From contig CANREQ010000004.1 of assembly GCA_947629695.1 (NCBI GenBank), positions 1-41,270 on the forward strand: a stretch of DNA of 41,270 nucleotides, read 5' to 3'. The position numbers and the translations under genes were made by a program. Under the pieces are notes generated by a model. It worked only from the letters and a program-made list of their open reading frames with translations. It was not told the origin of the DNA and made no database searches. Positions 1-41,270 of this stretch are shown here, in pieces; the stretch's first letter is position 1, and each line of letters opens with the position of its first letter. Origin of the DNA: an uncultured Clostridia bacterium. Its GTDB lineage: Bacteria > Bacillota > Clostridia > Christensenellales > Borkfalkiaceae.

Positions 1-642
1 CCTTGTCAGACCTTCCATGTTGCGGGCAAGGCACAAAATCGCCATCACCTCGCTGGCGGCGGTTATCGAAAAACTTTCTTTGCGGCTGTAACTTTCGCAG
101 CCCTTCATGTTTCCCGCCTCGCAGGAAAGGGTTATATCTCGAAGGGCCCTGTCGTTCATATCCATACAGCGGTGGAAATACACGTCCTTGATCTTCAGCG
201 CGTTTCCGCGGAAAATGTGGTTATCTATCATCGCGCACAGCAAATTGTTGGCCGCCGTTATCGCGTGCAAGTCGCCCGTAAAGTGCAAATTTATATCCGC
301 CATGGGCACGACCTGCGCGTATCCGCCGCCCGCCGCGCCGCCTTTGATGCCGAACACGGGGCCCAAAGAGGGCTCCCTCAATGCAAGGCACACCTTTTTG
401 CCTATGCGTGAAAGCCCGTCGGCAAGGCCTATGGAGACTGTGGTTTTGCCCTCGCCGCTCGCCGTCGGGTTTATTGCGGTGACCAAAACGAGCTTGGACT
501 TTGGGGAATATTCGGCTATGTTTATCTTGGCTTTGTATTTTCCGTACAGCTCCAGCTCCTCTTCCGTGAGGGAGAGCTTTGCGGCTATCTCGCGAATATC
601 GCGCATTTTACAATTTTCGGCAATTTCTATGTCTGTCAGCAT
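1..642 (-). CDS. fhs: Formate--tetrahydrofolate ligase, N-terminal part (runs off the window)
   Basis: ATP-dependent ligation of formate to tetrahydrofolate, giving 10-formyl-THF for one-carbon metabolism in the cytoplasm. The frame is open through 214 codons to the window edge, so the track omits it. Visible family signatures are the nucleotide-binding loop [11 protein letters not shown] (about residues 55-65) and the Gly-rich block [16 protein letters not shown] followed by INLHFTGD. The family is about 550 residues, so roughly 60% is missing beyond base 1. The ATG at 642 has AAAGGT about 8 nt upstream. A TGT-extended TATAAT for this strand sits at 687-692, inside a perfect AT-rich palindrome. 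No damage is visible in the part present. Confidence 0.95.
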
Positions 643-670
643 TGTCAGATTACCTTTAAAAAATGTGAAT

Positions 671-693
671 TTATAATAGTAAGACTATTATAA
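671..693. promoter_or_regulatory. AT-rich perfect palindrome covering the fhs -10 region
   Basis: Two 10-nt arms, TTATAATAGT and ACTATTATAA, are exact reverse complements around a 3-nt AAG spacer. Each strand therefore carries a TATAAT, and the leftward one (687-692) is preceded by TGT as an extended -10. It could be an operator over the fhs promoter, or simply two back-to-back -10 elements. No clear -35 is seen for either strand, so the promoter role is an inference. Confidence 0.5.
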
Positions 694-805
694 CACAACA
701 AACGCGCAAAGTATAGAAAATTAAAGCACCTTTTTGAAAATTTATTTAGCGGAAAATTTATCCTGTTTATTTGGCGGCTTGCGCCATTTTTCGGGGTGTT
801 TTCGC

Positions 806-835
806 TTGACTTTGCCATTCCCGCGGGCATAAAAT
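806..835 (+). promoter_or_regulatory. Probable housekeeping promoter of glyQS
   Basis: TTGACT (806-811), an 18-nt spacer and TAAAAT (830-835) place the transcript start near 842. That leaves about 53 nt before the glyQS ATG, which is too short for a T-box leader. Confidence 0.7.
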
Positions 836-894
836 TATTACAATAACTTTTATGGGCGCATTATTGCCAAGTGCGCGCCGAAGGAGCGTTTTTT

Positions 895-2298
895 ATGGCT
901 GATAAGAAAAGAGCGGTTACTCAGGACAAGCTGGTGGCTCTGTGCAAAAACAGGGGATTTATCTTCCCCGGAAGCGAAATTTACGGCGGACTTGCAAACA
1001 CGTGGGATTACGGCCCCCTCGGAGTGGAGTTCAAGAACAACGTCAAGAGGGCTTGGTGGAAAAAATTCGTGCAGGAAAACACGTTGAATACGGGCCTCGA
1101 CTGCGCTATTTTGATGAACACCCGCACGTGGAAAGCGAGCGGGCACCTCGGCGGATTTTCCGACCCCTTGATGGACTGCAAGAGCTGTAAGACCCGCCAC
1201 CGCGCGGACAATTTGGTGGAAGCTTACTGCAAAAAACACGGACTTGACGTAAAAGTCGAGGCAATGGACAACGACGCGCTGGAAAAATTCATAACCGAAA
1301 AGGGCGTTGTCTGCCCCGTCTGCGGCAAGAGCGATTTCACTCCGATAAGAAAATTCAACCTGATGTTCAAGACTTTCCAGGGGGTCACCGAGGACAGCGT
1401 GAACACGGTATATCTGCGGCCCGAGACGGCGCAGGGGATATTCGTCAACTTCAAAAACGTACAGCGCGCGGCGAGGATGCGCGTGCCCTTCGGCATAGGC
1501 CAGATAGGCAAATCCTTCCGCAACGAGATAACGCCCGGAAACTTCATCTTCCGCGTCCGCGAGTTCGAGCAGATGGAGCTGGAGTTTTTCTGCAAACCGG
1601 GCACCGACCTCGAGTGGTTCAATTATTGGAAGAATTTCTGCAAGGATTTCCTTTTGTCTTTGGGCATGAAAGAGGAAAATTTAAGGCTTCGCGACCACTC
1701 CCCCGAGGAGCTGTGCTTCTACTCCAAGGCGACGACCGACTTCGAATACAACTTCGCGTTCGGCTGGGGAGAGCTTTGGGGCGTTGCGGACAGGACCGAT
1801 TACGACCTTACCCAGCACCAGAAAGAAAGCGGCGAGAGCATGGATTACATCGACCCTACGACAAACGAAAAATACGTGCCCTACGTCATCGAGCCCTCTT
1901 TGGGGGTTGAGAGAATGGTGCTTGCGTATCTGACCGACGCGTACGACGAGGAAGTTTTGGACGCGGAAAAGAACGACGTGCGCACGGTTTTACATCTGCA
2001 CCCCTTCCTCGCGCCCTACAAGGCGGCGATCCTGCCCCTTCAAAAGGGACTGTCCGAAAAGGCGGACGAAGTGTACAGGGCGCTTGCAAAGAAATTTTCC
2101 GTCACCTACGACGTTACGGGCTCTATAGGCAAGCGTTACCGCAGACAGGACGAGATAGGCACGCCGTTCTGCATAACGATAGACTTCGACACGCTTGAAA
2201 ACGACACCGTAACCGTGCGCGACAGGGACAGCATGGAGCAGATACGCCTGCCGATAAGCGAGCTTGAAAGTTATATCTCAAAGGCTTTGGAGTTTTGA
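895..2298 (+). CDS. glyQS: Glycyl-tRNA synthetase, alpha2 (single-chain) type
   Basis: Class II aminoacyl-tRNA synthetase charging tRNA-Gly. The protein is 467 residues, close to the usual ~460 for the homodimeric bacterial/archaeal type. Near the N-terminus it has [27 protein letters not shown] and CPVCGKSDF are Cys pairs typical of the inserted domain. Class II motifs are [12 protein letters not shown] (motif 2 region) and EPSLGVERM (motif 3), and the C-terminal anticodon-binding domain holds [22 protein letters not shown]. The track starts at GTG 871, but the ATG at 895 has AAGGAG (881-886) 8 nt upstream and begins [10 protein letters not shown], so it is preferred. The gene is monocistronic, with its own promoter and terminator. 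Confidence 0.97.
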
Positions 2299-2320
2299 TT
2301 TTATTTGATTTTATGCGAAA

Positions 2321-2352
2321 CGCGCCCGCCGTCACGGCGGGCGCGTCTTGTT
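2321..2352 (+). terminator. Rho-independent terminator of glyQS
   Basis: An 11-bp stem CGCGCCCGCCG/CGGCGGGCGCG with a TCA loop is followed by a T-rich stretch about 20 nt after the glyQS stop. Confidence 0.85.
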
Positions 2353-2400
2353 TTTCAAGCGGGCGCGCTTTTTTATTTTGAGGTTTGCCTTCCGCGCAAA

Positions 2401-3513
2401 TTATTCGTCATCGTCGGCCAACGCCGATTCGTCGGAGCTCCTTCTTCTGAATAAGGAGAAAAATCCGCCCTTTGCGGCAGAGGGTTCGGCGTTCTTCTTC
2501 ACCTTTCCCTCTTTGGCTAAATCGCCCTGAAGGTCGAGCTTTTCGCAGGGGTTGACGTCAACATATTTGCAATCCAACGCGTATTCGAACACGTTCTTCA
2601 TTATCCACTCGCAGATGTTGACGTCCTCTTCGGGAACGCCTTCGAAGAATTTTTCAACGGCGTGATAATCTACGGTCTTTATGTACTTATCCCCGAGGGC
2701 GGGCAGGAAATATTTATCCACGCAAGCGGATATGCGCTCGCCGTACCTTTTGGAGATCTTCTTGATATTTTTATCTATCTGCTGCTCGTCGATGTAAGAT
2801 TGGAGCCACTCCAAAATTACGAAGGAAAATCTCAGCTTTATCTTTGCGGGGGATATGAGCCATTTGACAAATCCGCCGAGGCCGCCGAAAAGGAGCGGGA
2901 ACGCCGAAAAAAGTATGGACATCACCGCAAATATTATGGCTATAGTATCCACTACCGCGCTGTGACTGTCCGAGGAGCCCTCCACCGCCGAAATGATCAG
3001 CGCGGTTATGCCTATCGCGAGGGAAGCGAGGCGGACGATCATCAAAATTATACTGCTCGCTTTTTTGCGCATCTTGTTCTTTGCGACCGATGTGCTGTTG
3101 CCCGAGGCAACGGTGACTATGACGAGGGCGGCCAGCGTCACGAGATATATGCCCATGCAGACGTAAAGCGCGACGTCGTAGCCCAGCGCGAGGTCCTTCC
3201 CTATCTTGCTGACGAGAAGGAAGGGCACGTACAGAAGGAAAAACACTATGGAGATCAGCGTGGTGATGAGGCTCATGCGGCGCTTGATCTGCGGCCAATT
3301 TTCGCGTATGGGCTTTATCCACGCATTGTAAATTTCCGCCGCCATGTTGCCGACGTTGCGCGCAGTATCGACCGCGCCCGTTATCGTCTTTATGAGCGAC
3401 TGTTTTTGCTTCCTTTCGGAGAATTCGATATGCTCCGTCTCCTCATCTTCGGGCGCAGCTACCGTTATCGCGCTTTCTTCCTCGGTCACTTTGTTTTTAT
3501 CCTTTTTTCTCAT
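2401..3513 (-). CDS. Membrane protein of unknown function with four TM segments
   Basis: The family is not recognised. The protein is about 370 residues: a charged N-terminal ~70 residues rich in Glu and Lys, four hydrophobic helices (roughly 80-102, 113-138, 152-178 and 188-215), and a ~150-residue soluble C-terminal part ending in an acidic DDDE tail after a basic FRRRS patch. The first ATG (3516) is only 2 nt from the AGGAGG, so the next ATG (3513, spacing 5) is preferred. The gene begins 10 nt after the ABC-F stop and is the last gene of the radical SAM / ABC-F operon. Nothing in the sequence ties it functionally to those two. Confidence 0.85.
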   Translation of the reverse strand: MRKKDKNKVTEEESAITVAAPEDEETEHIEFSERKQKQSLIKTITGAVDTARNVGNMAAEIYNAWIKPIRENWPQIKRRMSLITTLISIVFFLLYVPFLLVSKIGKDLALGYDVALYVCMGIYLVTLAALVIVTVASGNSTSVAKNKMRKKASSIILMIVRLASLAIGITALIISAVEGSSDSHSAVVDTIAIIFAVMSILFSAFPLLFGGLGGFVKWLISPAKIKLRFSFVILEWLQSYIDEQQIDKNIKKISKRYGERISACVDKYFLPALGDKYIKTVDYHAVEKFFEGVPEEDVNICEWIMKNVFEYALDCKYVDVNPCEKLDLQGDLAKEGKVKKNAEPSAAKGGFFSLFRRRSSDESALADDDE

Positions 3514-3523
3514 CATATCCTCC

Positions 3524-5419
3524 TCAGCCTATAATCTCGCCGTAGCGGGAATACAGCCTTTCGATATTTTCGCGCACGTCGCGCAATTTATCGGTAATTT
3601 CTTTGACTTTTTTGTAATCTGCGGTAACCAGCGGGTCGGCAAGCAGGCAATTGAGTGCGTTTTCTTCCTCTTCCGCGGCCGCTATACCGCTCTCCAACGC
3701 CTTTATCTCCGCCCTTCGCTTGGCCTCTTCCGCCCTCTCTTTACCGGAGCGGTAACTTCTCTCCCTCTCCTCTCTTTTAGCTATTCTTTCCGCCTGCTCT
3801 TCCCCGGCGCGCTTTATGGCAGCAAGCTCTTCTTTTTTCTTCCTGAAATCCTCATAGCCGCAATCGTATACGTTGAGCTTTTTGTCCTCTATTTCCACTA
3901 TCCTGCCGGCGACGGCGGAGATGAAATACCTGTCGTGGGAGACGAAAATCACGGTTCCGTCGAAGGCGCGCAAGGCCTCTTCCAGACTCTCGCGTGCGGG
4001 CAGATCGAGGTGGTTTGTAGGCTCGTCCAAAACGAGCACGTTGCCGCCCGCGTTCTCGAATACGCACAGCGCTAGCTTGGCCCTTTCCCCGCCGGATAGC
4101 GAGGATACTTTTTTGTCTATATCCCCCGCTTCAAGCCCGCACCTCGCGAGCGCGGCGCGCGCCTCTGTCTGGGAGAACGATATGTGCCTTCCCCACAGCT
4201 CTTCAAGCACGGTGTTGCCGGGGTCGAGGTTCGCCGTTTCCTGGTCGTAATAGGAAAACGCGACGTACCTTCCGAGTGCGATAAGCGGATTTTTGCCGCC
4301 TACTATCTCCCTCAAAAGGGTGGATTTTCCCGCCCCGTTTTCGCCGACGAGCGCGACCTTTTCACCCCGCCTGATTTTTAATTGACCCCCTACTATCAGC
4401 GATTTACCGCCTATTGAGAGGTTTAAATCATCTATTAAGATCACGGCCTCCGACGGCTGTTGGGAACAGGTGAATTTAAAGCGCGGGGGCGGCGGGGGCA
4501 GGAATGGCTTTTCTGCTTCGGGGAGTTTTTCAAGCTGTTTGACCCTGCTCTGCGCGCTCTTTGCCGTGGTGGCGCGGACAATGTTCTTATCTATATAAGT
4601 CTGAAGTTTTTCGACCTGCGCGACGTAGGATAAATACTCCTTTTGCGCGCGCTCGTAAGCCGCCCTTTTGAGCTCTTTGTACTTGGTGTAATTTCCCCTG
4701 TACAGCGTGAAGCGGCCGTTTTCGATTTCGGCGACGCTGCCCGCGATTTTATCGAGAAAAAACCTGTCGTGGGAGACGACAAAGAGCGCGCCCTTGTACG
4801 AGGAGAGAAAATCTTCCAGCCAAAAGAGCGTCTTTACGTCGAGGTGGTTGGTGGGCTCGTCCAGAATGAGCAAGTCGAAGTCTGATAAAAGCAGCCGCGC
4901 GAGCTTCAGCCGCGTCTTTTCCCCGCCCGACATACTGCTTATTTGCCGCCCGTAGAAGTCCGCAAAGCCCATGCCGTTGAGCACCGTCTTTATGCGCACG
5001 TCCACGTTGTAACAATCGTGCGAGGCGACGAATTTTTCAAGTGCTTCGATCTTGGCCGAAAGCGCGGAATATTCCCTGCCGCCGTACTCGCACTCCGAAA
5101 GTTTTTGCGAGAGGCCGGCAAGCTTTTCCACCGCCTCGATCTCGCGGGAGAATACGCGCCGCATTTCCCCGTAGACCGTGTTCTCGCTTTCGTAGCCGCC
5201 GTTTTGCTCCAGATAGCCTATCTTTAATCCGTTTTTGCGGAAAAGGGTGCCCGCATCCGGGGAAAGTTCCCCCGTCATGAGCTTTATAAGCGTCGTCTTG
5301 CCCGCGCCGTTTTCGCCGACGAGGCCAATTCTGTCGCCCTCGTTTATCTCGAACGCGACGCCCGTAAATATTGAGTTGCCGTCGTAGGAAAACGCCACGT
5401 TATCGGCAGAGAGTATCAT
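3524..5419 (-). CDS. ABC-F family ATPase (ribosome-associated, duplicated ABC domains)
   Basis: Soluble tandem ABC protein of 631 residues with no TM helices. Domain 1 has Walker A GENGAGKTT (about 35-43), signature SSMSGGEK and LILDEPTNHLD. An Arg/Lys-rich linker follows with YTKYKELKRAAYERAQ, the usual position of the ABC-F P-site tRNA-interaction motif. Domain 2 has GENGAGKST, SSLSGGER and LVLDEPTNHLD. The C-terminus is a charged coiled coil (about 540-625). Known ABC-F proteins bind the ribosomal E site and rescue stalled ribosomes or give antibiotic protection. This one cannot be assigned to a resistance subgroup by eye; a YdiF/Uup-like housekeeping role is plausible. The ATG lies 3 nt after the stop of the radical SAM gene and lacks a clear SD, so it is probably translationally coupled. 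Confidence 0.95.
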   Translation of the reverse strand: MILSADNVAFSYDGNSIFTGVAFEINEGDRIGLVGENGAGKTTLIKLMTGELSPDAGTLFRKNGLKIGYLEQNGGYESENTVYGEMRRVFSREIEAVEKLAGLSQKLSECEYGGREYSALSAKIEALEKFVASHDCYNVDVRIKTVLNGMGFADFYGRQISSMSGGEKTRLKLARLLLSDFDLLILDEPTNHLDVKTLFWLEDFLSSYKGALFVVSHDRFFLDKIAGSVAEIENGRFTLYRGNYTKYKELKRAAYERAQKEYLSYVAQVEKLQTYIDKNIVRATTAKSAQSRVKQLEKLPEAEKPFLPPPPPRFKFTCSQQPSEAVILIDDLNLSIGGKSLIVGGQLKIRRGEKVALVGENGAGKSTLLREIVGGKNPLIALGRYVAFSYYDQETANLDPGNTVLEELWGRHISFSQTEARAALARCGLEAGDIDKKVSSLSGGERAKLALCVFENAGGNVLVLDEPTNHLDLPARESLEEALRAFDGTVIFVSHDRYFISAVAGRIVEIEDKKLNVYDCGYEDFRKKKEELAAIKRAGEEQAERIAKREERERSYRSGKERAEEAKRRAEIKALESGIAAAEEEENALNCLLADPLVTADYKKVKEITDKLRDVRENIERLYSRYGEIIG

Positions 5420-5422
5420 AAT

Positions 5423-6274
5423 TCAAAAATCCCATTCGGGTATGTATTGCCCGTCCGCGCTCGATCTGTCCTGCAAAAACACGTTGGTGAGGCCGCACCT
5501 TTCCACAGCGGATAGCACGCTTTTGTATTCCCTGTCGGTAATTTTACGCGACAGCTCCGGGAAGCGGGAAATATCCCCGCAGGGCGTGTATTGGCTCATG
5601 AGCGAAAAGTATACGCTTTTGGGGAGAGTCGCCACAAACTCCGCCACTTTCACGCTGTCGTATGCGGCGAGCGGAAGTATCAGGTGGCGCACTATACAGC
5701 CGGAGAGCATCTTGCCGTCCTTATCGAATTTCGCCTCTTTTTGCGCCATGTGCCCGACGGCTTCAAAGGCGACGGCAGGATAATCCTTTCTGCCCGTGTA
5801 CCTTTCGGCAAGATAGGGGTCGGCAAACTTCAGATCGGGCAGATATATGTCCGTAAAAGTGTCGGCGAGGAGGAGATTTTCCTCCGTCTCGTAGCCGTGG
5901 GTGTTGTAAACTATGGGAATCGCGGGCTTGTACAGCGCGAAGGCCTGCGCGATTTTATCGGTATAGTGCGTGGGCGTGACGAGGTTTATGTTGTCCGCGC
6001 CCATATCTTCCAGCCGCTTGAAAATATCCGCGAGCTCCCGCACGGAAATTTCCTTGCCGCGGAGGGAACGCGAAAGCTCGAAATTCTGGCAGAAAACGCA
6101 TTTTAAAGAGCATCCGCAGAAAAAGACGCAACCGCTGCCCTTCGAAAAGGATATAGGCGGCTCCTCGAATGGGTGGAGATAATATTTGGCTATTTTCAGC
6201 CCCTTTACCCCGCACCTGCCGACATTTTTCCGTCTGTCCGCCCCGCACGCTACGGGGCACAGTTTACACTCCAT
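5423..6274 (-). CDS. PflX-type radical SAM protein (COG1313-like)
   Basis: The 283-residue protein has the radical SAM cluster motif CSLKCVFC (C-x3-C-x2-C) near residues 54-61. An N-terminal set of further Cys residues (MECKLCPVACG, GRCG) is typical of the PflX-like group. These resemble pyruvate formate-lyase activating enzyme, but their substrate is not established, so no specific reaction is claimed. It is the first gene of a three-gene leftward operon. There is no SD before the ATG. Instead TTTACA, a 17-nt spacer and TAAAAT end 6 nt before the ATG, which predicts a leaderless transcript. No start inside the ORF would fit better, because the conserved Cys-rich N-terminus begins at this Met. 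Confidence 0.9.
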   Translation of the reverse strand: MECKLCPVACGADRRKNVGRCGVKGLKIAKYYLHPFEEPPISFSKGSGCVFFCGCSLKCVFCQNFELSRSLRGKEISVRELADIFKRLEDMGADNINLVTPTHYTDKIAQAFALYKPAIPIVYNTHGYETEENLLLADTFTDIYLPDLKFADPYLAERYTGRKDYPAVAFEAVGHMAQKEAKFDKDGKMLSGCIVRHLILPLAAYDSVKVAEFVATLPKSVYFSLMSQYTPCGDISRFPELSRKITDREYKSVLSAVERCGLTNVFLQDRSSADGQYIPEWDF

Positions 6275-6280
6275 ACAGCT

Positions 6281-6309
6281 ATTTTATCACACCTCATAAA
6301 TTTTGTAAA
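6281..6309 (-). promoter_or_regulatory. Promoter abutting the PflX-like start codon (leaderless layout)
   Basis: On the minus strand, TTTACA (6309-6304), a 17-nt spacer and TAAAAT (6286-6281) are followed by 6 nt and then the ATG at 6274. The predicted transcript start falls on or next to the start codon. Confidence 0.7.
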
Positions 6310-6324
6310 CCATATCGCATTTAT

Positions 6325-6353
6325 TTGACACGCGCCATTTTTGATTATATAAT
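6325..6353 (+). promoter_or_regulatory. Consensus promoter of the metK riboswitch leader
   Basis: TTGACA (6325-6330), exactly 17 nt, then TATAAT (6348-6353): a full match to both housekeeping hexamers. The predicted start near 6360 is where the S-box fold begins. The divergent PflX-like promoter lies immediately to the left. Confidence 0.9.
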
Positions 6354-6359
6354 GAAATC

Positions 6360-6468
6360 ACAACCTATAGAGAGTGTGCGAGAGAACGGCTCTGCGACCA
6401 CACAGCAACCTGCCAAGCAAGGTGCTAAGACCGAACCGATGGGTAAAATAACTTTGAAATATCCCGTT
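6360..6468 (+). promoter_or_regulatory. SAM riboswitch (S-box / SAM-I clan, compact form) upstream of metK
   Basis: Core S-box blocks are present: AGAG, CAGCAACC and AAGGTGCTAA. P1 can form between ACCTAT (6363-6368) and ATGGGT (6439-6444). P2 forms between GTGTG and CACAC, interrupted by a kink-turn (CGA opposite TGC-GA), and is capped by AGAG/CTCT with loop AACGG. P3 is TGC-CAA-GCA. No separate P4 is obvious, since the stretch that would form it is used in P1, which recalls the SAM-I/IV group. Loop AACGG (6385-6389) can pair with CCGTT (6464-6468), inside the 5' arm of the following terminator. metK, which makes SAM, follows about 150 nt downstream, so feedback control by SAM is the likely role. 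The S-box assignment is strong; the subclass is an inference. Confidence 0.88.
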
Positions 6469-6492
6469 CGGCGAGGCCGTGCGGGTTTTTTT
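6463..6492 (+). terminator. Riboswitch expression-platform terminator
   Basis: CCCG-TT-CGGC pairs with GCCG-TG-CGGG around a GAG loop, followed by seven T residues (6486-6492). Its 5' arm contains the CCGTT that can pair with the riboswitch loop, giving a means of switching. Confidence 0.85.
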
Positions 6493-6623
6493 AAGCCGAT
6501 TTTTATTATCCCACCCGCCTTTTAAAGTCTTTTAGGCGCGCCCGTGGATATTATAAAACGGTTTGGGGTTATTCACAATAATTTATAATAAAATTTCAGG
6601 AAAAAATCAGGAAGTGTGAGATC

Positions 6624-7793
6624 ATGAAGACATTTTTCACAAGCGAAAGCGTGACCGAGGGTCACCCCGACAAACTGTGCGACAACGTTTCCGACGCGAT
6701 AGTTGACGCGATACTTTCCGCCGACCCCATGGCGAGGTGCGCCGTGGAGTGTTGCGCCGCCTACGACAGGCTTCTTATTATGGGCGAGGTTACCTCCAAA
6801 GCGGGGGTGGATTACGAGAGCATCGCGCGCAAGACCATAAAGGACATAGGATATACGTTCGGCGGGTTCTCCTACGACAACTGCCGCGTGGACGTCGCCA
6901 TTCACGAGCAGAGCGCGGACATCGCGATGGGCGTGGACGGCTCTTTGGAGCAAAGGGACGGCGACAGGCAGGAAGAAAGCGGGCTGGGCGCGGGCGACCA
7001 GGGAATGATGTTCGGCTATGCCTGCAAGGAGACGGAAGAGCTTATGCCCCTCCCCATCTCGCTTGCGCACAAACTCGCAAAAAAGCTGACGCAGGTAAGG
7101 AAATCAAAACAGCTCCCCTATCTGAGGCCGGACGGAAAGACGCAGGTGACGGTTGAGTACGACGACGGAATACCCCGCCGCATAGACGCGGTCGTATTAT
7201 CCGCCCAGCACGACGAGAGCGTTTCGCAGGAAAAATTAAAAGCCGACCTGCTCGAGCACGTCATTAAAGCCACTTTGCCCAATGAACTTCTCGACGAAAA
7301 GACCAAGTATTTCATCAATCCAACGGGGAGATTCGAGATAGGCGGCCCCGAGGGAGACAGCGGGCTGACGGGGCGCAAGATAATCGTCGATACTTACGGC
7401 GGCGCGTGCGCCCACGGGGGCGGCGCGTTTTCCGGCAAGGACCCCACGAAAGTTGACCGCTCGGCGGCGTATATGGCGAGATATATCTGCAAAAACATAG
7501 TTGCGGCGGGGCTGTGCTCCAAAATAGAATTGCAGGTTTCATATGCGATTGGCGTATCCACTCCCGTCTCCGTTTTCGTGGATACTTTCGGCACGGGAAA
7601 GCTGAACGACGGGGAAATAGCCGACATAATCAAAAGAGAATTCGATTTGCGGCCGTATGCGATAATCCGCACCCTCGGCCTGCGCAGACCCATATATTTG
7701 CAGACGGCGGCTTACGGGCATTTCGGAAAAGAGGGGCTCCCCTGGGAGAAATGCGACAGGGCGGAAGAACTTGTAAAATATCTGAAGAAATGA
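6624..7793 (+). CDS. metK: S-adenosylmethionine synthetase
   Basis: Makes SAM from methionine and ATP in the cytoplasm. At 389 residues it has normal family length. Diagnostic motifs are [15 protein letters not shown] at the N-terminus, [12 protein letters not shown] (about 113-124) and the P-loop-like [16 protein letters not shown] (about 262-277). The ATG has AGGAAG 9 nt upstream. The gene lies behind an S-box riboswitch with an intrinsic terminator, so it should be repressed when SAM is plentiful. A further TATAAT at 6584-6589 lacks a good -35, so a second promoter is uncertain. The stop overlaps the comF start (ATGA). Confidence 0.98.
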
Positions 7794-8518
7794 AATTTAT
7801 AAAGTGGATCGGCGGGGGATTGTTCCCCGAAAATTACACATGCGGGCTGTGCGGAAGGGAAATTTTCGGACAAAAGGGGCTGTGCGCGAAGTGCGCCGCA
7901 AAAGTTACGATGAACGACGGCGCGACCTGTCCCGTCTGCGGCAGAAAGACGGCGACGGATTCGCTGTGCCTCGAGTGCAAGCAAAACGCGCCCGTGTTCG
8001 CCAAAGCCGTTTCCGCGATAGTGTATAAAGAGGGCGGCACGCGGCTAATTTACAAATTCAAGCGCGGCGGGGCGCATTTAAAGGATTATTTTGCCGACTT
8101 GCTCTCCGGCAAGTGCGCGCAATTTTCCGACGCGGACGGCATATGCTTTGTGCCGATGTCGCCCAAGGACAAGCTGAAGCGGGGCTATAACCAATCCGAA
8201 CTGTTGGCGCGTGCGCTTTCCGAAAGGCTTAACATTCCCGTTTTGGAGGGCGCGCTGAAAAAGGTCAAAAAGACGGCGCAACAAAAACGCCTCACACGGC
8301 AGGAGCGCGCCGAAAATCTGCGCGCGGCTTTTAAGGCGGACAGGGAAGTTGTCAAGGGCAAGACGCTTATACTTACAGACGACGTGATGACGACGGGGAC
8401 TACGGCGGAAGTTATCTGCACGGAGCTCAAAAAGCGGGGTGCGGAAAAGATTTATTTTGTGACGGCGGCCTCGGTGGAATATATCCCGCCGCTCGCTTTC
8501 AATCCTATTATGGCTTAG
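7790..8518 (+). CDS. comF: ComF-family phosphoribosyltransferase-like protein
   Basis: The 242-residue protein has two N-terminal Cys pairs forming a zinc ribbon (CGLCG, CAKC, CPVCG, CLEC; about residues 15-65) and a C-terminal type I PRTase fold with the PRPP-loop motif [13 protein letters not shown]. ComF proteins support DNA uptake in competent bacteria, but many non-competent species carry one, and the substrate is not known. The ORF track starts far upstream inside metK. The ATG at 7790 overlaps the metK TGA as ATGA and gives the usual ComF N-terminus, so coupling to metK and shared riboswitch control are likely. Confidence 0.92.
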
Positions 8519-8551
8519 TGAATTTTCTTATGAATTTTTTGCAAAACGCGC

Positions 8552-8592
8552 GGGGCACGGCGATTATCGCCGCGCCCCTTTAATTTATTTTA
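8552..8592 (+). terminator. Terminator of the metK-comF operon
   Basis: GGGGC-A-CGGCGA and TCGCCG-C-GCCCC form a long hairpin with a TTA loop, followed by TTTAATTTATTTT. It lies between convergent comF and ligA. The leftward side lacks a comparable T tract. Confidence 0.8.
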
Positions 8593-8624
8593 TTGCCAAA
8601 CGCCGCTTATTTTTCCGTCGCATT

Positions 8625-12948
<4,324 letters not shown>

Positions 12949-12976
12949 ACCGTGACCGTAACTTGCCTTTTGTATA

Positions 12977-13005
12977 ATTATATCACGGCGAACCTGTTTA
13001 TGCAA
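12977..13005 (-). promoter_or_regulatory. Promoter of pcrA-ligA
   Basis: On the minus strand, TTGCAT (13005-13000), a 17-nt spacer and TATAAT (12982-12977) place the transcript start about 20 nt before the pcrA ATG. This helps to exclude the upstream TTG start. Confidence 0.65.
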
Positions 13006-13014
13006 GAAAATGAG

Positions 13015-13392
13015 TTATATGCCGCTGTCTTTTTCCTTCCTGTATTTTTCCAGCGCGGCGAGATATTTGGCGGAAAGCTCCATGGTGTAACGCTGTCTTT
13101 CCTCGTAGTTGAGCGTGGCGAAGTACTGCTTGTCGGTCAATCTGCCGATAGCGTCGGAAACTTCCCCGTACTCGTCGAGGAGGGCTTTGACTTTGAGGTA
13201 GAAATCGTCGTACACCTCGCCCTTTATGGAGCTTTTGACCTTGGCGTACAGATCGCTTTTCACCTTGCCCGCGTTCCTGCCGCGCTTTTGCGCATCGGCC
13301 GTGACCGCCGCTATATCGCTTTGGCACTTGCTCCAAAAATCCGTTCTCAGCCTTTGTTTTGCCTGTTTTGCCGCAGATTTCAAACTGTTCAT
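13015..13392 (-). CDS. Small charged protein of unknown function
   Basis: A 125-residue, Lys/Glu-rich, probably helical protein with no TM segment, signal peptide or recognised motif. The track uses a GTG at 13401, but the ATG at 13392 (MNSLKSAAKQ) has GGTGGAG just upstream and is preferred, although the 3-nt spacing is tight. It sits between rpsU and pcrA on the same strand, and the rpsU terminator lies in between, so it may have its own weak promoter. No function is proposed. Confidence 0.7.
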   Translation of the reverse strand: MNSLKSAAKQAKQRLRTDFWSKCQSDIAAVTADAQKRGRNAGKVKSDLYAKVKSSIKGEVYDDFYLKVKALLDEYGEVSDAIGRLTDKQYFATLNYEERQRYTMELSAKYLAALEKYRKEKDSGI

Positions 13393-13458
13393 AAACTCCA
13401 CCCGTACGCTTTGCGCTCCTGTTACAAAATACGCGCTTTTACGACTTATTTTATAATG

Positions 13459-13492
13459 AAAAAGCTCCGCCGAAGGTTAACTCCGGCAGAGC
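13459..13492 (-). terminator. Terminator of rpsU
   Basis: On the minus strand GCTC-T-GCCG pairs with CGGC-G-GAGC around an 11-nt loop, followed by TTTTTC, 10 nt after the rpsU stop. Confidence 0.75.
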
Positions 13493-13501
13493 CATGATTT
13501 T

Positions 13502-13678
13502 TCAGTTTTTGTTTCTCTTTCTCGCTGCTTCGCTCTTTTTGCGTCTTTTTACCGCAGGGGACTCGTAAAATTCTTTCTTGCGGAGATCGCCTATAACGCC
13601 GTCGCGCGAGCACTTTCTCTTAAATCTTCTGAGCGCGCTTTCAACGGATTCGTTTTCGCCTACTCTTATCATCGACAT
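13502..13678 (-). CDS. rpsU: Ribosomal protein S21
   Basis: Small-subunit ribosomal protein of 58 residues, below the ORF track cutoff and read directly from the sequence. It has the family pattern [14 protein letters not shown] near the N-terminus, then [19 protein letters not shown], and a basic C-terminal tail. The ATG at 13678 has a very strong SD, GGGGAGGTGA, 7 nt upstream. It has its own promoter and terminator, so it is monocistronic here. S21 length and sequence are typical of Firmicutes. Confidence 0.96.
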
Positions 13679-13713
13679 ACCTATTCACCTCCCCTTTGTT
13701 TGATTGCTTAAAG

Positions 13714-13743
13714 ATTATATCAAACGGCGCGCACAAAAGTCAA
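13714..13743 (-). promoter_or_regulatory. Promoter of rpsU
   Basis: On the minus strand, TTGACT (13743-13738), an 18-nt spacer and TATAAT (13719-13714) lie about 30 nt upstream of the rpsU SD and start. Confidence 0.8.
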
Positions 13744-13782
13744 CTTAAAAACGGGCGCGAAAAAAATTTTTTATTTTCCCCT

Positions 13783-14667
13783 TTATGCCCAGCCGAGGGC
13801 GACCGCCAAAACGTTTGTGGTTATCCCCACCAGCACGGCTATCGAATACAGCGCGATGATGAGAAGGATATTGCGCTTAAGCTTTTTGACGTTCTTCAAA
13901 AGTACCACGAGGCCGAGCCCCGCGTTGGTGCACAGGCCCGCCACACAGCTGCCGAACATTATCCCGCCCTGCACGTAGGTTTCCGTGATTATCGCCGAGG
14001 ACGCGCAGTTGGGAATGAGCCCCACCGCCGCCGTTATAAAGGGCTGGAAGTACTTCCCGCCTATGAGCCCGGCCGCGATCCTCTCCTCGCCCACTTCGGC
14101 TATGATGTAGCCGAAAACGAGGTTGACTATCAGAATGTACGCGGTTATCTTTAACGCATGTAAAAGAGGCTCCAAAAAGTATATGCTCGCCGCGGATTTG
14201 CCGCTGTGCTCCCTGCCGCAGGAATACGCCTCGCCCTCCGGCGAATAGAGCGGGGTGGTTTCCGCATGCCTGTCGGGCACGACAAGATTTATAAGATAGC
14301 CCGCAAGAGCCGCCACAAAGAGCTTTATGAACATCAGCGGCAGTATGGACTGCGCCGCGGCGGCGGACAGCGGACTGCTTACCAGAAGTATTATAAACGC
14401 CTCGTCGCTCGTTGCCAGAAATACGGCCATGATTGTGCCCGTGCGTATCAGCCCCTTATCGTACAGCTTGGCCGCCATCACCGAAAATCCGCATTGGGGT
14501 ATGAGCCCCGTCGCCGCGCCCACGACGGGTGCAAGCGGCCCCTGCAGGGAGTTTCTCCCCCTCTGCAGAGAAGAACCGCTTTCCAACAGCTCTATGAGGA
14601 TATATATTATGAGTATGAAGGGAAATACTATAAGCGTATCCTTCAGCGCGTCGATTACTATGTCCAA
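13783..14667 (-). CDS. Putative 10-TM heavy-metal exporter (ArsP_2-like; annotated elsewhere as arsenic efflux or manganese transporter)
   Basis: Integral membrane protein of 294 residues with about ten hydrophobic helices and an internally duplicated motif, GLIPQCGFS (about 55-63) and GLIPNCASS (about 215-223). This duplicated motif is characteristic of the DUF2899/ArsP_2 family. Related proteins are called arsenic efflux or putative manganese exporters, and the metal cannot be decided here. The start is TTG at 14667, with AAGGCGG 5-6 nt upstream. No ATG lies in the first 60 residues and the hydrophobic N-terminus needs this start. A 12-nt word (AAGGCGGATATT) occurs at this SD and again about 57 nt upstream. 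No yybP-ykoY or other metal riboswitch was recognised. Confidence 0.82.
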   Translation of the reverse strand: MDIVIDALKDTLIVFPFILIIYILIELLESGSSLQRGRNSLQGPLAPVVGAATGLIPQCGFSVMAAKLYDKGLIRTGTIMAVFLATSDEAFIILLVSSPLSAAAAQSILPLMFIKLFVAALAGYLINLVVPDRHAETTPLYSPEGEAYSCGREHSGKSAASIYFLEPLLHALKITAYILIVNLVFGYIIAEVGEERIAAGLIGGKYFQPFITAAVGLIPNCASSAIITETYVQGGIMFGSCVAGLCTNAGLGLVVLLKNVKKLKRNILLIIALYSIAVLVGITTNVLAVALGWA

Positions 14668-14671
14668 AATA

Positions 14672-14742
14672 TCCGCCTTTGAATTTTTTTGCGAACGGCC
14701 GCTATTTTTCCGCCGTATCTAAATTATAAACAATATCCGCCT
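14672..14742 (-). repeat. Direct repeat AAGGCGGATATT upstream of the metal exporter gene
   Basis: The word occurs twice on the minus strand, once overlapping the SD of the TTG-started gene and once about 57 nt upstream, just before a TATAAT. It may be a paired operator, or chance duplication of an SD-like word. Support is limited to the two copies. Confidence 0.4.
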
Positions 14743-14782
14743 TTTTATAACCGCGTCGATTACATTTGACGGCCGCAAAAGT

Positions 14783-14814
14783 ATAAAAAACGCCCCCGCG
14801 TGCGGGCGGGAGCG
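14783..14814 (-). terminator. Terminator of the ABC ATPase gene
   Basis: On the minus strand CGCTCCCGC pairs with GCGGGGGCG (one U-G) and is followed by TTTTTTATAC, 14 nt after the stop codon. Confidence 0.8.
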
Positions 14815-14827
14815 CGCATACACGATT

Positions 14828-16039
14828 TTACTTCTTTTTCTTTTTATCCGCCTTGGGAAGCTTGAGTTTGTTCTTCAAAGCCTCCTCCTCGTCGTAGCCT
14901 ATGGGTATCTTATCCGCGTCCGCATAGCCCGTTTGGACATATCCCGAATCCCTTTCCAGGAGGGTGAGGCGGGTCACCGCGTCGAACAAGAAGGCGCGCG
15001 TCATATCGGCTGTTATTTTCACCTTGTCGCCCTTGTCCGCTTTGCCCTTTACCACAAATGAGAGTTTACCCGCGTCGCAATCGAGATAGGCCTTGCCGTC
15101 AATCTCCTCTGCGGCGGTGACTTCGGCCTCTATTCCCTCTGCGGATATATCCATATCCTCGGGGCGTATTCCGACTATGACCTTTTTATCGGTGTTAGCG
15201 TACTCATCAATCCCCTTAAAACGGGAAATTATATTCTCCGGCAGGGGGAATTTCACGCCGGAAAGCTCCGCAAAATATCCGCCGTCCTCCTTTATTACGG
15301 ACGCGTTGTTCATAAAATTGGTCGTGGGCGAGCCCACCAAAAACGCGACGTAGGTGTTGACGGGATAATCGTACAGGTTGGCGGGCGTATCTATCTGCTG
15401 GACGAATCCGTCGCGCAAAACGAGCACGCGCGTCGCCATAGTGAGGGCTTCGCTTATGTTTTTGGTTGCGTAGATGAAGGTGCCCTTCACCCTTATCTGC
15501 AAATTGATGAGTATGGAGCGGAGTTTGCTCTTGAGTTCCCCGGAAAGGCCCGCCAGGGGGTCGTCCAAAAGGTAGAGTTTGGGCTCGCGCGCGATCGCGC
15601 GGGCAAACGCCGTCTTTTGCTTCTGCTCTGTGGTGAGCGCCTTGGGCTTGCGGCCGAGAACTTCCGTCAGCCCGAGCATTTCGGCGACGACTTTTACGCG
15701 CTGTTCTATGAGCGCGGAGCTCGCTTTGCGCAGTTTCAAGGGGAACGCGATGTTGTCGTACACGTTTATCGAGGGATAGAGCGTGTCGCTCTGGAATATC
15801 ATCGCAACGTCCCTGTCGCGCGCGTCTACGCCCGTCACGTCCTTGTCGCCTATTATAATGCTTCCTTCCGTCGCGTCCTCTATGCCAGAAATGACGCGCA
15901 AAAGCGAGGTCTTGCCGCTCTTCTCGCCGCCGACTACGGCTATGAATTGGCTGTCGGGCAGTTCCAGATTGATCTTGTACAGCGCGAGCGCGCCGGAGGG
16001 ATATATCTTACTTACTGTATTCAGCTTTAAATTTGCCAT
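14828..16039 (-). CDS. Sugar-type ABC transporter ATPase (MsmK/UgpC/MalK-like) with degenerate catalytic motifs
   Basis: The 403-residue protein has an N-terminal ABC domain and a C-terminal TOBE/regulatory region (VGIRPEDMDIS onward), the layout of carbohydrate importer ATPases. Walker A is intact (GGEKSGKT, 37-44) and the Q-loop Gln is present (Q83). The signature reads LTTEQ (135-139) instead of LSGGQ, the catalytic Glu after Walker B is Asp (LLDDP, D160), and the H-loop His is Lys (ATKN, K193). ATP binding looks possible but hydrolysis should be poor. No permease or binding protein is adjacent. The track start lies far upstream; the ATG at 16039 follows CGGAGAC and gives the normal MANLKLNTVSKIYP N-terminus. 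The C-terminus ends in a Lys-rich tail. Confidence 0.9.
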   Translation of the reverse strand: MANLKLNTVSKIYPSGALALYKINLELPDSQFIAVVGGEKSGKTSLLRVISGIEDATEGSIIIGDKDVTGVDARDRDVAMIFQSDTLYPSINVYDNIAFPLKLRKASSALIEQRVKVVAEMLGLTEVLGRKPKALTTEQKQKTAFARAIAREPKLYLLDDPLAGLSGELKSKLRSILINLQIRVKGTFIYATKNISEALTMATRVLVLRDGFVQQIDTPANLYDYPVNTYVAFLVGSPTTNFMNNASVIKEDGGYFAELSGVKFPLPENIISRFKGIDEYANTDKKVIVGIRPEDMDISAEGIEAEVTAAEEIDGKAYLDCDAGKLSFVVKGKADKGDKVKITADMTRAFLFDAVTRLTLLERDSGYVQTGYADADKIPIGYDEEEALKNKLKLPKADKKKKK

Positions 16040-16091
16040 TTTTGTCTCCGTGAAGTAATTTACCGAGGCGGAAAAAATTTTCCTTATATAA

Positions 16092-16121
16092 ATAATAACA
16101 CGAAGGGGCGGCATTTAACAA
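16092..16121 (-). promoter_or_regulatory. Possible promoter of the degenerate ABC ATPase
   Basis: On the minus strand, TTGTTA (16121-16116), an 18-nt spacer and TATTAT (16097-16092) are the best hexamers before the 16039 start. The match is moderate. Confidence 0.5.
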
Positions 16122-16203
16122 CCTCAAACGGGCAGTTTTTTGCAAATTTTATTAAATTTTCCCATTTTGCCTCACCGCCCGCCCATTTTGCGCCCCGCAA
16201 TTG

Positions 16204-16232
16204 TTGATTTACTGATTTTTTTGCGCTAAAAT
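16204..16232 (+). promoter_or_regulatory. Promoter abutting the queH start codon (leaderless layout)
   Basis: TTGATT (16204-16209), a 17-nt spacer and TAAAAT (16227-16232) are followed by 6 nt and then the queH ATG. No SD-like purine run lies between them. Confidence 0.72.
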
Positions 16233-16238
16233 ATAGCT

Positions 16239-16865
16239 ATGAACGCCGTAAATTACGATGCCGAAGGGGATAAAATAATACGCTCTTTCAACGGGAACAG
16301 ACCCCGCCTTTTGTTGCACGCCTGCTGTGCACCCTGCTCCTCCGCCTGCCTCGAGCGGCTTTATCGGCATTTCGATATAACCGTCCTCTTTTACAACCCC
16401 AACATCGAGGACGAAGAGTATGCAAAGCGCAAACGGGAGCTTATACGGTTCCTCGGCGAGACGGGGTGGGCGAAAATCATCGACTGCGACAGGGATAAGG
16501 ACAAATTTTATGCCGCGGTCAAGGGATATGAAAGCTGCCCCGAGGGCGGGAAAAGGTGCGAAAAGTGCTTTTATCTCCGCCTCGAAAAGACGGCGCAAAC
16601 CGCAAGAGAAAAAAACTTCGATTATTTTTGCACGACGCTCACAATAAGCCCGTTGAAGGACGCAAAGCTCATCAACAAAATAGGGGCCGAAATGTCCGAA
16701 AAATACGGCGTAAGCTGGTTATTTTCCGACTTCAAGAAGAAAAACGGGTATTTAAGGAGCGTTGAGCTGAGCCGCGAGCACTCCCTTTACAGGCAAAATT
16801 ACTGCGGGTGCGTATTTTCCTTAAATGACTTGAAAAAACGCGGCGCAGATGATATAATGGATTAA
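16239..16865 (+). CDS. queH: Epoxyqueuosine reductase QueH
   Basis: Carries out the last step of queuosine synthesis, reducing epoxyqueuosine to queuosine in tRNA. It is the non-QueG (DUF208) enzyme type, with an iron-sulfur cluster. The 208-residue protein has LLLHACCAPCSS (about 25-35), then CEKCFYLRL, TTLTISPLKD and, near the C-terminus, YCGCVFS. The Cys content fits cluster and metal binding in the family. The ATG has no SD and lies 6 nt after a TAAAAT -10 box, so translation is probably from a leaderless mRNA. No other in-frame start precedes the conserved motif. The end of the gene contains the promoter of the next gene. Confidence 0.95.
   Translation: MNAVNYDAEGDKIIRSFNGNRPRLLLHACCAPCSSACLERLYRHFDITVLFYNPNIEDEEYAKRKRELIRFLGETGWAKIIDCDRDKDKFYAAVKGYESCPEGGKRCEKCFYLRLEKTAQTAREKNFDYFCTTLTISPLKDAKLINKIGAEMSEKYGVSWLFSDFKKKNGYLRSVELSREHSLYRQNYCGCVFSLNDLKKRGADDIMD
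16830..16858 (+). promoter_or_regulatory. Promoter of the carbamoyltransferase inside the queH 3' end
   Basis: TTGAAA (16830-16835), 17 nt, TATAAT (16853-16858). The predicted start near 16865 gives a ~26-nt leader containing GGGGAA before the ATG at 16891. Confidence 0.7.
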
Positions 16866-16890
16866 ATCAATTTTTATCGGGGAATTATTT

Positions 16891-17829
16891 ATGGATATAA
16901 ACCGCTATTCGCCCAGCTACAGCATAGCAAAAAAGCACATGACCAACCTCGCCGATTTTTCCACCGAGGAAATTTTCGAACTGTTGTATGCGACCAAGCA
17001 GATGAAAGCCAAATTCATCGCGCACGAGAGCACAGCCATTCTCCGCGGGATAGACGTCGCGCTGTTGTTCGGCGACACGTCGCTGAGAACGCGCTCCGCC
17101 CTCGAGATAGGCGTAAGGCAACTCGGCGGGGAGATAATCAACCTGCAATACAGCGAACACGACATGCGCGCGGGCGAGAACATACGCGACGTGGTAAACG
17201 TCATCTACCGCTACGGCGTGGGGGCTTTGGTGACGCGCGGCATCGCGCAGAGCGAGCTGGACGGGTTCACCGAAGTATCTCCCATTTCCGTAATAAACTC
17301 CACCAACTCCGACTACGTGCCCATGCAGGCGGTGAGCGACCTGTTTACAATCTGGGAGAAGAAAAAGAGGCTTGAAGGCCTCAAACTCGCCTACGTGGGG
17401 AAGGGCACCAACGTCGCCACCTCGCTTATAACGGGCGCGGTGAAATGCGGCATGGAAGTATTCGTCGCGGCCCCTGCGGAGTTCGCTCTCGACAGGCCGC
17501 ACATGCAGAAGATCGAGCAGTACGGAAGCGTAACAATAACCGACGACCCCGCGTTTGCCGCAAAGAACGCAGACATCGTCTACACGGACAGCTACCACTA
17601 CCACTCCCAGATAACGCCTGAAGAGAGGCAAGCGCTTGCCCCCTATAAGGTGAACAACAGGCTTATGGCGGCGGCGAGCGGCACCGCGCTGTTTATGCAC
17701 CCCCTGCCCGCGCAAAGGGGCGTCGAGGTGAGCGCGGACGTCATAGACGGGAAACAGAGCGTGGTCTACGACCAGGCGGAAAACAAACTGCACGCGATAA
17801 AGGCAATACTCACCCTTCTTATCAAATGA
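16891..17829 (+). CDS. Carbamoyltransferase of the OTCase/ATCase superfamily, atypical active site
   Basis: At 312 residues it fits the family of enzymes moving a carbamoyl group from carbamoyl phosphate to an amine. The fold is clear: SLRTR (64-68) at the carbamoyl phosphate site, HDMRAGENIRDVVNV, TIWEKKKRLEGLKLAYVG, and a C-terminus (SVVYDQAENKLHAIKAIL) like ornithine carbamoyltransferase. Four key sites differ from OTCase: STRTR is SLRTR; the HPCQ box reads VPMQ (residues 143-146), losing the His that contacts carbamoyl phosphate; the ornithine SMG loop region is DSYHYHSQI; and HCLP is HPLP (270-273), as in ATCase. The acceptor is probably not ornithine, and activity itself needs proof. 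No arginine or pyrimidine genes are nearby. It has its own promoter and a strong terminator. Confidence 0.85.
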   Translation: MDINRYSPSYSIAKKHMTNLADFSTEEIFELLYATKQMKAKFIAHESTAILRGIDVALLFGDTSLRTRSALEIGVRQLGGEIINLQYSEHDMRAGENIRDVVNVIYRYGVGALVTRGIAQSELDGFTEVSPISVINSTNSDYVPMQAVSDLFTIWEKKKRLEGLKLAYVGKGTNVATSLITGAVKCGMEVFVAAPAEFALDRPHMQKIEQYGSVTITDDPAFAAKNADIVYTDSYHYHSQITPEERQALAPYKVNNRLMAAASGTALFMHPLPAQRGVEVSADVIDGKQSVVYDQAENKLHAIKAILTLLIK

Positions 17830-17848
17830 TTTTAAGACAATTTAAAGA

Positions 17849-17894
17849 GCGGGGCGGGGAAATTTTTATGTGAAATTTCCCCGCCCGCTTTTTT
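17849..17894 (+). terminator. Terminator of the carbamoyltransferase gene
   Basis: A very long hairpin, GCGGG-G-CGGGGAAATTT against AAATTTCCCCG-C-CCGC, is followed by TTTTTT. Confidence 0.9.
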
Positions 17895-17978
17895 ATATTT
17901 TTTTGTTTGTCTATTTTGTCCGCGCCCTTGCTTTGCCCGATTAAATTAACTTTTCGCGCGCGAAAAATTTTTTGCGTT

Positions 17979-18800
17979 TTACGGCCGCGCGATATGCACC
18001 AAAACTATTTCCGGACGGTTGAATAGGCGGAGCGGACACTCCGAATTTCCCAGCCCGCGCGAGATTACTTCCCGCATATTGCCGCACGTATGCACGCCCG
18101 TGGTGTATTTGGGAAACAGTCCCTGCCCGGGAGAATAAAAGCCGAGCCCGGTAAAGGGAAGCCTCCACTGTCCGCCGTGCGCATGGCCGCAAAGCGCTAT
18201 GTCGTAGCCCGCCATGGCGTACCTGTCTATATACTCCGGCTTGTGGGCGAGAAGTATCTTCATCTTACCTGCGCAAACATTTTCCGCCTCTTCGCTCACC
18301 CCGAAAACTTTCGGGGTTTTAAGCATCGCGCAGTTGACCCCGCAAAGGGCGACGGAGCAGACCTCCTCAACCTCGTTTTCGAGCACGCGCGCGCCTCCCT
18401 CTTTAAGCATTTGCCTGAATTCCCGCCAGCGCTTTTTCCTCATCTCGTGGTTGCCGCTGACGACGTAGAGGGGCGCTATCTTATTCAGCTCTTTCATACA
18501 GGCGAGGGCGCGGGATATATCCCTTTGGCGATAGAGGTGGATCAAATCGCCCGTCATCACTATAATATCGGGCTTCAAAACGGCGACTTTTTGAATAAGT
18601 TTTTTGTTATTCCTGCCGAAAACCGCGGCGTGCAAGTCGGACAAATGGATGATATCCAACCCGCCTTCGGGAGCCTTATCGTGCGGCAGGTCGTAGCGGG
18701 TGACGCACAGCCATTTGTTGGAAAGCCGGCAAAAAAGCCATATTATGGCGAGGCCCGAAACTATGCCGCAGACCAAAAGAATTATTTCAAGCGAGCTCAC
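17979..18800 (-). CDS. Membrane-anchored metallophosphoesterase (YkuE/YaeI-like)
   Basis: The 273-residue protein has an N-terminal TM anchor (about 5-25) and the full set of calcineurin-like phosphoesterase motifs in order: HLSDLHAAVFG, MTGDLIH, GNHEM, LLAHKPE and CGHAHGGQ. These bind two metal ions. Related YaeI/YkuE proteins act on membrane lipids such as UDP-diacylglucosamine or are anchored at the cell wall. The substrate here is unknown. It starts with GTG overlapping the trmB stop (GTGA), so it is coupled to trmB. An AT-flanked palindrome (TTTTCGCG/CGCGAAAA, 17951-17966) lies after its stop and may help terminate transcription. Confidence 0.9.
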   Translation of the reverse strand: MSSLEIILLVCGIVSGLAIIWLFCRLSNKWLCVTRYDLPHDKAPEGGLDIIHLSDLHAAVFGRNNKKLIQKVAVLKPDIIVMTGDLIHLYRQRDISRALACMKELNKIAPLYVVSGNHEMRKKRWREFRQMLKEGGARVLENEVEEVCSVALCGVNCAMLKTPKVFGVSEEAENVCAGKMKILLAHKPEYIDRYAMAGYDIALCGHAHGGQWRLPFTGLGFYSPGQGLFPKYTTGVHTCGNMREVISRGLGNSECPLRLFNRPEIVLVHIARP

Positions 18801-19465
18801 AGCCGCGCCACCGCCCTGTAAATTTTTTTGCCCATGTCCATAAAATGCCTCTCGTGCTCGGTGACTATATTGCGGTCGTCATTTAGGGCCGCGAGGTCGA
18901 AGCACTTCTCCTCAACCGCGTACCCGCACTTTTCAAAGCTTTCGAGGGAAAAGAGAAAGAAATCGTAATCGTCCGTTTTTTGCACGATTTTGCCGCCCTT
19001 TTTGAGGAAAAGCTTGTATTCTTCCAAAAACTTGGGGTGAGTCAACCGTTGCTTGGCATAACCGCACTTGGGCAACGGGTTGGAAAAGTTAAGATAAATA
19101 GTATCCACGCTTTCGGCGGGAAGATATTTTGGAAGCACCTCGGCGGCGCAGTTTATAAAGCGCACGTTGGGGATATTTTCCTCTATCGCGCGCTCGCACC
19201 CCTCGATGAGGACGTTGGCTATCTTTTCCACCGCAATTATGTTGACGCGTTTATCGCGCAGGGAGGTCTCGCAGGCGAATTTGCCCTTGCCGCAACCTAT
19301 CTCCAGCTCCACGCGGTTGGAATTGCCGAACAGCGCGCAAATATCCGCCGACCCCCTGTCGAGGGCGGCTATTTTCATGTTTTTCTCGCTCAGATCCGCG
19401 ACTGTCAGCACGGATGAGCACGCCGCCAGCCTTTCTTCGAGCCGCGACTTACGGTGCATTCTCAT
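18797..19465 (-). CDS. trmB: tRNA (guanine-N7-)-methyltransferase TrmB
   Basis: SAM-dependent formation of m7G46 in tRNA. The protein is 222 residues with the SAM-binding motif VELEIGCGKGKF (about 51-62), AVEKIANV, and the family block LNFSNPLPKCGYAKQRLTHPKFL. The usual sequence is NFSDPWPK-, so the DPW here reads NPL. The track start at 19501 lies inside the -35 hexamer. The ATG at 19465 (MRMHRKSRLEERL) matches the family N-terminus. It lies 7 nt downstream of TAAAAT and has no SD, another leaderless candidate. The last bases overlap the metallophosphoesterase start. Confidence 0.93.
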   Translation of the reverse strand: MRMHRKSRLEERLAACSSVLTVADLSEKNMKIAALDRGSADICALFGNSNRVELEIGCGKGKFACETSLRDKRVNIIAVEKIANVLIEGCERAIEENIPNVRFINCAAEVLPKYLPAESVDTIYLNFSNPLPKCGYAKQRLTHPKFLEEYKLFLKKGGKIVQKTDDYDFFLFSLESFEKCGYAVEEKCFDLAALNDDRNIVTEHERHFMDMGKKIYRAVARL

Positions 19466-19472
19466 ATGACGG

Positions 19473-19501
19473 ATTTTACCATAAACGGGGCGTTTAGGCA
19501 A
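19473..19501 (-). promoter_or_regulatory. Promoter abutting the trmB start codon (leaderless layout)
   Basis: On the minus strand, TTGCCT (19501-19496), a 17-nt spacer and TAAAAT (19478-19473) are followed by 7 nt and then ATG. Confidence 0.68.
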
Positions 19502-19578
19502 ACAAATAAGTCACATGAAAATTTTATTTTTATTTTTGCCCGCCGCGTTTTATATGCGCGGGAGGGCTTTATATTATA

Positions 19579-19664
19579 TGCGTCGGGTGATATGAATTTT
19601 TCAATCGGCTGAAGGCTTATCCTTTTGCGTCGGGTGGGGATCTCCCTTGCCGAAAAAAGGAGAT
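19579..19664 (+). promoter_or_regulatory. Structured leader with sequestered SD before a small membrane protein gene
   Basis: The 11-nt word TGCGTCGGGTG occurs at 19579-19589 and 19626-19636. Downstream, ATCTCC (19640-19645) is exactly complementary to GGAGAT (19659-19664), which contains the SD of the TTG-started gene. The leader could fold to hide the ribosome binding site. No known riboswitch family was recognised. Confidence 0.45.
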
Positions 19665-19670
19665 GATTGA

Positions 19671-20222
19671 TTGACATTGATCCGTATTATCGACGCCTTT
19701 ACTTTTTACGGGCTGGATATTATCGCACTTTCGGCCTTGACCTGTATCCTCGTGCAGATAGCCAAGGTGACCTTTTTGAAGAAATTCAGCAAAAAGATCG
19801 TCACTTTCATGCCCGCGATAATAGGCACGGCGGTTTATGCGGCCTACGCGGGGCTTATCAACATGAGTTTTGAATACCTTATCCAAAACTATGTTGACGT
19901 GCTCGAACACGGGTTTTCCATTGGCGCGCTTTCCACCCTTGTCTATGTCGGATACGAGCAATTTATCCGCGAGAAAAAGACGGGCAGCGCGACGCAGAAC
20001 GTCGTGGAAACGCTCATCGAGGGCTATATCCCCGACGAGCGGCTGGAGAGCACGGCGCAGGCCATTTGCGAAGCCCTCGAGAGGGACGTTACGGGAAGCG
20101 GCGCGGAGCGGATAGCCGCCATCTTAAACGCCGAAAGGCCGCAGGATGTTGACGAAAAGGATATTAAACTCCTCACGCGGCTGATAATCGAGACGCTGGC
20201 GCACATCAACGCCGTAAAGTAA
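19671..20222 (+). CDS. Small membrane protein of unknown function
   Basis: The 183-residue protein has three hydrophobic segments (about 16-36, 46-66 and 80-98) and a soluble C-terminal ~80 residues rich in Glu and Arg. The size and layout recall phage-type holins, but no signature was recognised and no lysis gene is near. The start is TTG at 19671, 8 nt after AAGGAG. A second in-frame TTG lies 6 nt later. The SD can be locked in a hairpin with ATCTCC just upstream. The gene stands alone between divergent trmB and convergent gerC. Confidence 0.75.
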   Translation: MTLIRIIDAFTFYGLDIIALSALTCILVQIAKVTFLKKFSKKIVTFMPAIIGTAVYAAYAGLINMSFEYLIQNYVDVLEHGFSIGALSTLVYVGYEQFIREKKTGSATQNVVETLIEGYIPDERLESTAQAICEALERDVTGSGAERIAAILNAERPQDVDEKDIKLLTRLIIETLAHINAVK

Positions 20223-20245
20223 AGGATCGCTTTTTTAAAGCGGCG

Positions 20246-20272
20246 CGCGGGCGGGGATATTCCCCGCCCGCG
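20246..20272. terminator. Strong hairpin between the membrane-protein gene and gerC
   Basis: CGCGGGCGGGGA and TCCCCGCCCGCG form a perfect 12-bp stem with a TAT loop between two convergent genes. Neither side has an immediate T tract; the nearest on the plus strand starts about 20 nt later. A terminator role is likely from its position but not proven. Confidence 0.5.
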
Positions 20273-20334
20273 TTGCGTAATCTATAAGAATTTTTTTCCG
20301 CACAAAAATTTATTCGACGGGCCATATATGGCTA

Positions 20335-21537
20335 TCAACCCGCGCTTTTGAGCTTGATTTCGCACTTCAAGGTAAGCTCGTCCAAAAGGTTTTCCTTAAA
20401 GCTTTCGTAGCGGCCGTAGTGATATTTATACAGCTTTTCATACGCGCCGAAAATGTCGCTGTCCGCCGCGCGGGAAACTTCGAACGCGTCGCCGATGAGC
20501 GCGGCTATCGTCTCTTCTCCCCGCCTTAAAATTTCGTCCGGCACCTTGGATGAAGCCTGCTTGGGGTCAAATCCCCCTTTGCCGTCCTGCACGCTGACCG
20601 TCGCACCGAAAGAGGCTTTGAGCACTGGCCTGTCGCCCTCGAACGAAAGGGAGACGCCGCCCTTGCAACTGCGCAAACCGAGCACGTTTTTTTCTTCCCC
20701 CTCCCCGCTTTCAACGAACGCGTGCTTTACGTCGTTTGTGAGGATATTGAACGCGAACGCCTGCTTTGATGTGAGCACGCCCTTGCACACCCCACGGGAG
20801 AAAATCGCGCATTTGGAGCAGTCGAGCTCGCTTTCCTGACACTCGCCGCCGCTTCCGCCGCCAGAGCCGCCTCCGCTTGCCCCTCCTCCGCCCCCGCCGG
20901 AGCTTTCCCCCGAACCGCTTTCGGGCATAACGCCGTTTTCAAGGTAGGGCATATACGCGCCGCCGCCCGCCGAAAAGCATTTTTCGCCGAGGGATTTGAG
21001 CGTCACCGCGCTTACATTGCCCGAAGCTTCCGCCTCGGACGACAGGAGCTTTTCTATTACGTCCGTCGCGGAGTTGCCGCAGGGGAATTTTTGGGAGATG
21101 AGCTCCTTTGCCGAGCCCTCACACGCCGCCACGAGCAGGGTAAGGCCGGTGTATTCGTTGCGGTAAAAATAATCGAGGAGCGCGGTTATATCCTCCCGCA
21201 GGCAACTGCTTCCCAAAATTATCAGCTTGCAGAAAACCAATTTGGGATAAAAGCCCGTCTTTACGTTGACCTCGTTCAAGGCCGCCGCGACCGTCGCGCC
21301 CTTGCCCGTACCCACGTTGAAATCGGTATTTTCCCCGTTTTCCGCGGGCTTGGGAACGGCCAGCTGGGCGGTGAGGCTTATTTCCCCGTCCTCTTTATCG
21401 AGCGCGACGCCGATGACGACCGCCGTCTTTCTCAGATCGACGAGTCCGAAATCGTTTGTGAAAAAGAGCACCGTAAGCACGGCGAAAATTACGGCGTACA
21501 GCACTGTCAAAGCGCGTTTGAGCTTGGGTCTTTTCAT
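20335..21537 (-). CDS. gerC: GerC-type spore germination protein without a lipobox
   Basis: Third gene of a GerA-B-C nutrient germinant receptor, with Ger(x)C family features in VVIGVALDKEDGEISLTAQLAVP and the C-terminal helical region. It has 400 residues from the ATG at 21537, which follows GAGGAGG and overlaps the gerB stop (ATGA). The longer track ORF reads back into gerB. Canonical GerC is a lipoprotein, but the N-terminal hydrophobic segment (about 10-28) has no Cys, so this one is likely held by an uncleaved signal anchor. An unusual Gly/Ser-rich insert (about 205-230) is followed by a four-Cys patch (GECQ, LDCSKC, VCKG). The operon order A-B-C supports the assignment. Confidence 0.9.
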   Translation of the reverse strand: MKRPKLKRALTVLYAVIFAVLTVLFFTNDFGLVDLRKTAVVIGVALDKEDGEISLTAQLAVPKPAENGENTDFNVGTGKGATVAAALNEVNVKTGFYPKLVFCKLIILGSSCLREDITALLDYFYRNEYTGLTLLVAACEGSAKELISQKFPCGNSATDVIEKLLSSEAEASGNVSAVTLKSLGEKCFSAGGGAYMPYLENGVMPESGSGESSGGGGGGASGGGSGGGSGGECQESELDCSKCAIFSRGVCKGVLTSKQAFAFNILTNDVKHAFVESGEGEEKNVLGLRSCKGGVSLSFEGDRPVLKASFGATVSVQDGKGGFDPKQASSKVPDEILRRGEETIAALIGDAFEVSRAADSDIFGAYEKLYKYHYGRYESFKENLLDELTLKCEIKLKSAG

Positions 21538-22598
21538 CTCTTCCTCCTCAATATCCAGGCAAGGGGCGGCAGGATATACGCGAACGCGAGGGCAGGTATC
21601 CAGAACCACCCGGCCGCCGCCTTTTGCAATGTGATAAAGTTGTTGTTTACCGCAAACGTAACCGCAATGAGCGCGGCGCACGCGGCCAGCGAATAGATTA
21701 TGCGGCAATCCCTTGAAAAAACTTTGCACATACAGTGCACGAAGGCCTGGATATTCAGCACCGTGGCGAACAGCGCGACAATATCGAATGCGTACAAAAG
21801 ATATAAATCTATCCGCCCTACGTAGCTTATCGAGGGGAAAAAGACGGAAATGCTGCTCAATGCAAATGAGCGGGTGGGCGCGAGCGGGCCGTAAACGCAG
21901 TAAAACAGCGTTATAAAGGCGACCGCCGCAATTCCGCCCGCGGCGTAGGAGAGCGTCATCTTGGCCGCGTCCCCCTTTCCGTATTTGTAGTGCCCCATGA
22001 AAATCAGCAAAAACGTGCTCTCCGAAAAGCGGTACAAAGAGGAAACGCCCAGCCCCGCCACCTTGTTGAAAGGCCCTTTGAGAACGGGCAAAAGCGCGGT
22101 GAAATCCGCCCCCTCAACAGCCATCACCATAAACGAGAGCGTGCAGAAGAGGAATATGGGGAAGCACAGATCCGCGCATCTGCCGACGTTTGTAAGCGAT
22201 TTGACCCCCGCATATACCGCAAACACGAAGAACGGCATGAATATCCACAGCGACGGCATCGTGTCGTAAAACGCGTCGTGCACGAGCAGTTGCTGTTCGT
22301 TGACGGGCACCACCGCGGAGAGCAAAAACCACAATCCCAACAGCGCGTAAATAACGCGCGCCGCGACTTTCCCGAGGTTGTCCTCAAGGAGCGCAAACAG
22401 CGTTTTGTCCGTGCGCGAGGAAAGATAGGCGACAGACCAGACGACCGCCGTCTGCACGGCGAGATCGAAAAGTATCGGGAAGATGAGCGCGTTGCCAGCC
22501 GCCTCCGCCGCAAATGTGGGGAACAGCAGCATTTTTGTCGCCGCGTTGTAGGCGAAAAGTATAAAGCATATCTGCCTTACGGATATTTTTTCGTTCAT
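21534..22598 (-). CDS. gerB: GerB-type spore germination permease
   Basis: The 354-residue integral membrane protein has about ten TM helices and belongs to the GerAB/YndE group within the amino acid permease superfamily. It is the predicted ligand-binding subunit of the germinant receptor in the spore inner membrane. It starts MNEKISVRQICFILF, typical for the family, and overlaps both neighbours by 4 nt (ATGA with gerA upstream and gerC downstream). That overlap predicts translational coupling and fixed stoichiometry. The germinant cannot be inferred. Confidence 0.93.
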   Translation of the reverse strand: MNEKISVRQICFILFAYNAATKMLLFPTFAAEAAGNALIFPILFDLAVQTAVVWSVAYLSSRTDKTLFALLEDNLGKVAARVIYALLGLWFLLSAVVPVNEQQLLVHDAFYDTMPSLWIFMPFFVFAVYAGVKSLTNVGRCADLCFPIFLFCTLSFMVMAVEGADFTALLPVLKGPFNKVAGLGVSSLYRFSESTFLLIFMGHYKYGKGDAAKMTLSYAAGGIAAVAFITLFYCVYGPLAPTRSFALSSISVFFPSISYVGRIDLYLLYAFDIVALFATVLNIQAFVHCMCKVFSRDCRIIYSLAACAALIAVTFAVNNNFITLQKAAAGWFWIPALAFAYILPPLAWILRRKR

Positions 22599-24028
22599 CG
22601 TTTATTTTTCAACCTCACTTTGTTCGGGCTCTTGAGCGCTTTGGGGCGGGTTTTGAGCGCGCCCGTATCGTATTTATATATCGCGTCGCGCATGTCCTTT
22701 GCGATCACCGGCGCATAGGGAGACAACAGGGGCACGCCGTAAGATTGTTCGGTGACAAGATAGCTCATAATAAACGCTATCGCAAGAATTACGCCGAACG
22801 CGCCCACGGAGCCGGCGATTATCAGAAACATCAGCCTTAAGGTCGCGCTTGTTTCCACCAGATCGGGCACGGTATACAGGCAGATAGCCGAAAAGGCTAT
22901 TATGATTACGGCCGGGGTGGAAATAATCCCCGCTTTGACCGCCGTATCGCCGAGCACGAGCGCGCCTACAACCGACAGCGCGAGCCCAACGTACTTCGGC
23001 ATTCTTATGGAAGCCTCGTTCAAAACTTCCAGGACGAACAGCGCGAAAAATATCTCCACGCTCGGAGAAAGCGGTATGCCCGCGACGGAGCTGGCTATTT
23101 TGAAGAGCAGTTTGGCGGGTATCAGCTGGATTTTAAACAGCTGTGCGCACACGTAAAAGGCGGGCAGAAGTATGCCGAGGAGCACCGCGGCAAAGCGCAG
23201 GACGCGCAAGATCGTGGCGCGGTAGCTTACAGAATAGTAATCCTCCGCCGTCTGGAAATCCTCCACCAGCATATACGGCACGGTTATGGCTATGGGGGAG
23301 CCGTCGCAAATCAGCCCCACCCTGCCCTCGCACAGTTTCGCACAGAAAATATCCGGCTTTTCGCATGTGGCGTTGCGCTTGAACAGCGAGCGCGGCCGCT
23401 GGGAAATAAAACCCGCCGCATAGGAAGAATCGGCGAGAATGTCTATCTCGTTTGCTTTAAGCTGTTTTTCGATCTTTTCGGGAAGTCCCTTTTTGCAAAT
23501 GCCCTCAAGATAACAAATTGCGACCGCCGTGCGGCTCTGCTTGCCGCAAGTTATCGTCTTGACCTGCAAAGCGGGGCTCTTGACGCGCTTTCTCACGAGG
23601 CCGAGGTTGACCTTTATATCCTCCGTAAAGCCCTCGCGCGGGCCCTTGACGGTGACCTGCGTGGGCGGCTCCGCCACGGCCCTTCCCGGCGGGCTCTTGA
23701 CCCCGAGGATGAACACCTCCTCCGCGCCCTCCGCAAACAGGGCCGCGTCGCCGTCGGATATGCGCTCTATGACGTCGGCAAAATCCTTGCCGTCCTTGAG
23801 CTCTGGCGCGGCCAAAAGCTTTTTGATGCGGTCCGCGCCGTCCTCCGCCTTCACCTCGCGCAAAGGTTTTACGATGAGCTCCCCTATCATATTCTTATCC
23901 ACTATCCCGTCGGTGTACACGCAGGCGAAATTCCTGCCCGAAAGGGAGGAAAAGCGGAACACGAGGATATCTTCCGACGTGAGCTCCCCCTTGACGCGCG
24001 CTATTTTTTCTTCAAGCGAATTATTCAT
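22595..24028 (-). CDS. gerA: GerA-type spore germination protein
   Basis: First gene of the germinant receptor operon. The 477-residue protein has a soluble N-terminal domain (about 1-265) and a C-terminal membrane domain with about five helices. Recognisable stretches are FISQRPRSLFKR, GSPIAITVPYML and LLPAFYVCAQLF. Within the membrane domain, FFALFVLEVLNEASIRMPKYVG fits the family. The track starts at TTG 24034; the ATG at 24028 is preferred because a forespore-type -10 (CATAATA) ends 7 nt before it. There is no SD before either start. Confidence 0.93.
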   Translation of the reverse strand: MNNSLEEKIARVKGELTSEDILVFRFSSLSGRNFACVYTDGIVDKNMIGELIVKPLREVKAEDGADRIKKLLAAPELKDGKDFADVIERISDGDAALFAEGAEEVFILGVKSPPGRAVAEPPTQVTVKGPREGFTEDIKVNLGLVRKRVKSPALQVKTITCGKQSRTAVAICYLEGICKKGLPEKIEKQLKANEIDILADSSYAAGFISQRPRSLFKRNATCEKPDIFCAKLCEGRVGLICDGSPIAITVPYMLVEDFQTAEDYYSVSYRATILRVLRFAAVLLGILLPAFYVCAQLFKIQLIPAKLLFKIASSVAGIPLSPSVEIFFALFVLEVLNEASIRMPKYVGLALSVVGALVLGDTAVKAGIISTPAVIIIAFSAICLYTVPDLVETSATLRLMFLIIAGSVGAFGVILAIAFIMSYLVTEQSYGVPLLSPYAPVIAKDMRDAIYKYDTGALKTRPKALKSPNKVRLKNKR

Positions 24029-24035
24029 ACGCAAT

Positions 24036-24064
24036 TATTATGGGAAAAACTTTTTTTATAATAC
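24036..24064 (-). promoter_or_regulatory. Possible sigma-G/F promoter of gerA
   Basis: On the minus strand, GTATT (24064-24060), a 17-nt spacer and CATAATA (24042-24036) fit the forespore consensus (GNATR, CATnnTA) at nearly every position. It ends 7 nt before the ATG. Forespore expression of ger operons is known in Bacillus; use here is inferred. Confidence 0.55.
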
Positions 24065-24112
24065 ACACGCCCGCCCATGAACCGGGATATGGGGTTGAGG
24101 GGCGCGCGGCTG

Positions 24113-24142
24113 TTGACTTTTTACGGCGGGTTATGATAAAAT
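24113..24142 (+). promoter_or_regulatory. Promoter of the glycosylase gene
   Basis: TTGACT (24113-24118), an 18-nt spacer and TAAAAT (24137-24142), about 23 nt upstream of the ATG. The leader contains AGAGGT as SD. Confidence 0.75.
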
Positions 24143-24165
24143 ACAGCCTGTAAAGAGGTAAAAAA

Positions 24166-24990
24166 ATGCAAAAGACGGATTACGACGCGCGCTATTTCAA
24201 TCCCGAACACGTTTTGGAATGCGGCCAGATTTTCAGATACGAAAGATACGGGCGGGGTTACAAGGTATTCTCCCGCGATATGGCCTGCTACGTCTACACC
24301 GACGGCGCGCGCACGGTCGTAGAGAGCGACTACCCCGACTATTTTTACAACTTTTTCGACTTGGCGCGCGACTACGGGGAAATAATAAAGAAGATGAACT
24401 CCTTCGGCTTTCCCCTCCTCGACAGGGCGTGCGAAAGGGCGAAAGGCCTGCGCCTTTTGAACCAGGATAAAGAGGAAATGCTGTTTTCCTTCATCATCTC
24501 ACAGAACAACAATATTCCACGCATAAAGTGCATTATCTCCCGCATATGTGGGGGTCTGGGCGAAAAACGGGAGTTTATGGGGGAGAGCTATCACGCCTTT
24601 CCCACGGCCTCCCGCCTCGCCTCGGTCACGGCGGAATTTTACCGCGCGGCGGGTGCGGGATACAGGGATGTGTTTTTGGCAGAGACCGCAAAGCGGGTCG
24701 CGGCGGAAGGGCTTTCCCGCCTGGACGGCCTCGGCGCAAAGGAGCTTAAAAAGGAGCTTTTGACTTACAAGGGCGTGGGCCCGAAAGTCGCCGATTGCGT
24801 ATGTCTTTTCGGATTCGGCAAGGCGGCTTCCTTCCCCGTCGATACGTGGGTGGAGAAGATATATTTCGAGGATTTCGGCGGAAAAGAAAAGAGCCGTTTG
24901 AAAATAAACGACTACTTCACCTCGCTGTTCGGGGAATACTCCGGCTACGCGCAACAGTATTTATTTTACGGAAAACGGGCAAACTTATAG
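24166..24990 (+). CDS. 8-oxoguanine DNA glycosylase/AP lyase, OGG1 type
   Basis: Base-excision repair enzyme removing 8-oxoguanine. At 274 residues it has an N-terminal OGG_N-like domain (ECGQIFRYERYG) followed by the HhH-GPD domain. The helix-hairpin-helix reads LLTYKGVGPKVADCVCLF with catalytic Lys K207, and the catalytic Asp is D226 in SFPVDTWVEK, both in the positions known for OGG1. The ATG at 24166 has AGAGGT upstream. It is divergent from gerA and is followed after 1 nt by the next gene, so the two form an operon. Confidence 0.94.
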   Translation: MQKTDYDARYFNPEHVLECGQIFRYERYGRGYKVFSRDMACYVYTDGARTVVESDYPDYFYNFFDLARDYGEIIKKMNSFGFPLLDRACERAKGLRLLNQDKEEMLFSFIISQNNNIPRIKCIISRICGGLGEKREFMGESYHAFPTASRLASVTAEFYRAAGAGYRDVFLAETAKRVAAEGLSRLDGLGAKELKKELLTYKGVGPKVADCVCLFGFGKAASFPVDTWVEKIYFEDFGGKEKSRLKINDYFTSLFGEYSGYAQQYLFYGKRANL

Positions 24991-24991
24991 T

Positions 24992-25666
24992 ATGCCCGAT
25001 TATTTTTCGCACTCGGTTTGCGCAGAAAAGATATACGAGAAAATGGATAAACCCCACCGCGCCGCGATAAGCGAGCATGATTTGTACCGCCTCGGCGCGC
25101 AGGGCGGGGACGTGTTTTTCGCGTATAAGCTGAGCGCGCAGAAGGACAACCTCGGCAGGCGCATGCACGCGATGAATGTGCAAGAGCTGTTCGACATCCT
25201 CTTGGGCGGCAACTTGAGCTACGCGGCGGGTTTTGCCACGCACTACGCGCTGGACAGCGCCCTTCATCCCGCCATTTACGCCTTTGAAAACTCCACGCGC
25301 TCTCCCTTTTCGCACCTCAATTTCGAAAAGGATTTAGGGCTCTATATAAGCAGGAAGTACGCGACTCCGCGCAAGATCATGCCGCGGGAGAGGGTGCTTG
25401 CCGCCACTTTCCCCATATACGACAGCGTAAAGGGCGTGGAGCCGCTAATTACCGTTACGGGCGTGGAAAGGTGCTTAAAGCGCCATTTCGCATACACGCG
25501 CACCGTCTATAAGACAAAGCGTTCCGATTATAAATTCGGCTACGATTATTCCGCGCTTTCGGGCGCGGTGGACGACGCGGTGGCGTTCGGCGCGGAATGT
25601 GCGTGCTCGGTGCTCGACGGCAAGGTTGACGAAAAGCTGTTCTCCCTCTCGTTTTTGGAAAAGTGA
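24992..25666 (+). CDS. Zinc-dependent phospholipase C-like protein
   Basis: The 224-residue cytoplasmic protein starts MPDYFSHSVCAEKIY, followed by HDLYRLGAQGGDVFF and AGFATHYALDSALHP. This His/Asp pattern is typical of the Zn_dep_PLPC domain (PF00882) in its bacterial stand-alone form. There is no signal peptide, unlike secreted phospholipases C, so the substrate is uncertain. The ATG follows the glycosylase stop by 1 nt. Its last 121 nt overlap the tail of spoIVFB on the other strand. Confidence 0.82.
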   Translation: MPDYFSHSVCAEKIYEKMDKPHRAAISEHDLYRLGAQGGDVFFAYKLSAQKDNLGRRMHAMNVQELFDILLGGNLSYAAGFATHYALDSALHPAIYAFENSTRSPFSHLNFEKDLGLYISRKYATPRKIMPRERVLAATFPIYDSVKGVEPLITVTGVERCLKRHFAYTRTVYKTKRSDYKFGYDYSALSGAVDDAVAFGAECACSVLDGKVDEKLFSLSFLEK

Positions 25667-26466
25667 GAAAAGACCCTGTCGTAAATGCCGTGTGACGCGG
25701 CCTGCGCGTATAACTCGTCCTGCGTTATCTCGTCCGCGATGCTCCCGTTATCGTACAATTGCAATACGAGATAGCGCTTGTCGTCGAGCTTTTTTATGGC
25801 GTCCTTGTACGTCAAAGAGCCGTCGCACAGCACGTACTTAACTTCCAACCCTCGCTTTAATTTGTTCCCCGCAGAGAAGTTTATTCTGACTGCCGCGGGG
25901 GATTTTTCTATTGCCGAGCACAGCAAAAACAGCGCGAATACGAGCGCGGTCGGGTTGTATCCGTATGCGAAAAAGAGGGCGATAAACACCCCGGCCGTAA
26001 CGCATGATATCGCGCGCAGAATGATTTGCGCAACCCTGCCGCCGAACATGCGGGACAAAAGACAGCGCGCCACGCGCCCGCCGTCGAGGGGATACGCGGG
26101 CAAAATATTGACGGCCAGCATAGTAAGATTCGCGCCCATGAGGGTGTCCGTATAGGCGTAACTTTCGGGGAAAAACCACCAAAGGCCTGCTATCGTCACG
26201 CAAAAGGCGAGATTTACCGCGGGCCCGGCGAGGGCGAGTTTGACCTCGTCGCCCGTCTTTATCCCCTCTATATCGCAGACGGCGGACGCGCCGTAGGGCA
26301 TTATGCGCACGCGCTCGCACTTATATCCCAACCTTTCCGCGCAAAAAATATGGCCGCACTCGTGTAGAAGCGCGGTCATAACGAATATAAGCGTCAACGG
26401 TAGGCCGCCGAAAAACGCACAGAATATTATTACCCCGAAAAAGAGCGGATGTACGGAAATTTTCAC
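25546..26466 (-). CDS. spoIVFB: SpoIVFB-like M50 intramembrane metalloprotease
   Basis: Site-2-protease family zinc protease, which in sporulating Firmicutes cuts pro-sigma-K in the mother cell. The zinc motif HECGH lies at residues 35-39, and the third ligand Asp is in AYPLDGGRV (D128). About six TM helices are followed by a CBS-like cytoplasmic domain (about 210-265). The start is GTG overlapping the spoIVFA stop (GTGA). The last ~35 residues are Ser/Thr/Ala-rich low complexity encoded opposite the phospholipase-like gene, and probably not conserved. Pairing with a SpoIVFA-like gene directly upstream supports the name. Confidence 0.88.
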   Translation of the reverse strand: MKISVHPLFFGVIIFCAFFGGLPLTLIFVMTALLHECGHIFCAERLGYKCERVRIMPYGASAVCDIEGIKTGDEVKLALAGPAVNLAFCVTIAGLWWFFPESYAYTDTLMGANLTMLAVNILPAYPLDGGRVARCLLSRMFGGRVAQIILRAISCVTAGVFIALFFAYGYNPTALVFALFLLCSAIEKSPAAVRINFSAGNKLKRGLEVKYVLCDGSLTYKDAIKKLDDKRYLVLQLYDNGSIADEITQDELYAQAASHGIYDRVFSHFSKNERENSFSSTLPSSTEHAHSAPNATASSTAPESAE

Positions 26467-27185
26467 GTGTTCCAGACGGGTGACAATCCCGAAAGCGTGT
26501 AGTCGGTTATGCGTGTTTCGCCGTCGTACATACTCACTTTCACCTCGCTGTTGCCCTCGGAATAGGCAAACGGCAGGGTCGCGCGCACGTCCTCACCCTC
26601 GCCCACATAGACGGTATCGAGGCCGCTGAATACGCTTGTAAAGGTGGAAGTATGCGCGATTTTTACGGTGTAAAGGCCGTTTTCGCGCACGACGGACGCA
26701 ACGGACCCGTCGCAGATGGGATAGATGCTCGTCTTGTCGGTGAAGTGCAACACGCCGTCGCTGCTGACCGCCATTTCCGCGTCCGAATCGGATGAGACTA
26801 CGGGGGACAGAGCGAGCTCGTTATAGCTTGCCTCCTTTTCCTTTACGGCGGTGAGGTTGCCCATAAACGCGTTTATCACGGTATTGGGCACGAAGATATT
26901 CGTTAGGAATATGCCCGCCGCGATGAGGCACGCCGCCACGGCTTCAGCCATTATTATCTTGCCGCCGGACTCCTCCTTTTTGGCCGCGGGATAGGTTGAA
27001 TACCCGCCCAGATCCTCGGGTGAGACAAATGTGTCGCCCACCCGCCCGTTTACGCTTTCCACCACCATGTCCTTAATATCGGACGGGGCCTTGGACTTCT
27101 TCTTGAAAAACGACTTCTTTTTGACGACGTTCACCGTGCTTACCGGTATTTCAAGCATCTGTGCGTAATCCAACTGTTCGTTCAT
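26463..27185 (-). CDS. spoIVFA: SpoIVFA-like membrane protein with degenerate LytM (M23) domain
   Basis: The 240-residue protein has a basic N-terminal region (KKKSFFKKKSK), one TM helix (about 77-101) and an extracytoplasmic C-terminal part resembling an M23/LytM fold: SIYPICDGSVASVV then IAHTSTFTSVFSGLDTVYVGEGE. The metal-binding HxH of active M23 enzymes is lost (SGL where AHL is expected), as expected for a non-enzymatic regulator. SpoIVFA holds and inhibits SpoIVFB until signalled. The adjacent overlapping spoIVFB-like gene is the main support. The SD AAGGAG lies 10 nt before the ATG. Confidence 0.8.
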   Translation of the reverse strand: MNEQLDYAQMLEIPVSTVNVVKKKSFFKKKSKAPSDIKDMVVESVNGRVGDTFVSPEDLGGYSTYPAAKKEESGGKIIMAEAVAACLIAAGIFLTNIFVPNTVINAFMGNLTAVKEKEASYNELALSPVVSSDSDAEMAVSSDGVLHFTDKTSIYPICDGSVASVVRENGLYTVKIAHTSTFTSVFSGLDTVYVGEGEDVRATLPFAYSEGNSEVKVSMYDGETRITDYTLSGLSPVWNT

Positions 27186-27241
27186 AATTGCGTGCTCCTT
27201 GCGTTTTGATTTACACCTTATAATACGCGCAAGGGGCGGCT

Positions 27242-28081
27242 TTAAGAACGTCCGTTACAATATTTTTTCATAATATGCGAAAGGCGGGCAAATTGTTCGG
27301 GCGTTAGCGTTTCGCCGCGCGCGCCCTCTGCCGCCCCGCACAGAAAAAGCGCCTCTTTTGCCTGCTCCCTTGTGAGGGAAAAGGAGTTTACGAGGTTATT
27401 TTCCATAGTCTTTCTGCGGGAGCCGAAAGCCGCCTGCACCACCCTTTTGTACATGGCAATATCCTCCACGTCGAGGCGCTTGCCGCACAGATCTATGCGC
27501 ACCACGGCGCTGTCAACGTTGGGGGCGGGGGTGAAATTCTCCCTGCCCACGCGCTCGGTTATGCGGCATACACCGCGCAGGGCTATGGCCGCAGTTATCG
27601 CGCCGTAATCGGGCGTGTTTGCCTCCGCGCACAGGCGGCGGGCGACTTCCTCCTGCACCATGACGGTAAGACTAACGCACTTTGCGGAGTTTTCCACGAA
27701 CTTCATTATCAGCGGGGTGGTTATATAATAGGGAAGATTTGCAACCACCTTGTAACTTTTCAGCCCCTTCTCCATCTCGTCTATGCGCACGCGCATGAAA
27801 TCCTTGAAGATGATCTCAGCGTTTTCCACGCCGGCAAGCGTGCCCGCAAGTATGGGCTTTAAAGAGCTGTCTATTTCATACCCTATCACGTAAGAAGCGC
27901 GCTTTGCTATCTCCCGCGTGAGGGTGCCCGCGCCGCAACCTATCTCGACCACCGTATCATCGCCCGACACGTCCGCCGACTGCACAATGCGCGCGAGCAA
28001 CTTTTCGTCGTATATAAAATTTTGCCCGTACTTCTTCTTGTACGCGAAGCCCTTTAAACGGGCGGGGAAGTTTTTATCCAT
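27242..28081 (-). CDS. rsmA: 16S rRNA dimethyladenosine transferase (RsmA/KsgA)
   Basis: Dimethylates two adjacent adenines near the 3' end of 16S rRNA during 30S maturation. It has 279 residues, as is usual. Motifs: YGQNFIYD at the N-terminus, VVEIGCGAGTLT (SAM binding), NLPYYITTPL (catalytic NLPY) and AFGSRRKTMENNL. The track starts 21 codons earlier; the ATG at 28081 has AGAGGA about 6 nt upstream and gives MDKNFPARLKG, so it is preferred. It follows tatD after 134 nt, in the order metG-tatD-rsmA known from Bacillus, but without rnmV. Confidence 0.95.
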   Translation of the reverse strand: MDKNFPARLKGFAYKKKYGQNFIYDEKLLARIVQSADVSGDDTVVEIGCGAGTLTREIAKRASYVIGYEIDSSLKPILAGTLAGVENAEIIFKDFMRVRIDEMEKGLKSYKVVANLPYYITTPLIMKFVENSAKCVSLTVMVQEEVARRLCAEANTPDYGAITAAIALRGVCRITERVGRENFTPAPNVDSAVVRIDLCGKRLDVEDIAMYKRVVQAAFGSRRKTMENNLVNSFSLTREQAKEALFLCGAAEGARGETLTPEQFARLSHIMKKYCNGRS

Positions 28082-28215
28082 ATTTTCCTCTACTGCCTTA
28101 ATTTGGCTATCTTCAAAAGGCATTTTATGTCCGCATTTGCACAACTTAATTTTACGGGCATTGCCTAAAACTTATACGGAAGATGAAGCAAATTATTGCT
28201 CCGGCTTTTTGACTT

Positions 28216-28992
28216 TCAGCCGAGTTTTTTGAACAGAGCGTGCGCGTTTTCCCAAATCCTGTCCGCCGTTTGGGATAGATTTTCCCCGCGCAGGGCAGCC
28301 ATGTTCTCCACGATTTCGGGAATGGAAAGGGGCGTGTTGGGGAATGTGCCGTATGCGCTTGCGGGAGGCATATACGGGCTGTCCGTTTCGGAAAGCAACC
28401 TGTCCGCGGGCAGGGCGGATATCGTCCTTTTCGCCTTTTTGTTGCCCTTCCACGTAGACGCGCCGCCGAAGGAAAAATACATGCCGAGCGCGGAGAAATC
28501 CGCCGCAACTTCGGCAGAATGGGAATAGCAGTGCATGAGCGCACCATAGCGCAGTTTTTCGCTGTTTTCCCCGAGTATTTCCAGCATATCCGCGGCGCAA
28601 TCGCGGGAGTGTATCTCCACCGGAAGATGAAGTTTTTCCGCCAATTCCAGCTGGCGCAGGAACACTTCCCTCTGCAATTTCTTGTCCGTGTCGGGGTAGT
28701 GATAATCGAGGCCTATCTCCCCCACGGCTACGCATTTGGGGTGCATGCAAAGCCGTTCTATTTCCTCCAGATCGCCCTCTTTGTACCCGGAAAGCTCGGT
28801 GGGATGAAATCCAGCGGCAAAGTACACGCCTTCGAATTTTTCTGCGCAGGAAAGCGCAAAGCGCGACGAGGGAATATCGAAGCCGACCGCGATGAGGCGG
28901 GTTACCCCTGAATCCGCGCAAGCGGAGACAAGGGCGGATAAGTCGCCGTAAGTTTCGCCGTCGAGGTGGCAATGTACGTCTATATAATTCAT
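28216..28992 (-). CDS. tatD: TatD-family metal-dependent deoxyribonuclease
   Basis: The 258-residue TIM-barrel hydrolase has the TatD metal ligands in order: DVHCHLDG (about 4-11), VGEIGLDYHYP, EIHSRD, MHCYSHS and ETDSPY. Family members are 3'-5' DNases linked to DNA repair and quality control. The ATG at 28992 overlaps the metG stop (ATGA); the track's longer start reads into metG. It is the second gene of the metG-tatD-rsmA cluster. Confidence 0.94.
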   Translation of the reverse strand: MNYIDVHCHLDGETYGDLSALVSACADSGVTRLIAVGFDIPSSRFALSCAEKFEGVYFAAGFHPTELSGYKEGDLEEIERLCMHPKCVAVGEIGLDYHYPDTDKKLQREVFLRQLELAEKLHLPVEIHSRDCAADMLEILGENSEKLRYGALMHCYSHSAEVAADFSALGMYFSFGGASTWKGNKKAKRTISALPADRLLSETDSPYMPPASAYGTFPNTPLSIPEIVENMAALRGENLSQTADRIWENAHALFKKLG

Positions 28993-31040
28993 GAAAGGGG
29001 GCTTCCGTCGGGCACGTCTTTTTCGGGGGAGACTAAAGAGAGAGTTCCGTCGGGCGCTTCTGCGCACACTATCATGCCCTCGGAGATAAACCCTTTCATC
29101 TCGCGCGGGGGCAGGTTGGTGACGACTATCACCTTTTTGCCCACCATCTCCTCCGCCGTGTACTGCTTGCCTATGCCGCTCAAGACGGATATGGTTCTAT
29201 CGCCCACCTTTATGGTTTCGTGCAAAAGCTTGCTCTTTTTTACCGCCTCGCACGCGGTAACGAGGCCCACCTGCATTTTGACCTTCGCAAAATCGTCTAT
29301 GGTTATCATATCTTCTCCCTCTTCATTCACCTTTTCGCCTTGGTTTTCATCCTCGTTTTGGGCGGGCGCTGAAAGATTTTCCCCATCCTTTTTGCCGCTT
29401 TCGGCCATCTGAGCCGCGGCGATAGCCTCTATCGCGGGCACGATGTCGGCGTGATTTAACCGTGCAAATAAAATTTCGGGCTCTCCCGTCACAGTAAAGC
29501 TTTGGCTCGCCCCGAACGCTGAAAGGTCTTCGTAACTTCTCTCTTCCGCGCCTATCTCGCGCAGTATCTTTTGCGCGGACGATGGCATGAAGGGCCGCAA
29601 AAGGTGCGCGCCTATGCACACGGCCTCGAGCAGGTTATATAAAACCGTCTCTAACCTGCGCGCGTCTTTTTGGTCTTTGGCGAGTATCCAAGGGCAGGTT
29701 TCGTCGATGTATTTATTCGCCCTGCGGAAGAGGGCAAACAGCTCGTCCAAGGCGTCGCTTATGCGGTATTCGTCCATTCTTTCGCGCACTTTATCGCGCA
29801 CGGAAGAGGCGATCAAAGCCAGATCGTTGTCAAATTCGCCCTGCAATTCCCCCTTTGTCACCCTGCCGCCGAAGTACTTGTTTGTCATCGTGACGGTGCG
29901 CTTTACGAGGTTGCCGAGGGTGTTAGCAAGGTCGGAGTTGACCCTTTCGGTCATCAGCTCCCACGTTATAACGCCGTCGGAAGAATAGGGCATTTCGTGC
30001 AAAACGAAGTATCTGACCGCGTCCACGCCGTAAATAGAGGCGAGGTCGTCTGCGTACATCACGTTGCCGCGCGACTTCGACATCTTGTCGCCGCCCTGCA
30101 ACAGCCAGGTGTGACCGAAAACGGTTTTGGGGAGGGGCTCCCCCAGCGACATCAAAAATATCGGCCAATAAATGGTGTGGAAGCGCATTATGTCCTTTCC
30201 GACGACGTGCACATCCGCCGGCCAATACTTTTTATAGCTTTCCGCGCTTCCCTCCGTCTTATATCCTATGCCCGTGATATAGTTGGTGAGCGCGTCCAGC
30301 CAAACGTATACTACATGGCCCTTATCGAAATTCACGGGAATACCCCATTTGAACGTTGTGCGGGAGACGCACAAATCCTGCAACTTGCATTTGAGCGAGC
30401 CGTCGCGCGCGGCCGAAAGTATCTCCGCGTCCGATTTGCCTATAAATTCGTCGGCGAGCAGGAAGTTGTTCATCATCTCCCTCTTTCTGGCGGCGGGCTG
30501 AATAAATTGCGGGTGGGTGAGGATATGCTCCACAAGGGCCGGCGCGTACTTGCCCATGGCGAAGAAATACGCCTCCTCTTTCGCGGGCTTGACCTCCCTG
30601 CCGCAGTCGGGGCATTTTCCGTCCTTAAGCTGTGCGGCCGTCCAGAAACTTTCGCAGGGGAGGCAATACATGCCCTCGTAGCAGGACTTGTATATATCCC
30701 CCTTTTTGTAAAATTTTTCGAACATGGCGGCGACTTGCTCTTCGTGATATGCGTCCGTGGTGCGTATGAATTTATCGTACGATACGTCCATCAGATCCCA
30801 TATGCGCTTTATCTCCGCCGAAACGTCGTCAACGAATTTGCGGGGAGTTACGCCGATTTCCCCGGCCTTGGTCTCCACCTTCTGGCCGTGCTCGTCCGTG
30901 CCCGTCTGATAGAAAACGTCGTAGCCTTCCATTCTCTTCTGCCGCGCTATCGCGTCGCATAAGATGACCTCGTAGGTGTTGCCGATATGGGGCTTGCCCG
31001 ATGTGTATGTGATTGCGGAAGTTATATAAAATTTTTCCAT
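28989..31040 (-). CDS. metG: Methionyl-tRNA synthetase with C-terminal tRNA-binding domain
   Basis: Class I synthetase of 683 residues. The HIGH motif is PHIGN (17-21), the KMSKS motif lies near residue 320 (GGDKMSKSRGN), and the zinc knuckle is CLPC...CPDC (about 125-150). The C-terminal ~100 residues (ITIDDFAKVKMQVG onward) are the CsaA/Arc1p-like dimerisation and tRNA-binding domain. It is joined by a Glu/Asn-rich linker (about 545-580). AAGGAG lies 8 nt before the ATG. No T-box is seen in the short (108 nt) region shared with divergent spmA. Confidence 0.97.
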   Translation of the reverse strand: MEKFYITSAITYTSGKPHIGNTYEVILCDAIARQKRMEGYDVFYQTGTDEHGQKVETKAGEIGVTPRKFVDDVSAEIKRIWDLMDVSYDKFIRTTDAYHEEQVAAMFEKFYKKGDIYKSCYEGMYCLPCESFWTAAQLKDGKCPDCGREVKPAKEEAYFFAMGKYAPALVEHILTHPQFIQPAARKREMMNNFLLADEFIGKSDAEILSAARDGSLKCKLQDLCVSRTTFKWGIPVNFDKGHVVYVWLDALTNYITGIGYKTEGSAESYKKYWPADVHVVGKDIMRFHTIYWPIFLMSLGEPLPKTVFGHTWLLQGGDKMSKSRGNVMYADDLASIYGVDAVRYFVLHEMPYSSDGVITWELMTERVNSDLANTLGNLVKRTVTMTNKYFGGRVTKGELQGEFDNDLALIASSVRDKVRERMDEYRISDALDELFALFRRANKYIDETCPWILAKDQKDARRLETVLYNLLEAVCIGAHLLRPFMPSSAQKILREIGAEERSYEDLSAFGASQSFTVTGEPEILFARLNHADIVPAIEAIAAAQMAESGKKDGENLSAPAQNEDENQGEKVNEEGEDMITIDDFAKVKMQVGLVTACEAVKKSKLLHETIKVGDRTISVLSGIGKQYTAEEMVGKKVIVVTNLPPREMKGFISEGMIVCAEAPDGTLSLVSPEKDVPDGSPLS

Positions 31041-31114
31041 GCCGCCGCTCCTTATTCTCTCTTTTTCGCCGTTTTATCTTACCACGTTTGCACAAAAAAG
31101 TAAATTGATTTGGT

Positions 31115-31143
31115 GAATAATAGCGCGCGCACGCGAATAAATT
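31115..31143 (+). promoter_or_regulatory. Possible sigma-E-like promoter of spmA-spmB
   Basis: GAATAAT (31115-31121), a 14-nt spacer and AATAAATT (31136-31143) loosely fit mother-cell sigma-E boxes. Five nt later comes the spmA ATG. spmA is sigma-E controlled in B. subtilis; here the match is partial. Confidence 0.4.
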
Positions 31144-31148
31144 AGCAT

Positions 31149-31724
31149 ATGAATGTCATTTTTACGATTATTACGGCCCTGTCCGCGCTCATTATGTGCG
31201 TTTTCGAGCCGTCCGCCTTTTTGCCCGCGCTCCTCGGCGGCGCGAGAAAGGGGGTCGAGTGCTGCCTCACGCTCTTTTGCATTTACGCCGTATGGATGGG
31301 GCTGTCGCAAGTCGCCGAAGAGAGCGGATTGACAAAGCGCGTCGCCGCCATGCTCTCGCCCGCGTGCACGCGCTTTTTCCGCACGGGGGACAGCGAGGCG
31401 GTCGGGGCGATTTCCATGAATATAAGCTGTAATCTGTTGGGGATAGGCGGGGCGGCCACGCCGTTTGCGGTAAAGGCAATCGGGCGGCTGGAAGGGGAGA
31501 AAAACGAATACGCACAAAACCTGTTGTTTATAATCAACGCCACTTCCATACAGCTTATCCCCACCACCGTGATAGCTTTGCGGGCGGCCGAGGGGAGCGC
31601 GGCGGCGCACGATATAACCCTGCCCTCGCTCATTGCCACGGCGATATCCACGGGTCTCGCCGTAGCCGTTTATATTTTTTGCGAAAAAATCAAACATAGG
31701 CGGGCGAAAAAATGCGCTATGTGA
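31149..31724 (+). CDS. spmA: Spore maturation protein A
   Basis: The 191-residue membrane protein is of the nucleoside-recognition (Gate) domain type, with about five TM helices. Typical stretches are GVECCLTLFCIYAVWMGL, SMNISCNLLGIGGAATPFA and INATSIQLIPTTVIAL. SpmA and SpmB are needed for proper spore core dehydration in Bacillus and Clostridium. The ATG at 31149 has no SD and a possible -10 box ends 5 nt before it. The 3' end overlaps spmB by 13 nt. Confidence 0.94.
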   Translation: MNVIFTIITALSALIMCVFEPSAFLPALLGGARKGVECCLTLFCIYAVWMGLSQVAEESGLTKRVAAMLSPACTRFFRTGDSEAVGAISMNISCNLLGIGGAATPFAVKAIGRLEGEKNEYAQNLLFIINATSIQLIPTTVIALRAAEGSAAAHDITLPSLIATAISTGLAVAVYIFCEKIKHRRAKKCAM

Positions 31725-32215
31725 TCCCCCTAATCTTCCTTTTGGTCATTTTGTACGCCGTCAAAAAGCGAGTGCGCGTGTATCCCGCGTTTACGCGCGG
31801 TGTGAAAAGCGCGGTGGATTTCACCCTCGGCTTGCTCCCGCTGATCGTGTGCGTGTTTATCATGTGCGAAATTTTCGAGGCCTCCCACCTATCCGATAAG
31901 ATCTCCGCCATGCTTTCTCCCCTCTTCGGTTTGCTGGGTATTCCGCCGCAACTTGCCAAGCTCGCGCTTATCAAGCCCTTTTCTGGAAGCGGGTCTTTGA
32001 GCATGCTCGGCTCGGTTATTAAAACTTACGGGGCGGACAGCTATATCGCGCGGTGCGCCTGCGTCATGTACGGCTCCAGCGAGACGGTGTTTTATATTTC
32101 CGCCGTGTACTTTTCGAAATGCGCGAACAAAAAGCGGCTTCTGCCTGTCGCGATTATCCTGTTATCTTCCTTGATTTCCGCCGCCGTCGCCTGCCTTTTG
32201 TGTAGGATTATGTAA
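31712..32215 (+). CDS. spmB: Spore maturation protein B
   Basis: The 167-residue membrane protein is the partner of SpmA, sharing the Gate-type fold. Recognisable parts are ALIKPFSGSGSLSMLG and YGSSETVFYISAVYF, as in SpmB. The overlap of 13 nt with spmA predicts coupled translation. No terminator follows directly; AT-rich sequence runs on for about 110 nt, and a small-RNA-like unit comes before the first strong hairpins. Confidence 0.94.
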   Translation: MRYVIPLIFLLVILYAVKKRVRVYPAFTRGVKSAVDFTLGLLPLIVCVFIMCEIFEASHLSDKISAMLSPLFGLLGIPPQLAKLALIKPFSGSGSLSMLGSVIKTYGADSYIARCACVMYGSSETVFYISAVYFSKCANKKRLLPVAIILLSSLISAAVACLLCRIM

Positions 32216-32329
32216 ATATTCACAAAATGATAACAATTATTAGCATTTTATACTTTATTTTGTAAAGTCTTTTCAAAAAATGTTTTCGATGAAAAATTTT
32301 AAAAATTTTTAAAAAATTTTTTTCTCCGC
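32216..32329. other. AT-rich gene-free stretch after spmB
   Basis: No ORF with an SD is seen. Runs of A and T (AAAAATTTTTAAAAAATTTTTTT-like) dominate from about 32290 to 32323, in sharp contrast to the GC-rich genes. It may act as an UP-like element for the promoter that follows at 32330. Confidence 0.5.
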
Positions 32330-32357
32330 TTTACTTTTTACCGCCGGAAACTATAAT
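32330..32357 (+). promoter_or_regulatory. Promoter of the candidate small RNA
   Basis: TTTACT (32330-32335), 16 nt, TATAAT (32352-32357), directly downstream of the A/T-tract region. Predicted start near 32364. Confidence 0.6.
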
Positions 32358-32363
32358 TATTAG

Positions 32364-32472
32364 TGTAAAGTTAATACAAGATAACTTTACTTTCCCATTC
32401 AGTTCATTCATTTTCCCCCTTATCATACGAAGGCGGCGTTGGCGTAAGGTCAGCGTCGCCTTTGTTTTATGC
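32364..32472 (+). ncRNA. Candidate small regulatory RNA, ~109 nt, C-rich seed type
   Basis: Between a good promoter and an intrinsic terminator lies a unit with no credible ORF on this strand. It begins with a perfect 9-bp hairpin (GTAAAGTTA 32365-32373 / TAACTTTAC 32382-32390). A ~38-nt unpaired pyrimidine-rich stretch follows with TTTCCC (32391-32396) and TTTTCCCCCTT (32411-32421), and the unit ends in a GC hairpin with TTTGTTTT. C-rich single-stranded seeds between hairpins are the hallmark of RsaE/RoxS-type RNAs, which pair with SD sequences. No sequence homology to those RNAs is claimed. The alternative is an elaborate spmB 3' UTR. Confidence 0.55.
32430..32470 (+). terminator. Terminator ending the candidate small RNA
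   Basis: AAGGCGGCG pairs with CGTCGCCTT (one G-U), extended by further wobble pairs on both sides, then TTTGTTTT. Confidence 0.7.
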
Positions 32473-32531
32473 GTAAAATTTAAATCCACCGCGGCCGCGA
32501 GGCTTGTTACAAGTCCGGATTTTATGCGCAT

Positions 32532-32577
32532 AAACCCCCGCCCGCTTGCATGCGCAAGCGGGCGGGGGTTTTGGCTT
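32532..32577. terminator. Strong hairpin between spmB/small RNA and the cysteine desulfurase gene
   Basis: An 18-bp stem (AAACCCCCGCCCGCTTGC and its complement) with an ATGC loop. The rightward side continues TTTTGGCTTTTT. On the leftward strand only TTTA follows. It probably serves the leftward nifS operon end as well. Confidence 0.75.
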
Positions 32578-32588
32578 TTTCCAAGCTT

Positions 32589-33725
32589 TTAAATATTCTT
32601 TCTCCTTATCCTGTCCACGACGAGGGAGAGCTTTTTGTAAGCCTCTTCCGCCTCTTCTTCGGTGTTGTCGCGCCCGAATGTGAAGCGCACCGAGCTTTTG
32701 GCTTCTTCCTCGCTTAAGCCCATCGCAAGAAGGACGTGCGAGGGCGACGTAGCGCCCGAAGAGCACGCCGAGCCCGTTGACACGGCGACCCCTTCGAGAT
32801 CGAGGCAGAAAGCTATCTCATCGCCGCGGCACCCGTCGAATGAAAAATTGACGTTAGAGGGAAGCCGCATTTCCCTGTCGCCGTTGAGGTGCGCGCCCGC
32901 AATTCCGCTTTCCACGCGCTTTATAAACATGTCGCGCAGTGCGGCCACGCGGGAGTTGGTCTCCCCGCATGTCATATACGCCTCTTTAAGGGCATATGCG
33001 CAACCCACGGCGCCCGCCACATAAGTCGTGCCGCCGCGCTTGCCGCGCTCCTGCATGCCGCCGTCGATGAGCCGCGAAAAGCGCGTGCCCCGCCGCATGT
33101 ACAGGCCGCCGAAGCCCTTGGGGCCGTAGAATTTGTGCGCCGAAAACGCCAAGCCGTCCGCGGGAAAGCGCGAAAATGGCAAAACTCCCGCCGTCTGGAC
33201 GCAATCGCAAAAGAAGAACACCCCCCGCTTTTGACATTCCGCGTAAATATCGGCTATGGGCTGAATGACCCCCACCTCGTTGTTCGCGCCCATAACCGCG
33301 GCGAAAACCGTGTCGCCGCGCAGGGCCGAGGCAATTTCCCGCGGGGAAATTATCCCCCGCCTGTCCGGCTTGACAAAGGTGACTTCCCACCCGTATTTTT
33401 GCATATCCAAAGCGCTTTCGATGAGCGCATGATGCTCTATTGCGGAGACAACTATGTGCTTGCCCCTGTCGCAATTTGCGGCGCACACGCCCTTTAAAGC
33501 CGCAGTGCACGCCTCGGAGCCGCCCGACGTGAAATAAATATCCTCCGAAGGCACGCCCAAAACCGCCGCAATGCCGTCGCGAGCGGCTATCACGGCGTTG
33601 GCCGCCTCCCGTCCGTATGCGTGCAGGCTGGACGGATTCCCGAAAATATTTGTCATATACGGCTTCATCGCGCCGAACGCTCCCTCGGAAAGGGGGGTCG
33701 TAGCCGCGTGGTCGAGATAGATCAT
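32589..33725 (-). CDS. Cysteine desulfurase (NifS/IscS family)
   Basis: PLP enzyme moving sulfur from cysteine to acceptor proteins for Fe-S clusters or thiolated tRNA. It is 378 residues from the ATG at 33725. It starts MIYLDHAATTPLS, has the PLP Lys in SAHKFYGPKG (K198), GANNEVG, and the persulfide-forming Cys in STGSACSSG (near 320). The loop holding this Cys is of the longer IscS/NifS (group I) type. The track start is a TTG 18 nt upstream; the ATG has GAAGGAAGA just before it and overlaps the stop of the preceding gene (TAATG). No IscU, ThiI or MnmA gene is adjacent, so the acceptor is unknown. Confidence 0.94.
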   Translation of the reverse strand: MIYLDHAATTPLSEGAFGAMKPYMTNIFGNPSSLHAYGREAANAVIAARDGIAAVLGVPSEDIYFTSGGSEACTAALKGVCAANCDRGKHIVVSAIEHHALIESALDMQKYGWEVTFVKPDRRGIISPREIASALRGDTVFAAVMGANNEVGVIQPIADIYAECQKRGVFFFCDCVQTAGVLPFSRFPADGLAFSAHKFYGPKGFGGLYMRRGTRFSRLIDGGMQERGKRGGTTYVAGAVGCAYALKEAYMTCGETNSRVAALRDMFIKRVESGIAGAHLNGDREMRLPSNVNFSFDGCRGDEIAFCLDLEGVAVSTGSACSSGATSPSHVLLAMGLSEEEAKSSVRFTFGRDNTEEEAEEAYKKLSLVVDRIRRKNI

Positions 33726-34639
33726 TATTCTTCCTTCATGCAACCAAGCAGATTTTCAAACGCCCGGAGTTCACTTTGCTTTTCCATTAAAGTGCGCCCC
33801 AACGCGGTAGAGGAGTCGCGCTTGTTGAGTCTCACCCTGCGCACTGCGGTGGCGAGGCGGCGGGCCGCAAATGCGCACACTATCAAAAACACAAACGCGA
33901 GGCCCGCAAAGACGCAGGTAAGTATGATGTATATGCCCGTGGAGACGGTGTACATTATGCCCGCATAATAGCCGCCCAGCCCGCAAAAGATGGCAAATGA
34001 CGCCAAATTACAGAAAAACAATATGAGCGCGATATTCCTGTCCTTGTTAAATTTTACGGCGCGCTCCGCCTTTGCGCTTTCGTTTTCCCGCGAGAGCGAT
34101 TCTATTTGCCCTTTAAGCGAGGCGATGTTGCGCTCCGGCGCGCCGCCCGCGCGCTTGCGCAAATCGGCCTTTATCTGCGCATCCGCGTATTCCGCCGCGC
34201 CCGAAGCGTATTCCGCCGCCTTGACAACTTGGGAATAATCCGTAAAATCGCGGGTGTAGGCGCGTATACCCAGCGCGTAGACCGCGCCTTTCTTGTCGTC
34301 GAGCTCTTCCGCGCGGCCGAGATATTCGAGCGCAGTGGAGAACATCCCCTTGCTTATATCCTCTTCGGCTTTGGCGATAAGGCCGTTTACCTCTTTCTCG
34401 CGCTCCTCGGCTTGCCTTTTGTCCTCCTCGAGCTTCAAGGCGTATTGCTCCGGGGTCATAAGCGCGATTTCTTCGTCCACTTCCCCGTCGCCCGGCATCG
34501 CAAGCCCGATCTCTTCCCCCTCTTCTTCGGGGGATTCCTCATCTTCCCCTGTTTTTACCAAGGTCATTTCGCCGTCCTCGTTGCGCTTCAGACGGTATTT
34601 TTTATCTTCGTCGTCGTCAATAAGCCTTTCTTCCGCCAT
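33725..34639 (-). CDS. Protein of unknown function with acidic N-terminus and two TM helices
   Basis: The 304-residue protein has an acidic N-terminal region (about 1-60), a charged helical part that may hold TPR-like helices (about 70-150), a coiled-coil stretch (about 165-195), two TM helices (about 203-225 and 232-258) and a basic C-terminal tail. No family was recognised. It overlaps the ispE 3' end by 23 nt and the desulfurase start by 1 nt, so ispE, this gene and the desulfurase form one operon. Confidence 0.82.
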   Translation of the reverse strand: MAEERLIDDDEDKKYRLKRNEDGEMTLVKTGEDEESPEEEGEEIGLAMPGDGEVDEEIALMTPEQYALKLEEDKRQAEEREKEVNGLIAKAEEDISKGMFSTALEYLGRAEELDDKKGAVYALGIRAYTRDFTDYSQVVKAAEYASGAAEYADAQIKADLRKRAGGAPERNIASLKGQIESLSRENESAKAERAVKFNKDRNIALILFFCNLASFAIFCGLGGYYAGIMYTVSTGIYIILTCVFAGLAFVFLIVCAFAARRLATAVRRVRLNKRDSSTALGRTLMEKQSELRAFENLLGCMKEE

Positions 34640-35510
34640 TTTTATCCTCCCTGCGGGGTAATTTTGTCTTTGTCAAAATAAACGAGCCCTTGCCGCGGTA
34701 TCTGCTCTGCGCATAGCGCGCGAAGCTTTCGTTTTCGAAAAGCGCGAAAACCGCGCTCCCCGAGCCCGTCATACTCACGCCGAGCGGGTCGAAATCCTCA
34801 AGGGCCTTGAAGCAATCGCGCACATCCGCGTTGAGCGAACACGCCGGCAAATACAAATCGTTGCCGAGCGCTTTCCCCAAAGCCGCCTTATCGCCCGCGG
34901 CCGCCGCCCTGCACGCGCTTTCCGTGCGGCTCCCCGACGGCGCATTTAAAAGATCGAACGCCTTGTAGCACTCCGCGGTGGAAACGCCTCCGCGCGGCAA
35001 AACAATGCCTATGTCGAGGGGCGTTAAGCTGTCTGAAAGCTCCACTTCGTCCCCCCTGCCGCGTATGCGCGCGTAGCCGCCGTACAGCATGTAGCCGCAA
35101 TCGCTTCCCATATCGTCGGCTATTTCCTTGAGCCCTTCCTCGTCGTCCGTGCAAAACAGATCGCGCATTGCGCGCAAGACGCCCGCGACGTCCGCCGAGG
35201 AGCCGCCCAATCCCGCGCCCATGGGTATGTTTTTGTGCACGGTTATATCCACGCCGCACGTGTCGTACTTGGCGATAAACACCTGCGCCGCCTTCACCGC
35301 GTTGTTGCTTTCGTAAGGGATATTTTCACTGCCGAGGCCGCTCATCCTTATGCCGACGAGCTTGTCCTTTTTCCTCTTGGCGACCGAGATAACGTCGGCA
35401 ATATCCACGGTGACCACCGCGCTGTCCAGCATGTGGAAGCCGCCGCGCGTGCCGACAATATCGAGGCTCAGATTGATTTTCGCATATGATTTCACCCTTG
35501 CGCGATCCAT
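34617..35510 (-). CDS. ispE: 4-diphosphocytidyl-2-C-methyl-D-erythritol kinase
   Basis: GHMP kinase of the MEP isoprenoid pathway, with 297 residues from the ATG at 35510. N-terminal SYAKINLSLDIVG, the phosphate loop PMGAGLGGSSAD (96-107) and C-terminal SMTGSGSAVFALF match IspE. The usual YH near residue 25 reads FH. The track start 51 codons upstream is excluded: the promoter TTGAAA-17-TATAAT lies in that stretch, ending 6 nt before the ATG. There is no SD, so the mRNA is predicted to be leaderless. In Bacillus, ispE also lies near veg and ksgA. Confidence 0.94.
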   Translation of the reverse strand: MDRARVKSYAKINLSLDIVGTRGGFHMLDSAVVTVDIADVISVAKRKKDKLVGIRMSGLGSENIPYESNNAVKAAQVFIAKYDTCGVDITVHKNIPMGAGLGGSSADVAGVLRAMRDLFCTDDEEGLKEIADDMGSDCGYMLYGGYARIRGRGDEVELSDSLTPLDIGIVLPRGGVSTAECYKAFDLLNAPSGSRTESACRAAAAGDKAALGKALGNDLYLPACSLNADVRDCFKALEDFDPLGVSMTGSGSAVFALFENESFARYAQSRYRGKGSFILTKTKLPRREDKNGGRKAY

Positions 35511-35516
35511 GTAAAA

Positions 35517-35545
35517 ATTATAACACGGCGCGCGCGGTTTTTCAA
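35517..35545 (-). promoter_or_regulatory. Promoter abutting the ispE start codon (leaderless layout)
   Basis: On the minus strand, TTGAAA (35545-35540), a 17-nt spacer and TATAAT (35522-35517) are followed by 6 nt and then ATG. This is the best hexamer pair among the leaderless set. Confidence 0.78.
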
Positions 35546-35691
35546 TATAAATGACCTTAATTTTACATTCGCTCTTCTTTTTTGCGCCTATTTTATAAAA
35601 TTTAAGCTCATTGCGGCATTTTAAAGGCGGCCGCGCGCTTTTTGCGCGCGGCCGCCGAAGCATTGCGGTTCCGCCTTATCCCCGCAAGTTC

Positions 35692-37179
35692 TTACGTTTG
35701 GTTGCCGCGGAACACGAGTATCCTTTCCTTGCCGCTGAGGGGGAATGTAAGCTCCGGATTGCACGCGAGCACGCCTTCCGGGTCCCTGTTGAGCTTTTTG
35801 GATATTTCCCACAGGCCGTCGCCCGCCTCCGGAATGAACACAGACAGGGCGCAACTTTCCTTTTGCTTTTCGCCGCCTTCGGAAATGTCGCTTATGTACG
35901 TGCAACTTTGCTCACGCGTGACGGTTGCGCTTATTTTGAGGTTGGCCTCCACTTCCGCCTCGCCCTCGGCCCGCAAACGCACGCTGACCCCGCTCGCCGC
36001 GACGGTCACCATGACGCGCTCTCCCTCGCCCGCAACGCCGCCGAGAACGCAGGCAAAGGGCAGGCTGATTTGCGTCCCCTTTATCTCCCCGCCCTGTTCG
36101 TAGACGAGGGTGGCGTTCACCGCGCCTTCCACCGCGCCCGTATCGCCGTTATACGCGCACTCCGCTTCGGGCAGGGCGGCCGCAAAGAACTTGCAGTCAT
36201 ACCCGAGTTTCGCCTTGCATGCGGCTATACCGGTCACGCGCTCGGTATACACCTTTATATCCACACAGCTTTCCGCGCTCTCGCTTGCAAAGGTAAGCGC
36301 GACCTCGTTATCGCAGGAGAATGCGTCCAGGGCGACGTTTTCTTCCCTCACGGCCGTAAAACTGCCGCATACGGAGAGGTTGCAGACAAAGTTTATCTCG
36401 CACTTGCCGCGCTCCTCGTTTACAGTTGCGGTGACGTTTAAATCGGTGATCTCCGCAGTCGCTTTGGCGGCTATGCCAGCTGACGATTGCTCGCAGGGGA
36501 TGACGCTTTTGAAGGGCACCACCCTTTCCAGACATACCGGCGTTTGCTGGCGCATGGCGAAAAGGGAGAGATAAATTTCGCCGCTCACCTCCACCTCGCC
36601 CGTGCCGCAACGCGCGTCGAGAACGACAGCCTTCGCCGCGGGTATGAGTATATCCACTACGCTGTCCGCGTCGAAATCGTCCTCCACCTCGCTCTCCCCG
36701 CCGAATGTCACGGCAGAGCAGAGCGGCACGGACTTGATATTCAGATGCGCGCCCTCCGCCGCCGTAAGATACGCCCTCTCCGCGCGGGCGTAGACGCTTA
36801 TGTCCGCCGTGACAATGGCCGTCACGACAAAGGAAGAGCCGTCGCGCTTGACGCCCGTCTTTTCGCATGTCAATCCGCATACGCCCGTCTGTGCGGGAGC
36901 AAAGCACTCGTCGTCGGCGTAATGGGAAAACTCCGCGCCCTTCTGCATGCGGCACAGCTTGCCTTCTTCATCCGTGTACACCAGCGTGAGGACGATTTTA
37001 CCGCTGTACGCCGCCCTTCCCGAAGATATTTCGCACGAAACGCAGGATACTTGCGGGTAAACGGCGATAATTTCGTTTATATCGCTCGATTGGGGAAAGC
37101 GGCATTCCGCAACGCTTTGGGTGCGCACGGTCTTTAACAAGCCGGTAAAACTATCGGAATTGATTTGGGGTTTCAACAT
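35692..37179 (-). CDS. SPOCS (DUF3794)-LysM protein, SipL-like
   Basis: The 495-residue protein is built of repeated SPOCS-type beta domains (for example EIIAVYPQVSCVSCEI and VYTERVTGIAACKAKLGYDC) and a C-terminal LysM domain (about 448-492, LSVFIPEAGDGLWEISKK). This is the layout of Clostridioides difficile SipL, which links the spore coat protein SpoIVA to the forespore surface. No signal peptide or TM is seen, consistent with a mother-cell protein. AAGGAG lies 8 nt before the ATG, but start codon and SD lie in a predicted 12-bp hairpin. It follows veg on the same strand after 120 nt. Confidence 0.88.
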   Translation of the reverse strand: MLKPQINSDSFTGLLKTVRTQSVAECRFPQSSDINEIIAVYPQVSCVSCEISSGRAAYSGKIVLTLVYTDEEGKLCRMQKGAEFSHYADDECFAPAQTGVCGLTCEKTGVKRDGSSFVVTAIVTADISVYARAERAYLTAAEGAHLNIKSVPLCSAVTFGGESEVEDDFDADSVVDILIPAAKAVVLDARCGTGEVEVSGEIYLSLFAMRQQTPVCLERVVPFKSVIPCEQSSAGIAAKATAEITDLNVTATVNEERGKCEINFVCNLSVCGSFTAVREENVALDAFSCDNEVALTFASESAESCVDIKVYTERVTGIAACKAKLGYDCKFFAAALPEAECAYNGDTGAVEGAVNATLVYEQGGEIKGTQISLPFACVLGGVAGEGERVMVTVAASGVSVRLRAEGEAEVEANLKISATVTREQSCTYISDISEGGEKQKESCALSVFIPEAGDGLWEISKKLNRDPEGVLACNPELTFPLSGKERILVFRGNQT

Positions 37180-37218
37180 AAGATAACGCTCCTTTTTTGT
37201 TTACAAGCTATCTTATGC
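37176..37218 (-). promoter_or_regulatory. Hairpin enclosing the SD and start codon of the SipL-like gene
   Basis: On the minus strand GCATAAGATAGC (37218-37207) pairs with GTTATCTTATGT (37187-37176): 12 bp with two G-U pairs. The 19-nt loop holds AAGGAG, and the ATG lies in the 3' arm. Confidence 0.6.
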
Positions 37219-37299
37219 CCGCGGCTTGCCGATTATGACTTGCGCGCGTTTTGCCGAGCCCCTTTTGAGCGGGGACGCGCATTTGAGAGTTCGGGGCGG

Positions 37300-37548
37300 T
37301 CAGGACGCGCCCTTTAAAGTGATGAACACTTTGCCGCACAAGATTTCCGCGTAGGAATAGGCGGTTTTGCCGAGGAAGTTTTTGTCCACGGGCTCGACGG
37401 TGAAAATCGAGGGGTAAATGCCCGACAGGGTTGCATCGAAACTGACGAATTTGTTCCTGCCGAGGTTGAGCTTTACGCTCACGGGTTTGCTGTAACACTT
37501 GCTGATGTTGCGCTTAATTGCCGCAATTGTCGTTTCCGGTTTAATCAT
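37300..37548 (-). CDS. veg: Veg family protein
   Basis: The 82-residue protein resembles B. subtilis Veg: VSVKLNLGRNKF, SGIYPSIFTVE and AYSYAEILCGKVFITL align with the conserved core. Veg is a short, highly expressed SH3-like protein linked to biofilm formation, with an unclear biochemical role. In Bacillus it lies between ksgA and ispE, and here it is in the same neighbourhood. No SD precedes the ATG. A TATAAT directly abuts the start codon, too close for a normal leaderless start, so the initiation mode is unclear. Confidence 0.85.
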   Translation of the reverse strand: MIKPETTIAAIKRNISKCYSKPVSVKLNLGRNKFVSFDATLSGIYPSIFTVEPVDKNFLGKTAYSYAEILCGKVFITLKGAS

Positions 37549-37648
37549 ATTATAATTTTTGCCAATTGAGGGAAATAAAATGCGCTTTTCCGCAAAATCG
37601 GTCGCTCGTGCGGCAAAGCGGAGGAGTATTTATAGGAAATAGTATTGG

Positions 37649-37722
37649 AAATAATCCCCTCAGTCGCCTGCGGCGACAGCTCCCCTTGTTAAGGGGAGCC
37701 AAGGGGCGCGGATAAAATAATC
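37649..37722 (+). repeat. Dispersed structured repeat, copy 1
   Basis: CCCCT (37656-37660) and AGGGG (37702-37706) enclose two perfect hairpins, GTCGCC-TGC-GGCGAC and GCTCCCCTT-GTT-AAGGGGAGC, forming a three-way junction. AAATAATC flanks it on both sides (37649-37656 and 37715-37722). A second copy at the window end keeps the fold with different bases in hairpin 1. No ORF or transposase is present, so it resembles a miniature palindromic element. Confidence 0.75.
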
Positions 37723-37737
37723 TGCTTCACTATGTAT

Positions 37738-37781
37738 GTAAAAAAGTGGCGCGGGGAAACTCCCTCGCGCCACTTTTTTAC
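37738..37781. terminator. Terminator of the acidic zinc-ribbon gene (works in both directions)
   Basis: AAAAAGTGGCGCG...GGG pairs with CCCT...CGCGCCACTTTTTT, giving T tracts on both strands, 10 nt beyond the stop of the leftward gene. Confidence 0.85.
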
Positions 37782-37790
37782 ATTTATTAC

Positions 37791-38327
37791 TTAAATATCG
37801 TCCAAATCGTCGTCATCATCCTCATCCAACTCGTCGTCATCATCGTCCAGATCATCGTCGTCAAGATCGTCGAAATCGTCGTCGAAATCGTCCGCGTCGG
37901 TGTCAACGTCGTCGAAGTAATCGTCGCCGTCCTCTTCTTCCCCGATGTCCTCGTCCTCTTCCTCAAGCTCCTCTTTCAGCTCCTCGTCGAGCTCGGCGTC
38001 CTCAAGCGACAGATCCTCCGCGTCGTCGTCGAGGTAATTCTTCCATTCCTCGTCCTGCTCGGGGTCCATTTCCTCTTCGTCCTCGTATTCCTGCTTGCTC
38101 TTGCACGCCTCGCACATCTTCTCGCCGTAGGGCATGTAATTTACTCCGCACACGGGGCAAAGCTCGGTTCCTTCTTCCTCGAGCTCCTTATCCAGCTCCT
38201 CGTCGTCGAGGTCGGCAAACTGCAATTTATTGCCCTGCATTTCCGCTATGCAGACGTCGCAATACTCCTGTTTGTCGGCGTCTATATAATTGAGCTCGCA
38301 ACGCGGGCATTTGATATACCTTATCAT
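37791..38327 (-). CDS. Zinc-ribbon protein with long acidic tail, unknown function
   Basis: The 178-residue protein starts MIRYIKCPRCELNY. Four CxxC pairs (CPRC, CDVC, CPVC, CEAC) make two zinc ribbons in the first ~80 residues. The remaining ~95 residues are almost entirely Asp and Glu, ending DDDDLDDI. The overall charge is extremely negative, and the tail may mimic nucleic acid or bind basic proteins such as ribosomal proteins or polymerase surfaces; this is inference only. The ATG at 38327 has GGAGGG 5 nt upstream, and the track start 19 codons earlier lacks this. It has its own promoter and terminator. Confidence 0.85.
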   Translation of the reverse strand: MIRYIKCPRCELNYIDADKQEYCDVCIAEMQGNKLQFADLDDEELDKELEEEGTELCPVCGVNYMPYGEKMCEACKSKQEYEDEEEMDPEQDEEWKNYLDDDAEDLSLEDAELDEELKEELEEEDEDIGEEEDGDDYFDDVDTDADDFDDDFDDLDDDDLDDDDDELDEDDDDDLDDI

Positions 38328-38382
38328 AATTTCCCTCCGTAAGTCATAAGAACACAGCACCTTACGATACTTTCGCTGTAAC

Positions 38383-38411
38383 ATTATATTAGCATTTAAA
38401 TAATTTGTAAA
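38383..38411 (-). promoter_or_regulatory. Promoter of the acidic zinc-ribbon gene
   Basis: On the minus strand, TTTACA (38411-38406), 17 nt, TATAAT (38388-38383). The ~48-nt leader contains CGTAAG and CTTACG, which can form a small hairpin ending at the SD. Confidence 0.78.
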
Positions 38412-38460
38412 CTGTTTTATTAAATTATTTTAGCCGTTTTTGCAAAATTATTTGTCCGTG

Positions 38461-38500
38461 ACAAAAATATCGGGCGAACAACCCCTGAGGATGTCCGCCC
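38461..38500 (-). terminator. Terminator of the lipoprotein gene
   Basis: On the minus strand GGGCGGACA pairs with TGTTCGCCC (one G-U) and is followed by GATATTTTTGT. Confidence 0.75.
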
Positions 38501-38510
38501 TGACCGTTTT

Positions 38511-40787
38511 TTATTGTTGTTCCCCGTCGTCATAGACGTTGACGTTTTTATCGTCGGTTATATCCACCTTGATCTTCGCGTCGGATACGCCCTCAGATTT
38601 CTTCTTTTTGAGATGCTTTATCAAGAATATCACCCCGACGGTTATGCCGCCGATCACGACAAGACCCGCCGCGCACATGCCGATTATAAAGCCGACTTTT
38701 GCGCCCGTGCTCAAGCCTTCCCACCACGTCGAGTCGTCAACGGGATAGCTTTGCATGTTGTCCGCCCTGTAAGCGTTTCTCAGCCCTTCGCTGTCCTCGT
38801 CGGTCATCCTGCCGATCACGCTGTAATAATAGGAACGGGAATTGGAGTACACCGCGCCGCCGTTTAAAGTCTTTGCGCCTTCCTTGTAGTCCGCCCAATC
38901 GCCCTCGGCTTTATCGAACTCGTGGTAGATTTCCGCCGAACGCTCCGAATAGAGATATTCTTTATCCCTGCCCTCTATATCCACGTAGGCTTGGATGAGT
39001 TCATCGAGGTATTCCCCGTCGCCCGTGTTCCAAAGATATGTGAGCGCGTTGGACAGATTTTTGTATGCCTCTGTGCCGTCCGTGTTGGTTTCGTCGTTAT
39101 ACTTGCCTATCTTTTCGGCAACGCCGTCGTATTTGTCGCCCAAATCCTTTATCTGCCTGTTTGTCATCATCTTGCCGTCTTTGGAAAGATCGCAGGCCAT
39201 TATATAGTTGTATGACGACATCTCGCCTATCTCGCTCGCAAACAGCAGGGTATTGCCGACAAACTCCGGCATGTACCAATCCGCGCACGCGTCGAGGTCG
39301 AGGATCTTAACGCCCGTGTACGTAAGCGAACGGTCGGCTTCCGCTTCCTGAGGGTAGCTGGTGTAGTCGTTTATGCCGCCGTCTATCGCGAGGCGGTAGA
39401 ACGAATACCCGTTTGCGCCGTCTACCGAATAGTACATGTAGGTGTTTTTGCCGCTTTCCGTCTCCTCCTCCCTGAAGAAGAGTATAGTGGCGTCGGAGCC
39501 GTCGTCGCCCTTGACCATGGGATAGGAATCCTTTACCACGCCGTCCGAAAGCTCGCCCTTTTCTATGCCGTCGCCGTTTGCGTTTATCGCATAGGTCTTT
39601 CCGCCCAAATCGATGAATTTATACTCCGTGTTGTCCGTGAGAATGATGAAGGGCTCGGCTTCGGCGTTTTTATCCACCGCGTCCCAGCCGTCGTCCACCC
39701 TTCCGTTGCCGTCGGAATCGATTTCACCGTCTTTGAGGAGGTATTTTATACCGCTCGAGTTGACAGTGCTCTCCTTGCGGGTGTAATAGAGCGCGCCGTT
39801 TTCATATCCGTTAAGTGTATAATTATATCCGCCGTTGTGCAAAGAGTACTGCTTTTCGCTCCAATAGGCGTAGTTGAATTGCGTTATCCTCGCCTCAGTC
39901 TGGTTGTCGAGGGAACCTATGCCGTCGAACGCGAAATCGCCGTAGTTTATATATACGGGGTCGGTTGACGCGTCGTAATCCTCAACTTCGGAAAAGTCGT
40001 ACTCGCGGGGGGATTGAGCCGCGTCGGCGCGCACCCTGTAGATCTGGTTGTAGGAATAGTTCTCGCTTTCGCCGAGGATGCGGGGCACGCTCATCGTGTA
40101 ATAGGCGACGGGGTTTGCGGGGTCGGCCGTATCGAAGAGATAACTTCCGACGTTGTATGCGAGGATCTTATCCTCTCCCGTTTCGACGTTGACGGAGTGA
40201 ATATTGGTAACGGACGTGCCGTAAAGATTTTCGGCTATCGCGTACATTATATAGACCGTATCGTCCACTTCCACGAAGCGGTAATCCACCGCATTGTCCG
40301 TGCACTGCCAAAGCGCGTCCCTGTCCGTTTCCGCGCCGTCAAGCGTGGTGCGGCGGAAATCGAGGGTACCGTTCAAAATAGAGCCGCTCCCGTCCTTTTG
40401 GGTCGAGGGCGTGGTGTAGTAAATGTAGTCACCGTAGATGTAGATGCCCGCATTGTATTGGCCGGAATATATCACCGAGGGAACGATAGTTAAGGACGAG
40501 GAATAATTGCCCGCCGCAATATCGCTCTTTTTAATGCGCTGGACAGATCCTTTGAGCACGTCGCCGAAGGTATTATCGGCCGTATTGGACTGCACGCCGT
40601 TTATGAAATAAACGTAGTCGCCCGTCTGCACCGCAAATCCGCCGTTGGATTGCACGGTGGAAGCTGTTGTATCCTTTTCGGACACGGCCTGACGCTTCAA
40701 ATTCCCGCATGCCGAGGCAAAAACAAGGCCGAAAACGGAAATCGCCGCAGTTGCCGCGCATATAATTTTAGTAAAACGTTTACGCAT
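38511..40787 (-). CDS. Lipoprotein with propeller-like repeats and a C-terminal TM anchor
   Basis: The 758-residue protein has a signal peptide ending in the lipobox ASAC (C27), a long extracellular region, a TM helix near the C-terminus (about 706-730) and a basic then acidic cytoplasmic tail (KHLKKKKS ... DDGEQQ). The extracellular part has recurring blocks such as GDYVYFING, GDYIYYTT, DDTVYIMY and NGALYYTR, like the DUF5050-type beta-propeller repeats of Firmicutes cell-surface proteins. SDGNGRVDDGWD looks like a calcium-binding loop. Two anchors on one chain are unusual. GGAG lies 8 nt before the ATG. The function is unknown; sensing or surface scaffolding is possible. Confidence 0.85.
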   Translation of the reverse strand: MRKRFTKIICAATAAISVFGLVFASACGNLKRQAVSEKDTTASTVQSNGGFAVQTGDYVYFINGVQSNTADNTFGDVLKGSVQRIKKSDIAAGNYSSSLTIVPSVIYSGQYNAGIYIYGDYIYYTTPSTQKDGSGSILNGTLDFRRTTLDGAETDRDALWQCTDNAVDYRFVEVDDTVYIMYAIAENLYGTSVTNIHSVNVETGEDKILAYNVGSYLFDTADPANPVAYYTMSVPRILGESENYSYNQIYRVRADAAQSPREYDFSEVEDYDASTDPVYINYGDFAFDGIGSLDNQTEARITQFNYAYWSEKQYSLHNGGYNYTLNGYENGALYYTRKESTVNSSGIKYLLKDGEIDSDGNGRVDDGWDAVDKNAEAEPFIILTDNTEYKFIDLGGKTYAINANGDGIEKGELSDGVVKDSYPMVKGDDGSDATILFFREEETESGKNTYMYYSVDGANGYSFYRLAIDGGINDYTSYPQEAEADRSLTYTGVKILDLDACADWYMPEFVGNTLLFASEIGEMSSYNYIMACDLSKDGKMMTNRQIKDLGDKYDGVAEKIGKYNDETNTDGTEAYKNLSNALTYLWNTGDGEYLDELIQAYVDIEGRDKEYLYSERSAEIYHEFDKAEGDWADYKEGAKTLNGGAVYSNSRSYYYSVIGRMTDEDSEGLRNAYRADNMQSYPVDDSTWWEGLSTGAKVGFIIGMCAAGLVVIGGITVGVIFLIKHLKKKKSEGVSDAKIKVDITDDKNVNVYDDGEQQ

Positions 40788-40840
40788 ATTTTCTCCGATA
40801 GAGTAGCGAAAATTTAAGGTATTTAAACCTATACCCGATA

Positions 40841-40869
40841 ATTATACAACAATCGCACACTTAACGCAA
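40841..40869 (-). promoter_or_regulatory. Promoter of the lipoprotein gene
   Basis: On the minus strand, TTGCGT (40869-40864), 17 nt, TATAAT (40846-40841), giving a ~47-nt leader with an SD. Confidence 0.7.
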
Positions 40870-40917
40870 TTAAAATTAGTGCAATAACATCAAAAAAATG
40901 TGTCAAGGAGGGGTAAA

Positions 40918-41145
40918 ATTACGGAAAATTTTGCTCTTTGGGAAGTTTTAAAAGCATTGGGCGGCGTAAAGAGCCCCGAAGATAATAGTGAAACGGACGG
41001 GGCGGACGGCGTGGGAGCGGCTTGCGGGAGGGCGCAACATGCGGCCACGGACAGGGAAAAATTCCCGTCGGACAAATTCAACCCCATGGCAAACCTTATA
41101 GAGCGGCACGAAAACGCCGTAAACCGCCTCAAAAGGGGAAAATGA
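40918..41145 (+). CDS. Small protein of unknown function, possible AUU start
   Basis: The frame runs from GTG 40900, but the perfect SD AAGGAGG (40905-40911) lies inside it and points to ATT at 40918 (6-nt spacing). No ATG, GTG or TTG is available at the right distance in this frame. The product would be about 75 residues, with a variable Gly/Ala-rich middle and a C-terminal helix SDKFNPMANLIERHENAVNRLKRGK. Codon use is GC-rich like the neighbours. A GTG start at 40900 (81 residues, no SD) or a downstream TTG are alternatives. No family was recognised. Confidence 0.55.
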   Translation: MTENFALWEVLKALGGVKSPEDNSETDGADGVGAACGRAQHAATDREKFPSDKFNPMANLIERHENAVNRLKRGK

Positions 41146-41202
41146 ATTTTTTGTACCGCATTGGAAGAGGGCGTTGTCACTTTACTGCCGCGACGAGAGA
41201 GG

Positions 41203-41262
41203 GAATAATCCCCTCAGTCTGCAAGCAGACAGCTCCCCTTGCGAGCAAAGGGAGCCAGGGGG
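41203..41262 (+). repeat. Dispersed structured repeat, copy 2
   Basis: It shares AATAATCCCCTCAGTC and GACAGCTCCCCTTG with copy 1. Hairpin 1 is GTCTGC-AA-GCAGAC, with different bases but full pairing. Hairpin 2 has one mismatch and a longer loop. The outer stem CCCCT/AGGGG is kept. The element ends just before the window edge. Confidence 0.75.
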
Positions 41263-41270
41263 CCGTCACC

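Follow-up and report, generated by a model that had tools for sequence, protein, structure and literature searches.

The gap between spmB and a cysteine desulfurase gene in the 41,270-nt stretch of DNA analysed here (the window) raises two questions: whether it holds a gene for a small RNA (sRNA), and, if it does, how that RNA might act. An earlier note on this DNA had proposed a discrete non-coding transcription unit made up of a promoter, a 5' hairpin with 9-bp arms, an unpaired C-rich stretch and an intrinsic terminator. The promoter scan and the fold recovered each of these elements in place (Table 1). The 109-nt stretch folds with -37.1 kcal/mol, and 0 shuffles were equally stable. In a 1-kb region we counted 4 promoter-like sites vs 0.7 in shuffles. 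The anti-SD tract was predicted to be unpaired, in line with the claim that a single-stranded C-rich stretch is complementary to SD sequences. Judged from its conserved promoter and terminator and from the lack of a conserved reading frame, the locus does appear to be a discrete non-coding unit, and we consider it almost certain that the stretch is a real, conserved sRNA gene. The sRNA is apparently uncatalogued so far. At gathering score, the sole Rfam match over the whole window was a SAM riboswitch (RF00162, 6362-6445, plus strand, 49.7 bits), which lies far from the sRNA; no sRNA family was matched, and at E-values up to 10 the sRNA region gave chance matches only.

Table 1. Features of the sRNA locus in window coordinates.
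Feature	Position	Strand	Basis or remark
Promoter TTTACT-16-TATAAT	32330..32357	+	promoter scan; kept in 34/34 genus loci
-35 box TTTACT	32330-32335	+	10/12 consensus matches together with the -10 box
-10 box TATAAT	32352-32357	+	spacer to -35 box, 16
Predicted small RNA, ~109 nt	32364..32472	+	fold z -7.2; conserved unit; start predicted at ~32364
5' hairpin, 9 bp (arms 32365-32373/32382-32390)	32365..32390	+	fold; compensatory pair changes among loci
Unpaired C-rich stretch	32391-32426	+	fold
Second C-tract TTTCCC	32391-32396	+	private to the window
C-tract TTTTCCCCCTT	32411-32421	+	conserved everywhere
Invariant unpaired block, ~25 nt, here GTTCATTCATTTTCCCCCTTATCATA	32402..32427	+	conservation; unpaired probability
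Anti-start CAT inside the invariant block	32405-32407	+	
Anti-SD inside the invariant block	32415-32421	+	
Intrinsic terminator, 17-bp hairpin (32427-32443/32449-32465) with short T-rich tail	32427..32472	+	fold; covariation

Conservation separates the elements of the locus clearly. BLAST detected the sRNA element in 53 of the 61 genus genomes. A common core was shared by 34 genus loci, all of which carry a -35/-10 pair at the same place, with TTTACT, TTTACA, TTTATA or TTGATT as the -35 box, a spacer of 16-17 nt and TATAAT as the -10 box. The sequence TTTTCCCCCTTATCATA was unchanged in 33 aligned genus sequences. In the terminator stem, both sides changed in 12 of 16 modelled pairs and 99.2% of the cells were paired, so that pairing is far above the shuffled and slid controls despite the sequence variation. 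Among loci, the length of the 5' hairpin differs widely; the 5' end was paired in 54 of 59 loci vs a shuffled mean of 14 (maximum 18), and compensatory changes are seen at pairs 5 and 6, which occur as AU, UA, GC and as CG, UA, GC. Between the two stems lies an unpaired block of ~25 nt, GCTCATMATTTTCCCCCTTATCATA, which is nearly invariant across the order and sharply bounded by variable surroundings. The information content in 25 loci of several families was 1.0-2.0 bits inside GCTCATMATTTTCCCCCTTATCATA and mostly below 0.8 bits outside, and the predicted mean unpaired probability of the block was 0.875 over 72 loci. A conserved C-rich stretch with varying stems, the pattern that had been named beforehand as support for an sRNA, is thus strongly evident in the alignment, the covariation and the information content. 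The conserved block extends beyond the C-tract named earlier. With regard to the two pyrimidine seeds that had been proposed, TTTTCCCCCTT holds in every locus, whereas none of the other loci read has TTTCCC.

To describe the spread of the sRNA, a covariance model and a strict sequence pattern were used. The model matched 186 of 201 family genomes (16 of 18 genera) and, at E <= 0.01, 137 of 297 order genomes, a figure that rests on rough E-values and includes weak matches. When one mismatch was tolerated, the strict 23-base core was present in 96 of 297 order genomes and 10 of 33 families, and the reversed control pattern gave 0 matches; this count leaves out the copy in the window, which carries one extra base. 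Several genomes have two to five copies of the sRNA (G267 C2/C6, G369 C15, G439 C2, G501 C90; L069 and L073), some of them arranged in tandem, in which the core is constant while the 5' parts differ. Beyond the order, the motif was essentially absent: the class sample gave five two-mismatch matches, at least three of them reading as an antisense RBS plus ATG, and the phylum sample gave one one-mismatch match that reads in the same way. The phage, plasmid and viral-contig collections searched contained no copy of the motif. Candidatus Coproplasma is the nearest named relative, and a literature search for small RNAs in these taxa yielded no publication.

Read as its reverse complement, TATGATAAGGGGGAAAATKATGAGC, the block is built like a translation start region, consisting of the SD AAGGGGG, six bases and ATG. 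In the window's clade, one base has been added and, according to inspection of the alignment, a CAT is kept at distance 7 from the C-run. Taken alone, a CAT at a suitable distance from the C-run is no improbable event (by our estimate, <10% by chance), so the anti-SD/anti-start layout is suggestive, not decisive. From this layout and by analogy with known sRNAs we infer pairing with mRNA, and with moderate confidence we favour a model in which the sRNA represses translation by pairing in trans with mRNA start regions. Sequence and comparison show an independent sRNA gene that has a promoter of its own and lacks coding content, and whose predicted RNA opens with a hairpin, exposes the block and ends in an intrinsic terminator. 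In this RNA, CCCCCUU would pair with G-rich SDs, and CAU, 6-7 nt away, would reach the AUG. With the SD and the start codon masked, the 30S subunit could not bind and translation would fall. The end hairpins would probably stabilise the RNA, and its action would be independent of Hfq in most carriers. We count in favour of pairing that at least three of the five two-mismatch matches outside the order are antisense to gene starts. Multi-target pairing is usually less strict than the invariance of a full 25 nt, which we count against it.

Candidate targets were sought in ~1.5 Mb of genome G060 and 0.82 Mb of genome G314, where a simple script was used to call gene starts. For hybridisation to the called start regions, the number of strong sites was roughly double that of shuffled seeds; it slightly exceeded their range in G060 and fell within it in G314. 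When the C-run was kept and the flanks were shuffled, controls were equally good in 6 of 40 cases (G060) and 2 of 40 cases (G314). With this enrichment within or at the edge of the shuffled-seed range, strong-SD genes as targets and an escape of leaderless genes are a conjecture. Target prediction against start regions, likewise suggested earlier, gave no perfectly matching mRNA, the perfect complement of the block being found only on the sRNA's own reverse strand, and no target common to the two genomes, with 0 of 155 orthologue pairs in the top 10% of both G060 and G314. In-register similarity was not raised in G060 and was marginal in G314, where some good in-register start sites occur; the best one, at 20/25, belongs to an FGGY-family kinase (column-permuted mean 16.2, maximum 20). 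In family f3, the start of this kinase gene stayed complementary among close relatives: nine of them, which differ in upstream sequence, scored -19.6 to -28.7, and the kinase is a suggestive candidate target. The best predicted site in G060 (-30.3 kcal/mol) lies at gerAC, but it is not kept in the genus of G060, and gerAC was rejected as a conserved target. The window itself carries a gerA-type spore germination operon (GerA, spore permease, GerAC) on the minus strand at 20338-23716.

As a rule, Firmicute sRNAs expose C-rich stretches for pairing with SDs (PMC9410917). The RsaE/RoxS comparison drawn in the earlier note is sound in one respect: RsaE/RoxS is a trans-acting Firmicute sRNA with single-stranded C-rich sequence complementary to SDs (PMC4409812), as is present here. 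RoxS, however, has several C-rich regions (CRR1-4), whereas TTTTCCCCCTT alone is conserved in the new sRNA. Expression under the control of ResD (SrrA) is a further trait of RsaE/RoxS. We do not assign it to RsaE/RoxS, because it has one conserved C-tract and no model match. With a single conserved C-tract out of two and an anti-start CAU inside the block, the new sRNA is closer in architecture to the streptococcal csRNAs; these consist of two stem-loops around an unpaired region with an anti-SD and an anti-start CAU (PMC3091779, PMC4507080), the arrangement seen here. The csRNAs are 87-151 nt long in S. pneumoniae and occur as several sibling copies (PMC3091779, PMC4507080), and their pairing with comC has been shown by restored complementarity (PMC4507080). 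By analogy, the mode of action of the new sRNA is most likely that of a csRNA. We nevertheless place it outside that family, because the CiaR repeat and the csRNA nonamer are lacking: the best upstream matches to the CiaR-controlled promoter (NTTAAG-N5-TTTAAG) are near the shuffled background, and the nonamer [A/C]UCCUAAA[A/C] after the first stem-loop was not seen on inspection of the folded loci. The anti-start region, moreover, is invariant in this sRNA but of limited conservation in csRNAs. LhrC1-5 of Listeria are likewise multicopy, C-rich anti-SD sRNAs (PMC4132741), but carry UCCC three times, as redundant motifs within their loops and linker, and no sequence relation to our sRNA was found. 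The C-rich regions of FsrA and IsrR pair with start regions (PMC9410917), as presumed here; both are set apart by description, being iron-controlled, with several C-rich regions in IsrR and FbpABC helpers for FsrA. Because its presumed pairing block is frozen over an order, we regard the sRNA as a new form of a known sRNA kind.

The near fixation of all 25 nt over at least 10 families and the lack of a conserved mRNA target would also fit a real sRNA whose block contains no mRNA seed and binds one conserved protein or invariant RNA, acting as an RNP scaffold or a sponge. We regard this as possible but doubtful. The block is the complement of an SD and a start codon at the correct spacing, the rule for Firmicute sRNAs (PMC9410917) speaks for SD pairing, and pairing between the block and rRNA was not above shuffles, with E. 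coli rRNA as stand-in. Furthermore, most carriers lack Hfq. Pfam gave no Hfq match in the window's genome (G000, 91% complete) or in the listed genomes of its family, and order-wide Hfq is present mainly in families without the strict motif, so most carriers seem to act without it, much as LhrC does not need Hfq on lapB (PMC4132741). Motif and Hfq are both present only in families f9 and f29, whose Hfq proteins are divergent and low-scoring.

An alternative that we consider unlikely takes the block as an order-wide frozen antisense of the consensus translation start, which would serve as a general initiation brake or as the docking site of a dedicated protein and not as the seed of a small regulon. 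We know of no sRNA that controls translation through a frozen block in either of these ways. Repression by pairing with mRNA start regions is the reading we prefer. Trans-acting sRNAs usually change fast, and it is unusual for such a block to stay fixed over at least 10 families of an order that is largely uncultured, and for the most part in the absence of Hfq. The sRNA gives direct access to the study of post-transcriptional control in these gut bacteria and leads to clear predictions concerning the block, the CAU-SD spacing and the tandem copies; whatever the mechanism, it would be a new RNA family for annotation.

In the window, spmB precedes the sRNA by ~115 nt and both lie on one strand, as would be expected of a cis element or mRNA tail, that is, an spmB 3' UTR or a piece of a neighbouring operon. 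Across the genus, the sRNA sits in the gap where spmAB and the cysteine desulfurase gene converge, but species differ in whether it runs with or against spmB. It points against spmB in L012-L016, L018-L025 and L029-L030, which indicates at least one in-place inversion of the small intergenic cassette within the genus. Other families have other neighbours, including MnmG, phosphoglucomutase, pyridine-nucleotide oxidoreductase, CNNM and VanW. Because the neighbours differ between families and the orientation to spmB flips within the genus, we conclude that the sRNA is an independent gene; as it also has its own conserved promoter, a cis element is very improbable. The block's minus strand resembles a start region, with the SD AAGGGGG and then ATG, and a small protein might be encoded there, or a peptide by the RNA itself. 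Such a gene is extremely improbable, as no reading frame is conserved on either strand across the loci (minus-strand frames comprise 2-109 codons, mostly <20, of unrelated sequence, and sense frames 0-28 codons), and it is the plus strand whose promoter and terminator are conserved. Simple consensus scans do yield false positives, but a chance pairing of promoter-like and terminator-like sequence is refuted by the occurrence in 53/61 genus and 96/297 order genomes, the zero control matches and the covariation.

A very strong 18-bp hairpin at 32532-32571 separates the sRNA from the cysteine desulfurase gene. T-rich sequence accompanies it on its plus-strand side and A-rich sequence on the opposite side; it is probably a shared, bidirectional terminator.
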